49,160 nt of DNA from NCBI GenBank assembly GCA_040902655.1, contig JBBDWV010000004.1, positions 1 through 49,160 of the forward strand, in the 5' to 3' direction. The DNA comes from Mycobacteriales bacterium (GTDB lineage: Bacteria; Actinomycetota; Actinomycetes; Mycobacteriales; SCTD01). The translations under genes were made by a program, and so were the position numbers. The notes under the pieces were generated by a model that did no database searches, had not been told where the DNA came from, and was given only the letters and a program-made list of their open reading frames with translations. Positions 1-49,160 of this stretch are shown here, in pieces. Numbering within the stretch: the stretch's first letter is position 1; each line of letters opens with the position of its first letter.

Positions 1-627
1 GCCCTTGCCCTCCGGCTTGCCCTTGCCCTCCGGCTTGCCCTTGCCCTCCGGCTTGTCTGCCTTGGCCGGCTTGTCAGTCTTGGCCGGCTTGTCAGTCTTG
101 GCCGGCTTCTCGGGCTTGGCCGGCTTCTCGGGCTTGGCCGGCTTCTCGGGCTTGGCGGCCTTCTCCGCCTCGGCCTCCTCGACGTTCGCGGCCTCGAGCT
201 CTTCAGCCTCGAGCTCCTCGGTCTCCGCTGCCGTCTTGCCGCAGTCGCTCCGGGCGGCCGCGGAGACCTGCTGGCCGCGACCCGGGCCCTTGGGGAGCGA
301 GCGGGCGTACGCCGAGACGTTCTGGCCGTGGTTGCTGGTGGGGTCGCAGGTGAAGGTCACGGTCGGGACCGGCGTCTTGCCGGTCAGCACGGCCGTGGCC
401 GTGTCGCTGCGCTGCTCGGCGCCCTGTCCGCTGCCGGTGCCGATCCCGACGGTGGGGGTGGCGCTCTCGGAGACGACGGCGCCGTCCTCCAGCGCGGTGT
501 CGGCACTGACGGCGTTGAACGCGACCGCGCCGCCGCCGACGAGGGCAGAGGTCGCGAGCGCCGTTCCGGCGACGAGGCCGACGGCCTTCGCCTTGGCGGC
601 GAGCAAGGTCTTCAGGGGGTCGAGCAC
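1..627 (-). CDS. Secreted protein with Lys/Pro-rich hexapeptide repeat tail (partial, C-terminus off the left edge)
   Basis: This is an open frame of 209 codons with no stop before the window edge, so the C-terminus is missing. The GTG start at 627 has GGAGG five bases upstream. Residues 5-45 form a basic then Ala/Gly/Val-rich signal peptide or anchor. About 100 residues of predicted exported domain follow, with only two cysteines (about 94 and 129) that could form a disulfide. After an acidic Glu/Ala stretch comes a six-residue periodic tail: KPEKPA-type, then KPAKTD-type, then KPEGKG-type units. Such basic tails in actinobacterial exported proteins are often linked to wall or polyanion contact, but that is inference. 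I do not recognise the globular domain. Coding strand and frame are well supported by the start signal and by codon bias; function is unknown. Confidence 0.72.
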   Translation of the reverse strand, partial: MLDPLKTLLAAKAKAVGLVAGTALATSALVGGGAVAFNAVSADTALEDGAVVSESATPTVGIGTGSGQGAEQRSDTATAVLTGKTPVPTVTFTCDPTSNHGQNVSAYARSLPKGPGRGQQVSAAARSDCGKTAAETEELEAEELEAANVEEAEAEKAAKPEKPAKPEKPAKPEKPAKTDKPAKTDKPAKADKPEGKGKPEGKGKPEGKG

Positions 628-689
628 GTCATCCTCCGGTGCGCTGGGAAACATCTGTTCCCTGTACATCGGCAGGAGGACCGCCGGCG

Positions 690-2216
690 TTACACCGCGG
701 CTGTTGCCAGGTCCTCGAGCACCTGCACGAAGGTGCGCACGGCCGCGCCGGTGCCGCCGTGCGGCGTGTAGCCGTAGGCCTCGCCGGAGTTGTAGGCCGG
801 CCCGGCGATGTCCAGGTGGGCCCAGCGCACGCCGTCGGTCACGAACTCCTTCAGGAAGAGCCCGGCGGTGAGCATGCCTCCCTCCCGCGGCCCGGTGTTG
901 ACGAGGTCGGCGATCTCCGAGTCCAGCCCCTTGCGCAGCTCCGCGGGCAGCGGCATCGGCCAGGACGGTTCGCCCGCGCGACCGGCCGCGTCGACGACCG
1001 CCGCGCGCAGCCCGTCGTCGTTGCCCATGACCGCGGTGGTGCGCGCACCGAGGGCGACCAGCTGGGCGCCGGTGAGCGTCGCGGCGTCGAGCACGACGTC
1101 GGGACCGTCCTCGCAGGCGCGGGCGATCGCGTCCGCCAGGATCAGCCGGCCCTCGGCGTCGGTGTTGTTGACCTCCACGGTCATTCCGTTGCGGAAGGTG
1201 AGGACGTCCGAGGGACGGATGGCAGTGCCGCTCGGCATGTTCTCCGCCATCGGCACCCACGCCTCGACGTCGATCGGCAGTGCCAGCTCGGCGACCGCGG
1301 CCATGGTCGCGATGACCGCCGCGGCGCCGCCCATGTCGCTCTTCATCTCCTCCATCGATGCGGCCGGCTTGAGCGACAGGCCGCCGGAGTCGAAGGTGAC
1401 GCCCTTGCCGACCAGCGCCACCTTCTGCTTCGAGCCACCGCCGCCGCCCTTGTACGACAGGTGCACCAGGCGCGGGCCGTTCGCCGACCCCTGACCCACA
1501 CCGATGATGCCGCCGAAGCCGCCCTTCGCGAGCGCCTTGCCCTCGAACACCTCGACGTCGACACCGGCCCCGCCTGCATGGGTCCGCGCCAGGTCCGCGA
1601 GCTCGGCCGGATGCAGGTCGTTGGGTGGCGTGTTGACCAGGTCCCGCGCCAGCCGCACCCCACGCACGACGACCTCCGCCCGGGTGACCGCTGCGCGGAC
1701 GGCCTTGTCCTTGGCATCGGGCACGACCAGCACCAGGTCGCGCACCGGTTCCTTGCGCTCCTTCACGTCGGAGGTGCGGTAGCGGGAGAAGGCGTAGGCG
1801 CCGAGCAGCGCCCCTTCACCGACGGCGCGTACCTGCTCGGCGATTTCGGGGCCGACGGCGCCGAGCGTGAGGGCCACCTTGCCGGAGCCGGCCAGCGCGC
1901 GCACGGCGGCGCCCGCCGCGCGGCGCAAGCCCTCACCGGCATAGGCCGTGCCCTTGGGCGGCAGGTCACCCAGGCCGACGGCGACCACGACCGGGGCCGT
2001 CGTCGCGCCGAGAGTCGCGAGCCGGGTGACCTCCTCGGGCCGGCCCGTGGCCCCCAGCCCCGTCAACGCCGGCAGCAGACCCTTGCCGAGGGCGGCCGCG
2101 ACGCTGTCGGCACCGGGCGCCAGCACCAGCCCCTTCGGGCCTTTGACGACTCCGACGACGATCGCGTCGACCTTCGCGGCCGCGACCGGTGAGCTGGACA
2201 GGGAGAGGGAGGTCAC
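690..2216 (-). CDS. pepA: Leucyl aminopeptidase (M17 family)
   Basis: This is a cytosolic di-metal aminopeptidase of 508 aa, the usual length for the family, which removes N-terminal residues from peptides. The catalytic half carries GKGVTFDSGGLSLKP near residue 265 and NNTDAEGRLILAD near residue 350, which supply the metal-binding Lys, Asp and Glu residues. The N-terminal half is the less conserved macro-like domain. The open frame extends upstream to 2393, but the GTG at 2216 begins the natural N-terminus and has a TAGGCT hexamer eight bases before it, fitting a leaderless transcript. It is divergent from the ergothioneine genes and followed by the repeat-tail gene. The family assignment is firm; the exact start is slightly less so. 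Confidence 0.95.
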   Translation of the reverse strand: MTSLSLSSSPVAAAKVDAIVVGVVKGPKGLVLAPGADSVAAALGKGLLPALTGLGATGRPEEVTRLATLGATTAPVVVAVGLGDLPPKGTAYAGEGLRRAAGAAVRALAGSGKVALTLGAVGPEIAEQVRAVGEGALLGAYAFSRYRTSDVKERKEPVRDLVLVVPDAKDKAVRAAVTRAEVVVRGVRLARDLVNTPPNDLHPAELADLARTHAGGAGVDVEVFEGKALAKGGFGGIIGVGQGSANGPRLVHLSYKGGGGGSKQKVALVGKGVTFDSGGLSLKPAASMEEMKSDMGGAAAVIATMAAVAELALPIDVEAWVPMAENMPSGTAIRPSDVLTFRNGMTVEVNNTDAEGRLILADAIARACEDGPDVVLDAATLTGAQLVALGARTTAVMGNDDGLRAAVVDAAGRAGEPSWPMPLPAELRKGLDSEIADLVNTGPREGGMLTAGLFLKEFVTDGVRWAHLDIAGPAYNSGEAYGYTPHGGTGAAVRTFVQVLEDLATAAV

Positions 2217-2224
2217 GGCGGTGC

Positions 2225-2230
2225 AGCCTA
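2225..2230 (-). promoter_or_regulatory. Putative -10 element of pepA
   Basis: TAGGCT on the minus strand with 8 nt to the GTG start. No good Shine-Dalgarno sequence is present, which suggests a leaderless mRNA. Confidence 0.5.
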
Positions 2231-2303
2231 GTGCGGGGCCGCCAGGCCCGGTCCTGCAGTTGTGGCTGCGCCATCCGTGGGCAAGGGTCGAGCGAACGCA
2301 CGT

Positions 2304-2321
2304 CAGACAGACAGACAGACA
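2304..2321 (+). repeat. (CAGA)n tetranucleotide tract in the egtA leader
   Basis: About four and a half tandem CAGA units lie directly against the AGGAG ribosome-binding site of the upstream ORF. The copy number of such a tract can change by slippage, but it is outside any coding frame I support. Confidence 0.75.
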
Positions 2322-2333
2322 GGAGCACAGCCC

Positions 2334-2420
2334 GTGTCGGAACCCGTCGGTCCCCGATCGGCCCGCCGGCGCCGCCGCGGCCGGCCGACCCACCAGAGCA
2401 GCCGCATCCGATGTGTGTGA
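2334..2420 (+). CDS. Possible 28-residue leader peptide overlapping the egtA start
   Basis: A GTG at 2334 sits eight bases after AGGAG, the best ribosome-binding site upstream of egtA. The frame is 28 codons, Arg-rich in the middle (RRRRRGR), and ends Arg-Cys-Val-stop. Its TGA (2418-2420) overlaps the egtA coding region just after its ATG (2411), in a different frame. egtA itself lacks a clear Shine-Dalgarno sequence, so translation could be coupled through this short ORF. The alternative is chance: the sequence is short and unlike anything I know. It could also mark a one-base sequence error joining it to EgtA, though EgtA does not need extra N-terminal sequence. Confidence 0.4.
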   Translation: MSEPVGPRSARRRRRGRPTHQSSRIRCV

Positions 2421-3679
2421 GCCGCCGGCCGTCGCCGCGCGTCCGCACCCGCGACGACGTCGCGAGCTGCCTGGATGCCGCGGTCCGCTACGGCGCCCCT
2501 GGCACCGTCGGCGCCGAGCTGGAGCTGCTCTGCGTCGACCGGACCACGCCGCTCGAGCGCCCTGACCTCGCCCGGGTCGGGGCGCTGCTGCGCGACGCCG
2601 GACGGTTGCCGGGCGGCAGTCTGGTCACGAGCGAGCCTGGTGGACAGGTCGAGCTCTCCTCCGCGCCCGCGAGCGGCCCTGCTGACTCCGTGGCAGCGCT
2701 GTCCGCGGATCTCACCGTCGTCCGCGGCGCGCTCGACGGAGACGGGCTCGCCCTGGCGGGGCTGGGCGCCGACCCGCTGCGACCGCCGGTCCGGCTGCTG
2801 CGCACGCCGCGCTATGACTGCATGGAGGCCTATTTCGCCGCCTGTGGGACGCCGTCGGCGGCGGCCGGCCCCGCGATGATGTGCTCCACCGCAGCAGTGC
2901 AGGTCTCGCTGGATGCCGGCACCCGTACCGGCGGCGTGCAGTCGGTGACCGAGCGTTGGCAGCGGGCGCACGCCCTCGGGCCGGCACTGGTGGCCGCCTT
3001 CGCCTGCTCGCCGCTGCTGGCCGGCGCGCCGACCGGCTGGCGCTCCACCCGGCAGCGCATCTGGGGGGACCTCGACCCGGGTCGCACCCGCCCGCCCGCC
3101 CGGGAGCACGGCCCGGTGGAGGCGCTCGCAGATCTGGCGCTGTCGGCGGACCTGATGACGGTCCGGGATCCCGAGGGCGTCTGCCGGCCGGCGCCGTGCG
3201 GGGTGACCTTCGCCGACTGGATGACCGACGGCGCCCCGACACTGGACGACTTGCACTACCACCTGACGACGCTGTTCCCGCCGGTGCGCCTGCGGGGCTG
3301 GCTGGAACTGCGCTACCTCGACATGCTCCCCGACCCGCTGTGGCCGGTGTGTGTCGCGGTCGCCGCCGTGCTGCTCGACGACGACCGTGCGGCCGACGCC
3401 GCGCGCGCTGCCTGCGCTCCCGTCGAAGGTCGCTGGCGCGACGCCGCGCGGCTGGCCGTGGCCGACGACGGCCTGCGCCGCGCGGCCACGGGCTGCCTGG
3501 ACGCCGCCATCGAGGCGCTGACCCGCACCGGCGCGACGGCGCTGGCCGCCGCGGTGTCCTCGTACGCCGAGCACTTCACCCGGCGCGGGCGCTGCCCGGC
3601 CGACGATCTGCTGGACGCGGTGTCCGGCGGCCTGCCGGTCGCGGCGCTGCTGACCGAGCCGCTCGGCGTGGCCGCATGA
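2411..3679 (+). CDS. egtA: Ergothioneine biosynthesis glutamate-cysteine ligase EgtA
   Basis: EgtA joins glutamate to cysteine to give gamma-glutamylcysteine, the sulfur donor for EgtB. The product is 422 aa, close to mycobacterial EgtA. The N-terminal part has the GCS2-like beginning VGAELELLCVD and, further on, GGQVELSSAP, both typical of the glutamate-cysteine ligase fold. The chosen ATG at 2411 begins just before the conserved region; a GTG two codons later is also possible. The open frame continues upstream without family similarity. It is the first gene of egtABCDE, with its stop overlapping the egtB ATG (ATGA). A short ORF in another frame overlaps its start and may control its translation. 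Confidence 0.93.
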   Translation: MCVSRRPSPRVRTRDDVASCLDAAVRYGAPGTVGAELELLCVDRTTPLERPDLARVGALLRDAGRLPGGSLVTSEPGGQVELSSAPASGPADSVAALSADLTVVRGALDGDGLALAGLGADPLRPPVRLLRTPRYDCMEAYFAACGTPSAAAGPAMMCSTAAVQVSLDAGTRTGGVQSVTERWQRAHALGPALVAAFACSPLLAGAPTGWRSTRQRIWGDLDPGRTRPPAREHGPVEALADLALSADLMTVRDPEGVCRPAPCGVTFADWMTDGAPTLDDLHYHLTTLFPPVRLRGWLELRYLDMLPDPLWPVCVAVAAVLLDDDRAADAARAACAPVEGRWRDAARLAVADDGLRRAATGCLDAAIEALTRTGATALAAAVSSYAEHFTRRGRCPADDLLDAVSGGLPVAALLTEPLGVAA

Positions 3680-4989
3680 CGGCGCTCGCCCAGGACCGGC
3701 TGGTCCGCGAGCTGGCGGCCGGCCGCGAGCGCTCGCTCGCACTGCTGGAGCCGCTCGACGAGCCCGACCTCACCCGACAGGTCTCGCCGCTGATGTCACC
3801 GCTGGTGTGGGACCTCGCCCACATCGGCAACTACGAGGAGCTCTGGCTGCTGCGGGAGGTCGCCGGCGTCGCGCCGCTGCGGCCGGAGATCGACCGTCTC
3901 TACGACGCCTTCGAGCATCCGCGTTCGCAGCGGCCGAACCTGCCGATTCTCGGCCCGGCCGACACGCGCGCCTACCTGTCCGGAGTACGCAGCCACGTCC
4001 TCGACGTCCTGCACCGGCTGACGCCCGAGGAGATGGGGCCGGCGGGCCGGCCGCTGGTGCAGGACGGCTTCGTCTTCGCCATGGTTGTGCAGCACGAGCA
4101 CATGCACGACGAGACGATCCTGGCGACGCTGCAACTGCGGGATGGCCCTCGCACGCTGCCGCCGGACGCGCCGTTGCCGGCGGGACGGCCGCTGCCGCCG
4201 CACGACGACGTTCTCGTCCCTTGCGGCGAATCACTGCAGGGAGCGGCGGGCGACCCGTGGGCACTCGACAACGAGCGCCCCGCACACCGCGTCCGGCTGC
4301 CGTCCTTCCACATCGACCGGGTGCCGGTCACCAACGCGATGTACGCCGCCTTCGTCGAGGCCGGCGGCTACCGCGACGCCCGGCTGTGGACCGACCGCGG
4401 CTGGGAGCACCTGCAGAGCTCGGACCGCAGCGCGCCGATGACCTGGCAGCCGGATGGCGCCGGCTGGTGGACCTGTGCCCGCTTCGGCGACACGGTTCCC
4501 GTCGAGCCGGACCTGCCGGTGGAGCACGTGTGCTGGTACGAGGCGGACGCGTACGCGAGGTGGGCCGGCCGGCGGCTGCCGACGGAGGCGGAGTGGGAGA
4601 AGGCCTGCGGCTGGGATCCGGTGGCCGGCCGCCTGCGCCGCTACCCGTGGGGCGACGCCGACCCGACACCCGAGCTCGCCAACCTCGCCCAGCGCGCGAC
4701 CCGCCCCGCGCCGGTGGGCGGCTACCCCGCCGGCGCCTCGGCGTACGGCGTGGAGCAGCTGGTCGGTGACGTCTGGGAGTGGACGGCCAGCGGCTTCGAG
4801 CCCTACCCGGGCACCCGCGCCTTCCCGTACCGCGAGTACTCCGAGGTCTTCTACGGCGGCGACTTCCGGGTGTTGCGGGGCGGCTCGTGGGCGACGCACC
4901 CGACTGCCGTGCGCAGCACCTTCCGCAACTGGGACCTGCCCGTGCGCCGGCAGATCTTCAGCGGCTTCCGGACCGCTCGCGATGTGTAG
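3676..4989 (+). CDS. egtB: Ergothioneine biosynthesis sulfoxide synthase EgtB
   Basis: EgtB is a non-haem iron enzyme that uses oxygen to couple gamma-glutamylcysteine to hercynine as a sulfoxide. The product is 437 aa. The N-terminal DinB-like domain carries the iron ligands: a His in DLAHIGNYEE near residue 50 and the H-x3-H pair in QHEHMHDET near residue 140. From about residue 175 on is the formylglycine-generating-enzyme (FGE/sulfatase-modifying) fold, with RLPTEAEWEKA and VGDVWEWTASGF as landmarks and LRGGSWATHP near the end. The ATG overlaps the egtA stop by four bases and the gene overlaps egtC at its end, so the set is translationally coupled. Confidence 0.96.
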   Translation: MTALAQDRLVRELAAGRERSLALLEPLDEPDLTRQVSPLMSPLVWDLAHIGNYEELWLLREVAGVAPLRPEIDRLYDAFEHPRSQRPNLPILGPADTRAYLSGVRSHVLDVLHRLTPEEMGPAGRPLVQDGFVFAMVVQHEHMHDETILATLQLRDGPRTLPPDAPLPAGRPLPPHDDVLVPCGESLQGAAGDPWALDNERPAHRVRLPSFHIDRVPVTNAMYAAFVEAGGYRDARLWTDRGWEHLQSSDRSAPMTWQPDGAGWWTCARFGDTVPVEPDLPVEHVCWYEADAYARWAGRRLPTEAEWEKACGWDPVAGRLRRYPWGDADPTPELANLAQRATRPAPVGGYPAGASAYGVEQLVGDVWEWTASGFEPYPGTRAFPYREYSEVFYGGDFRVLRGGSWATHPTAVRSTFRNWDLPVRRQIFSGFRTARDV

Positions 4990-5716
4990 GCACACCGCCT
5001 GGATCGGCCGGCCCCGCACCCTGCAGGAGCTGCTCGTCGACCCGCCGCACGGGCTGCTGCGCCAGTCGTGGGAGCCGCGCCGTCAGCGGTTCGGCACCGT
5101 CAACGCCGACGGTTTCGGTCTCGGGTGGTACTCCCCGGAGCGGGCCGAGCCGGCGCGTTACCGGCGGGCCGTACCGATCTGGGCCGATCCGTCGTTCGCC
5201 TCGCTGGCCGGTGTCGTGCGCTCCGGGTGCGGGCTGGCGGCGGTGCGCTCGGCGACCGTGGGCGGTCCGGGCGGTGAGGAGGCGTGCGCGCCGTTCCTGC
5301 TGCCCGGCGGCGTGCTGCTGTCGCACAACGGTGCGGTGCCCTGCGACGTGATCGCCCCGATGGTCCCCTCCGCCGCGTTGGCCGCGATCGGCTCGACGGT
5401 GGACAGCGCCTTCCTCGCCGCCCTGGTCGGCCTGCGCTCGGACCAGGGTCTGCCGTACGCGCTCGCCTCCGCCGTGCGGGACGTCGCCGGGCTGGCCCCC
5501 AGGACCCGCCTCAACCTGCTCGCGACGGACGGCCGGTCCATCGCCGGCACCGCCTGGGGCGACACCCTGTTCTGGCGGGCCGGCGCCGGGGGAGCGGTCG
5601 CCGCCTCCGAGCCCTCCGACGACGAGGAGGGCTGGACCGAGGTCCCGGACCGGTCCCTGCTCGTGCTCACCGCGGACGGCGTCGCCGTCACCCCACTGCA
5701 GGAAGGCAGTTCGTGA
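4982..5716 (+). CDS. egtC: Ergothioneine biosynthesis amidohydrolase EgtC
   Basis: EgtC removes the gamma-glutamyl group from the hercynyl-gamma-glutamylcysteine sulfoxide made by EgtB. It is a class-II glutamine amidotransferase-like Ntn hydrolase of 244 aa. The protein begins Met-Cys-Arg-His, so Cys2 becomes the N-terminal nucleophile after Met removal; this fixes the start at 4982. GFGLGWY near residue 43 and LLSHNGAV near residue 115 are typical amidotransferase motifs. The start overlaps the egtB stop and its own stop overlaps the egtD GTG, keeping the gene order found in mycobacteria. Confidence 0.95.
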
Positions 5717-6675
5717 GACTCGACCGGCACCTCGCCCCCGACGCCATGCGCCGGGCCCTCGAGACCGACGTGCGCAGCGGGCTCACCGCGTCGCCCAAGA
5801 CCCTTCCGCCCAAGTGGTTCTACGACGCGCACGGGTCGGTGCTGTTCGACGAGATCACCCGGCTGCCGGAGTACTACCCGACGCGCCGCGAACGGTCGAT
5901 CCTCACGGCCCGTGCCGCGGAGATCGCCGCCGTATCGGGGGCCGACACGCTCATCGAGCTCGGCAGCGGCACGTCGGAGAAGACCCGGCTGCTGCTCGAC
6001 GCGCTGCGCGAGGGCGGGACGCTGCGCCGCTTCGTGCCCTTCGACGTCGACGAGTCGGTGTTGACCATGGCGAGCAAGTCGGTCGAGGAGGAGTACCCCG
6101 GGGTCGAGGTGCATGCGGTCGTCGGCGACTTCGAGCACCACCTGCCACTGCTCCCCACCGGCGGGCGACGCCTGATCGCCTTTCTCGGCGGGACCATCGG
6201 CAACCTGCTGCCGGAGGAGCGGAGGTCCTTCCTGTCGGGATTGGCCGACGGGATGCGTGCCGGCGACACGCTGCTGCTGGGCACCGACCTGGTCAAGGAC
6301 CCGGCCCGCCTGCAGGCGGCGTACGACGACTCCGCCGGCGTGACGGCCGACTTCAACAAGAACGTGCTGCGCGTCGTGAACCGTGAGCTGGACGGCGACG
6401 CCGACGTGGACGCCTTCGTACATGTCGCGGCCTGGAACGCCGACGACCAGTGGATCGAGATGCGGCTGCAGTCGGTGCGGGCGCAGACGGTGCGGCTGCG
6501 GGCGCTCGACCTGGAGGTGCCGTTCTCGGAGGGGGAGCAGGTGCGTACCGAGATCAGCGCGAAGTTCCGCGAGTCCCGGGTGCGGGACGAGGTCGCGGCC
6601 GCCGGGCTGGAGCTGCAACGCTGGTGGACCGATCCGGCGGAGGACTTCGGGGTCAGCCTGTCGACGAAGGTGTGA
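5713..6675 (+). CDS. egtD: L-histidine N-alpha-methyltransferase EgtD
   Basis: EgtD trimethylates histidine with S-adenosylmethionine to form hercynine, the first committed intermediate. The product is 320 aa, matching mycobacterial EgtD. Landmarks are [18 protein letters not shown] near residue 32, [12 protein letters not shown], the SAM-binding [13 protein letters not shown] near residue 80, and FLGGTIGNL near 158. The GTG start overlaps the egtC stop (GTGA). The C-terminal part ([19 protein letters not shown]) is the domain that closes over the histidine substrate. No key residue is visibly missing. Confidence 0.97.
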
Positions 6676-6736
6676 GAACGGGCGGTCGGCAGAGGCGTCC
6701 CGTGCCCGCTTCGCGACGGTCCGCCAGACTGTGCTG

Positions 6737-7804
6737 ATGGCCGTCGAGGAGTGGGTGGCTGCCCGCCACCCGACCCAGGTCGTCCATCTCGACGTCGCCG
6801 GCGCCGGACGTCCGTCGCGCGAGGTGCTCGAGGCCGAGATCGCCCACCTGCACCGGGAGGCGGCCCTCGGGGCGTACGTCGCTCACGAGCAGGCGGTGCC
6901 GGCCGTCGAGGCGGGACGGACCGCGCTCGCCGCCCTGGTCGGGCTGGACGCCGGGGACGTCTGCTTCCTCGACGGGGCGGGCACGGCCTTCGCGACCCTG
7001 CTCGCGGCCTGGCCGCTGCCCCGCGGTGCGCGGATCGGAATCGTCCCGAGCGAGTACGGCGCCAACGCCCGCGTGCTCGACCGGCTGGCGCGCGAACGCA
7101 GCTGGCGGCTGGTCCCGCTGCCCGTGGACGACCTGGGTCGGATCACCGGCGTGCCCGGTGACCTGGACCTGGCGGCCTTCCCGCACGTGGCCAGCCAGCG
7201 TGGGATCGTCCAGCCGGTCGAGGACGTCTTCGCCACGGGGGTCCCACTGCTGCTCGACATCGCACAGTCGCTCGGCCAGGTCCCGGTGCCGCACGGCTGC
7301 GCGGCCTACGTCGGGACGAGCCGCAAGTGGCTCTGCGGGCCCCGGGGTGTCGGCTTCGCGATCGTGGATCCACTCGTGCAGGCGGCCCTCGAGGAGCCGC
7401 CGACCCTGGCTCCCACACACTGCACCGGCATGCAGCGGTGGGAGACGCAGGAGGCGCACATCGCCGGCCGGGTGGGGCTCGCCGTCGCTGCCGGGCAGTG
7501 GACGCCGACGCTGCTGCCCGAGATCCACCGGCGGGCGGCGCAGGCGCGGGAGCTGCTGCACGGTGTCGCCGGCTGGCAGGTGCGCGAGCCGGTCGGGGAG
7601 CCGACCGGCATCACGACGCTGGTCGGCGGCGATCCGTTCGCCACCCGCGCCGGGCTGCTCGAGGACGGCTGGGTCACCTCGGCCGTCCCGGCCGGCCGGT
7701 CGGCCGACCTCGACGCTCCGGTCCTGCGGGTGTCGACCGCCGCCTGGGTGACGGCAGCCGATCTCGAGCGGCTCGCGCCCGCTCTGCTCCGCCGTACGAA
7801 GTAG
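6737..7804 (+). CDS. egtE: Ergothioneine biosynthesis PLP-dependent C-S lyase EgtE
   Basis: EgtE cleaves hercynylcysteine sulfoxide to release ergothioneine. It is a class-V aminotransferase-fold enzyme of 355 aa. [10 protein letters not shown] near the N-terminus, the PLP-phosphate region, and [12 protein letters not shown] with the probable Schiff-base Lys197 support the call. The ATG at 6737 is 61 bp after egtD and has no strong ribosome-binding site; a CAGACT hexamer six bases upstream could be a -10, giving a second, leaderless start inside the cluster. The alternative is a generic isopenicillin-N-epimerase-like or cysteine desulfurase-like enzyme, but the position at the end of egtABCD makes EgtE by far the best reading. 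Confidence 0.9.
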
Positions 7805-7807
7805 GTT
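7802..7807 (+). promoter_or_regulatory. Putative -10 element of gcvT
   Basis: TAGGTT lies 8 nt before the gcvT GTG and overlaps the egtE stop codon (7802-7804). This gives gcvT a possible leaderless start separate from the egt operon. Confidence 0.45.
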
Positions 7808-7815
7808 CCGCTGCT

Positions 7816-8913
7816 GTGACCGATCTCCAGCAGGGCCCGCTGCACGACCGCCACGTCGCCCTGCGCGCCAAGTTGGCCGACTTCGGCGGGTGGGAGATGC
7901 CGATCGAATATCCCGGGGGCGGGGTGTTGAAGGAGCACAAGGCGGTACGGGAGGCCGTCGGCGTCTTCGACGTCAGCCACCTCGGCAAGGGCGTCGTGCG
8001 GGGCGCGGGAGCGATCGACTTCGTCAACGACCGGCTCACGAACGACCTGCGCAGGATCGGCCTCGGCCGGGCGCAGTACACGCTGTGCTGCGACGACGCA
8101 TCCGGAGGCGTGCTGGACGACCTGATCACCTACGTGTGGAGCGAGACCGAGGTCTTCCTCATCCCCAACGCGGCCAACTCCAGCTCGGTCGTCGGACGGC
8201 TGAAGGCGGACGCACCGGCCGGTGTCGACGTCCAGGACCTGCACCGCAGCTTCGCGGTCCTCGCCGTGCAGGGCCCGCGCAGTGGAGAGCTGCTCGAGCT
8301 GCTCGGCCTGCCGACCGGCGGGGCGTACATGTCGTTCACGACCGCGGAGTGGAGGGGCCTGCCGGTGGTCGTCTGCCGCACCGGCTACACCGGTGAGCTG
8401 GGCTACGAACTGCTGCCGCGTTGGGACGGCGCGGGCGCCCTCTGGGACGCGCTGCTGGAGCAGGGCGGGGGGTTGGGCGTGCTGCCGTGCGGCCTCGGCG
8501 CGCGCGACACGCTGCGGACCGAGATGGGCTATCCGCTGCACGGCCAGGACCTGTCGCTCGAGATCACCCCGGTGCAGGCGCGGGCGACGTGGGCGGTCGG
8601 GTGGGACAAGGAGCGCTTCTGGGGGCGTGCGGTCCTCCTGCGGGAGAAGGAGCAAGGAGCGGCCCGGCTGCTGTGGGGCCTCGAGTCGCTCGACCGCGGC
8701 ATCCCCCGCGCAGGGATGAGGGTGCTGCGGGACGGCGCCCCTGTCGGCACGGTCACCAGCGGGACCTTCTCGCCCACCCGGCGCCTGGGCATCGGGCTCG
8801 CGCTGCTGTCCCGGGACGCCGCCGAGGGCGATGAGCTCACCGTCGACGTCCGCGGCCGGACCTCGAGGATGCAGGTCGTGAAGCCGCCGTTCGTGCCGTC
8901 CCGGGTCCGGTGA
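7816..8913 (+). CDS. gcvT: Glycine cleavage system T protein (aminomethyltransferase)
   Basis: GcvT moves the aminomethyl carbon from lipoylated H protein to tetrahydrofolate, releasing ammonia. The product is 365 aa, the normal length. It shows [13 protein letters not shown] near residue 19, [11 protein letters not shown], the folate-binding core with [12 protein letters not shown] near residue 192, and a C-terminal barrel containing [13 protein letters not shown]. The GTG start has no Shine-Dalgarno sequence and probably uses a leaderless transcript. No gcvH or gcvP is nearby, so it is a lone member here. A related folate-dependent YgfZ protein is less likely because the full GcvT motifs are present. 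Confidence 0.93.
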
Positions 8914-8982
8914 ACGCATGCCGAGGGTGCCGGGCGCCTGATCGGTCGGCCCGTTCGGGAAGCGGGACGGCGCGGCAGGACC

Positions 8983-8988
8983 TACGCT
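8983..8988 (+). promoter_or_regulatory. Putative -10 of the subtilisin gene
   Basis: TACGCT lies about 50 nt before the GTG start, leaving a short leader that contains the AAGGAG ribosome-binding site. Confidence 0.4.
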
Positions 8989-9038
8989 GGGTGTCTGCGT
9001 GCTTACGGCGCGTGTTCGTGTCCTGACAAGGAGTGTCC

Positions 9039-11429
9039 GTGCGCCGACTCGTCCCCGCTGTCGCGGCCATCGTCCTGCTGACCTCCACGGCCGTCGCCGC
9101 CACGGGACGTGAAGCCGCGCCGGCCGCCGTCCCCGGCGGAGACGTCGCGGTCCTGGTCACGCTGGACGAGCGCGTTCCGGACGTGGCTGCCGCCGCGCGG
9201 GCCACGCTGCCCGCGGGAGGCCGTCTGGGTCCCCTCTGGTCGACGGTGCTGAAGGGATACGGCGCCACGGTGCCGGCCGCCGCGGTCCCGGCGCTGCAGC
9301 GCGCACCCGGTGTGCTGCGGGTCGAGCCCGACGTGACCCTGCGCGCCTCCGTGCTGCAGCCGGCACCCCCGACAGGCCTGGACCGGGTCGACCAGCGCGG
9401 CCTGCCCCTGGACAGCTCCTACGCCTTCACCAGGACGGGCGCGGGTGTCACGGCGTACGTCGTGGACACCGGGATCCGGCGCAGTCACACCGACTTCGGT
9501 GGCCGGGCGCGGACCGGCTTCGATGCCGTGACGCTGCTGGGCAGTGCCGACGACTGCAACGGTCACGGGACGCACGTCGCCGGAACCGTCGGCGGCACGC
9601 GCTTCGGCGTGGCCAAGTCTGTCTCCCTGTCGGCGGTGCGGGTCCTCGGCTGCGACGGCTCGGGCACCGGCGCCGGGCTCATCGCCGGCCTCGACTTCGT
9701 CGTGCGCGACCACGTCGCCGGCAGCCCCGCAGTCGCCGTGCTGAGCCTGGGCGGGTCGACCACCAGCATCACCGTCGACGAGGCGGTGCGCGGCGTCGTC
9801 GCCGACGGCGTCACCGTCGCGGTCGCCGCCGGCAACAGCAACACCGACGCCTGCACCATCTCACCCGCGCGGGTGGCCGAGGCGCTGACGGTCGGTGCGA
9901 CCGATCCCGCGACCGACCAGCGCGCGTCGTTCTCCAACAAGGGCGCCTGCCTGGACCTGTTCGCCCCCGGCGTCGGCATCACCTCGGCCGGTCACCTGAG
10001 CGACACCGCGGCCATCGTCTCCTCCGGCACGTCCATGGCCGCGCCGCACGTCGCGGGCGCCGCTGCCCTGGTGCTCGAGGCGAGTCCCTCCGCGAGCCCG
10101 GCAGCCGTGGCCGCCGCGCTGCGTGACCAGGCGACCCGGGGCGTCGTGCGTGACGCGCAGAGCGCCAGCGCCGACCTGCTGTTCACCAATCCTGCGATCG
10201 ACAGCTCGACCCCGTCCTCGTCGCCGTCGCCGTCGCCCTCCCCGTCCCCGTCCCCGTCGCAGGCACCGCCTGCGCCGCCTGCAGCGGTGGAGGACGTGCA
10301 GGGCAGGTTCACCCCGGTGGAGCCGTCCCGCGTGCTGGACAGCCGGGACGGCACCGGCGGCGTGTCCGGGCGGCTCGCCCCGAACTCACCCGTCCGGCTC
10401 GACGTCGCCGGCCGCGGTGGAGTGCCGCCGAGCGGCGTGACGGCCGTCGCGCTGAACGTCACGGTCACCGGGCCGGAGGGGCCGGGGCATCTGACCGTCT
10501 ACCCGGCCGGCAGTGCGGTGCCGGTCGCCAGCAACCTCAACTACGTCCGTGGGCAGACGGTGGCCAACATGGTGGTCACCGGCGTGGACGACCGGGGACG
10601 CGTGGCGATCGTGAGCAGCGGTGGCCGGCCGTTCGTCATCGCCGACGTCGTCGGCTACTACAGCGACACGCTGGGCGGCAGCCGGTCGACCGCCGTCACC
10701 CCCTCCCGGCTGCTCGACACCCGCACCGGTCTGGGCGGCACCTCCGGCCGGCTGGCGTCCGGGCTGCCGATCCGGCTGCAGGTCGCCGGCCGTGGCGGGC
10801 TGCCCTCCGACGGCGTCACCGCGGCCGTCCTGAACGTCACGGCCGTGAGCCCCACCGGGCCGGGCCACCTCACGGCGTTCCCGGGTGGTCAGCCGGTGCC
10901 GGACGCCAGCAGCCTGAACTTCGTGCGCGGGGCCACCGTTCCGAATCTCGTCCTCGTCGGCGTCGGTCCCGGCGGCGAGGTGCAGCTACGGGCCTCCGGC
11001 GGCTCTCCGCACGTCGTCGTCGACGTCGTCGGCTGGTACGGCGGGCAGCCCCGCGGCCGGCTCGTCCCGGTGGAGCCCGAACGGCTGCTGGACACCCGGA
11101 GCGCTGGCGGCCGGCTGGCGCCGGGTGAGTCGCGGGTGCTGAGTGTGGCGGGGCGCGGACAGCTGCCGGGGGTCGGGGTGACGTCCGTCCTGCTCAACGT
11201 GACCGCGGTCGGCGCCGTCGGGCCCGGGCACCTGACGGTGTACCGGGCCGACGCCGCCGCGCCGGAGGCCAGCAACGTCAACTACGTGGCCGGGCAGACC
11301 GTCCCGAACCTGGTCCTGTCCGCGGTGACGGTGGAGTCCGGGCAGGTGCGGATCCGCAGCCATTCCGGCTCGCCGCACGTCCTGGTGGACGTGGTCGGCT
11401 ACACGACCGACTCCGGCTCAACGGCCTAG
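9039..11429 (+). CDS. Secreted subtilisin-like serine protease with three C-terminal repeat domains
   Basis: This is a 796-aa secreted S8 peptidase. A signal peptide covers about residues 1-22. An inhibitor-I9-type propeptide follows, then the catalytic domain with Asp143 ([10 protein letters not shown]), His176 (NGHGTHVAG), the oxyanion Asn in VAAGNSN, and Ser332 ([11 protein letters not shown]). After a Ser-Pro linker near residues 390-410 come three homologous modules of about 115-120 aa, starting near residues 422, 550 and 675. Each begins with R(L/V)LD(S/T)R and contains [11 protein letters not shown]-like and ADVVGYY-like motifs. Similar modules recur in actinobacterial secreted enzymes and probably bind wall or extracellular polymers (inference). 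AAGGAG five bases before the GTG at 9039 decides the start over the GTG at 9033. The 3' end overlaps cobS tail to tail. Confidence 0.95.
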
Positions 11430-12188
11430 CGCGAGCACCAGCAGCACGGCGCCGGTCGTCACCTCGACCAGCGCGCCCAGGACGTCGCCGGTGATGCCGC
11501 CGATGCGCCGCACCGCGTGGCGGCGCAGCAGCCGGGCCACCCCCAGCCCGGCCAGCACGGCCGCCGCCGGGAGCAGCAGCGCCCCCCGGCCGTCGGCCTC
11601 GAGCGCGAGCGCCGCGGTGCCGACAGCGGCGGCGGCGACGGCCAGCGCCGCGGCGGTGCCGCGACCGACCGTGCCCGCCACCAGCGCGCCCAGACCCGTC
11701 TGCGCCGCGGCCGGGACGCCGGTGGTGCAGGCGGCGGTGACCGCCACCCGCGCGGTGACCAGCGCGACCAGCAGCGCCGTCCCGCCGTGGCCTGCGTCCA
11801 GGCAGGCTGCCAGGGCCGCGACCTGGACGAGCAGGACGAGCACGACGGCCACGAGTCCGAGCGCCCCCACATCAGGTGCCTTCATGACCTGGCGGGCCGC
11901 CTCGGGCGACCGGTAGCTGCCGAGCCCGTCGGCCAGGTCGGCCAGTCCGTCGAGGTGCAGGCCCCGGGTCAGCAGCGCGTGCAGGGCGATCACCAGCGTC
12001 GCCGCCAGCAGGGGCGAGCCGAGCACGTCGACGATCAGCAGCACCGGGACCAGGACGGCCGCGAGGCCGAGGCCGATCACCGGCGCCAGCGCCATGGCCG
12101 GCCCGGCCGTCGCGCGGTCCAGCCGCTGCGGCCCGCGGACCGGTACGACGGTGAGCGTCGTGAGGGCCAGCCGCAGGCCGTCAGGCAC
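11418..12188 (-). CDS. cobS: Adenosylcobinamide-GDP ribazoletransferase (cobalamin synthase)
   Basis: CobS joins adenosylcobinamide-GDP with alpha-ribazole at the membrane, the last assembly step of cobalamin. It is 256 aa with several hydrophobic helices. The family signature GLHLDGLADLADGLG lies near residue 90, and RRIGGITGDVLGA near the C-terminus matches the conserved tail. It follows the CobU-fusion gene by 39 bp on the same strand, so the two probably form an operon for the late steps. Its stop overlaps the end of the subtilisin gene by 12 bases. The GTG start is the first possible one in the frame; its ribosome-binding site is weak. Confidence 0.93.
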   Translation of the reverse strand: MPDGLRLALTTLTVVPVRGPQRLDRATAGPAMALAPVIGLGLAAVLVPVLLIVDVLGSPLLAATLVIALHALLTRGLHLDGLADLADGLGSYRSPEAARQVMKAPDVGALGLVAVVLVLLVQVAALAACLDAGHGGTALLVALVTARVAVTAACTTGVPAAAQTGLGALVAGTVGRGTAAALAVAAAAVGTAALALEADGRGALLLPAAAVLAGLGVARLLRRHAVRRIGGITGDVLGALVEVTTGAVLLVLALGR

Positions 12189-12227
12189 GCGGGACCCGTG
12201 CCACGGCCGATGCGCAGCGCAGCCGCT

Positions 12228-13556
12228 TCACCGCAGCGGCCGCGGCAGCCCGGCGGCGATCTGCACGACCTCGTCCGACGCCGCTGCCAGCCGGGCCGTC
12301 AGCGCGCCGAGTAGGTCCCGGAAGCGCCGGCCGGACGCGGTCGCCGGCACGACCCCCGAGCCGACTTCGGGGGCGACCAGCACGGCGGTGACGCGGCAGT
12401 CCCGCCAGGCGGCGACCAGGTCGTCACAGGCACGGTCGACCGCGTCCAGCGGCCCCTCCCAGGCACCGGCGGCGTCCACCGCGCCGGTCAGCCACAGCCC
12501 GAGATCGTCGATCAGCAGCGGCTGCTGCGCCGCCCGGAGCGGGCCGGTCAGCTCGGCGGTCTCCACCGTCGTCCAGGAGCGTGGGCGGCGGGCCACGTGC
12601 GCCTGCACCCGGGCCGCCCACTCGTCGTCGCCCTCCCGCGGCGGTGCGGTCGCGACGTAGGTCACGCCCGACTCGGCCGCCAGCCGCCGCTCGGCCCACG
12701 CCGACTTCCCCGACCGCGCGCCACCCAGCACCAGGACCCGGCGGACCGGCCGGGGGGCGGTCGCGCTCCCGCCGCCGACCTGCAGCACGTCGCCGTCCCG
12801 CGGCGCACTCGCCCCCCAGCCGGCCAGCAGCGCGTCGAGTTCGCCCGGCGGCGGGTTGTCGTGGCCCAGGTGCACTGCGTGTACCGCCGTCGCATCGACC
12901 ACCGCCCCCCGCCGTCTCAGCTCCGCCACCTGCTCGGGCCAGGTCGTCAGGTCGTGATGGTCCGGCTGGTGCGCGCTGGTCAGGTCGAGCAGCACGCCGT
13001 CGTACGCCCGGTCCTGCACCAGCTCGAGCGCCGGCGCGGCCAGCCGGCCGGTATCGGTGGCCCACAGCAGCCGGGCGCCGTCCGGCCCGGTGAGGTCGTA
13101 GAGCACGGCCGGCCCCGCCTCGGGTCCGGCGTGCGTCGCCGGCAGCACCACCACCGTGTATCCGGCCACGGTCAGCCGGTCACCCGGCGACACCTCGACC
13201 GTCGTCACGGTGCCGTCCAGCCGCTCGCGGGCGGCGGCCACGACCGCAGCCGGGCCGACCAGGGTCAGCGGACGTCTGCCCGCGGCCCAGCCGCGCCACA
13301 TCCAGGCCGGTACGGCGTGGTGGTCCGGGTGCGCGTGCGTGACGAGCACGGCCTCCACCGCAGTGAGGTCGACGCCCGAGCGCAGGCAGGCGCGTACGCC
13401 GTCGTGCCCCAGCTCCACCAGCAGCCGGTCGTCCACCAGCGCACTGGTCTGCCCACGCAGGACCCCGGCGCCGGCCGCGGCCCGGCAGGAGGCGCAGCGG
13501 CACCAGGGGTTGGGCCAGCCGTCGGAGGAGCCGGTGCCGAGCATGCGGAGGCGCAT
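12228..13556 (-). CDS. Metallo-beta-lactamase-fold hydrolase fused to adenosylcobinamide kinase/guanylyltransferase (CobU)
   Basis: This 442-aa protein has two parts. Residues 1 to about 265 are a PhnP/PqqB-like metallo-beta-lactamase domain: LGTGSSDGWPNPWCRCASC at the start, the zinc motif THAHPDHH near residue 72, further His and Asp ligands in PATHAG and WATDTGR, and VHLGHDN. From about residue 270 is a CobU domain with P-loop GGARSGKS near 277, the His of QAHVARRPRSW that matches the guanylylated His of CobU, and VAPEVGSGVVP. CobU phosphorylates and guanylylates adenosylcobinamide. The role of the hydrolase part is unknown; it could act on a phosphorylated nucleotide-loop intermediate (inference). 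An ATG at 13574 is also possible, but 13556 starts the natural family N-terminus and has TTGGCT six bases upstream. Confidence 0.9.
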   Translation of the reverse strand: MRLRMLGTGSSDGWPNPWCRCASCRAAAGAGVLRGQTSALVDDRLLVELGHDGVRACLRSGVDLTAVEAVLVTHAHPDHHAVPAWMWRGWAAGRRPLTLVGPAAVVAAARERLDGTVTTVEVSPGDRLTVAGYTVVVLPATHAGPEAGPAVLYDLTGPDGARLLWATDTGRLAAPALELVQDRAYDGVLLDLTSAHQPDHHDLTTWPEQVAELRRRGAVVDATAVHAVHLGHDNPPPGELDALLAGWGASAPRDGDVLQVGGGSATAPRPVRRVLVLGGARSGKSAWAERRLAAESGVTYVATAPPREGDDEWAARVQAHVARRPRSWTTVETAELTGPLRAAQQPLLIDDLGLWLTGAVDAAGAWEGPLDAVDRACDDLVAAWRDCRVTAVLVAPEVGSGVVPATASGRRFRDLLGALTARLAAASDEVVQIAAGLPRPLR

Positions 13557-13562
13557 GCCGAC

Positions 13563-13568
13563 AGCCAA
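13563..13568 (-). promoter_or_regulatory. Putative -10 of the MBL-CobU gene
   Basis: TTGGCT on the minus strand, 6 nt before the ATG at 13556. The same hexamer occurs at 7 nt before the lipoprotein start at 32024. A near-match only to TANNNT. Confidence 0.3.
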
Positions 13569-13615
13569 CCGCATCTGCGAGGCTGGCCCTCGACACCCTG
13601 ACCGAGAGGACGACC

Positions 13616-13831
13616 GTGACCTGGACGTGGCGGTACGAGAACAGCAGCGGCACGCCCGTCGAGCCGGCGGCGTCGGCGCCCGAGACGGAGCCGTTCCCGA
13701 GCCAGGCCGACGCGGAGAGCTGGATCGGCGAGAACTGGCGCGAGCTGCTCGCCGGCGGAGTCGCGCAGGTGTCGCTGTTCGAGGGTGACCGGAAGGTCTA
13801 CGGCCCGATGGGGCTGGACGCCCCCGGCTGA
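13616..13831 (+). CDS. Small conserved actinobacterial protein (71 aa)
   Basis: The protein begins VTWTWRYENSSG, is acidic, and contains ADAESWIGENWRELL in the middle and YGPMGLDAPG at the end. I recognise this pattern from short uncharacterised actinobacterial proteins, but no function is established. It has no signal peptide or membrane segment, so it is probably cytosolic. GAGAGGA five bases before the GTG supports the start. It is divergent from the MBL-CobU gene with only about 60 bp between them, so the promoters must be close together. A GC-rich repeat and a hairpin follow it. Confidence 0.8.
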   Translation: MTWTWRYENSSGTPVEPAASAPETEPFPSQADAESWIGENWRELLAGGVAQVSLFEGDRKVYGPMGLDAPG

Positions 13832-13834
13832 GCG

Positions 13835-13860
13835 CCCCCGCCCCCGCCCCCGCCCCCGCC
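13835..13860. repeat. CCCCCG simple repeat
   Basis: Four tandem copies of the 6-mer CCCCCG lie just after the 71-aa gene and before the hairpin. Confidence 0.85.
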
Positions 13861-13862
13861 TT

Positions 13863-13907
13863 GCGTCATGCTGGCCCCCGCGCTGAGGGGTCCGCTCAGC
13901 ATGACGC
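13863..13907. terminator. Inverted repeat between convergent genes, probable bidirectional terminator
   Basis: Perfect 11-bp arms GCGTCATGCTG (13863-13873) and CAGCATGACGC (13897-13907) enclose 23 nt that contain a smaller CCCC/GGGG stem. It sits between the 71-aa gene (+) and the aldo/keto reductase (-). There is no T tract, as is common in high-GC genomes. Confidence 0.6.
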
Positions 13908-14908
13908 TAGGGGCGCCGCTCCGGGCTGACCGTCTTGCCCGGGTCGGTGGTGACGACCCCCTCGAGCACGGCGTCGATCTGCGCGAGCAGGTCCGCATCC
14001 AGCTGCACACCGGCGGCCGCGGCGTTGTCGCGGACCTGCTCAGGTCGGGAGGCGCCGACGATGGCCGAGCTGACGTTCGGGTTCTGCAGCACCCAGGCGA
14101 CCGCCAGCTGCGCCAGCGAGAGTCCGGCGTCGGCGGCCAGCGGCACGAGCTGCTGCACCTTCTCGAGCACGTCGTCGCGCAGCCAGCGGCTGATCATCTT
14201 GTCGCCGCCGTTGACGTCGGTGGCGCGCGAGCCCTCCGGCGGCGGCTGGCCCGGCAGGTACTTGCCGGTCAGCACGCCCTGCGCGATCGGTGACCAGACG
14301 ACCTGGCCGAGGCCCTCCCGCTCGCACAGCGGCACGACCTCGGCCTCGATGACGCGCCACAGCATGGAGTACTGCGGCTGTGAGGAGACGATCCGGTCCA
14401 GGCCCATCTGCTCGGCGATCTCCAGAGCGGCCTCGATCTCGGACGCCTTCCACTCCGAGACGCCGATGTAGTGGACCTTGCCGGCCCGCACCAGGTCGTC
14501 GAAGGCGCGCAGCGTCTCCTCGAGCGGCGTCTCGTAGTCGAACCGGTGCGCCTGGTAGAGGTCGAGATAGTCGGTCTGCAGCCGCTTCAGGCTGGCGTGG
14601 CAGGACTCGACGATGTGTTTGCGGGACAGCCCACGGTCGTTCTGGCCGGGCCCGATGGGCCAGTAGACCTTGGTGAAGATCTCCAGGCCCTCGCGGCGCT
14701 CGCCCTTCAACGCCTGCCCGAGCACCGCCTCCGCCTTGGTGCCGGCGTAGACGTCGGCGGTGTCGAAGGTCGTGATGCCGACCTCCAGCGCCGCCCGTAC
14801 GCAGGCGGTGGCCTGCTCGGCCTCCACCTGTGAACCGTGCGTCAGCCAGTTGCCGTAGCTGATCTCGCTGACCTTCATGCCGCTGCGCCCGAGGCGCCGG
14901 AACTCCAT
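13907..14908 (-). CDS. Aldo/keto reductase (potassium-channel beta-subunit-like subfamily)
   Basis: This is a 333-aa NADPH-dependent carbonyl reductase with a full catalytic tetrad: Asp49 and Tyr54 in FDTADVYAG, Lys80 in EIFTKVYWP, and His121 in YQAHRFD. PQYSMLWR, WSPIAQGVLTGKYLPG and AIVGASRPEQVRDN are typical of the AKR subfamily that includes voltage-gated K+ channel beta subunits and YajO/Gpr-like enzymes. The substrate cannot be told from sequence. The ATG has TACCGT six bases upstream and no Shine-Dalgarno sequence, so it is likely leaderless and transcribed separately from the DUF3043 gene 46 bp upstream. Confidence 0.93.
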   Translation of the reverse strand: MEFRRLGRSGMKVSEISYGNWLTHGSQVEAEQATACVRAALEVGITTFDTADVYAGTKAEAVLGQALKGERREGLEIFTKVYWPIGPGQNDRGLSRKHIVESCHASLKRLQTDYLDLYQAHRFDYETPLEETLRAFDDLVRAGKVHYIGVSEWKASEIEAALEIAEQMGLDRIVSSQPQYSMLWRVIEAEVVPLCEREGLGQVVWSPIAQGVLTGKYLPGQPPPEGSRATDVNGGDKMISRWLRDDVLEKVQQLVPLAADAGLSLAQLAVAWVLQNPNVSSAIVGASRPEQVRDNAAAAGVQLDADLLAQIDAVLEGVVTTDPGKTVSPERRP

Positions 14909-14914
14909 GCGGCG

Positions 14915-14920
14915 ACGGTA
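14915..14920 (-). promoter_or_regulatory. Putative -10 of the aldo/keto reductase gene
   Basis: TACCGT, 6 nt before the ATG at 14908. The same hexamer and spacing recur before the small gene at 18692. Confidence 0.5.
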
Positions 14921-14954
14921 CTTTCCGCGGCGGGACCGACGTGCGGCAGGTCCC

Positions 14955-15476
14955 TCAGGCGCTCCCGGGTGACACCCGGGGAAGCGGAAGACGGAAGCGC
15001 CGGAGCACCGTGGAGCGCAGCAGGCCGTACGCGACGTGCCGCCACGACACCTCCTGCGGGAAGTCTCGGCGCACCCGCCTGCGGATCACGACGGTGGTCA
15101 CCGCGATGTCGGCGAGCATGGCCAGGATGGCGCCGAGCCAGAACAGCAGCGCGATGCTCTGGAGGCGGGGGTTGCCGGTGAGGTTGGCCACGATGAGGAC
15201 CAGCGCGAGGGGCAGCAGAAGCACGCCGACGTTGCGCCGCTCGTCGACGGTGTCCCGCACCAGTGCCCGGACCGGTCCGGCATCGCGCGGCGCGAGGTAG
15301 CGCTCGTCGCCCCGAGCGGCGCCCTCCTGGATGCGCTTGCGGGCCGCGCCGGCCTCCTCTTTCCTGCGCTTCGCCGCCTCCTTGCGGGTCTGCGGCGGTG
15401 GCGCGACCGGGCCGGTACGGCGCTGCTTCTCGCTGCGCTTGGGCGTGGGGCGGCCCTTGCCCGCGGGGGTGGTCAC
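14955..15476 (-). CDS. DUF3043 membrane protein
   Basis: The 173-aa product has a strongly charged N-terminus (Lys/Arg/Glu-rich, with KGRPTPKRSEKQRR), then YLAPRDAGPVRALVRDTVDERRN and two hydrophobic segments from about residue 85 to 130, ending in a basic tail. This layout and the RDAGPVRAxVRDxVDxRRN motif identify the actinobacterial DUF3043 family, whose function is not known. The GTG start is preceded by TACTCT at 7 nt, in the gap after nadA, so it may be transcribed from its own leaderless promoter as well as with nadA. Longer upstream frame is shared with nadA's opposite reading and is not coding. Confidence 0.88.
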   Translation of the reverse strand: MTTPAGKGRPTPKRSEKQRRTGPVAPPPQTRKEAAKRRKEEAGAARKRIQEGAARGDERYLAPRDAGPVRALVRDTVDERRNVGVLLLPLALVLIVANLTGNPRLQSIALLFWLGAILAMLADIAVTTVVIRRRVRRDFPQEVSWRHVAYGLLRSTVLRRFRLPLPRVSPGSA

Positions 15477-15483
15477 GGCCCGA

Positions 15484-15489
15484 AGAGTA
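15484..15489 (-). promoter_or_regulatory. Putative -10 of the DUF3043 gene
   Basis: TACTCT, 7 nt before the GTG at 15476; it lies in the 14-bp gap to the nadA stop. Confidence 0.5.
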
Positions 15490-15490
15490 C

Positions 15491-16690
15491 CTATGGCAGC
15501 GCGAGCATCTGGTCGAGCGCGGCCTTGGCGTGGGCGGCCGTCTGCGGCTCGACGGTGACGCGGTTCGAAACGGTGCCGTCGACCAGGGCCTCCAGCGTCC
15601 GGACCAGGTGCGGCAGGTCGATTCGGTTCATCGTCGAGCAGAAGCAGACTGTCTTGTCGAGGAAGACCACGGTCTTGTCCTGGTGCGCCAGGGCCAGCCG
15701 GCGGACCAGGTTGAGTTCGGTCCCGATGGCCCACGCGCTGCCGGGGGGCGCGGCCTCGAGTACCGCGATGATCCGCTCGGTGGAGCCGACCAGGTCAGCG
15801 GCCTCGACCACCTCGTGCGTGCACTCCGGGTGGACCAGCACGGTGACGCCGGGCACCCGCTCGCGTACCTCTCGTACGGACTCCGCGGTGAACCTGCCGT
15901 GCACCGAGCAGTGGCCCTTCCACAGGATCATCCGCGCGTCCTGCAGCTGCTGCGCCGTCAGGCCGCCCCCGGGCTTGTGCGGGTCATAGACGACGCAGTC
16001 CTCGGGCGACATCCCCAGCTCGCGGACGGCGGTGTTGCGGCCGAGGTGCTGGTCGGGCAGGAAGAGCACCTTGGACCCTTTGCCGAAGGCCCAGTCCAGC
16101 GCCCGCTTGGCGTTCGACGAGGTGCAGATCGTGCCGCCGTGCCGGCCGGTGAAGCCCTTGATGGCGGCGCTGCTGTTCATGTAGCTGACCGGCACGGTCG
16201 CCGCCGCGACGCCGGCCTCGACCAGCACGTCCCAGCACTCCTCGACCTGGTCGAAGGTGGCCATGTCGGCCATCGAGCAGCCGGCGGCGAGGTCGGGCAG
16301 CAGCACCGCCTGTCCCGGTCCGGTGAGGATGTCGGCCGACTCGGCCATGAAGTGCACGCCGCAGAAGACGACGAACTCCGCCTCGGGGCGGGCCGCCGCC
16401 TGCTCGGCCAGCTTGAAGCTGTCGCCGGTGACGTCGGCGAACGCGATCACCTCGTCGCGCTGGTAGTGGTGGCCCAGGACGAAGACCCGGTCGCCCAGTG
16501 CATCCTTGGCCGCGCGCGCCCGCTCCACCAGCGTCGGATCCGAGGCCGCCGGCAGCTCGCCGGGGCAGTCGACGCCGCGCTCGGAGGCCGGGTCGCGCTG
16601 TCGGCCGAGCAGCAGCAGGGCCAGCGGGCTCGGCTCCACCCCCGGCATCAGGTCGAGTTCCGTCATCGAGGTCGAGGGGTCGGTCGTCAC
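15491..16690 (-). CDS. nadA: Quinolinate synthase A
   Basis: NadA condenses iminoaspartate with dihydroxyacetone phosphate to quinolinate in NAD synthesis, using an oxygen-sensitive [4Fe-4S] cluster. The product is 399 aa. LGHHYQRDEVI near residue 80 is the substrate region, and the expected cluster Cys residues lie in VVFCGVHFM, HPECTHEV and CFCSTMNRIDL; an extra Cys occurs in AAGCSMADM. The open frame runs far upstream, but a strong GGAGGAG just before the GTG at 16690 fixes the start. nadB and nadC are not adjacent. The A-type Fe-S carrier gene 1.3 kb away may assist its cluster (inference). Confidence 0.96.
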   Translation of the reverse strand: MTTDPSTSMTELDLMPGVEPSPLALLLLGRQRDPASERGVDCPGELPAASDPTLVERARAAKDALGDRVFVLGHHYQRDEVIAFADVTGDSFKLAEQAAARPEAEFVVFCGVHFMAESADILTGPGQAVLLPDLAAGCSMADMATFDQVEECWDVLVEAGVAAATVPVSYMNSSAAIKGFTGRHGGTICTSSNAKRALDWAFGKGSKVLFLPDQHLGRNTAVRELGMSPEDCVVYDPHKPGGGLTAQQLQDARMILWKGHCSVHGRFTAESVREVRERVPGVTVLVHPECTHEVVEAADLVGSTERIIAVLEAAPPGSAWAIGTELNLVRRLALAHQDKTVVFLDKTVCFCSTMNRIDLPHLVRTLEALVDGTVSNRVTVEPQTAAHAKAALDQMLALP

Positions 16691-16783
16691 GGGTACTCCT
16701 CCTCCGGCAGACCAGGATAGTGTCGCACAGACGAGAACATGCCTTGCACGGCGTGTTCCTTCCTTGGTGGAAGACTCCGCCCG

Positions 16784-17941
16784 ATGCGCGTGCTGCTGGC
16801 TCCCGACGGCTTCGGCGGCACGCTCAGCCCCAGGCAGGCCGCGGCGGCCTTGGCGCAGGGCTGGGCGTCCGCCGCGCCCGCCGACACCCTCGACCTGGCG
16901 CCGCTGTCCGACGGCGGACCGGGCCTGCTGGACGTGCTGTCCGCCGCGCTCCCCGGTGCCGTCCTGCAGCCCGCTCCCGTGCAGGACCCGCTCGGCCGGC
17001 CGGTCGAGGCGGCCGTCCTGCTCCACGGCAGCACGGCGTACGTCGAGGCTGCCATGGCCTGCGGGCTGCATCTGCTGACCGAGCGCGAGCGCGACCCGAA
17101 AGTCACCACGACGTACGGCGTCGGCCAACTCGTCAGCCGTGCCCTCGACGTCGGCGCGACGCGGATCGTCGTCGGGCTCGGCGGCAGCGCCAGCAACGAC
17201 GGCGGCGCCGGGCTGCTGGCCGCCCTCGGTGTGCCGTCGGTGGATGCGGAGGGGGAGCGGCTGGGCCCCGGCGGCGTCGCCCTGCGAACGCTCGCCCGGC
17301 TGGCCGGCCGACCCGACCCGCGGCTGGCCGCTGTCGAACTGGTGGCGGCCAGTGATGTCGACAGCCCGCTGCTCGGCCTCCGCGGCGCCAGCAACGTCTT
17401 CGGCCCGCAGAAGGGGGCCACCCCGCACGACGTCGCCCTGCTCGACGGCGCGCTCACCCGGTGGGCCGACGTCCTGGAGGCGTACCTGGAGGTCGCTGTG
17501 CGCGATCAGCCGGGGGCCGGTGCGGCCGGCGGACTCGGCGCGGCCCTGCTCGCGCTGGGCGCGCGGCGCGAGCCGGGGATCGAGCTGGTGCAGGGGCTGG
17601 TCGGACTGGCCGACCGGGTGGCGCAGGCCGACCTGGTGGTCACGGGGGAGGGCACCTTCGACTTCTCCTCGCTGTCCGGCAAGGTCGTGTCGGGTGTGGC
17701 GGCACTGGCCGCCGAGCACGCCGTGCCCTGCCTGGTGCTGGCCGGGGCCGTGCGGGTGGGCCGACGCGAGGCGGCCGCAGCGGGCGTCGAGGCGACGTAC
17801 TCGCTGGTCGAGAGCGTGGGCGTCGAAGCCGCCCTGAACCACCCGGCCCAGGAGCTCGCAGCGCTGGCGGCCCGCGTCGCGCGGCAGTGGTCCCGGCCAG
17901 TTCGTGCAACAGTGGAAGGGTCCGGCCCGACCCAGCGTTGA
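16784..17941 (+). CDS. Glycerate kinase
   Basis: This is a 385-aa member of the GarK/GlxK-type glycerate kinase family, which phosphorylates D-glycerate. MRVLLAPDGFGGTLSP at the N-terminus, PLSDGGPG near residue 43, VGLGGSASNDGGAG near residue 130, and VVTGEGTFDFSSLSGKVVSGV near residue 285 are the family signatures. The frame is open from 16739, but the ATG at 16784 starts the canonical N-terminus. It is divergent from nadA with about 90 bp between, which must hold both promoters. A downstream ribosome-binding site starts the Fe-S carrier gene 39 bp after its stop. Confidence 0.92.
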   Translation: MRVLLAPDGFGGTLSPRQAAAALAQGWASAAPADTLDLAPLSDGGPGLLDVLSAALPGAVLQPAPVQDPLGRPVEAAVLLHGSTAYVEAAMACGLHLLTERERDPKVTTTYGVGQLVSRALDVGATRIVVGLGGSASNDGGAGLLAALGVPSVDAEGERLGPGGVALRTLARLAGRPDPRLAAVELVAASDVDSPLLGLRGASNVFGPQKGATPHDVALLDGALTRWADVLEAYLEVAVRDQPGAGAAGGLGAALLALGARREPGIELVQGLVGLADRVAQADLVVTGEGTFDFSSLSGKVVSGVAALAAEHAVPCLVLAGAVRVGRREAAAAGVEATYSLVESVGVEAALNHPAQELAALAARVARQWSRPVRATVEGSGPTQR

Positions 17942-17980
17942 GCCGGATGAACACCCCAAGACACCCCCACGGAGGCCCCC

Positions 17981-18358
17981 ATGACCGCCCCGCAGACCAC
18001 TTCTCCTGACGTCGCCACCGAGACGCCGGCCGGCGTCGTGCTCAGCGACCCCGCCGCCGAGAAGGTCAAGGCGCTGCTCGCCCAGGAGGGTCGGGACGAC
18101 CTCGCGCTGCGCGTCGCCGTCCAGCCCGGCGGGTGTTCGGGCCTGCGTTACCAGCTGTTCTTCGACGAGCGCTCGCTCGACGGCGACGCGGTGCAGACCT
18201 ACGCCGACGGCAGCGTGAAGGTCGTCGTGGACCGGATGAGCGTTCCCTACCTGGCCGGCGCGACGATCGACTTCGTCGACACGATCGAGAAGCAGGGCTT
18301 CACGATCGACAACCCCAACGCCGGTGGCTCGTGCGCCTGCGGCGAGTCCTTCCACTAG
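17981..18358 (+). CDS. erpA: A-type iron-sulfur cluster carrier (ErpA/IscA family)
   Basis: This 125-aa protein receives and delivers Fe-S clusters. The three cluster Cys residues are present: Cys in PGGCSGLRY near residue 52 and the pair in GSCACGESFH at the C-terminus. The family core LALRVAVQPGGCSG and FVDTIEKQGFTIDNPNA is intact. GGAGG lies before the ATG at 17981. A strong hairpin follows the stop. The gene is close to nadA and to a cysteine desulfurase gene. The symbol follows the common actinobacterial usage; IscA/SufA-type naming is equally possible. Confidence 0.9.
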   Translation: MTAPQTTSPDVATETPAGVVLSDPAAEKVKALLAQEGRDDLALRVAVQPGGCSGLRYQLFFDERSLDGDAVQTYADGSVKVVVDRMSVPYLAGATIDFVDTIEKQGFTIDNPNAGGSCACGESFH

Positions 18359-18394
18359 TCCTTCCACGCGTCCCTCCGCGCGGCACAGCACGTC

Positions 18395-18431
18395 CGGCGG
18401 CGCCGGTCCCTACGAGGGGCGGGCGCCGCCG
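18395..18431 (+). terminator. Hairpin after the Fe-S carrier gene
   Basis: A perfect 10-bp stem, CGGCGGCGCC (18395-18404) with GGCGCCGCCG (18422-18431), encloses an inner CCCT/AGGG stem. It begins 36 bases after the stop codon and has no clear T tract. Confidence 0.7.
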
Positions 18432-18491
18432 TCGTCTGCCGAGCGCGTCGTGCCGGGTCAGCCGGCCGTACCGGGGCAGTTGCCCTCGTCG

Positions 18492-18692
18492 TCAGCTGCC
18501 GTAGTCGTCGTAGCCGGAAAGAGTCGCGACAGCGTCGAGGCTGATCTCCACCGGCATCGCCCGCCCGTCCGGGAGGCGGATCTCGGTCGGTACGGACGAG
18601 CCGAGCACATCGTTGATCTCGCGGCAGTCGTGCACCAGATCCACGATCGAGTCGGCCTCGACGTCGGAGGGCACAGCGGGATGCAGAGTCAT
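18492..18692 (-). CDS. Small acidic hypothetical protein (66 aa)
   Basis: The protein begins MTLHPAVPSDVEADSIVDLV and has 66 residues, with many Asp/Glu and a C-terminal DAVATLSGYDDYGS. I recognise no family. The PTEIRLPDGRAMPVEISLDAV part suggests a small beta-rich fold. The ATG has TACCGT six bases upstream, the same leaderless arrangement seen for the reductase at 14908, and this chooses 18692 over an upstream start at 18722. It is divergent from adoK with 62 bp between. It could be a regulator or a toxin/antitoxin-like small protein, but nothing in the sequence shows that. Confidence 0.62.
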   Translation of the reverse strand: MTLHPAVPSDVEADSIVDLVHDCREINDVLGSSVPTEIRLPDGRAMPVEISLDAVATLSGYDDYGS

Positions 18693-18698
18693 GCTGCG

Positions 18699-18704
18699 AC
18701 GGTA
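18699..18704 (-). promoter_or_regulatory. Putative -10 of the 66-aa gene
   Basis: TACCGT with 6 nt to the ATG at 18692; typical leaderless layout. Confidence 0.45.
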
Positions 18705-18741
18705 GGCAGTTCCCGCGCGCAACCCAAGACCTACGCACCAG

Positions 18742-18747
18742 TAGTGT
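18742..18747 (+). promoter_or_regulatory. Putative -10 of adoK
   Basis: TAGTGT, 7 nt before the ATG at 18755, with no Shine-Dalgarno sequence. Confidence 0.5.
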
Positions 18748-18754
18748 TCGCCGG

Positions 18755-19720
18755 ATGCGCATCGCCGTCGCCGGGTCCATCGCGACCGACCACCTGTTCA
18801 CCTTCGAGGGCCGCTTTGCCGAGTCGCTGCTCGCCGAGCAGCTGGACAACGTCTCGCTCTCGTTCCTGGCCAGCGACCTGAAGGTCCGCCGGGGCGGCAC
18901 CGGAGCCAACATCGCGTTCGGCATGGGAACGCTCGGAGCGACGCCGCTGCTGGTCGGCGCCGTCGGCCCGGACGCCGCGGAGTACCTCGGCTGGCTGCGG
19001 GAGCACGGTGTCGACACCTCCCACGTGCGGGTGAGCGACACGCTCGCCAGCGCCCGCTTCACCTGCACCACCGACCAGGACCACGCCCAGATCGCCACCT
19101 TTTTCCCCGGCGCGATGGTCGAGGCGGCCGAGATCGACATCGCCGACGTCGGTGCGGTCGACCTGGTGGTCGTCGCGCCGGACGACCCGCGCGCGATGCT
19201 GCGCCACTCCGCGAGCTGCCGGGACCGCGGGGTGCCGTTCGCCGCCGATCCCTCACAGCAGCTGGCCTACATGGACGGCGCCTCCATCCGCGGGCTGGTC
19301 GAGGGGGCCACGTACCTGTTCACCAACGACTACGAGGCCGCGCTGGTGCACGAGAAGACCGGCTGGAGCGCCGTGGACGTCCTCGAGGTCGTCGGCACGC
19401 GCCTCACCACCCACGGCCCGGACGGCATCAGCATCGCCCGGAAGGGCGAGCCGGTTCTCGAGGTGGCGCCCGCGCCGGCCCGCGAGGTCGTCGAGCCGAC
19501 GGGGGTCGGCGACGCGTTCCGTGCCGGCTTCCTGTGCGCCACCGCCTGGGGCCTGACACCCGAGCGGTCCGCGCAGGTGGGCGCGCTCGTCGCGACGCAC
19601 GTCGTCGAGACGGTGGGCACGCAGGAGTACACCTTCACCTCCGACGGCTTCCTCGGCCGGTTCGCCGAGGTGTACGGCGAGGCCGCGGTCGCTGAGGTCA
19701 CCCCCCACCTGAGCGTCTGA
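18755..19720 (+). CDS. adoK: Adenosine kinase (PfkB family)
   Basis: This is a 321-aa PfkB carbohydrate kinase that closely resembles mycobacterial adenosine kinase, with nearly the same length and IAVAGSIATDHL at the start. It phosphorylates adenosine to AMP in purine salvage. RRGGTGANIAF near residue 47, ARFTCTTDQDHAQIA near 90, AADPSQQLAYMDG and LFTNDYEAALV are shared with that subgroup. The catalytic base is the Asp in PTGVGDAFRAGF near residue 252. The start is leaderless by its TAGTGT -10. A strong inverted repeat lies between its stop and the convergent cysteine desulfurase gene. Confidence 0.92.
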   Translation: MRIAVAGSIATDHLFTFEGRFAESLLAEQLDNVSLSFLASDLKVRRGGTGANIAFGMGTLGATPLLVGAVGPDAAEYLGWLREHGVDTSHVRVSDTLASARFTCTTDQDHAQIATFFPGAMVEAAEIDIADVGAVDLVVVAPDDPRAMLRHSASCRDRGVPFAADPSQQLAYMDGASIRGLVEGATYLFTNDYEAALVHEKTGWSAVDVLEVVGTRLTTHGPDGISIARKGEPVLEVAPAPAREVVEPTGVGDAFRAGFLCATAWGLTPERSAQVGALVATHVVETVGTQEYTFTSDGFLGRFAEVYGEAAVAEVTPHLSV

Positions 19721-19722
19721 CC

Positions 19723-19782
19723 GACCCTTGCGTCCTACGTACCGGCCACCCCCACGCGCTGGCGGCTAGGACGCAACGGGTC
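19723..19782. terminator. Long inverted repeat, probable bidirectional terminator
   Basis: Arms GACCC-TTGCGTCCTA (19723-19737) and TAGGACGCAA-C-GGGTC (19767-19782) pair over 15 bp with a one-base bulge. It sits between the convergent adoK (+) and cysteine desulfurase (-) genes. The left arm shares TTGCGTC with the hairpin at 13863. Confidence 0.68.
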
Positions 19783-20893
19783 AGCCGACCTGCTGCTCCG
19801 CGACGACCCGGGGGAGCACGGCCAGGAAGCGGTCGACGTCGGCCTCGGTGGTGCCCCGGTGCAGCGACACCCGTACGTTGCCGTGCGCCAGCAGCCCCAT
19901 CGCCGTCAGGACGTGGCTGGGCTCCAGCACCGACACCGAGCAGCTCGAGCCGCTGCTGACGGCGAAGCCCTCGCGGTCCAGCGCCCGCAGCAGGGTCTCC
20001 CCGTCCAGGTACGGCGAGGAGAAGGTCAGCAGGTGCGGGAGCCGGTCGACCGGGTCGCCCACCACTTCCACGTCGTCGACCGTGGCCGCGATGACACGTC
20101 GCATCCGGTCGACCATCGGGCGCAGGCGGGCATCCTCGGCAGCCGCCTCGGCAGCCGCGGCCTGCAGCCCGACGGCGGCCGACAGCACCTGCGGCAGTGG
20201 TACGGCACCCGGCACGCGGCCGCCCTCCCGCTCGTCGGCGGGCAGCGGCGACCGCCACCTGGTGCCGGTGCGCACCACGAGGAGTCCCACCCCTGCGGGG
20301 CCGCCCCACTTGTGGGCGCTCGCCGTCAGCAGCGACCAGCCGCCCGGAACCGATGCGCGACCGACGGTCTGGGCCGCGTCGACCAGCAGCGGCACGCCGG
20401 CCCCGGCACAGCGCTCCGCGACCTGCTCGACCGGCTGGACCGTCCCGACCTCGTGGGAAGCGCTGATCAGGCAGGCCAGTGCCGTGTCCGGGCCCAGCGC
20501 CGACGCGTACTCCTCCACGTCCACCCGCCCCAGCCGGTCGACAGGTACCCCGGTGGCGGGGCCACCGGTGTGGGCCACGGCGGCCAGCACGCAGGAGTGC
20601 TCCACGGTGGAGTGCACGACGTGGCTACCGGTGCGCCGGCGGCCGGCGATCCCGCCGAGGACACCCAACTGGGCGGCGAGCGTCCCCGACGGGGCGAAGG
20701 ACAGCTCGTCCGGTCGCGCGCCCAGTACGGCGGCCACCGCCTCGCGGGCCCCTTCGAGCAGCAGCCGGGCCCGCCGCGCCGCGCCGTACAGCCGCCCGGG
20801 GTCGGCCCAGCCGTCCTCCAGCGCTGCCAACAGCGCCTCGTGGGCCGCCGGGTGCAGCGGCAGCCCGGCGGCGGCGTCGAGGTAGCCGGACAT
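19781..20893 (-). CDS. Cysteine desulfurase-like class-V aminotransferase
   Basis: This 370-aa PLP enzyme resembles NifS/IscS. The Schiff-base lysine is Lys195 in ASAHKWGGPAG, and a cysteine at the expected catalytic loop is Cys318 in SSGSSCSVSVLEPSHVL. The N-terminal LDAAAGLPLHPAAHEAL and VVHSTVEHSCVL (with the PLP-stacking His) match the family. Its role is probably sulfur mobilisation for Fe-S or thio-cofactors, but no scaffold gene is next to it, so the acceptor is unknown. The loop after the Cys is short, as in group-II enzymes. It starts leaderless (TAGCGT at 7 nt) and is divergent from ctaC. Confidence 0.88.
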   Translation of the reverse strand: MSGYLDAAAGLPLHPAAHEALLAALEDGWADPGRLYGAARRARLLLEGAREAVAAVLGARPDELSFAPSGTLAAQLGVLGGIAGRRRTGSHVVHSTVEHSCVLAAVAHTGGPATGVPVDRLGRVDVEEYASALGPDTALACLISASHEVGTVQPVEQVAERCAGAGVPLLVDAAQTVGRASVPGGWSLLTASAHKWGGPAGVGLLVVRTGTRWRSPLPADEREGGRVPGAVPLPQVLSAAVGLQAAAAEAAAEDARLRPMVDRMRRVIAATVDDVEVVGDPVDRLPHLLTFSSPYLDGETLLRALDREGFAVSSGSSCSVSVLEPSHVLTAMGLLAHGNVRVSLHRGTTEADVDRFLAVLPRVVAEQQVG

Positions 20894-20900
20894 GCCCTGG

Positions 20901-20906
20901 ACGCTA
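20901..20906 (-). promoter_or_regulatory. Putative -10 of the cysteine desulfurase gene
   Basis: TAGCGT, 7 nt before the ATG at 20893. Confidence 0.5.
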
Positions 20907-20955
20907 GTGCGGGCGGCTGCGGCGCCCCCGGCAGGAACCGTCCAGGGGCCTGGGA

Positions 20956-20961
20956 TACGCT
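20956..20961 (+). promoter_or_regulatory. Putative -10 of the cta operon
   Basis: TACGCT lies 9 nt before an in-frame GTG (20971) and about 88 nt before the favoured TTG start (21049) of ctaC. Confidence 0.4.
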
Positions 20962-20975
20962 CGCCGGTGCGTGCC

Positions 20976-21017
20976 GGAGGCCCCTTTCCTGCAGTTCAGC
21001 AGGGGTCTGCGGCCTCC
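20976..21017 (+). promoter_or_regulatory. Stem-loop in the ctaC leader
   Basis: GGAGGCC and GGCCTCC arms enclose an inner CCTGC/GCAGG stem with a six-base loop. The structure lies between the putative promoter and the ribosome-binding site AGGAAGG at 21033, so it could be a regulatory leader; it would instead be coding if translation starts at the GTG at 20971. Confidence 0.4.
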
Positions 21018-21048
21018 TCATGTCCGCTTCTCAGGAAGGCCCGAGAGG

Positions 21049-21909
21049 TTGATTCCGCCCCCCTCGCCGGCGCGTCCCGTCCGGCGCCTGCGCGCTGCCC
21101 GATCGGCGGCCGTGCTGCTGCCGGCGAGCGTGCTGATCGCCGGCTGCAACGTGCGCGAGGCCTATGAGCAGGCTTTCGCGCTCGGCTTCCCGGAGCCGAT
21201 CTCGGTCCAGGGGCAGCGCATCTACGACCTCTGGCTCGGCTCGGCCGCGGCTGCGGCTGCCGTCGGCGTCTTCGTCTGGGCGCTCATGCTGTGGGCCGGC
21301 TTCCGCTACCGCAGGAAGAGCGACGAACTCCCGCGCCAGGTCCGCTACAACCTGCCGATCGAGGTGTTGTACACCGTCGTGCCGTTCGTCGTGATCGCCG
21401 TGCTCTTCTACTACACGACGATCAGCCAGAACTTCGTCAACAAGCTGAGCGACGAGAGCGAAGGCGGCGCGGACGTCAACATCGGCGTCGTCGGCTTCCA
21501 GTGGAACTGGACGTTCAACTACGTCGACGAGGGTGTCTCGGTCACCGGCTTCCAGACGGCGCCGGCGGTGCTGTACCTGCCGACCGACCGCACCATCCGC
21601 TTCCGGGAGACCTCGCCCGACGTCATCCACTCGTTCTGGGTGCCGCAGTTCCTGTTCAAGCGGGACGTCGTCCCGGGCCGGGAGAACACCTTCGAACTCA
21701 CCCTGACCAAGGAAGGCGAGTACATCGGCCGGTGCGCCGAGTTCTGCGGCGAGAAGCACTCCGCCATGAACTTCTACGTCCGGGTCGTCTCGCCCCAGGC
21801 CTATGACGCCTACATCGCCGAATTGCAGGCCGATCCCGCCAACCGGATCGGCTCAGGCATCAACACCGGTGCTGTACGCGGCGCAGCATCCTCCGGGAGC
21901 GACTCATGA
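21049..21909 (+). CDS. ctaC: Cytochrome c oxidase subunit II (lipoprotein)
   Basis: CtaC takes electrons from the cytochrome bc1-c complex and passes them to subunit I of the aa3 oxidase. The mature protein starts at a lipobox Cys (SVLIAGC, Cys33). Two membrane helices follow at about residues 64-86 and 105-125. The CuA domain has [10 protein letters not shown] and, near the C-terminus, [15 protein letters not shown] with the two Cys, Glu, His and Met ligands. The start is uncertain: the TTG at 21049 has AGGAAGG upstream and gives a normal-length signal peptide, while a GTG at 20971 would add 26 residues. It is the first of three cta genes and overlaps ctaD by four bases. Confidence 0.92.
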
Positions 21910-23585
21910 CCCTGATCGCCGATGCGGCCACCCCGGTCCAGACCAGGCGGCCGCGTAACCGGCCGGGCGCCAAGATCGCCAAGGTCCTGACGACGACGGA
22001 CCACAAGACGATCGGCCTGCTCTACCTCACGACGTCGTTCGGGTTCTTCCTGGTGGCCGGCGGGATGGCCGAGCTGATCCGGGCGGAGCTGACCCAGCCG
22101 GGCCTGGATTTCCTGAGCGCCGAGCAGTACAACCAACTCTTCACCATGCACGGCACGATCATGATGTTCCTGTTCGCGCCACCGGCCGCCTACGGCTTCG
22201 CGAACTTCATCATGCCGCTGCAGATCGGCGCGCCGGACATGAGCTTCCCGCGGCTGAACGCCTTCTCGTACTGGCTGTACCTGTTCGGCGGTCTCACCGT
22301 CCTGTCGGGCTTCCTCACCCCCGAGGGCGCCGCGTCGTTCGGCTGGTTCGCCTACGCGCCGCTGAACAACGAGATCCACAGCCCGAGCCTCGGCGCCGAC
22401 CTGTGGATCATCGGGCTGCTCGTCGCAGGTCTGGGCACCATCCTGGGCGCCGTCAACTTCATCACCACGATCATCACGTTGCGCGCTCCCGGCATGACGA
22501 TGTTCCGCATGCCGATCTTCACCTGGAACATGCTGGTGACCTCGATCCTGGTGCTGTTCGCCTTCCCGGTGCTGACCGCGGCGCTGTTCGCCCTCGAGGC
22601 CGACCGGCACCTCGGCGCCCAGATCTACAACTCCGACAACGGCGGAGCGATCCTGTGGCAGCACCTGTTCTGGTTCTTCGGCCACCCCGAGGTCTACATC
22701 GTGGCGCTGCCGTTCTTCGGCGTCATCACCGAGATCATCCCCGTGTTCAGCCGCAAGCCGTTGTTCGGCTACAAGGGGCTGGTCTTCGCCACGATCGGCA
22801 TCGGCGCGCTGTCGCTGACCGTGTGGGCCCACCACATGTACCCGACCGGCGCCGTGCTGCTGCCGTTCTTCGCCTTCCTGAGCTTCCTGATCGCCGTGCC
22901 GACGGGCGTGAAGTTCTTCAACTGGATCGGCACGATGTGGCGCGGCCAGCTGACCTTCGAGACACCGATGCTTTTCGCCATCGGCTTCCTCATCACCTTC
23001 CTGCTCGGCGGCCTGACGGGTGTGCTGCTGGCCAGTCCGCCGATCGACTTCCACGTCACCGACACCTACTACGTCGTGGCGCACTTCCACTACGTGCTGT
23101 TCGGCACCGTGGTGTTCGCCTTCTTCGGCGGCGTCTACTACTGGTTCCCCAAGCTGACCGGCCGGATGATGGACGACCGGCTCGGCAAGGTGCACTTCTG
23201 GACGCTGTTCGTCGGCTTCCACCTGACGTTCATGGTCCAGCACTGGCTGGGCAACATGGGCATGCCGCGCCGCTACGTCGACTATGCCGCCTCCGACGGG
23301 TTCACCACGCTCAACACCGTCTCGAGCATCGGGGCGTTCGTGCTGGGCGCGTCGACGCTGCCGTTCCTCTACAACGTGGCCGTCAGCTTCCGGCGCGGCG
23401 AGCTGGCCCTCGGCGACGACCCCTGGGGCTTCGGCAATTCGCTGGAGTGGGCGACCTCGTGCCCGCCACCACGGCACAACTTCGTGACCATCCCGCGGAT
23501 CCGGTCGGAGCGTCCCGCGTTCGACCTGCACTACCCGCGGGCGGCTGCGGACGGCGACTTCCACGCAAGTCCTGAGGCGAGGTAG
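21906..23585 (+). CDS. ctaD: Cytochrome c oxidase subunit I
   Basis: CtaD is the catalytic subunit holding haem a, haem a3 and CuB, and it pumps protons. It is 559 aa with about twelve membrane helices. Ligand motifs are present in order: [12 protein letters not shown] (haem a His), [17 protein letters not shown] (CuB His and the cross-linked Tyr), WAHHMYPTG (CuB His pair), and [19 protein letters not shown] (haem a3 and haem a His). [14 protein letters not shown] near the N-terminus is also typical. The ATG overlaps the ctaC stop. The C-terminal cytosolic tail ends with a short Ala/Asp-rich segment. No missing ligands. Confidence 0.97.
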
Positions 23586-23589
23586 CGAG

Positions 23590-24057
23590 ATGAAGATCGA
23601 GGGTTACCTGTTCGCCTTCATCGCCGTGTTCCTGGTGCCGACGACGATCGTCTACTGGGTGCTGTCGGGCGATCCCACCGGTACGACCTGCCTGGCGCTG
23701 TCGATCGGGCTGGCCTTCATGGTCGGCTACTACCTGCTGTTCACGGCCCGCCGCATGGAGGCGCGTCCCGAGGACCGGCCGGATGCCGAGATCAGCGAGG
23801 GATCCGGGGAGATCGGCTTCTTTCCGCCGCACTCGTGGTGGCCGATCGCGATGGCCGGTGCGTTCACGGTCACCTGCCTCGGCCTGATCATGGGCCCCTT
23901 CCTCGTGATGATCGGCGGCCTCTTCCTCGTGATCACGGTGCTGGGTTTCCTGTTCGAGTACTACGTGGGCATCAACCGCTCGCAGGGCCAGACGCTCGGC
24001 GCTCTGGAGGCGATGGGCGAGCGGCCCACCAGCGTGCACAAGTTCCTGGGCGAGTAG
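23590..24057 (+). CDS. ctaF: Cytochrome c oxidase subunit IV, actinobacterial type
   Basis: CtaF is the small extra membrane subunit found in the actinobacterial bc1-aa3 supercomplex. The protein has 155 aa with hydrophobic stretches at about residues 5-25, 35-55, 82-102 and 105-125, giving four probable helices. MKIEGYLF and FPPHSWWPIAMA near residue 78 are family signatures. It begins four bases after the ctaD stop, with an AGG-containing site upstream, and clearly belongs to the same operon. A strong hairpin follows 60 bases after its stop. ctaE is not in the window. Confidence 0.92.
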   Translation: MKIEGYLFAFIAVFLVPTTIVYWVLSGDPTGTTCLALSIGLAFMVGYYLLFTARRMEARPEDRPDAEISEGSGEIGFFPPHSWWPIAMAGAFTVTCLGLIMGPFLVMIGGLFLVITVLGFLFEYYVGINRSQGQTLGALEAMGERPTSVHKFLGE

Positions 24058-24117
24058 GTCCGCAGACCACCACGGTGCCTCCCGGCCGCGGCGCACAGGA
24101 TCTCCTGAAGCGGTCGA

Positions 24118-24160
24118 TGCAGGACAGGCCGAGAACTGCAGAGGCTCGGCCTGGCCTGCA
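24118..24160 (+). terminator. Hairpin downstream of ctaF
   Basis: TGCAGG-a-CAGGCCGAG (24118-24133) pairs with CTCGGCCTG-g-CCTGCA (24145-24160): a 15-bp stem with one mismatch and an 11-base loop. It is a good candidate to end the cta operon. Confidence 0.65.
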
Positions 24161-24354
24161 ACACCCGGCGCACGTACGGGGGTCGGGCGGCGCCGGGCGT
24201 GCGGGGCTCACAGCACCACTCGCGCGGTGACGCCGCAGAGCCGTGGTCCCGTGTCGGCCCGGGCCCGCCACGCAACTGCCAGTAGCGGCTGCCCGGTCGC
24301 ACCATCGGACATCCCTGCCGCGAGCGAGCGGCCCGACCAAGATCTTCACGCCTG

Positions 24355-24428
24355 GTGATCTTTTGGTTGCTGGATTCGCAGCGGACACGCCGGCGTGTCT
24401 GCTGCGAATCCGGTCTCCAGAAGATCAA
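24355..24428. repeat. Imperfect palindrome of about 70 bp
   Basis: Two 20-bp inner arms (24372-24391 and 24392-24411) are inverted copies with one mismatch and no spacer between them. Outer arms around GATCTT/AAGATC extend the symmetry after a five-base mismatched step. It could form a cruciform or long RNA hairpin. Confidence 0.8.
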
Positions 24429-24496
24429 CTGCCGACGAGCAGCCGTACGAGAAGGCCGGGCCATCGGGGCGGTTCCGGCTCGGGCAGGCTGATCTT

Positions 24497-24534
24497 GGTG
24501 CCAGTGCCTCGCACAAGCGGGCGCTGCTGGCACC
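24497..24534. repeat. Inverted repeat GGTGCCAG/CTGGCACC
   Basis: Perfect 8-bp arms (24497-24504, 24527-24534) with a 22-base loop that contains a small TGC/GCA stem. Confidence 0.6.
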
Positions 24535-24700
24535 GAGAACCGGCGTGGCCGGAGCTGGACCTCCTGAGGTGGCGGTAGCGGCTGCCCCGTCGCCCGACGT
24601 ATTGCGACGTCGCGGAGCCGCCAGTAGCGGCGGCCGCTGGCGGGGGACCCGCCGCGGGGGCGAACGGGGTGCGCCTCGCACCCCGCGACGCTCCGCTCCG

Positions 24701-24706
24701 TAGGGT
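24701..24706 (+). promoter_or_regulatory. Putative -10 of gpr
   Basis: TAGGGT, 6 nt before the ATG at 24713. Confidence 0.5.
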
Positions 24707-24712
24707 CGGGGG

Positions 24713-25744
24713 ATGGCCGACGCGTACCTCCCTGCCCCGGACCGCTACGAGCAGATGACCTACCGCCGATGCGGGCGCAGCGGCCTGCGTCTGCCATTGC
24801 TCTCGCTCGGCTTCTGGTGGAACTTCGGGGACGACCGCCCGATCCAGACGCAGCGGGCGGTGGTGCGCCGAGCCTTCGACCTCGGCATCACGCACTTCGA
24901 CCTGGCCAACAACTACGGCCCGCCGTACGGCTCGGCAGAAGCCAACCTCGGGCGGATCCTGCGCGAGGACTTCCGCGGGCTGCGCGACGAGCTGGTGATC
25001 AGCACCAAGGCCGGTTGGGACATGTGGCCCGGGCCGTACGGCGACCTCGGCTCACGCAAGTACCTGCTGGCCAGCCTGGATGCGAGCCTGCAGCGGCTGG
25101 GGCTGGACCACGTCGACATCTACTACCACCACCGGCCGGACCCCGACACCCCGCTCGAGGAGTCGATGGGTGCGCTGCACAGCGCGGTCCAGTCGGGCAA
25201 GGCGCGCTACGTCGGCATCAGCTCCTACGGCGACGCGCGCACGGCCGAGGCGGTCCGGATCCTGCGCGAGCTCGGGACACCGCTGCTCATCCACCAGCCG
25301 AGCTACTCGATGCTCAACCGGTGGATCGAGGAGGCGCTGCTGGATGTCCTCGACCGTGCGGGCGTCGGTTGCATCGGCTTCACCGCGCTGGCGCAGGGGC
25401 TGCTGACCGACAAGTACCTCGACGGGATGCCCGAGGACAGCCGGATGGCGCGCTACTACAGCCTGGACGCCGGTCAGCTGACCGAGGACAACGTCGGTCG
25501 CCTGCGTGGGCTGAACGCGATCGCCGGGCGGCGGGGGCAGACCCTGGCGCAGCTGGCGCTCGCCTGGGCGCTGCGCGACCGGCGGATGACCTCGCTGGTC
25601 ATCGGCGCCAGCAGCGTCCGGCAGCTGGAGGAGAACGTCGCCGCGCTGGACCGGCTCGACTTCTCCGCCGAGGAGCTCGCCGAGATCGATCGCTTCGCCG
25701 TCGAGGGCGGCGTCGATCTCTGGCGGTCGGTCAGCGTGCAGTAG
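24713..25744 (+). CDS. gpr: L-glyceraldehyde 3-phosphate reductase-like aldo/keto reductase
   Basis: The 343-aa product resembles E. coli YghZ/Gpr along its length: RYEQMTYRRCGRSGLRLP, then THFDLANNYGPPYGSAE near residue 64, ISTKAGWDMWPGPYG near 101, and YYHHRPDPDTPLEE near 141. These include the tetrad Asp, Tyr, Lys and His. LIHQPSYSMLNRW and VIGASSVRQLEENV also match. Gpr reduces L-glyceraldehyde 3-phosphate and, in other hosts, methylglyoxal. It is likely leaderless. The gene is convergent with yaaA and follows the long non-coding stretch. The exact substrate remains an inference by homology. Confidence 0.9.
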   Translation: MADAYLPAPDRYEQMTYRRCGRSGLRLPLLSLGFWWNFGDDRPIQTQRAVVRRAFDLGITHFDLANNYGPPYGSAEANLGRILREDFRGLRDELVISTKAGWDMWPGPYGDLGSRKYLLASLDASLQRLGLDHVDIYYHHRPDPDTPLEESMGALHSAVQSGKARYVGISSYGDARTAEAVRILRELGTPLLIHQPSYSMLNRWIEEALLDVLDRAGVGCIGFTALAQGLLTDKYLDGMPEDSRMARYYSLDAGQLTEDNVGRLRGLNAIAGRRGQTLAQLALAWALRDRRMTSLVIGASSVRQLEENVAALDRLDFSAEELAEIDRFAVEGGVDLWRSVSVQ

Positions 25745-25810
25745 CCGCTCGCTCCCACGCTGTCTGTTCCCGGACCTGTCCGCCGGTGCGCCTGCGTGTC
25801 GCGCAGTGAC

Positions 25811-26557
25811 TCAGCGGCCGCGGGCGGTCGCGAGCCCGTGCAGGACCAGGTCCACCCGTCGGTCCTGCACCTCGACGACGTCGGCCACGGATGCGCCGGC
25901 CGCCGCGACGTCGGCCACACTGCGGGCGCCCCGCTCGCACAACTCCCGGGCCAGCAGCCCCTTGGTGTACTTGTTGTCGTGGCTGACCACCGTCCGCGCG
26001 CCGTCGGTCTCGCGCAGCACCCGTACCTGCACCGCAGCCGGCACCCGGGCCAGCGCCGCGTACGGCCCCGACCGCAGGTCGACCACCAGCCCGCGGTGCG
26101 CCGCCAGCTCCGGCTCGAGCACCGGGCGCCAGGCAGCCGTCAAGGCGCCGACGCCGGGCAGTGAGGTGCCGGCGGACAACCGGTACGCCGGGATGCGGTC
26201 CGTCGGGGACAGCAGGCCGAACAGCGCGCTGGCCACCCGCAGCGAGCCGTTCGCCCGGCGCCGCCCGGCCGGCGACAGGGTGTCGTACGACAGTGCCTCG
26301 TACAGCACGCCGGTGTAGCGGCGCAGCGCGGGCAGACTCGCCGATGTCGTCAGCCGGGCGTCCTTGTCCACCTCGCCCGGCGGGCAGCCGAGGACCACCC
26401 GCAGCTGTTCCGGGTCGTCGCGCGCCGCGGTCTGGAGCGCCCCGACCAGCCGGTCACGGACCGGGGTCAGCAAGGGGTGCGACAGCGCCGCCAGGTCCAA
26501 CGCCGCGCTCCCACCGCCCGTGGCCTTGCCCTCGGACGGCGGCAGCAGGACGAGCAC
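25811..26557 (-). CDS. yaaA: YaaA/DUF328 family peroxide stress protein
   Basis: The 248-aa protein starts VLVLLPPSEGK, the family hallmark, and contains RRYTGVLYEALSYDTL near residue 80, the LFGLLSPTDRIPAYRLSAGTSLPG region near 110, and VVSHDNKYTKGLLAREL near 190. In E. coli YaaA lowers free iron and protects DNA during hydrogen peroxide stress; its biochemistry is not settled. The GTG at 26557 has TAGCGT six bases upstream, so a leaderless start is likely. It is divergent from the proline-rich membrane protein gene and convergent with gpr. Confidence 0.9.
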   Translation of the reverse strand: MLVLLPPSEGKATGGGSAALDLAALSHPLLTPVRDRLVGALQTAARDDPEQLRVVLGCPPGEVDKDARLTTSASLPALRRYTGVLYEALSYDTLSPAGRRRANGSLRVASALFGLLSPTDRIPAYRLSAGTSLPGVGALTAAWRPVLEPELAAHRGLVVDLRSGPYAALARVPAAVQVRVLRETDGARTVVSHDNKYTKGLLARELCERGARSVADVAAAGASVADVVEVQDRRVDLVLHGLATARGR

Positions 26558-26563
26558 CCGGAC

Positions 26564-26569
26564 ACGCTA
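26564..26569 (-). promoter_or_regulatory. Putative -10 of yaaA
   Basis: TAGCGT, 6 nt before the GTG at 26557. Confidence 0.48.
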
Positions 26570-26659
26570 GCCGGGACCGGCCTCGGACCCAGCAGTCCCA
26601 CGAGGGGGTGTGTGGTCGGCGACGCGGTGCCGCCGACCACCGCAGCGACAATGGTGGGC

Positions 26660-27202
26660 ATGGCCGCCCGGCATGCACGCGTGCGCACCGAACCGGTCTT
26701 CGTCGACTCCAGCGGCCGCCGGTCGCGTCTGGTCGCCCGCACCTGTTGGGCCCTGGGCGCCCTGGGAGTGGCCTACGTCGGGCTGATCGTGGTGTCCCTG
26801 CTGCTGCCGCCGGGGCTCTCCCGGCTGGCCGTCCCCGGCCTCGGGCCGGTGCTGCCCGGTCCCGCGGCCGCGCCGCTGGGTGCGGCCGAGGGTGAGCCGG
26901 GCGGCCCGGAGGTGCTGCTCGCACCCGAGCGGCCGCGCCCGAGTGACACCGGCGCGGAGCCGGGTCGCAGCGCCCCGGCCGACGCCGCGTCGTCCCGTGC
27001 GACGGGTTCGCCCGCGCCGCCGCTCCCGCCCGTGCCGCCGTCGCCCCCGGCCGCGGCTGCGACCACCCCGGCCGGCGCGACGCCGCCCGGGCAGCAGCCG
27101 TCGGGCGCGCCCGCCAGGACGGCTCCCGCTCGCACGGCGCCGCCCGGTCAGGTCGGCCGCTCACCGAGGCCCCGCCCGTCGAACGACCGTGGTCCGAGGT
27201 GA
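26660..27202 (+). CDS. Single-pass membrane protein with Pro/Ala-rich tail
   Basis: The 180-aa product has a basic N-terminus, one membrane helix at about residues 27-48 (GALGVAYVGLIVVSLLLPPG), and a long Pro/Ala/Gly/Arg-rich region with no predicted fold. No family is recognised. It probably spans the wall outside the membrane. Its stop overlaps the GTG of the deacetylase/glycosyltransferase gene by four bases (GTGA), so the two are co-translated and probably act together at the cell surface. An ATG nine bases upstream (26651) is also possible; ATG 26660 has a GACAAT hexamer seven bases before it. Confidence 0.72.
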   Translation: MAARHARVRTEPVFVDSSGRRSRLVARTCWALGALGVAYVGLIVVSLLLPPGLSRLAVPGLGPVLPGPAAAPLGAAEGEPGGPEVLLAPERPRPSDTGAEPGRSAPADAASSRATGSPAPPLPPVPPSPPAAAATTPAGATPPGQQPSGAPARTAPARTAPPGQVGRSPRPRPSNDRGPR

Positions 27203-29316
27203 GCGCGCGACGCAAGAGGCTGCCCGCCGCGCACTGGGGCCTGCTGGGGGTGGTGCTGGTCACGATGCTGCTGAGCCTGTTCCTGCAGGGGCTGACGCGC
27301 GACGTCGGCCCGACCCGGACCGCAGACGGCGCAGGCGACGCCGCGCAGGTGGCCGGCGGGGGAGCGATCGTCTACGGCGGGGCCGGCGGGCAGCTCGCGT
27401 CGCGGGGCCTGCCGGACAGGACGGTCGCGCTCACCTTCGACGACGGCCCCGACCCGCGCTGGACACCGCAGGTGCTCGATGTGCTGGCGCACGAGTGGGT
27501 TCCCGCCACCTTCTTCGTCACCGGCGCGGCGGCGGCCCGCAGCCCGGAGCTGGTGCGTCGGACGCTGCGCGCGGGGCACGAGATCGGCAGCCACACCTGG
27601 TCGCACGCGCCGCTGACGCCGGCCGCCGGCTGGAGGCGCAACCTCGAGCTCTCGCTCACCCAGCTCGGACTCGCCGGCAGCGCGCAGGTGACCAGCGCGC
27701 TCTTTCGGCCGCCGTACTCCTCGGAGGCCGCCGCCCTGACCGAGCCCGATCTCGGGATGCTGCGGCAGGTCACCGAGGCCGGCTACGTCGTCGTCCTGAG
27801 CGACCGCGACCCGAAGGACTGGAGCTCGCCGGGCGTCGACTCGATCGTCGCGGACGCCGGGCCGGTGGGCGATGCGGGTGCCGTGGTGCTCCTGCACGAC
27901 GCCGGCGGCGACCGTACGCAGACGGTGCAGGCGCTGCCCCGGCTGATCGCGGACTACCGCGCCCGTGGCTACCGGTTCACCACCGTCTCGGGTGGGCTCG
28001 GGCTGGCCCCCACCGCGGGGGTCCAGCCGGCGACGGCGCTGGGGGGCCTGCAGGGCGACGGCCTGCTGCTGGCGCTGCGCGGCTCCGACCTGCTGGTGAC
28101 CGTCGTGCGCTGGGCCGTCGTGCCGCTGCTGATCCTGGTGCTGGTGCGCACCTTCTTCGTCGTCGCGCTCGCCCGCCGGCACGTCCGGCTGTCGGCTCGC
28201 CGCATCGCAGGCGCACCGCACCTGCCGCCCGTGAGCGTGCTCGTACCCGCCTACAACGAGGAGGTCGGGATCGCCCAGGCGGTCCGGTCGCTGGTCGCGA
28301 GCGACTACCCCGACCTGGAGGTCGTCGTCGTCGACGACGGATCGACCGACCGCACGGCGCAGATCGTGCGGGACCTGGCCCTGCCGCGCGTACGGCTGGT
28401 GCAGCAGCCCAACGGCGGCAAGGCCGCGGCGTTGCACACCGGCACCCGCGAGGCGGCTCACGACGTACTGGTGATGCTCGACGGCGACACCGTCTTCGAG
28501 CCGTCCACGATCCGGGCGCTCGTGCAGCCGCTGCGTGACCCGCGGGTGGGTGCGGTCAGCGGCAACGTCAAGGTCGGCAACCGGAGCGGCCTGCTCGGCC
28601 GGTGGCAGCACATGGAGTACGTCGCCGGCTTCAACCTCGACCGTCGGCTGCTCGACCTGCTGCACTGCATCACCACCGTCCCCGGCGCCGCGGGTGCGTT
28701 CCGGCGGGAGGCGGTCGAGGCGGCCGGCGGGATGAGCACCGACACCCTCGCCGAGGACACCGACGTGACGATGGGCATCCTGCGGGCCGGTTACCGCGTG
28801 GTGCACGAGGAGCGGGCGCGCGCCTGGACGGAGGCCCCCAGCAGCTGGAACGACCTGTGGAAGCAGCGGTACCGCTGGGCGTACGGGACGCTGCAGGTCG
28901 TCTGGAAACACAAGGGGGCGCTCGTCGAGGGCGAGCGGCTCGGACGCATCGCCCTGCCGATGCTGCTGCTGTTCCAGGTCGTGCTGCCGCTGCTCGCACC
29001 GGTCATCGACGTCTTCGTGGTCTACGGGCTGCTGGCCGGCAACGCGCGCACCGTACTCGGCACCTGGCTGGCGTACATGGGCCTGCAGCTGGCCCTCGGG
29101 GCGTACGCGCTGCGGCTGGACGACGAGTCGTGGCGGCCGCTGTGGGCGCTGCCGTTGCAGCAAATCGTCTACCGCCAGCTGATGTACCTGGTGGTGATCC
29201 AGGCGCTGGTCAGCGCGCTGTCCGGCATCCGGCTGCCGTGGCACAAGCTCGAGCGGACCGGGATGGACGACGCGGCGCTGGCCACGGCCGCAGTGCCGGC
29301 AGGAGCCCGCCGATAG
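27199..29316 (+). CDS. Bifunctional polysaccharide deacetylase / family-2 glycosyltransferase
   Basis: The 705-aa membrane protein joins two enzymes of surface polysaccharide synthesis. A helix at about residues 12-30 anchors a NodB domain (about 72-270): [10 protein letters not shown] with the catalytic and metal Asp, [11 protein letters not shown] with the metal His pair, FRPPYS, and VLLHDAGG. After another helix near 305-325 is a processive GT2 domain (about 345-580): [41 protein letters not shown] and QRYRWAYGT. Three or four C-terminal helices follow. PgaB and PgaC of poly-N-acetylglucosamine systems carry these activities on separate proteins, which suggests an N-acetylglucosamine-type polymer; the actual product is unknown. 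Confidence 0.92.
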
Positions 29317-29319
29317 GCT
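29314..29319 (+). promoter_or_regulatory. Putative -10 of proS
   Basis: TAGGCT overlaps the stop codon of the preceding gene and lies about 28 nt before the proS start, leaving a short leader with GGAGG. Confidence 0.4.
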
Positions 29320-29347
29320 CGCCCAGCCGTCTACCTGGAGGTCCTCC

Positions 29348-31072
29348 GTGCTGCGCATGTCCACCCTGTTCCTGCGCACCCTGCGTGAGGACCCGGCGGA
29401 TGCAGAGGTCCCGAGCCACCGGCTGCTGGTGCGCGCCGGCTACGTCCGCCGGGTCGCGCCCGGCGTCTACTCCTGGCTGCCGCTGGGCGTGCGGATGCTG
29501 GCGAACGTCAGCCGGGTGGTGCGCGAGGAGATGGACCGGATCGGCGCGCAGGAGGTCCTCTTCCCGGCGCTGCTGCCGCGTGAGCCCTACGAGAGCAGTG
29601 CGCGGTGGACGGAGTACGGCGACCTGCTCTTCCGGCTGAAGGACCGGCGCGGCAACGACTACCTGCTCGGGCCGACGCACGAAGAGCTGTTCACCCTCAT
29701 GGTCAAGGGCGAGTACAGCTCGTACAAGGACCTGCCCGTCCTGCTCTACCAGGTCCAGACGAAGTACCGCGACGAGGCGCGGCCGCGCGCCGGCATCCTG
29801 CGCGGGCGTGAGTTCGTGATGAAGGACAGCTACTCCTTCGACCTCGACGACACCGGGCTGCAGCGCTCCTACGACCTGCACCGCGAGGCCTACGTCCGCA
29901 TCTTCGACCGGCTCGGCATGGACTACCGGATCGTGTCGGCGGTCAGCGGCGCGATGGGTGGCAGCGCCTCCGAGGAGTTCCTCGCCCCGGCGCCCACCGG
30001 CGAGGACAGCTTCGTGCAGTGCACGGCCTGCGACTACGCCGCCAACACCGAGGCCGTGCAGCTGCGTGCTCCCGAGCCGCTGGACCCGGAGGCCCAGCCG
30101 GCGATGGAGGTGCTCGACACCCCGGACACCCCGACCATCGCCACCCTCGTCGCCGTGCTCGAGGAGCTGGGTCACGACGTCCCCGCCAGCGGGACGCTCA
30201 AGAACGTGGTCGTGCTGCTGCGCTGGCCGGACGGCAGGACGGCACCGCTGGTCGTCGGCGTGCCCGGCGACCGCGACGTCGACGTCAAGCGGCTGGAGGC
30301 CAATGTCGCTCCCGCGGAGGTGCTGCCGTTCGAGAAGTTCGAGGACTTCCCCCAGCTGGTGAAGGGCTACATCGGGCCGCAGGGACTCGAGGGGATCCGC
30401 TACGTGGTCGACCCCCTCGTGGTCGACGGCAGCGGCTGGGCGACCGGCGCCAACGAACAGGGCAGGCACGCCGTCAACGTGGTGCTCGGCCGCGACTTCG
30501 CGTCGGCCGACGTCGTGCCGGCCGCCGAGGTGCGGGCCGGCGACCCGTGCGGCCGCTGCGGTGCACCCCTCGAGATCGGCCGCGGCATCGAGATCGGCCA
30601 CATCTTCCAGCTCGGGCGCAAGTACGCCGATGCCTTCGGGCTCGATGTGCTCGGACCGGACGGCAAGCCGGTCCGGGTGACGATGGGGTCCTACGGCATC
30701 GGCGTCTCGCGGGCCATCGCCGCGATCGCCGAGCAGTCCCACGACGAGAAGGGGCTCGTCTGGTCCCGCGAGGTCACGCCGGTCGACGTCCACGTGGTCG
30801 GGCTCGGCAAGGGCGAGCAGAAGCCCGAGGCGGAGCGGGTCGCGCGCGAGTTCGAGGCGCGCGGGCTGACCGTGCTGCTCGACGACCGGGCGAAGGTGTC
30901 CCCCGGTGTGGCGTTCAAGGACGCCGAGCTGCTCGGCATCCCGACCTCCGTCGTGATCGGCAAGGGGCTCGACGAGGGAGTCGCCGAGCTGCGCGACCGG
31001 GCGTCGGGTCAGGCGCGGCCGGTGCCGCTGACCGAGCTGATCGAGACGGTGTTCGCCGAGGTGCGGGGATAG
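29348..31072 (+). CDS. proS: Prolyl-tRNA synthetase
   Basis: ProS charges tRNA-Pro. The 574-aa product is the bacterial-type enzyme with an inserted editing domain. Class-II motifs are visible: motif 1 [18 protein letters not shown] near residue 44, motif 2 in [21 protein letters not shown] near 140, and motif 3 in [18 protein letters not shown] near 445. The editing insertion lies at about residues 230-400 and includes [10 protein letters not shown]. The anticodon-binding domain is at the C-terminus ([10 protein letters not shown] onward). GGAGG six bases before the GTG at 29348 sets the start; the ATG three codons later is an alternative. Confidence 0.96.
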
Positions 31073-31093
31073 GTGCCTGCTCGGCTGGTCGGC

Positions 31094-31117
31094 AGCTGCC
31101 TGCTGCCGCCGGCAGCT
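31094..31117. terminator. Hairpin between proS and the DUF4439 gene
   Basis: AGCTGCC/GGCAGCT arms with a ten-base loop lie 22 bases after the proS stop and end at the DUF4439 stop. It could end both convergent genes. Confidence 0.45.
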
Positions 31118-31536
31118 CAGCCGGCGCCGGGCCAGGCCACCGTCGGGGGCGCGATCCCTGCCTGCTGCCGCCACTGCGCCGCCCGCACGGCGCACTCCTG
31201 CAGTCCGGTGACCGCCAGCGTGCGCAGCTGCCGGTCATCCGTGCCGGCGACCAGGTCGCGCCAGCGCACCGCCATCCCCTCCTCGAGCCTGGTCGCCAGC
31301 GCCAGCGCCTCGGCGGCGGAGCCGACCGCGACGTCGTACGCCGGCGGCGGTGGCTCGGGGTCGCCGCCGTGCTCGCGCAGCCGGGCGGCGAGCTGGTCGC
31401 GCCGCGCGCGGTGGCTGTCGTAGGCCAGCAGCGCCAGCCGCCGCGGCTGCTCGTCCAGCCGCGCGCCCAGCAGGCCGTAGCCGTAGACGGTCGCGTGCTC
31501 GGCCTCGAGCAGCGTCGTGAGCAGCGGCAGGCTCAC
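31117..31536 (-). CDS. DUF4439 ferritin-like protein
   Basis: The 139-aa product is mostly alpha-helical with a ferritin-like pattern: LLEAEHATVYGYGLLGARL at the start with Glu and His, and SHRARRDQLAARL further on. This fits the DUF4439 family, whose members lie between proS and rimP in many actinobacteria. The function is not established; metal binding through the Glu/His residues is possible. Its GTG overlaps the stop of the twin-arginine lipoprotein gene by four bases, so the two are co-translated and may interact. Confidence 0.85.
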   Translation of the reverse strand: MSLPLLTTLLEAEHATVYGYGLLGARLDEQPRRLALLAYDSHRARRDQLAARLREHGGDPEPPPPAYDVAVGSAAEALALATRLEEGMAVRWRDLVAGTDDRQLRTLAVTGLQECAVRAAQWRQQAGIAPPTVAWPGAG

Positions 31537-32024
31537 GCGAGCGCCACCGGGTGGCTGAACTCGCTGGCCGCCAGCGCCGCGAGCAGGCCGGCCAGCTCGC
31601 GCGACGCCTCCAGGCAGGCCGCACCGTGCGCGATCGCGGCCTCCCGCTCCGCGATCGTCAACCCCTCCAGGGCGGCGGCTGCCGTCGCGGCCGGGGGTAC
31701 CGCCGGTGCCGGTCGCGACGAGGCGGGCGCCGAAGGGGTGTCGAAGGGGGTGTCGGAGGGCTCCGGTCCGGTGAGGGCGGCCAGGTGCTCGGCGTGCTCG
31801 GCGCGTAGGGGCGTCAGCCGGGCGGCGAGGGCCGGCAGCACGAGCAGCACCGCGTCGTACTCCCTCAGCAGCGATCGCTCGCGCCCGACCGCCTGCTCAC
31901 GCAGGACGTCATCCGGGTCCGGCGGGGGCGGCGGACCGTCGTCGGTGCAGGCCGCCAGCGGCAGTACAGCAGCGGCGGCGAGCAGTGTGCGGCGGCTGAC
32001 CACCGGTCCCGCGCACGCCCCCAT
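31533..32024 (-). CDS. Twin-arginine lipoprotein of unknown function
   Basis: The 163-aa protein has a twin-arginine-type lipoprotein signal: SRRTLLAAAAVLPLAAC, with the lipid-modified Cys near residue 26. A Pro/Asp-rich stretch follows, then helices such as EQAVGRERSLLREYDAVLL and LEGLTIAEREAAIAHGAACL, which resemble a ferritin-like bundle. I suspect it is the folded partner of the DUF4439 protein encoded next to it. The ATG at 32024 has a TTGGCT hexamer seven bases upstream; a GTG seven codons later would still keep the signal peptide. Confidence 0.78.
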   Translation of the reverse strand: MGACAGPVVSRRTLLAAAAVLPLAACTDDGPPPPPDPDDVLREQAVGRERSLLREYDAVLLVLPALAARLTPLRAEHAEHLAALTGPEPSDTPFDTPSAPASSRPAPAVPPAATAAAALEGLTIAEREAAIAHGAACLEASRELAGLLAALAASEFSHPVALA

Positions 32025-32031
32025 CCTCGGT

Positions 32032-32037
32032 AGCCAA
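32032..32037 (-). promoter_or_regulatory. Putative -10 of the twin-arginine lipoprotein gene
   Basis: TTGGCT, 7 nt before the ATG at 32024; a near-match to TANNNT that recurs at 13563. Confidence 0.28.
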
Positions 32038-32043
32038 CCAGAG

Positions 32044-33246
32044 TCAGCCCAGCTGCAGGTCCTCGGCCACCGCTGCGCTCAGCAGCGCCGCCACGGGCAG
32101 CACGTCCTGCGCTGCCTGCCGCAGCGCCTCCGGCGCCCCCGGCTCAGCCGCCGCCTCGGCGTCGACGGCCCCGACCAGCGAGCTCAGCGCCGGCTCGAGC
32201 TCGACCACGGCGGTGCCTGCGGGCAGCCCGCGGACGTGCTCGGCGAGCAGGCGCGCGAGCTCGGTCGGATAGCCGCGCACCGGCCCGTCCTGCGCGACGC
32301 CCGCCCCGCCTGCCGCGCGCGCGGCGGCGTAGGCCTCCAGCCGGCCCAGATGGACGGTCCACGACCGCAGGAAGGCCGCCCGCAGCGCGGGATAGGCCTC
32401 GCCCAGCAGGTCGGCGAGCGCCACGGCGTTGGCCTGCAGCGCCTGCCGGGCGTCGGCGGCCGCGGGTCCGGGTGCGCGCAGCTCGCGGGGCAGCGCCCCC
32501 GCCAGGGAGGCGTGCTCGGTCAGCAGCCCGGTGAGGTCCGCCCGCAGCCTGGCGGCGCTCGTGCCCGCGGGACCCAGCCCCCGGTCCTGCGCGATCCCGG
32601 CGGCCAGCAGCCCCGCGAGCGCGGCCGCTTCCCGCGCCGCCGCCCGCAGCCGCGAGTACTCGTCCACCCTGCCGACGGCCAGCTGCGCCTGCACCTGGCC
32701 GGACAGCGCTTCGGTGACCTCCGCGGCGTCGAGCCCGGGCACCACCTGCCGCAGGACCTGCGCCAGGTCGCGCTGCCCCCGGTCCAGCTCGCTGCGGGCC
32801 GCGCCCGCCACGCCGGCCGTCCCGTCCGCCAGCGCCACGGCGTGCCCGGCCGACAGGCGGTCGTCCTGGTGCAGCGCCTCGAGCACCGGCCCGGCTGCCC
32901 CCGGGTAGCTGTCGACGAGCACCTGGGCCAGCCGGCCGGACACGGACTCCAGGGCCTCCAGTGCCCCGACCGCCGGTGCGTCCCCGATCTGCCCGCCGGC
33001 CGCGGCCACGGCGCGGGTGGCTGCGGCGATGACATAGCTGCGTTCGACGAGCAACGCCGTGAGGGCCGCCTGCAGCTCCGCGACCGGTGAGGAGGCGGCG
33101 GCCGCGCCCAGACCCGCGGCCACGGCAGGAGAGGGCTGCGTCGCGGCGGGGGCAGGGGAGCACCCGACGACCGTGAGGCAGGTCAGGACCAGCGCCGCCA
33201 GCCGCAAGACCGGTACACGCGGGGCCGGAGACAGGAGAGGGCGCAT
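32044..33246 (-). CDS. Lipoprotein with an internally duplicated helical domain
   Basis: The 400-aa protein starts at ATG 33246, giving a lipoprotein signal (LAALVLTCLTVVGC, Cys near residue 29). The rest is Ala-rich and helical. Two halves look alike: VAELQAALTALLVERSYVIAA near residue 53 compares with RLRADLTGLLTEHASLAGAL near residue 220, and both continue with ALEALESVSGRLAQVL-type or ALQANAVALADLLGEAY-type helices, suggesting a duplicated bundle. No named family is recognised with certainty. The long helices and signal suggest an exported scaffold or sensor part on the outer face of the membrane. It is upstream of the twin-arginine lipoprotein on the same strand and divergent from rimP. 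Confidence 0.78.
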   Translation of the reverse strand: MRPLLSPAPRVPVLRLAALVLTCLTVVGCSPAPAATQPSPAVAAGLGAAAASSPVAELQAALTALLVERSYVIAAATRAVAAAGGQIGDAPAVGALEALESVSGRLAQVLVDSYPGAAGPVLEALHQDDRLSAGHAVALADGTAGVAGAARSELDRGQRDLAQVLRQVVPGLDAAEVTEALSGQVQAQLAVGRVDEYSRLRAAAREAAALAGLLAAGIAQDRGLGPAGTSAARLRADLTGLLTEHASLAGALPRELRAPGPAAADARQALQANAVALADLLGEAYPALRAAFLRSWTVHLGRLEAYAAARAAGGAGVAQDGPVRGYPTELARLLAEHVRGLPAGTAVVELEPALSSLVGAVDAEAAAEPGAPEALRQAAQDVLPVAALLSAAVAEDLQLG

Positions 33247-33297
33247 CAGCCGGGTGTTCGCGCCCCGGACCCCGCCGGATGGGCGGGCGCTTCCCGC

Positions 33298-33303
33298 TAG
33301 GCT
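33298..33303 (+). promoter_or_regulatory. Putative -10 of the rimP operon
   Basis: TAGGCT lies 50 nt before the rimP ATG. The same hexamer is found before proS and rpsO. Confidence 0.42.
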
Positions 33304-33353
33304 GACGACGGCACGCGCACGGCACTCCACAACCGCAGAGAGGCAGGGACCCG

Positions 33354-33857
33354 ATGGCTGCCTCCGCCGCTCGGCTGAGCGAGCTGGTCCGCACCGAGGT
33401 GGCCACCGTCGGCTACGACCTCGAGGACCTCACCGTCACCGCTGCCGGCCGGCGCAGCGTCGTCCGGGTCGTGATCGACAAGGACGACGGCGTGACCCTC
33501 GACGAGGTCGCCGACGTCAGCCGCACGATCAGCGACCTGCTCGACGCGCTGGACGGGGCCGAGCCGGAGCTGCTCGGCCCGACCTACGTGCTGGAGGTCT
33601 CCTCACCCGGCGTCGACCGGCCGCTGACCGAGCCGCGGCACTGGCGCCGCAACGTCCACCGGCTGGTCACGGCCACCCTGCGAGAGGGTGGGTCGGTCAC
33701 CGGCCGGGTGCTGTCGGCCGACGAGCACGCGGTCCGGCTGGATCTCGACGGCACCGAGCGCGTGCTGCCGTACGTCGAGGTGGTGCGGGGCGAGGTCCAG
33801 GTGGAGTTCGCCCGCAGGAACGGGGCTGACGAGGCTCAGGAGGAACAGACGCCGTGA
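33354..33857 (+). CDS. rimP: Ribosome maturation factor RimP
   Basis: RimP helps mature the 30S subunit. The 167-aa product has the two-domain layout: an alpha/beta N-terminal part with [22 protein letters not shown] near residue 37 and [14 protein letters not shown] near residue 80, then a C-terminal SH3-like domain around [15 protein letters not shown]. An acidic tail ends the protein. The ATG has GAGAGGCAGGGA upstream. It opens the conserved rimP-nusA-ylxR-infB order and overlaps the nusA GTG by four bases. Confidence 0.95.
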
Positions 33858-34897
33858 AGATCGACATGGCCGCCCTGCGCGGGCTGGAGCGGGAGAAGGA
33901 GATCTCCTTCGACCTGGTCGTCGGTGCCATCGAGACCGCGCTGCTGACCGCCTACCGGCACACCGAGGGGGCCCAGCCGCACGCCCGCGTCGAGCTGGAC
34001 CGCAAGAGCGGCGAGGTCGCGGTGCTGGCCCAGGAACTGGCCGAGGACGGCACGGTCGTCCGGGAGTACGACGACACCCCCGAGGGCTTCGGCCGGATCG
34101 CCGCCAGCACCGCCAAGCAGGTCATCCTGCAGCGCCTGCGCGAGGCCGAGAGTGCCTTGTCCTACGGCGAGTACGCCGGGCGGGAGGGTGACGTGGTCTC
34201 CGGCATCGTGCAGCAGGCTCCGCAGCGTCCCGGTGCGCCACCGAACCGCAACGTGATGGTCAAGCTGGGCACCACCGAGGACGCCCTCGAGGCCGTCCTG
34301 CCGCCCGGTGAACAAGTCCCCGGTGAGGTCTACGCCCACGGGAGCCGGCTGAAGTGCCGGGTCGTGACGGTCGTGCGCGGGCAGCGTGGCGCGCAGGTGA
34401 CGGTGTCGCGCACCCACCCGGAGCTGGTGCGGGGGCTGTTCGCCCTGGAGGTGCCGGAGATCGCCGACGGGTCGGTCGAGATCGCCGCGCTGGCCCGGGA
34501 GGCCGGCCACCGCACCAAGATCGCCGTACGGTCGACGGTCGCCGGGTTGAACGCCAAGGGCGCCTGCATCGGCCCGGTCGGTAGCCGGGTCCGTAACGTC
34601 ACCCTCGAGCTGCACGGCGAGAAGATCGACATCGTCGACTGGTCGGCCGATCCGGCCCGCTTCGTCGCGAGCGCCCTGTCGCCGGCGCGGGTGAACTCCG
34701 TCGAGATCGTCGATCCGGTGCAGCGTTCCGCGCGGGTCGTCGTGCCGGACTACCAGCTGTCGCTGGCCATCGGCAAGGAGGGTCAGAACGCCCGACTGGC
34801 GGCCCGGCTCACCGGCTGGCGGATCGACATCCACAGCGATGCCGAGAGCGCCGAGCCGGGGGCCGTCGAGGTACCCGCCGCCGACCCCGCTCCGTGA
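33854..34897 (+). CDS. nusA: Transcription termination/antitermination protein NusA
   Basis: NusA binds RNA polymerase and modulates pausing and termination. The 347-aa length is typical of actinobacteria, which lack the C-terminal acidic repeats of E. coli NusA. The N-terminal domain begins [17 protein letters not shown], the S1 domain follows at about residues 110-180, and two KH domains cover about 200-330, with [14 protein letters not shown] in the first and [18 protein letters not shown] in the second. The GTG start overlaps the rimP stop, and its own stop overlaps the ylxR start. Confidence 0.96.
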
Positions 34898-35256
34898 CCC
34901 CGCGGCGTCGTGCCCCGGCGCGGAGCCCGCAGGCGGTAGACTCGGATCCGGCTCGCCTCCCGGGTCCGCAGCGCACCTGTGTGGGCTGCCGGGCGAAGGC
35001 GGCGAAGTCCGACCTGCTGCGCGTCGTCGGTGTCGAGGGCCAGGCTGGGAGCATCCAGTTGACCCCCGACCCCGCCGGGCGCCTGCCGGGACGAGGGGCC
35101 TGCGTGCACCTCGACCCCCGGTGCATCGACCTCGCCGACAAGCGGCGGGCGTTCCCCCGGGCCCTGCGCCTGGCCGGACCGCTCGACGTGTCGCCGGTGC
35201 GGGAGCACGTAGCAGGAGTCAGCCCACCAACCGATCAGAGCGGATCTCCTCGATGA
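34894..35256 (+). CDS. ylxR: YlxR family RNA-binding protein
   Basis: The 120-aa protein holds the YlxR/DUF448 fold: [19 protein letters not shown] near residue 27, then [16 protein letters not shown] near residue 62. The basic surface is thought to bind RNA; a role in ribosome assembly or transcription control has been suggested for relatives. Its Arg/Pro-rich N-terminus is longer than in Bacillus. It overlaps nusA by four bases (GTGA) and is the usual neighbour of infB. A later start near residue 20 cannot be excluded. Confidence 0.9.
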
Positions 35257-35283
35257 GCACTCGATGAGCCAGTCCCGATGAGC
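35251..35283 (+). repeat. Three direct CGATGAGC repeats before infB
   Basis: CGATGAGC occurs at 35251, 35262 and 35276, beginning at the ylxR stop codon region and ending about 58 bp before infB. Each copy holds an ATG, so short frames overlap here. The pattern looks like that seen before infB in other actinobacteria. Confidence 0.7.
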
Positions 35284-35340
35284 ACGCCCATGCAGTAACC
35301 ACCAGGCGCGGGAACGACCCGGGCCGTACAAAGGAGCACA

Positions 35341-38172
35341 GTGCCCGGAAAAGCCCGAGTCCATGAGCTCGCCAAAGAGCTCGGCATGGACAGCAAGAGC
35401 GTACTGACCTGGTTGAAGGACAACGGCGAGTTCGTCAAGTCCGCCTCCTCGACCGTCGAGGCCCCCGTCGCGCGCAAGCTGCGCGAGGCCTTCCCGGCCG
35501 CTGCACCGGCTCCCGCTGCCAAGGCGGTCGCCAAGCCGGCGGCCGCTGCGCGTAAACCCGCAGCACCTGCCGCTCCCGCTGAGCCTGCGGCTCCCGCCGG
35601 GCCTGCAGCCTCCCCGGCTGCCCCGGCCGGCGCGCCGCGTCCCGGAGCGCCGATGCCCGGCCCGGTGCGCCCGGCCGCCGCGGCTGCCGCTCCGGCGGCG
35701 CCCGCTGCCCCGGCCCCCGGCGGCCGACCGGCGCCCGGACCGCGTCCGGGCAACAACCCCTTCAGCTCCCCGTCCGACGGCACGCCGGGGATGCCCCCGC
35801 GGCCGCCGGCAGCCCGCCCGGCCCCGTCGCCCGCGCCCGGCCTGCCGCCGCGCCCGGGCGGACCCGGTGCAGCGCCCTCACCCGCGGGCATGCCCCGCCC
35901 GGGTGGTTCGGTGCCCGGCATGCCGCCCCGTCCGGCGGCGGCGCGTCCCGCCCCGGCCGGTCCGCGCCCCGGTCCGGGCATGTTCCCGCCCCGGGCGGGT
36001 GGTCCGGCCGGTCCCGGCGCCGGTGGTCCCCGCCCCGGCCCAGGCATGTTCCCGCCCCGCTCCGGTGGCACAGGTGCGCGCCCGGGTATGCCCGGCGCCC
36101 GTCCCGCCGGTGCTCCGGGAGGTCGTCCCGGTGGTGGCCCCGGTGGTCCCGGTGGCGGTGGCGGCTTCGCCGGCCGTCCCGGTGGCGGCGGTTTCGGTGG
36201 CCGTCCCGGCGGTCCCCGCGGTGGTGCCGGCCGTGGTGGTCCCACCCCCGGTGCGTTCGGCCGCGGTCCCGGTGGCCGGCCGACCCGCGGGCGCAAGAGC
36301 AAGAAGCAGCGGCGTCAGGAGTTCGACAACCTGGCCGCTCCGACGATGGGCGGCGGCATCGCCCGCGGCAACGGTGAGGCCGTCCGGCTGACCCGTGGGG
36401 CCTCCCTGGCCGACTTCGCGGACAAGATCAATGCCAACCCGGGCTCGCTGGTGCAGGTCGCGTTCACCGAGCTGGGCGAGATGGTGACGGCGACCCAGTC
36501 GTGCACCGACGAGACCCTGCTGCTGCTGGGCACGCACCTGGGCTACAACGTCTCGATCGTCAGCCCCGAGGAAGAGGACGCGGCGCTGCTGGAGCGCTTC
36601 GACCTCACCTTCGGCGGCGACTACGACGAGGAGGCCGACCTGGTCTCGCGTCCGCCGGTCGTGACGATCATGGGTCACGTCGACCACGGCAAGACCAAGC
36701 TCCTCGACGCCATCCGCTCCACCGATGTCGTCAAGGGCGAGGCCGGTGGCATCACCCAGCACATCGGCGCCTACCAGGTGCACCACCCGGTCGAGGGCGG
36801 GGTGCGCGAGCTGACCTTCATCGACACCCCGGGCCACGAGGCGTTCACGGCCATGCGTGCCCGTGGTGCCAAGGTCACCGACATCGCCGTGCTGGTGGTG
36901 GCGGCCGACGACGGTGTCAAGCCACAGACGATCGAGGCGCTCAACCACGCGCAGGCCGCCGAGGTCCCGATCGTGGTCGCCGTCAACAAGATCGACAAGG
37001 AGGGGGCCGACCCCGCCAAGGTGCGCGGCCAGCTCACCGAGTACGGCCTGGTGGCCGAGGAGTACGGCGGCGACACGATGTTCGTCGATGTCTCCGCGCT
37101 GGCCGGCCGTGGTCTGGAGGAGCTGCTCGACGCGATCCTGCTGACGACCGATGCCGCGCTCGAGCTGCTCGAGGACGCCAGCGTCGACGCGCAGGGCGTC
37201 GCCATCGAGGCCCGGCTCGACAAGGGCCGCGGCGCCGTGGCGACCGTGCTGGTGCAGCGCGGCACGCTGCGCGTCGGTGACTCGATCGTCGCCGGTGACG
37301 CCTTCGGTCGCGTCCGGGCCATGCTCAACGAGCGGGGCGAGAACGTCCAGGAAGCCAGCCCGGGTCAGCCGGTCCAGGTGCTCGGCTTCACCAGCGTCCC
37401 CGGCGCCGGTGACAACTTCCTCGTCGTCGGGGAGGACCGCGTCGCCCGCCAGATCGCCGAGCAGCGGGCTGCCCGGGAGCGCAACGCCGCTCTCGCGCAG
37501 AGCCGTGGGCGCCCGACGCTGGAGTCGCTGTTCGACCGCCTCAAGGAGGGTGAGAACACCCAGCTCAACCTCATCCTCAAGGGTGACGTGTCCGGTTCGG
37601 TCGAGGCCGTCGAGGACGCGCTGCTCAAGATCGAGGTGAGCGACGAGGTGTCGCTGCGGATCATCCACCGCGGCGTCGGCGCGATCACGGAGAACGACGT
37701 CACGCTGGCGTCCGCCTCCGACGCCGTCATCCTCGGCTTCAACGTCCGGGCCGAGGGCAACGCCCGCGACCTGGCCGACCGCGAGAACGTCGACGTCCGC
37801 TACTACTCGGTCATCTACGCCGCGATCGAGGACGTCGAGGCGGCCCTCAAGGGCATGCTCAAGCCGGAGTACGAGGAGGTCTCGCTCGGCACCGCCGAGG
37901 TCCGCGAGGTCTTCCGGGTGCCGAAGATCGGCAACATCGCCGGCTCGATCGTGCGCAACGGCCTGATCCGCCGCAACACCAAGGCCCGGCTGCTCCGCGA
38001 TGGGGTCGTCGTCAAGGACGACCTGTCGGTGGAGTCGCTGCGCCGCTTCAAGGACGACGCGACCGAGGTCCGCGAAGGATACGAGTGCGGTATCGGCCTC
38101 GGGAAGTTCAACGACATCAAGACCGGTGATGTGATCGAGACCTGGGAGATGCGGGAGATTCCTCGCACGTAA
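35341..38172 (+). CDS. infB: Translation initiation factor IF-2
   Basis: IF-2 is the GTPase that brings initiator tRNA to the 30S subunit and promotes subunit joining. The 943-aa product starts [18 protein letters not shown], the IF-2 N-terminal domain. A Pro/Ala-rich then Gly/Arg/Pro-rich disordered linker runs over about residues 55-320. The GTPase domain follows with G1 GHVDHGKT (about 444), G3 DTPGHEAF (about 495) and G4 NKID (about 549), then the beta-barrel, and the C-terminal fMet-tRNA domains with [18 protein letters not shown] four bases before the GTG sets the start. A hairpin with a TTCG loop follows the stop. Confidence 0.97.
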
Positions 38173-38174
38173 GT

Positions 38175-38188
38175 CCGCCTTCGGGCGG
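38175..38188 (+). terminator. CCGCC-TTCG-GGCGG hairpin after infB
   Basis: A five-base-pair stem with a stable TTCG loop starts two bases after the infB stop. It overlaps the left arm of the larger inverted repeat at 38183, so only one of the two can form at a time. Confidence 0.55.
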
Positions 38189-38256
38189 TGGTCTTGCTCC
38201 GGGCCTGGCGGCTCCTCCGTCGCCGCTTCTACGGCCCTTCCGCAAGACCACCGCCC
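38183..38256 (+). repeat. Inverted repeat with perfect 15-bp arms between infB and ylxP
   Basis: GGGCGGTGGTCTTGC (38183-38197) pairs with GCAAGACCACCGCCC (38242-38256). The 44-base interior can also pair (GGGCC/GGCCC and GGCGGC-type stems), giving a long hairpin. A third stem (CCACCGC 38248-38254 with GCGGTGG 38269-38275) competes for its right arm. Confidence 0.8.
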
Positions 38257-38354
38257 TGCGGCTCGTCCGCGGTGGCTCCCACCCACCCAGGCCTCACCGG
38301 TCACCGATCTCGCTGTCGTCGACCTCGTCGCGTCCCGCAGGAAGGGCAGGAGAG

Positions 38355-38651
38355 GTGTTCACGGGTTCTCTTGCTCTGGACGTGCTCTTGGGGGACGTGC
38401 ACAGCCTCAAGGAGAAGCGGTCGGTGGTGCGGCCGATCGTCGCCGAGCTCAAGCGCAAGTTCGAGGTCAGCGCGGCCGAGGCGGGGCACCTGGACCTGCA
38501 CCGGCGGGCGCTGATCGGGGTGGCGGTGGTCGCTGCAGACGCCCAGCACGTGCGTGCTGTGCTGAGTGCCTGCGAGCGACTCGTCGCGGACCGACCTGAG
38601 GTCGAGGTGCTCTCGGCCCACCCGCAGCTGCACAGCTCCACCGACGAGTAG
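38355..38651 (+). CDS. ylxP: YlxP/DUF503 family protein
   Basis: The 98-aa protein starts VFTGSLALDVLLGDVHSLKEKRSVV, the DUF503 signature (the first part up to KEKRS is diagnostic), and has two helix-strand units as in small ferredoxin-like folds. Its role is not known; it is the usual neighbour of infB and rbfA, and a link to ribosome maturation is inferred from that. The GTG at 38355 is close to an AGGAG, with AAGGG at a better distance. About 180 bp of structured RNA separates it from infB. Confidence 0.88.
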   Translation: MFTGSLALDVLLGDVHSLKEKRSVVRPIVAELKRKFEVSAAEAGHLDLHRRALIGVAVVAADAQHVRAVLSACERLVADRPEVEVLSAHPQLHSSTDE

Positions 38652-38663
38652 GAGAGGACTCCC

Positions 38664-39137
38664 ATGGTCGACGTCGCGCGCGCCCGCAAGCTCGCCGTAC
38701 GGATCCGTGAGGTCGTGTCCATGACCCTCGAGACACAGGTCAAGGACCCGCGCCTCGGCATGGTCACGATCACCGACGCGAAGGTCACCCCCGACCTGCG
38801 CGAGGCCACGCTCTATTACACGGTCTACGGCAGCGACGAGGAGCGGCACAGCAGCGCCCTGGCGCTCGAGTCGGCCAAGGGCGTGCTGCGCAAGACGGTC
38901 GGCCAGCAGACCGGGGTGCGCTACACCCCGTCGCTGCAGTTCGTCGCGGACGTCGTCCCCGAGACGGCGGGCAAGATCGAGGAGCTGCTCGCGCAGGCCA
39001 GGGCCGAGGACGCCCGGGTGCACTCGATCGCGGAGAGCGCCAGCCCCGCAGGCGAGGCCGACCCGTACCGCGTTCCCCGTGTCCAGGACGAGGCCGAGGA
39101 CGACGAGGACGCTCTGCGCACGTCTGGACAAGAGTGA
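38664..39137 (+). CDS. rbfA: Ribosome-binding factor A
   Basis: RbfA binds the 30S subunit late in its assembly and affects 16S rRNA processing. The 157-aa protein has the KH-type fold with VRIREVVSMTLETQVKDPRL near residue 12, LREATLYYTVYG near 45, and VRYTPSLQFVAD near 84. An acidic C-terminal extension (EDDEDALRTSGQE) follows, as is common in actinobacteria. AGGAGAGG is well placed before the ATG. Its stop overlaps the GTG of the following DHH phosphatase gene by four bases, showing tight operon packing. Confidence 0.95.
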   Translation: MVDVARARKLAVRIREVVSMTLETQVKDPRLGMVTITDAKVTPDLREATLYYTVYGSDEERHSSALALESAKGVLRKTVGQQTGVRYTPSLQFVADVVPETAGKIEELLAQARAEDARVHSIAESASPAGEADPYRVPRVQDEAEDDEDALRTSGQE

Positions 39138-40144
39138 AGCCACCGAGCGCCGCTGACTGGAACTCGGTCGTCACGCTCCTGCGGAACGCAGACGAGGTGG
39201 CGCTGGCCTGCCACGTCGGTCCCGATGGCGACGCGCTCGGGTCGATGCTCGGACTCGGCGCGGCGTTGCGGTCGCTCGGCAAGCGGGTGGTCGCGTCCTG
39301 GGGCGGTGAGCCGTTCGAGGTGCCGATGTCCTACTCCTTCCTGCCGGCGGTCGACCTGCTCGTGCCGCCGGCGGACTTCCCCGTCGCGCCCGGGCTCTTC
39401 CTCACCTTCGACACCGGCAGCGCCGACCGGCTGGGCTCGTTGCAGGACCGGGTCGCCGGCGCAACCTGCGTCATCGTCATGGACCATCACGCCAGCAACA
39501 CGCGGTACGGCGGGCTGCACCTGGTGGACCCGGGTGCGGCGGCGACCGCGGTCCTGGTGGCCGAGCTGGTCGACCGGCTCGGTGTGGCCCTGACACCGGA
39601 GATCGCCGCGCCGCTCTACACCGGGCTGGTCACCGACACCGGATCGTTCAAGTACTCCGCCACCACGCCGGCCGTGCACGAGCTGGCGGCGCGGCTGCTC
39701 GCCACCGGGATCCGACACGACCTCATCAGCCGCGCCATCTACGACACCGCCTCCTTCGACTACGTCCGCCTGCTCGGAGCGGCCTGCAGCCGGGCCGAGC
39801 TGGAGCCGGATGCGGTCGACGGGCTCGGGCTGGTGTGGACGGCCGTCGACGCGGCCGAGCTGGCCGGCTCGGGCCTCGGGCTGGCCGACGTGGAGGGAAT
39901 CATCGACGTGCTGCGCACGGCGGAGGAGGCCGAGGTCGCGGTCGTGCTGAAGGGTGACCCGGTCGACGGCGGGTGGAAAATCTCCACCCGCAGCAAGGGC
40001 GCGGTCGACGTGGGGGCCGTCTGCACCTCGCTGGGCGGCGGTGGGCACCGCTTCGCGGCCGGGTTCAGCACCCGCGAGGCACCGCTGGCGGTGCTGGCCC
40101 GGCTGCGCGTCGCCCTGGCCGCCGCCCCGCACCTGGCTGCGTGA
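39134..40144 (+). CDS. nrnA: DHH/DHHA1 phosphoesterase, NrnA family
   Basis: The 336-aa protein has the NrnA layout. DEVALACHVGPDGDALGSMLG near residue 20 (His and two Asp), FDTGSADR near 95, VIVMDHHASN near 115 (DHH motif) and LYTGLVTDTGSFKYS near 160 are the metal-binding motifs; the C-terminal DHHA1 domain has GGGGHRFAAG. NrnA degrades short oligoribonucleotides and dephosphorylates phosphoadenosine phosphate; in mycobacteria relatives also hydrolyse cyclic dinucleotides. Which of these acts here is not visible. It lies between rbfA and truB with four-base overlaps at both ends. Confidence 0.92.
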   Translation: MKPPSAADWNSVVTLLRNADEVALACHVGPDGDALGSMLGLGAALRSLGKRVVASWGGEPFEVPMSYSFLPAVDLLVPPADFPVAPGLFLTFDTGSADRLGSLQDRVAGATCVIVMDHHASNTRYGGLHLVDPGAAATAVLVAELVDRLGVALTPEIAAPLYTGLVTDTGSFKYSATTPAVHELAARLLATGIRHDLISRAIYDTASFDYVRLLGAACSRAELEPDAVDGLGLVWTAVDAAELAGSGLGLADVEGIIDVLRTAEEAEVAVVLKGDPVDGGWKISTRSKGAVDVGAVCTSLGGGGHRFAAGFSTREAPLAVLARLRVALAAAPHLAA

Positions 40145-41010
40145 GCGCTCCCGACGGGCTGCTGGTCGTCGACAAGCCCGCCGGCTGGACGTCCCACGAC
40201 GTCGTCGGCCGGGTCCGCCGGCTCGCCCAGACCCGCAAGGTGGGACACGCCGGCACCTTGGACCCGATGGCCACCGGCGTCCTGGTGCTCGGCATCGGGC
40301 GCGCAACCCGGCTGCTCGGCCACCTCGCGCTCACCGACAAGGCGTACGACGCGACGGTCCGGCTCGGGGTCAGCACGGTGACAGACGATGCGGAGGGTGA
40401 GGTGGTGCAGGTGCGGGACGCCTCCGCGGTGACCGACACCGCGCTGGCCAGCGCGATGGGGGCACTCACCGGTGACCTCCGGCAAATCCCCTCCTCGGTG
40501 TCGGCGGTGAAGGTCGAGGGTGTGCGGTCCTACGCCCGGGTCAGGGCGGGGGAGGCCGTCGAGCTTGCGCCACGCGCCGTGACCGTTTCCCGCTTCGCCC
40601 TGTCGGCCCGTCGCGGGGACGAACTCGACGTCGTCGTCGAGTGCACGTCAGGTACGTACGTGCGCGCGCTCGCCCGGGACCTGGGTGCCGCGCTGGGCGT
40701 GGGCGCCCACCTCACCGCCCTGCGCCGCACCCGGGTCGGGCCGTTCGGGCTGGACGTCGCCCGCACCCTCGAGCAGGCCGCCGACGACCTCGAGGTCGTG
40801 CCGCTGGACGACGCCGTGGGCGCGGCGTTCCCCCGCCGTGAGCTGACGGCCGACGAGGCGGTCGCGCTGTCCCACGGCCGGAAGCTGAACCCCAGCGGAC
40901 ACCCCGGCACGCTCGGCGCCTTCGCGCCGGACGGCCGCTGCATCGCGTTGTTGGAGGACCGCGACGAGGCAGCTCGGCCGACGGTGGTGTTCGCCCCGGC
41001 CGGCTCCTGA
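40141..41010 (+). CDS. truB: tRNA pseudouridine(55) synthase
   Basis: TruB forms pseudouridine 55 in the T loop of tRNAs. The 289-aa protein has GLLVVDKPAGWTSHDVV at the start, the catalytic-Asp motif KVGHAGTLDPMATGVL near residue 33, and the CTSGTYVRALARDLG motif near residue 170. The open frame continues upstream within nrnA, but the GTG at 40141, which overlaps the nrnA stop (GTGA), begins the family N-terminus. The C-terminal PUA-like part is short, as in other actinobacteria. ribF follows 60 bp downstream. Confidence 0.95.
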   Translation: MSAPDGLLVVDKPAGWTSHDVVGRVRRLAQTRKVGHAGTLDPMATGVLVLGIGRATRLLGHLALTDKAYDATVRLGVSTVTDDAEGEVVQVRDASAVTDTALASAMGALTGDLRQIPSSVSAVKVEGVRSYARVRAGEAVELAPRAVTVSRFALSARRGDELDVVVECTSGTYVRALARDLGAALGVGAHLTALRRTRVGPFGLDVARTLEQAADDLEVVPLDDAVGAAFPRRELTADEAVALSHGRKLNPSGHPGTLGAFAPDGRCIALLEDRDEAARPTVVFAPAGS

Positions 41011-41070
41011 CCTGGGCCTCCCCCGGTGGGCGGCGGCCCTCGACCAGCCGTCCGTGGCAGGCTGACCGGC

Positions 41071-42018
41071 GTGCAGCGCTGGCGTGGGGTGGAGAGCGCG
41101 CCGTCCGGCTGGGGCAGGTGCGTGGTGACGATCGGCGTGTTCGACGGCGTGCACCGGGGGCACCAGCAGATCATCGGGGCGGCGGTCCGGCGGGCCCGCG
41201 CGCTGGGGGTCCCGTCGGTGGTCCTCACCTTCGACCCGCACCCGAGCGAGGTCGTACGGCCGGGCAGTCATCCGCCGATGCTCACCGGCACCCGCGTCAA
41301 GGCCGAGCTGTTCGAGGCGCTCGGCGTCGACGTCATGTGCGTGCTGCCGTTCACGCTCGACTTCAGCCGCCTGGCGCCGGACGAGTTCGTGCACGCCGTG
41401 CTCGTCGAGCGCCTGCACGCCCGCGTCGTTCTCGTCGGCGAGAACTTCCGGTACGGGCGAAAGGCCGAAGGGAACGTCGTCTCGCTGACCACAGCGGGCC
41501 GGCGGTTCGGCTTCACCGTCGAGGGGGTGCCGCTGCAGGGTGACCAGGACACGACCTGGTCCTCCACCTACGTCCGCTCGTGTGTCGACGCCGGCGACGT
41601 GGAGGGGGCAGCGGCGGCGCTCGGCCGTGACCATCGGATCGACGGCGTGATCGTCCGCGGGGACCGGCGGGGCCGCGACCTCGGCTATCCCACCGCCAAC
41701 CTCGAGCCGCTGCCGTGGAGCGCGGTGCCGGCCGACGGCATCTACGCCGGGCGGCTCCTGCGCGCCTCGGCGGCCCCGCTCCCGGCGGCGGTCAGCATCG
41801 GCACCAACCCGACCTTCGCCGGTCGGGAGCGGCGGGTCGAGGCCTACGTCCTGGACGCCGAGCCGGGCCTGGACCTCTACGGCGAGCACGTCGGGCTGTC
41901 CTTCGCCGCCCGATTGCGGGACACGCTGCGCTTCGACAGCGTGGAGCCGCTGTTGACCCAGATGGCCGAGGACGTCGAGCGGACCCGCACCGTGCTCGCC
42001 CGTCACCCGTATGGGTGA
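41071..42018 (+). CDS. ribF: Bifunctional riboflavin kinase / FAD synthetase
   Basis: RibF makes FMN and FAD from riboflavin. The 315-aa protein has the nucleotidyltransferase domain at the N-terminus (TIGVFDGVHRGHQQII near residue 22, VLTFDPHPSEVV, VGENFRYGRKAEGN) and the kinase domain from about residue 185, with GRDLGYPTANLE near 205 and SIGTNPTF near 245. The chosen GTG at 41071 has a CAGGCT hexamer seven bases upstream, and the preceding 15 codons of open frame do not look like the family. It is part of the translation gene run by position only. Confidence 0.94.
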   Translation: MQRWRGVESAPSGWGRCVVTIGVFDGVHRGHQQIIGAAVRRARALGVPSVVLTFDPHPSEVVRPGSHPPMLTGTRVKAELFEALGVDVMCVLPFTLDFSRLAPDEFVHAVLVERLHARVVLVGENFRYGRKAEGNVVSLTTAGRRFGFTVEGVPLQGDQDTTWSSTYVRSCVDAGDVEGAAAALGRDHRIDGVIVRGDRRGRDLGYPTANLEPLPWSAVPADGIYAGRLLRASAAPLPAAVSIGTNPTFAGRERRVEAYVLDAEPGLDLYGEHVGLSFAARLRDTLRFDSVEPLLTQMAEDVERTRTVLARHPYG

Positions 42019-42074
42019 GTATGTGCCTGCTGCCGGCGGCCGACGCAAGAGGGGACACCCAGGAAGGAATCCAC

Positions 42075-42464
42075 GTGACCAAGATTCTCGTCGTCGACGA
42101 TGACGCCTCCGTTCGCCACCTCGTCCGCGACGTGCTGGAGGTCGAGGGCTATGACGTGGAGCTCGCCGAGGACGGTTTCGCGGCGCTCCGCCGGATCGAG
42201 GCCGGGCGGCCCGACTGCGTGGTCCTCGACGTCATGATGCCGGGGATGGACGGTCACGCCGTCCTGCAGCGCATCCGGGCCGGCGACGGCGGGTCCGCGC
42301 TGCCGGTGGTCATGCTCACCGCCGCGGCCGACGATCAGCAGGCCTGGCAGGCCTGGTCCGGTGGGGTCGACTACTTCCTCGGTAAGCCGTTCGACCCGTC
42401 GGAGCTGCTGCGCTATCTGGACTACCTGTTCGCCGGGGCCGAATCGCCGCTCGCCACCGGCTGA
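42075..42464 (+). CDS. Stand-alone response-regulator receiver protein
   Basis: The 129-aa protein is a single receiver domain with no output domain. It begins [20 protein letters not shown] with the acidic pair; the phospho-acceptor Asp is in [14 protein letters not shown] near residue 53, followed by the Thr of [10 protein letters not shown] and the Lys of [19 protein letters not shown] six bases before the GTG fixes the start. No histidine kinase lies nearby. Such proteins can act by protein contact or be phosphorelay intermediates; here it sits between ribF and rpsO, and its partner cannot be told. Confidence 0.9.
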
Positions 42465-42510
42465 CCGGTCGCCCGCGCCGCGGCCCGATCCTCCTGGGAC
42501 GCTGCGCTGC

Positions 42511-42516
42511 TAGGCT
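42511..42516 (+). promoter_or_regulatory. Putative -10 of rpsO
   Basis: TAGGCT lies about 90 nt before the rpsO GTG, which leaves an unusually long leader of about 80 nt. Confidence 0.42.
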
Positions 42517-42523
42517 GGTGCCC

Positions 42524-42598
42524 ACGCCGGCGGAACCCGGCGGTGTGTCTGACTGCCCGGGTGCCGAAGACCCCGGGCGCACACCTGCGTACCGGAGG
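42524..42598 (+). promoter_or_regulatory. Structured rpsO leader, possible S15 autoregulatory region
   Basis: The leader has GC-rich inverted segments (GCCGG with CCGGC, and CCCGGG with CCCGGG) before the GGAGG at 42594. S15 represses its own mRNA in several bacteria by binding leader structures; whether this leader is such a site is inference. Confidence 0.3.
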
Positions 42599-42604
42599 AA
42601 TGTC

Positions 42605-42874
42605 GTGGCCCTGAGCACCGACCAGAAGAAGACGATCATGGCGGAGTACGCCACGGTCGAGGGCGACACCGGTTCGCCGGAGGTGCAGGTGGCGATGCTC
42701 ACCAAGCGCATCATCGGCCTGACCGAGCACCTCAAGGAGCACAAGCACGACCACCACACCCGTCGCGGTCTGCTCGCGCTCGTCGGCCGCCGTCGTCGGC
42801 TGCTGAAGTACCTGGAGAAGACAGACATCGCGCGCTACCGCTCGCTCATCGAGCGATTGGGCCTGCGCCGCTAG
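42605..42874 (+). CDS. rpsO: 30S ribosomal protein S15
   Basis: S15 binds the central domain of 16S rRNA early in 30S assembly. The 89-aa product is full length: [20 protein letters not shown] at the start, [20 protein letters not shown] in the middle, and [21 protein letters not shown] before the end. GGAGG six bases before the GTG at 42605 decides the start although the frame is open from 42518. It is followed by a terminator-like hairpin and then pnp, the same order as in many bacteria. Confidence 0.97.
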
Positions 42875-42884
42875 ACGATCAACA

Positions 42885-42910
42885 GGGGAGTGCCTCCCGA
42901 GGCGCTCCCC
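42885..42910 (+). terminator. Hairpin terminator after rpsO
   Basis: GGGGAG and CTCCCC arms plus an inner GCCT/AGGC stem form a compact hairpin eleven bases after the stop, followed by TTCGTC. It is one of the more classic terminators in the window. Confidence 0.65.
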
Positions 42911-43100
42911 TTCGTCATGTGCCCGAAGTTGCAGGGCAACCCGTCCTGCGACGTCCCACGAGCCGGAGCTCCGCACGCGGACACGGTCCTCGGGAGTGGC
43001 CGTCGGAGCGTCTTGCAGAAGACAGCGCAGCCGACCGCCTCCACTGAGCACCGCGTCCCCGCGACAGGGCGACGGCGCGCAGTGAAGAGGAGTGGCCTGT

Positions 43101-45308
43101 ATGGCCGATTCGAACAGCGAGAGCAACATCTACGGCAGCGAGTTCGTCGACGCCGTCATCCACAACCCGGGTGGCGCCTCCCGCACCATCCGACTCGAGA
43201 CCGGCCGCCTTGCGCAGCAGGCCGCGGGAGCAGTGAGTGTCTACCTCGGTGACACGATGCTGCTGAGCGCGTGCACTGCCAGCAAGCGTCCCAAGGAGCA
43301 CCTCGACTTCTTCCCGCTGACCGTCGACGTCGAGGAGCGGATGTACGCCGCGGGCAAGATCCCGGGCTCGTTCTTCCGCCGCGAGGGCCGGCCGTCCGAG
43401 GACGCGATCCTCACCTGCCGGCTCACCGACCGGCCGCTGCGCCCGTCGTTCAAGAAGGGCCTGCGCAACGAGGTGCAGATCGTCTCGACGATCCTGGCCC
43501 TGGACCCCGACCACCTCTACGACGTGCTCGCCATCAACGGCGCGGCGGCCTCCGTACTCCTGAGCGGCCTGCCGTTCAGCGGGCCGATCGGCGCGACCCG
43601 GGTCGCCTGCGTCCGAGGCGAATGGGTGGCCTTCCCCAGCCACAGCGAGCTGGCCGAGGCGACCTTCGACATGGTGGTCGCCGGCAGCCTGCTCGACGAC
43701 GGTGACGTGGCGATCATGATGGTCGAGGCCGAGGCCACGGCCGACGTCTTCGAGATCGTGAACGGTGGCGGGACTGCGCCGACCGAGGAGGTTGTCGCCC
43801 AGGGGCTGGAGGCCGCCAAGGCCCCGATCGCCGCCATCTGCCGGGCGCAGAAGGAGCTGGCCGCCAAGGCCCCCAAGGCTCCGCTGGACTTCCCCGTCTT
43901 CGTCGACTACGAGGACGACGTGCTGCAGGCCGTGACCGAGGCCGGGGAGGCCGACCTCACCGCCGCGATGCAGATCGCCGGCAAGGCCGAGCGCGAGGAG
44001 GCGACCGAGGCGGTCAAGGGCAAGGTCAGGGCGGCTCTGGCCGAGCGGTTCGAGGGTCGCGAGGGCGAGGTCGGCGCGGCGTTCCGCGCGCTGACCAAGA
44101 CCGTCGTCCGGCGCCGCATCGTCAAGGACGGCGCTCGCATCGACGGTCGCGGGCTCGAGGACATCCGCCAGCTCTCGGCCGAGGTCGAGGTGCTGCCCCG
44201 GGTGCACGGCTCGGCGCTGTTCGAGCGCGGCGAGACCCAGATCCTGGGCGTCACCACGCTGAACATGCTCCGGATGGAGCAGCTGATGGACACGCTCAAC
44301 CCCGAGAACCGCAAGCGCTACATGCACCACTACAACTTCCCGCCCTACAGCACCGGCGAGACCGGCCGGGTGGGCTCCCCGAAGCGGCGCGAGATCGGCC
44401 ACGGCGCGCTCGCCGAGCGGGCCCTGCTGCCGGTGCTGCCGAGCAAGGCCGACTTCCCGTACGCCATTCGCCAGGTGAGCGAGGCACTGAGCTCCAACGG
44501 CTCGACGTCGATGGGCTCGGTCTGCGCCAGCACGATGTCGCTGCTCAACGCCGGTGTGCCGCTCAAGGCGCCGGTCGCCGGCATCGCGATGGGTCTGGCC
44601 TTCGAGGGCGGCGAGTACGCCACGCTGACCGACATCCTCGGCGCCGAGGACGCGTTCGGCGACATGGACTTCAAGGTCGCCGGCACTCCGCAGTACGTCA
44701 CGGCACTGCAGCTGGACACCAAGCTGGACGGCATCCCGAGCAACGTGCTCGCTGCTGCGCTGCAGCAGGCGCGCACCGCCCGCCTGGCGATCCTCGAGGT
44801 GATGAACGAGGCGATCGACGAGCCGGACGAGATGGCGCCGACCGCCCCGCGCGTCCTCACCGTCAAGATCCCGGTCGACAAGATCGGCGAGGTCATCGGC
44901 CCGAAGGGCAAGATGATCAACCAGATCCAGGCCGACACGGGCGCCGACATCACCGTCGAGGACGACGGCACCATCTACATCGGTGCCACCGACGGCCCGT
45001 CCGCCGAGGCCGCCCTGGCGACCGTCAACATGATCGCCAACCCGACGATGCCGAAGGTCGGGGAGCGCTTCCTCGGCACCGTCGTCAAGACCGCCGCGTT
45101 CGGCGCCTTCGTCAGCCTGCTGCCGGGCAAGGACGGCCTGGTGCACATCAGCAAGCTGGGCAACGGCAAGCGCATCGGCAAGGTCGAGGACGTCGTCAAC
45201 GTCGGTGACAAGCTGCAGGTCGAGATCCAGGAGATCGACCAGCGTGGCAAGATCAGCCTCGTTCCGGTGTCCAGCGACACGCCGGCCGAGGCTCCTCCGG
45301 CCGAGTAG
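43101..45308 (+). CDS. pnp: Polyribonucleotide nucleotidyltransferase (PNPase)
   Basis: PNPase degrades RNA from the 3' end using phosphate and can also add tails. The 735-aa protein has two RNase PH domains: the first around [36 protein letters not shown] and [10 protein letters not shown]; the second around [39 protein letters not shown] and [11 protein letters not shown]. The KH domain is near residues 595-650 ([17 protein letters not shown]) and the S1 domain follows to the end ([21 protein letters not shown]). AGAGGAG eight bases before the ATG at 43101 sets the start. The leader from the rpsO hairpin is about 190 nt and may carry cold-shock or autoregulatory structure (not shown). Confidence 0.97.
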
Positions 45309-45314
45309 GACCCC

Positions 45315-47791
<2,477 letters not shown>

Positions 47792-47799
<8 letters not shown>

Positions 47800-48955
47800 G
47801 ACCGGCGGTGCCTGCGGTCCGCCGCCGGCCGTTCCCGCGTACGGACGGGCGAGCCTGGCCGATCTTTTGCCGGCGGTGCTCGCCTCGCTGGGTCTCCGGG
47901 GCGAGGCGGACGTCCTGGACCTGCCGCCCACGGCACGGGCGGTGGTGCTGCTGGTCGACGGGCTCGGCGCCGAGCTGCTGCGCCGGCACGCCGACGAGGC
48001 GCCGTTCCTGTCCAGCCTGCCTTCCCGCGACCTGACCGCAGGTTTCCCCGCGACGACGGTGGCGAGTCTGGCGTCCCTGGGCACCGGCCTGCCGCCAGGG
48101 CAGCACGGGCTGACCGGCTACACCTCCTGGGTGCAGGAGGTGGCGCAGACCGTCGGCTGGTTGGCCTGGTCGCCCGCTGCCGGCGGGGGAGACCTGCGCG
48201 AGCACCTGGTGCCGGAGCAGGTGCAGCCACGGCCGACCGTCTTCGAGCGGGCGGCCCTGGCGGGGGTCGCGGTGACGGTCGCCGCACCGGCGCACTTCGC
48301 GGGCAGCGGCCTGACGCGTGCCGTCCTGCGGGGCGGCAGCTACCGCGGCGCGGTGACGCCGGGCGATGCCGTGGCGACGGCGGTGACCGCGAGCCGGACC
48401 GGGTCACGCAGCCTGGTCTACTGCTACACCGCCGATCTCGACCTCGTCGGACATGTGCGTGGCGTCGACAGCGAGGCCTGGCGCAGCCAGCTCCGGCTGG
48501 TCGACCGCTTCGCCGAGGAGCTGGCCACGCGGCTCCCGGCCGGTACGGCGCTGCACGTCACGGCCGACCACGGGATGGTCGACGTGGAGCCCGGGGCGAG
48601 GGTCGACGTCGACGCCTCGCCCGTGCTCCGTGACGGCATGTCGGCCCTGGCCGGCGAGCCCCGGGCGAGGCACGTGCACGCCGTACCCGGTGCCGCCGCC
48701 GACCTGCTCGCCCGCTGGCGGGCCGAGCTCGGCGACCGGATGTGGATCGGCAGCCGGGCCGATGCCGTGGCGGCCGGGCTGTTCGGCCCGGTCGTCGACC
48801 CCCCGGCGCTGCGTCGGATCGGTGACGTCGTGGCGATCGCCACCAGCGGGGTGGCGGTGGTGCGGACGCAGCACGAGCCGATGCTGTCGTCCCTGCGCGG
48901 TCAGCACGGTGCCCTCACCGACCAGGAGCTGCTCGTCCCGCTGCTGAGCGGCTGA
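47792..48955 (+). CDS. Alkaline phosphatase superfamily protein (type I phosphodiesterase/nucleotide pyrophosphatase-like)
   Basis: The 387-aa protein has the PF01663-type metal motifs: VVLLVDGLGAELLRRH near residue 51 (first Asp), FPATTVASLASLGTGLPPGQHG near residue 88 with the nucleophile Thr (shortened here to FPATTVASL), YCYTADLDLVGHVRG near residue 213, and VTADHGMVDVE near residue 255. No signal peptide or anchor is visible, so it is probably cytosolic. The substrate (nucleotide, phosphodiester or sulfate ester) is unknown. The GTG overlaps the preceding gene by eight bases, so it is the last gene of the dapB run. Confidence 0.88.
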
Positions 48956-48970
48956 CCCTGGCACGGTGAT

Positions 48971-49080
48971 TGGCCGGGCCGGGCCGGGCCGGGGGCAGGG
49001 ACGGGCTGAGCGGCGCTGGGCCGGGCTCGGCTGGGTCGGGCTGGGTCGGGCTGGGCCGGGCTGGGCCGGGCTGGGCGGGA
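48971..49080. repeat. GC-rich tandem repeats (GGGCC and 10-bp CTGGGYCGGG units)
   Basis: After the last gene there are tandem GGGCC units (about 48974-48993) and then about five direct 10-bp copies of CTGGG(C/T)CGGG at 49031-49080, with one more at 49016. No gene is visible in 48956-49160. Confidence 0.85.
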
Positions 49081-49131
49081 CTCCGAGACGCCGTGCGCAC
49101 CGACATGTGCCGCGCAGCGCTGTGTGCACCA

Positions 49132-49160
49132 CAGGTCAAGATTTCCGGATTCTTGACCTG
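49132..49160. repeat. Palindrome at the right edge
   Basis: CAGGTCAAGA and TCTTGACCTG are perfect 10-bp arms around a nine-base, nearly symmetric centre. It may be a hairpin or operator for a gene beyond the window. Confidence 0.75.

Follow-up and report, generated by a model that had tools for sequence, protein, structure and literature searches.

A dispersed palindromic hairpin of uncultured Frankiales and its association with AbiEi-DUF559-type nuclease-like genes

What is the palindrome that lies in a non-coding spacer behind the cytochrome c oxidase genes of this actinobacterium, and which gene, if any, is its partner? The window, that is, the whole stretch of 49,160 nucleotides that was analysed, is contig C4 of a 62-contig assembly of 3.56 Mb (G000, completeness 98%). 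Genes were called with a simple codon-usage gene finder and named by Pfam, and the comparison genomes (G-numbers) are mostly MAGs. We propose, with a probability of roughly 0.6, that the palindrome belongs to a family of REP-like mobile hairpins, called E1 here, which a cognate AbiEi-DUF559 nuclease spreads or maintains; such a system would be convergent with REP/RAYT. The window palindrome is likely a non-autonomous copy of this family, with a gene elsewhere in the genome, geneX, as its likely cognate gene.

The spacer behind ctaF

The earlier note placed a non-coding gap of 655 nt past the cytochrome c oxidase gene, and its coordinates are exact (Table 1). The palindrome that was described in the gap is present at 24349-24434, with arms of 43 nt that are 79% complementary and have zero spacer between them. 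Its score of 29.2 is the highest in the window, where the runner-up scores 22.0; the best palindromes in three Markov-1 random sequences of 49 kb score 15.2-17.3. Folding of 24330-24450 as RNA gives -63.9 kcal/mol for the + strand (z -6.35, 0 of 200 shuffles as good) and a z of -3.77 for the - strand (1 of 200 shuffles as good). A lower GC content had also been claimed, which is correct for the palindrome (0.57-0.60, against 0.73 for the window) but not for the entire spacer (0.725).

The gap was said to hold several hairpins, and besides the main palindrome three are found. The ordinary hairpin nearest to ctaF is probably the terminator of the cta genes, and by eye a hairpin directly past the ctaF stop also occurs in several relatives. 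Of the two further hairpins, one lies at 24493-24538 and the other, which is small, at 24650-24690. The repeated words that had been pointed out are present as parts of dispersed repeats. The proposal that the gap contains the remains of a mobile element was only partly right, in that the spacer is a mosaic of such repeats.

CtaF relatives are encoded at 14 loci, and the closest eight are from uncultured Frankiales or Frankineae MAGs. No clear E1 was seen in the 11 of 14 ctaF spacers inspected by eye, and the E1 model gave no match at E <= 0.005 on all 14 loci; a marginal match is present in the L127 spacer (17.8 bits, E 0.034) and the other matches are weak. The E1 site after ctaF is not clearly shared by the relatives, and the window copy is one E1 copy carried inside a larger composite repeat and lying amid a mosaic of other repeats. 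The ctaF spacers of two Frankiales MAGs (L131, L133) have a different hairpin of ~70 nt, TTCGCCGAGTGTCG..CGACACTCGGCG, and similar feet flank the gene at L328. At the right end of the window's spacer, TAGGGT lies six bases upstream of the downstream gene's ATG (window 24701-24713) and by eye is like a leaderless actinobacterial promoter.

Table 1. Features of the spacer and its neighbours, and the gene enclosed by copies of a second hairpin family
Feature	Position	Strand	Remark
Cytochrome c oxidase subunit IV gene (ctaF)	23590-24057		left neighbour of the spacer
Non-coding spacer	24058..24712	.	655 nt, mosaic of dispersed repeats
Ordinary hairpin	24111..24167	+	53 nt past the ctaF stop
Repeat C fragment	24278..24300	+	opposite side of E1 from the repeat C copy
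Class II unit	24337..24452	+	~116-121 bp, encloses E1
E1 palindromic element	24350..24433	.	GATC feet, compensating arms, centre GACACGCCGGCGTGTC
E3 copy	24492..24552	+	second hairpin repeat, TGATCTTGGTGCCAG...CTGGCACCGAGAACCGGCGTGGCC
Repeat C copy	24573..24631	+	third repeat, GTAGCGGCTGCCC...GGAGCCGCCAGTA
Aldo/keto reductase gene	start 24713		right neighbour of the spacer
E2-flanked gene	L141:1646-2581 (G008:C11)		311 aa, between two E2 copies

Copies, structure and spread of E1

The earlier note had named copy number as a check, with a single copy in the genome pointing to plain spacer DNA. E1 was found in 30 copies in G000, which rules out plain spacer and agrees with the suggestion of a repeated REP- or MITE-like palindrome, as do the relatives within the family. 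All of these copies are intergenic wherever both neighbours are known; for four of the 30 the stretch examined shows a gene on one side only, and two touch a stop codon. The class II unit occurs in 15 copies including that of the window, with at least 91.9% identity over 94-121 bp in the G000 stretches examined, and others are diverged single copies.

The E1 hairpin is 70-85 nt long. GATC is found at both feet in 120 of the 123 copies collected, and the centre CGCCGGCG is complete in 81 of 123 and at least half present in 122, while the arms vary by lineage yet still pair. The covariance model R1 has matches in 20 of 41 genomes, namely 19 of the 24 in an uncultured Frankiales family and 1 of 17 others. 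A wider model was run across the order with strict filters and only 11 candidates scored per genome, and detected E1 in 59 of 397 genomes; outside the family E1 is sparse. An exact degenerate E1 pattern had 0 matches across the genome contigs.

Compensatory change in relatives had been named as a further check against plain spacer, and double changes do exceed those in shuffles. Among 26 copies that were collected by DNA search from three genomes, 83% of the cells pair and 66 cells have double changes, against 34.7 in shuffles. Two of the five covariation measures are not clearly above the shuffles (30 and 259 of 500); neither the number of pairs with double changes (14 against 11.3) nor that of pair types (37 against 36.7) is clearly raised. 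An alignment of 142 matches was fitted to the model, since MAFFT mispaired the shorter copies of G012 and G017, and has 771 double-change cells against 347 with both strands counted, a count that is partly built in because matches chosen by a model are rewarded for pairing. On the read-through strand G-U mismatches are as common as A-C mismatches (45:44 and 35:32 in two alignments), and therefore the data do not favour RNA. A structured RNA, taken as the main explanation, finds no support in these ratios or in the Rfam search (0 matches above gathering score in the window), although the pairing itself is conserved.

Some E1 copies are found at orthologous places across genera. The mean identity of 17 such pairs is 0.69, these being hand-picked from five site sets with some weaker pairs left out, and identity is 0.80-0.87 within one genome and 0.65-0.77 between genomes at large. 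E1 copies thus resemble the copies of their own genome more than the copies at orthologous sites elsewhere. Copies drawn from a genome's own pool seem to overwrite those at its E1 sites or to be re-inserted there. No transposition, empty site or insertion event was seen among the E1 copies. Some copies occur in pairs: all five tandem pairs seen in G017 (C143, C188, C170, C270, C48) start exactly 84 nt apart, and single doublets in G006 and G020 have start-to-start spacings of 112 and 124 nt. Near position 11490 of G006:C321 (L124), another palindrome, GATCATGCAGTT..AACTGCATGATC, lies beside an E1 copy.

Nuclease-like genes between matched hairpins

The candidate partner gene, geneX, was reached by following one orthologous E1 site. 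It lies at C16:152487-153497 of G000 and has one E1 copy at each end. Its product consists of an AbiEi-like N-terminal part and a C-terminal PD-(D/E)XK nuclease domain of the DUF559/MTES_1575/Vsr type. By itself geneX gives single Pfam matches below the cut-off; in a scan of 41 homologues, 35 match one PADLOC AbiEi model, 22 MTES_1575, 18 DUF559 and 5 Pfam AbiEi_4. The protein alignment comprises these 41 of the 56 readable homologue proteins. E230, D262 and R305 are invariant in it, and E273, D275, H280 and D289 are kept in at least 90%; the conserved acidic residues are presumably catalytic, the role predicted from PD-(D/E)XK nucleases. Against the PDB, the family profile matches endonuclease-like proteins of solved structure, namely 3hrl (E 2.9e-8) and PvuRts1I (E 8e-4).

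Strong orthologues of geneX are present at 13 loci in 12 genomes (E <= 2.6e-39), and at 8 of the 13 E1 is found on both flanks (E <= 0.004; L316, L317, L318, L319, L323, L324, L327 and L340). The second match is only partial at L323 and L324; that of L340, at the end of a contig, folds back on itself perfectly and is perhaps an assembly artefact. E1 lies on one flank of L325, and L320, L321, L322 and L326 have no flanking E1 at this threshold; one marginal match lies beside L322 (E 0.019), and L320 and L325 have matched flank repeats of a diverged type. In G008 the gene is broken and both flanking E1 copies are still there. G017 has at least 31 E1 copies and no close geneX (best E 9.4e-17; this MAG is 84% complete).

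The neighbours at 8 of the 13 loci are an FtsW/RodA-type gene and/or a radical SAM gene. Six intact loci besides that of G000 share these neighbours; their geneX proteins have 39-55% identity to the G000 one, against 67-95% for the radical SAM and rodA-type neighbours, so that geneX evolves faster than the genes beside it. Searches for the geneX profile in viral contigs, for geneX in phage records and for the E2-linked protein in plasmids all returned none, which fits a chromosomal, domesticated gene.

Is the pairing of gene and hairpin confined to E1? Sixty homologue loci were returned, of which 57 entered the flank test and 53 have both flanks; L341 and L371, which are second pieces of counted genes, and the fragment L372 were left out. 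Matching repeats on both flanks (score >= 30) are present at 29 of the 53 testable loci and at 2 of 306 genes drawn at random from G024 and G030, a set from which homologues had been removed (Fisher p 7e-26, a value that overstates independence because the homologue loci are related to each other). In two additional controls the counts were 2 of 155 for genes of the other loci and 0 of 23 for those of the window. Outside the Frankiales family 8 of 17 loci have matches, and 24 of the 53 loci have none at score 30. Self-complementarity exceeds that of 49 of 50 shuffles for both repeats at 21 of the 29 matched loci, and for at least one of the two at 26. The association of geneX-type genes with hairpins is well supported, and the matched repeats that enclose such genes occur in several lineages and come from several hairpin families.

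The flank repeat sequences are mostly gene-specific. Dispersed copies of four flanking families were sought in 400-kb samples of their genomes. The family of L373 (G024) has three further copies, all intergenic, with none in another genome or in shuffles; that of L329 (G030) has one weak intergenic copy, and the samples contain no dispersed copy for L359 and a single weak match, inside a gene, for L366. A second palindrome family, E2, was found by DNA alone. It has at least 15 copies in G000, and related copies occur in G002, G003, G008 and G016. In G008 two neighbouring E2 copies enclose a gene that is of geneX's general type but belongs to another subfamily, and whose 311-aa product has no Pfam match; the occurrence of E2 around another such gene is what the association of gene and hairpin predicts.

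Two observations concern single loci. Related geneX-type genes at G000:C49:11617-12378 (L360) and in G005:C66 (L361) share the flanking hairpin pair GCGTCCTGCTG..CAGCAGGACGC. At L324 (G011:C17) the genes on either side of the geneX relative match nucleotidyltransferases weakly (DUF2204, DUF6036), an arrangement unlike the other loci that is possibly linked to an AbiE toxin-antitoxin origin.

Explanations and known systems

How might a nuclease maintain a hairpin family? The geneX protein would recognise folded or double-stranded E1 through its constant feet and centre and would cut DNA; repair or copying after the cut could then spread or overwrite E1 copies. The cut might fall at the centre or the feet and be followed by copying through repair, or it might be made in the single-stranded hairpin. 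Copies would persist chiefly in spacers, often just past stop codons. The mobilisation of E1 by geneX is something that we infer from this arrangement.

The position of the copies at gene ends is also what would be expected if E1 were a bidirectional terminator or a 3'-UTR RNA hairpin selected there, with an incidental gene association, and the strong fold of E1 agrees with this. Facing gene 3' ends are within 60 nt of E1 in 30 of 41 cases in G012 and 28 of 41 in G017, and copies placed between divergent genes number 2 of 31 and 0 of 31 in these two genomes. The preference is weak in G000, however, with 8 of 26 facing 3' ends within this distance (8 of 18 in G008) and four copies each of 30 between convergent and between divergent genes. 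The window copy is 298 nt past the stop, behind another hairpin. A terminator needs no conserved sequence at centre and feet, both of which E1 has, it is not helped by the equal numbers of G-U and A-C mismatches, and it leaves the paired repeats around nuclease-like genes unexplained; we consider this account unlikely. The conserved centre palindrome fits with copies that are fixed, immobile binding sites for a geneX protein in the role of regulator or chromosome organiser, as do the AbiEi-like N-terminus of that protein and the E1 places conserved between genera. But near-identical units at 15 places need copying, the conserved places have arms of the type found elsewhere in the same genome, and the arms pair without sequence conservation; we consider fixed sites about as unlikely as a terminator.

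E1 might also be a MITE, or travel with an ordinary insertion sequence or a composite repeat, and lie near geneX by chance; in favour of this, the class II copies share additional flanking sequence and sit within longer mosaics. Short duplications of 3-5 nt directly at the feet are found in 0 of 62 copies, and 3-nt duplications at offsets 1 and 2 in 2 and 3 of 62, as judged from 7 nt of flank at provisional ends. The Y1 transposase was not found in the genome or genus, and the gene association recurs with unrelated hairpins; we consider this origin very improbable. A chance palindrome in plain spacer DNA is already refuted by the 30 copies, the covariation and the flank test, and has a negligible probability.

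The preferred reading, a REP-like hairpin with a cognate nuclease, draws on a comparison with REP/RAYT. PMC2817692 describes the RAYT gene as flanked by two palindromes, rapidly evolving and coevolving with its palindrome; REP sequences are described in PMC2817692 and PMC3733652 as multi-copy extragenic palindromes that differ between orthologous loci yet stay palindromic. Like REP, REPIN and BIME sequences with their RAYT, E1 is multi-copy, extragenic and often downstream of genes, more weakly so in G000; copies at orthologous sites differ yet stay palindromic, and some are found in doublets of fixed spacing. geneX is like a RAYT gene in being flanked by two hairpin copies at 8 of 13 loci, three of them with a partial or doubtful second copy, in outpacing its neighbours in evolution and in coevolving with its hairpin; the coupling of protein and hairpin is weak over 32 homologues (Mantel 0.20).

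There are also differences. E1 is 70-85 nt long and REP 20-40 nt; when the outer 8 nt of the 123 E1 copies are read, the GTAG/CTAC tag is present in 0 and CGTC/GACG in 13; flanking pairs are direct as well as inverted; and the geneX product is an unrelated AbiEi/DUF559-type protein. A search for the Y1 transposase (PF01797) had 0 matches in G000 and 8 same-genus genomes, with control matches in 5 of 14, and RAYT was rejected as the E1 partner on these grounds. E1/geneX is not a member of REP/RAYT because no Y1 was found, GTAG is absent and the units are longer, but by analogy it may work like one.

Other known systems share single traits. Hairpin DNA is the proposed recognition form of E1, as subterminal hairpin DNA is in IS200/IS605, from which E1 differs in that no Y1 transposase was found in its genome or genus. 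ERIC sequences are intergenic imperfect palindromes of enterobacteria, and their RU-1 units of 127 bp are, by description, like the class II unit, an imperfect intergenic palindrome of ~120 bp; the taxon is another one, and the window has no Rfam match. By protein family geneX is akin to AbiEi, the antitoxin of a type IV toxin-antitoxin system, and to DUF559/MTES_1575/Vsr-type nucleases. Unlike AbiE, it has hairpin flanks and FtsW/RodA and/or radical SAM neighbours at 8 of 13 loci rather than a toxin gene; apart from L324, with its weak matches on both sides, an adjacent AbiEii-type nucleotidyltransferase gene was not found at geneX loci.

REP sequences have been tied to one transposase family. 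If the proposed role of geneX is true, a second, unrelated protein family has the same arrangement of gene plus hairpin and this life style arose more than once. AbiEi-DUF559/Vsr-type genes are currently matched by toxin-antitoxin and unknown-function models, and a large group of proteins of unknown role would gain a testable function; many hairpin repeats between actinobacterial genes could be explained as well. The flank pairs in other actinobacteria hint that bacteria have a way, so far unrecognised, of spreading short DNA hairpins. We give an even chance to the broader idea that mobile hairpin systems are widespread in actinobacteria, each AbiEi-DUF559/Vsr-type nuclease recognising, cutting and spreading its own palindromes of 50-85 nt with copies that flank the gene. 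Among the literature matches listed, from a search covering few subscription journals and no preprints, no title or abstract linked DUF559/AbiEi genes to palindromic repeats.

Some further features of the window and its genome are of note. The 29-nt palindrome at the contig end (window 49132-49160, CAGGTCAAGATTTCCGGATTCTTGACCTG), which the earlier note had likened to the one in the gap, is not a copy, as the E1 model has no match there; it possibly belongs to another hairpin family that broke the assembly. A stretch of 1448 nt at window 34898-36345 has no called gene and probably contains one that the finder missed. The E3 hairpin family (GATCTTGGTGCCAG..CTGGCACCGAGAAC) is present at window 24492-24552 and at the G000 loci L167-L189, with at least 20 matches in G000, and by eye E3 often has E2 and repeat C as neighbours within composite repeats several hundred bp long.
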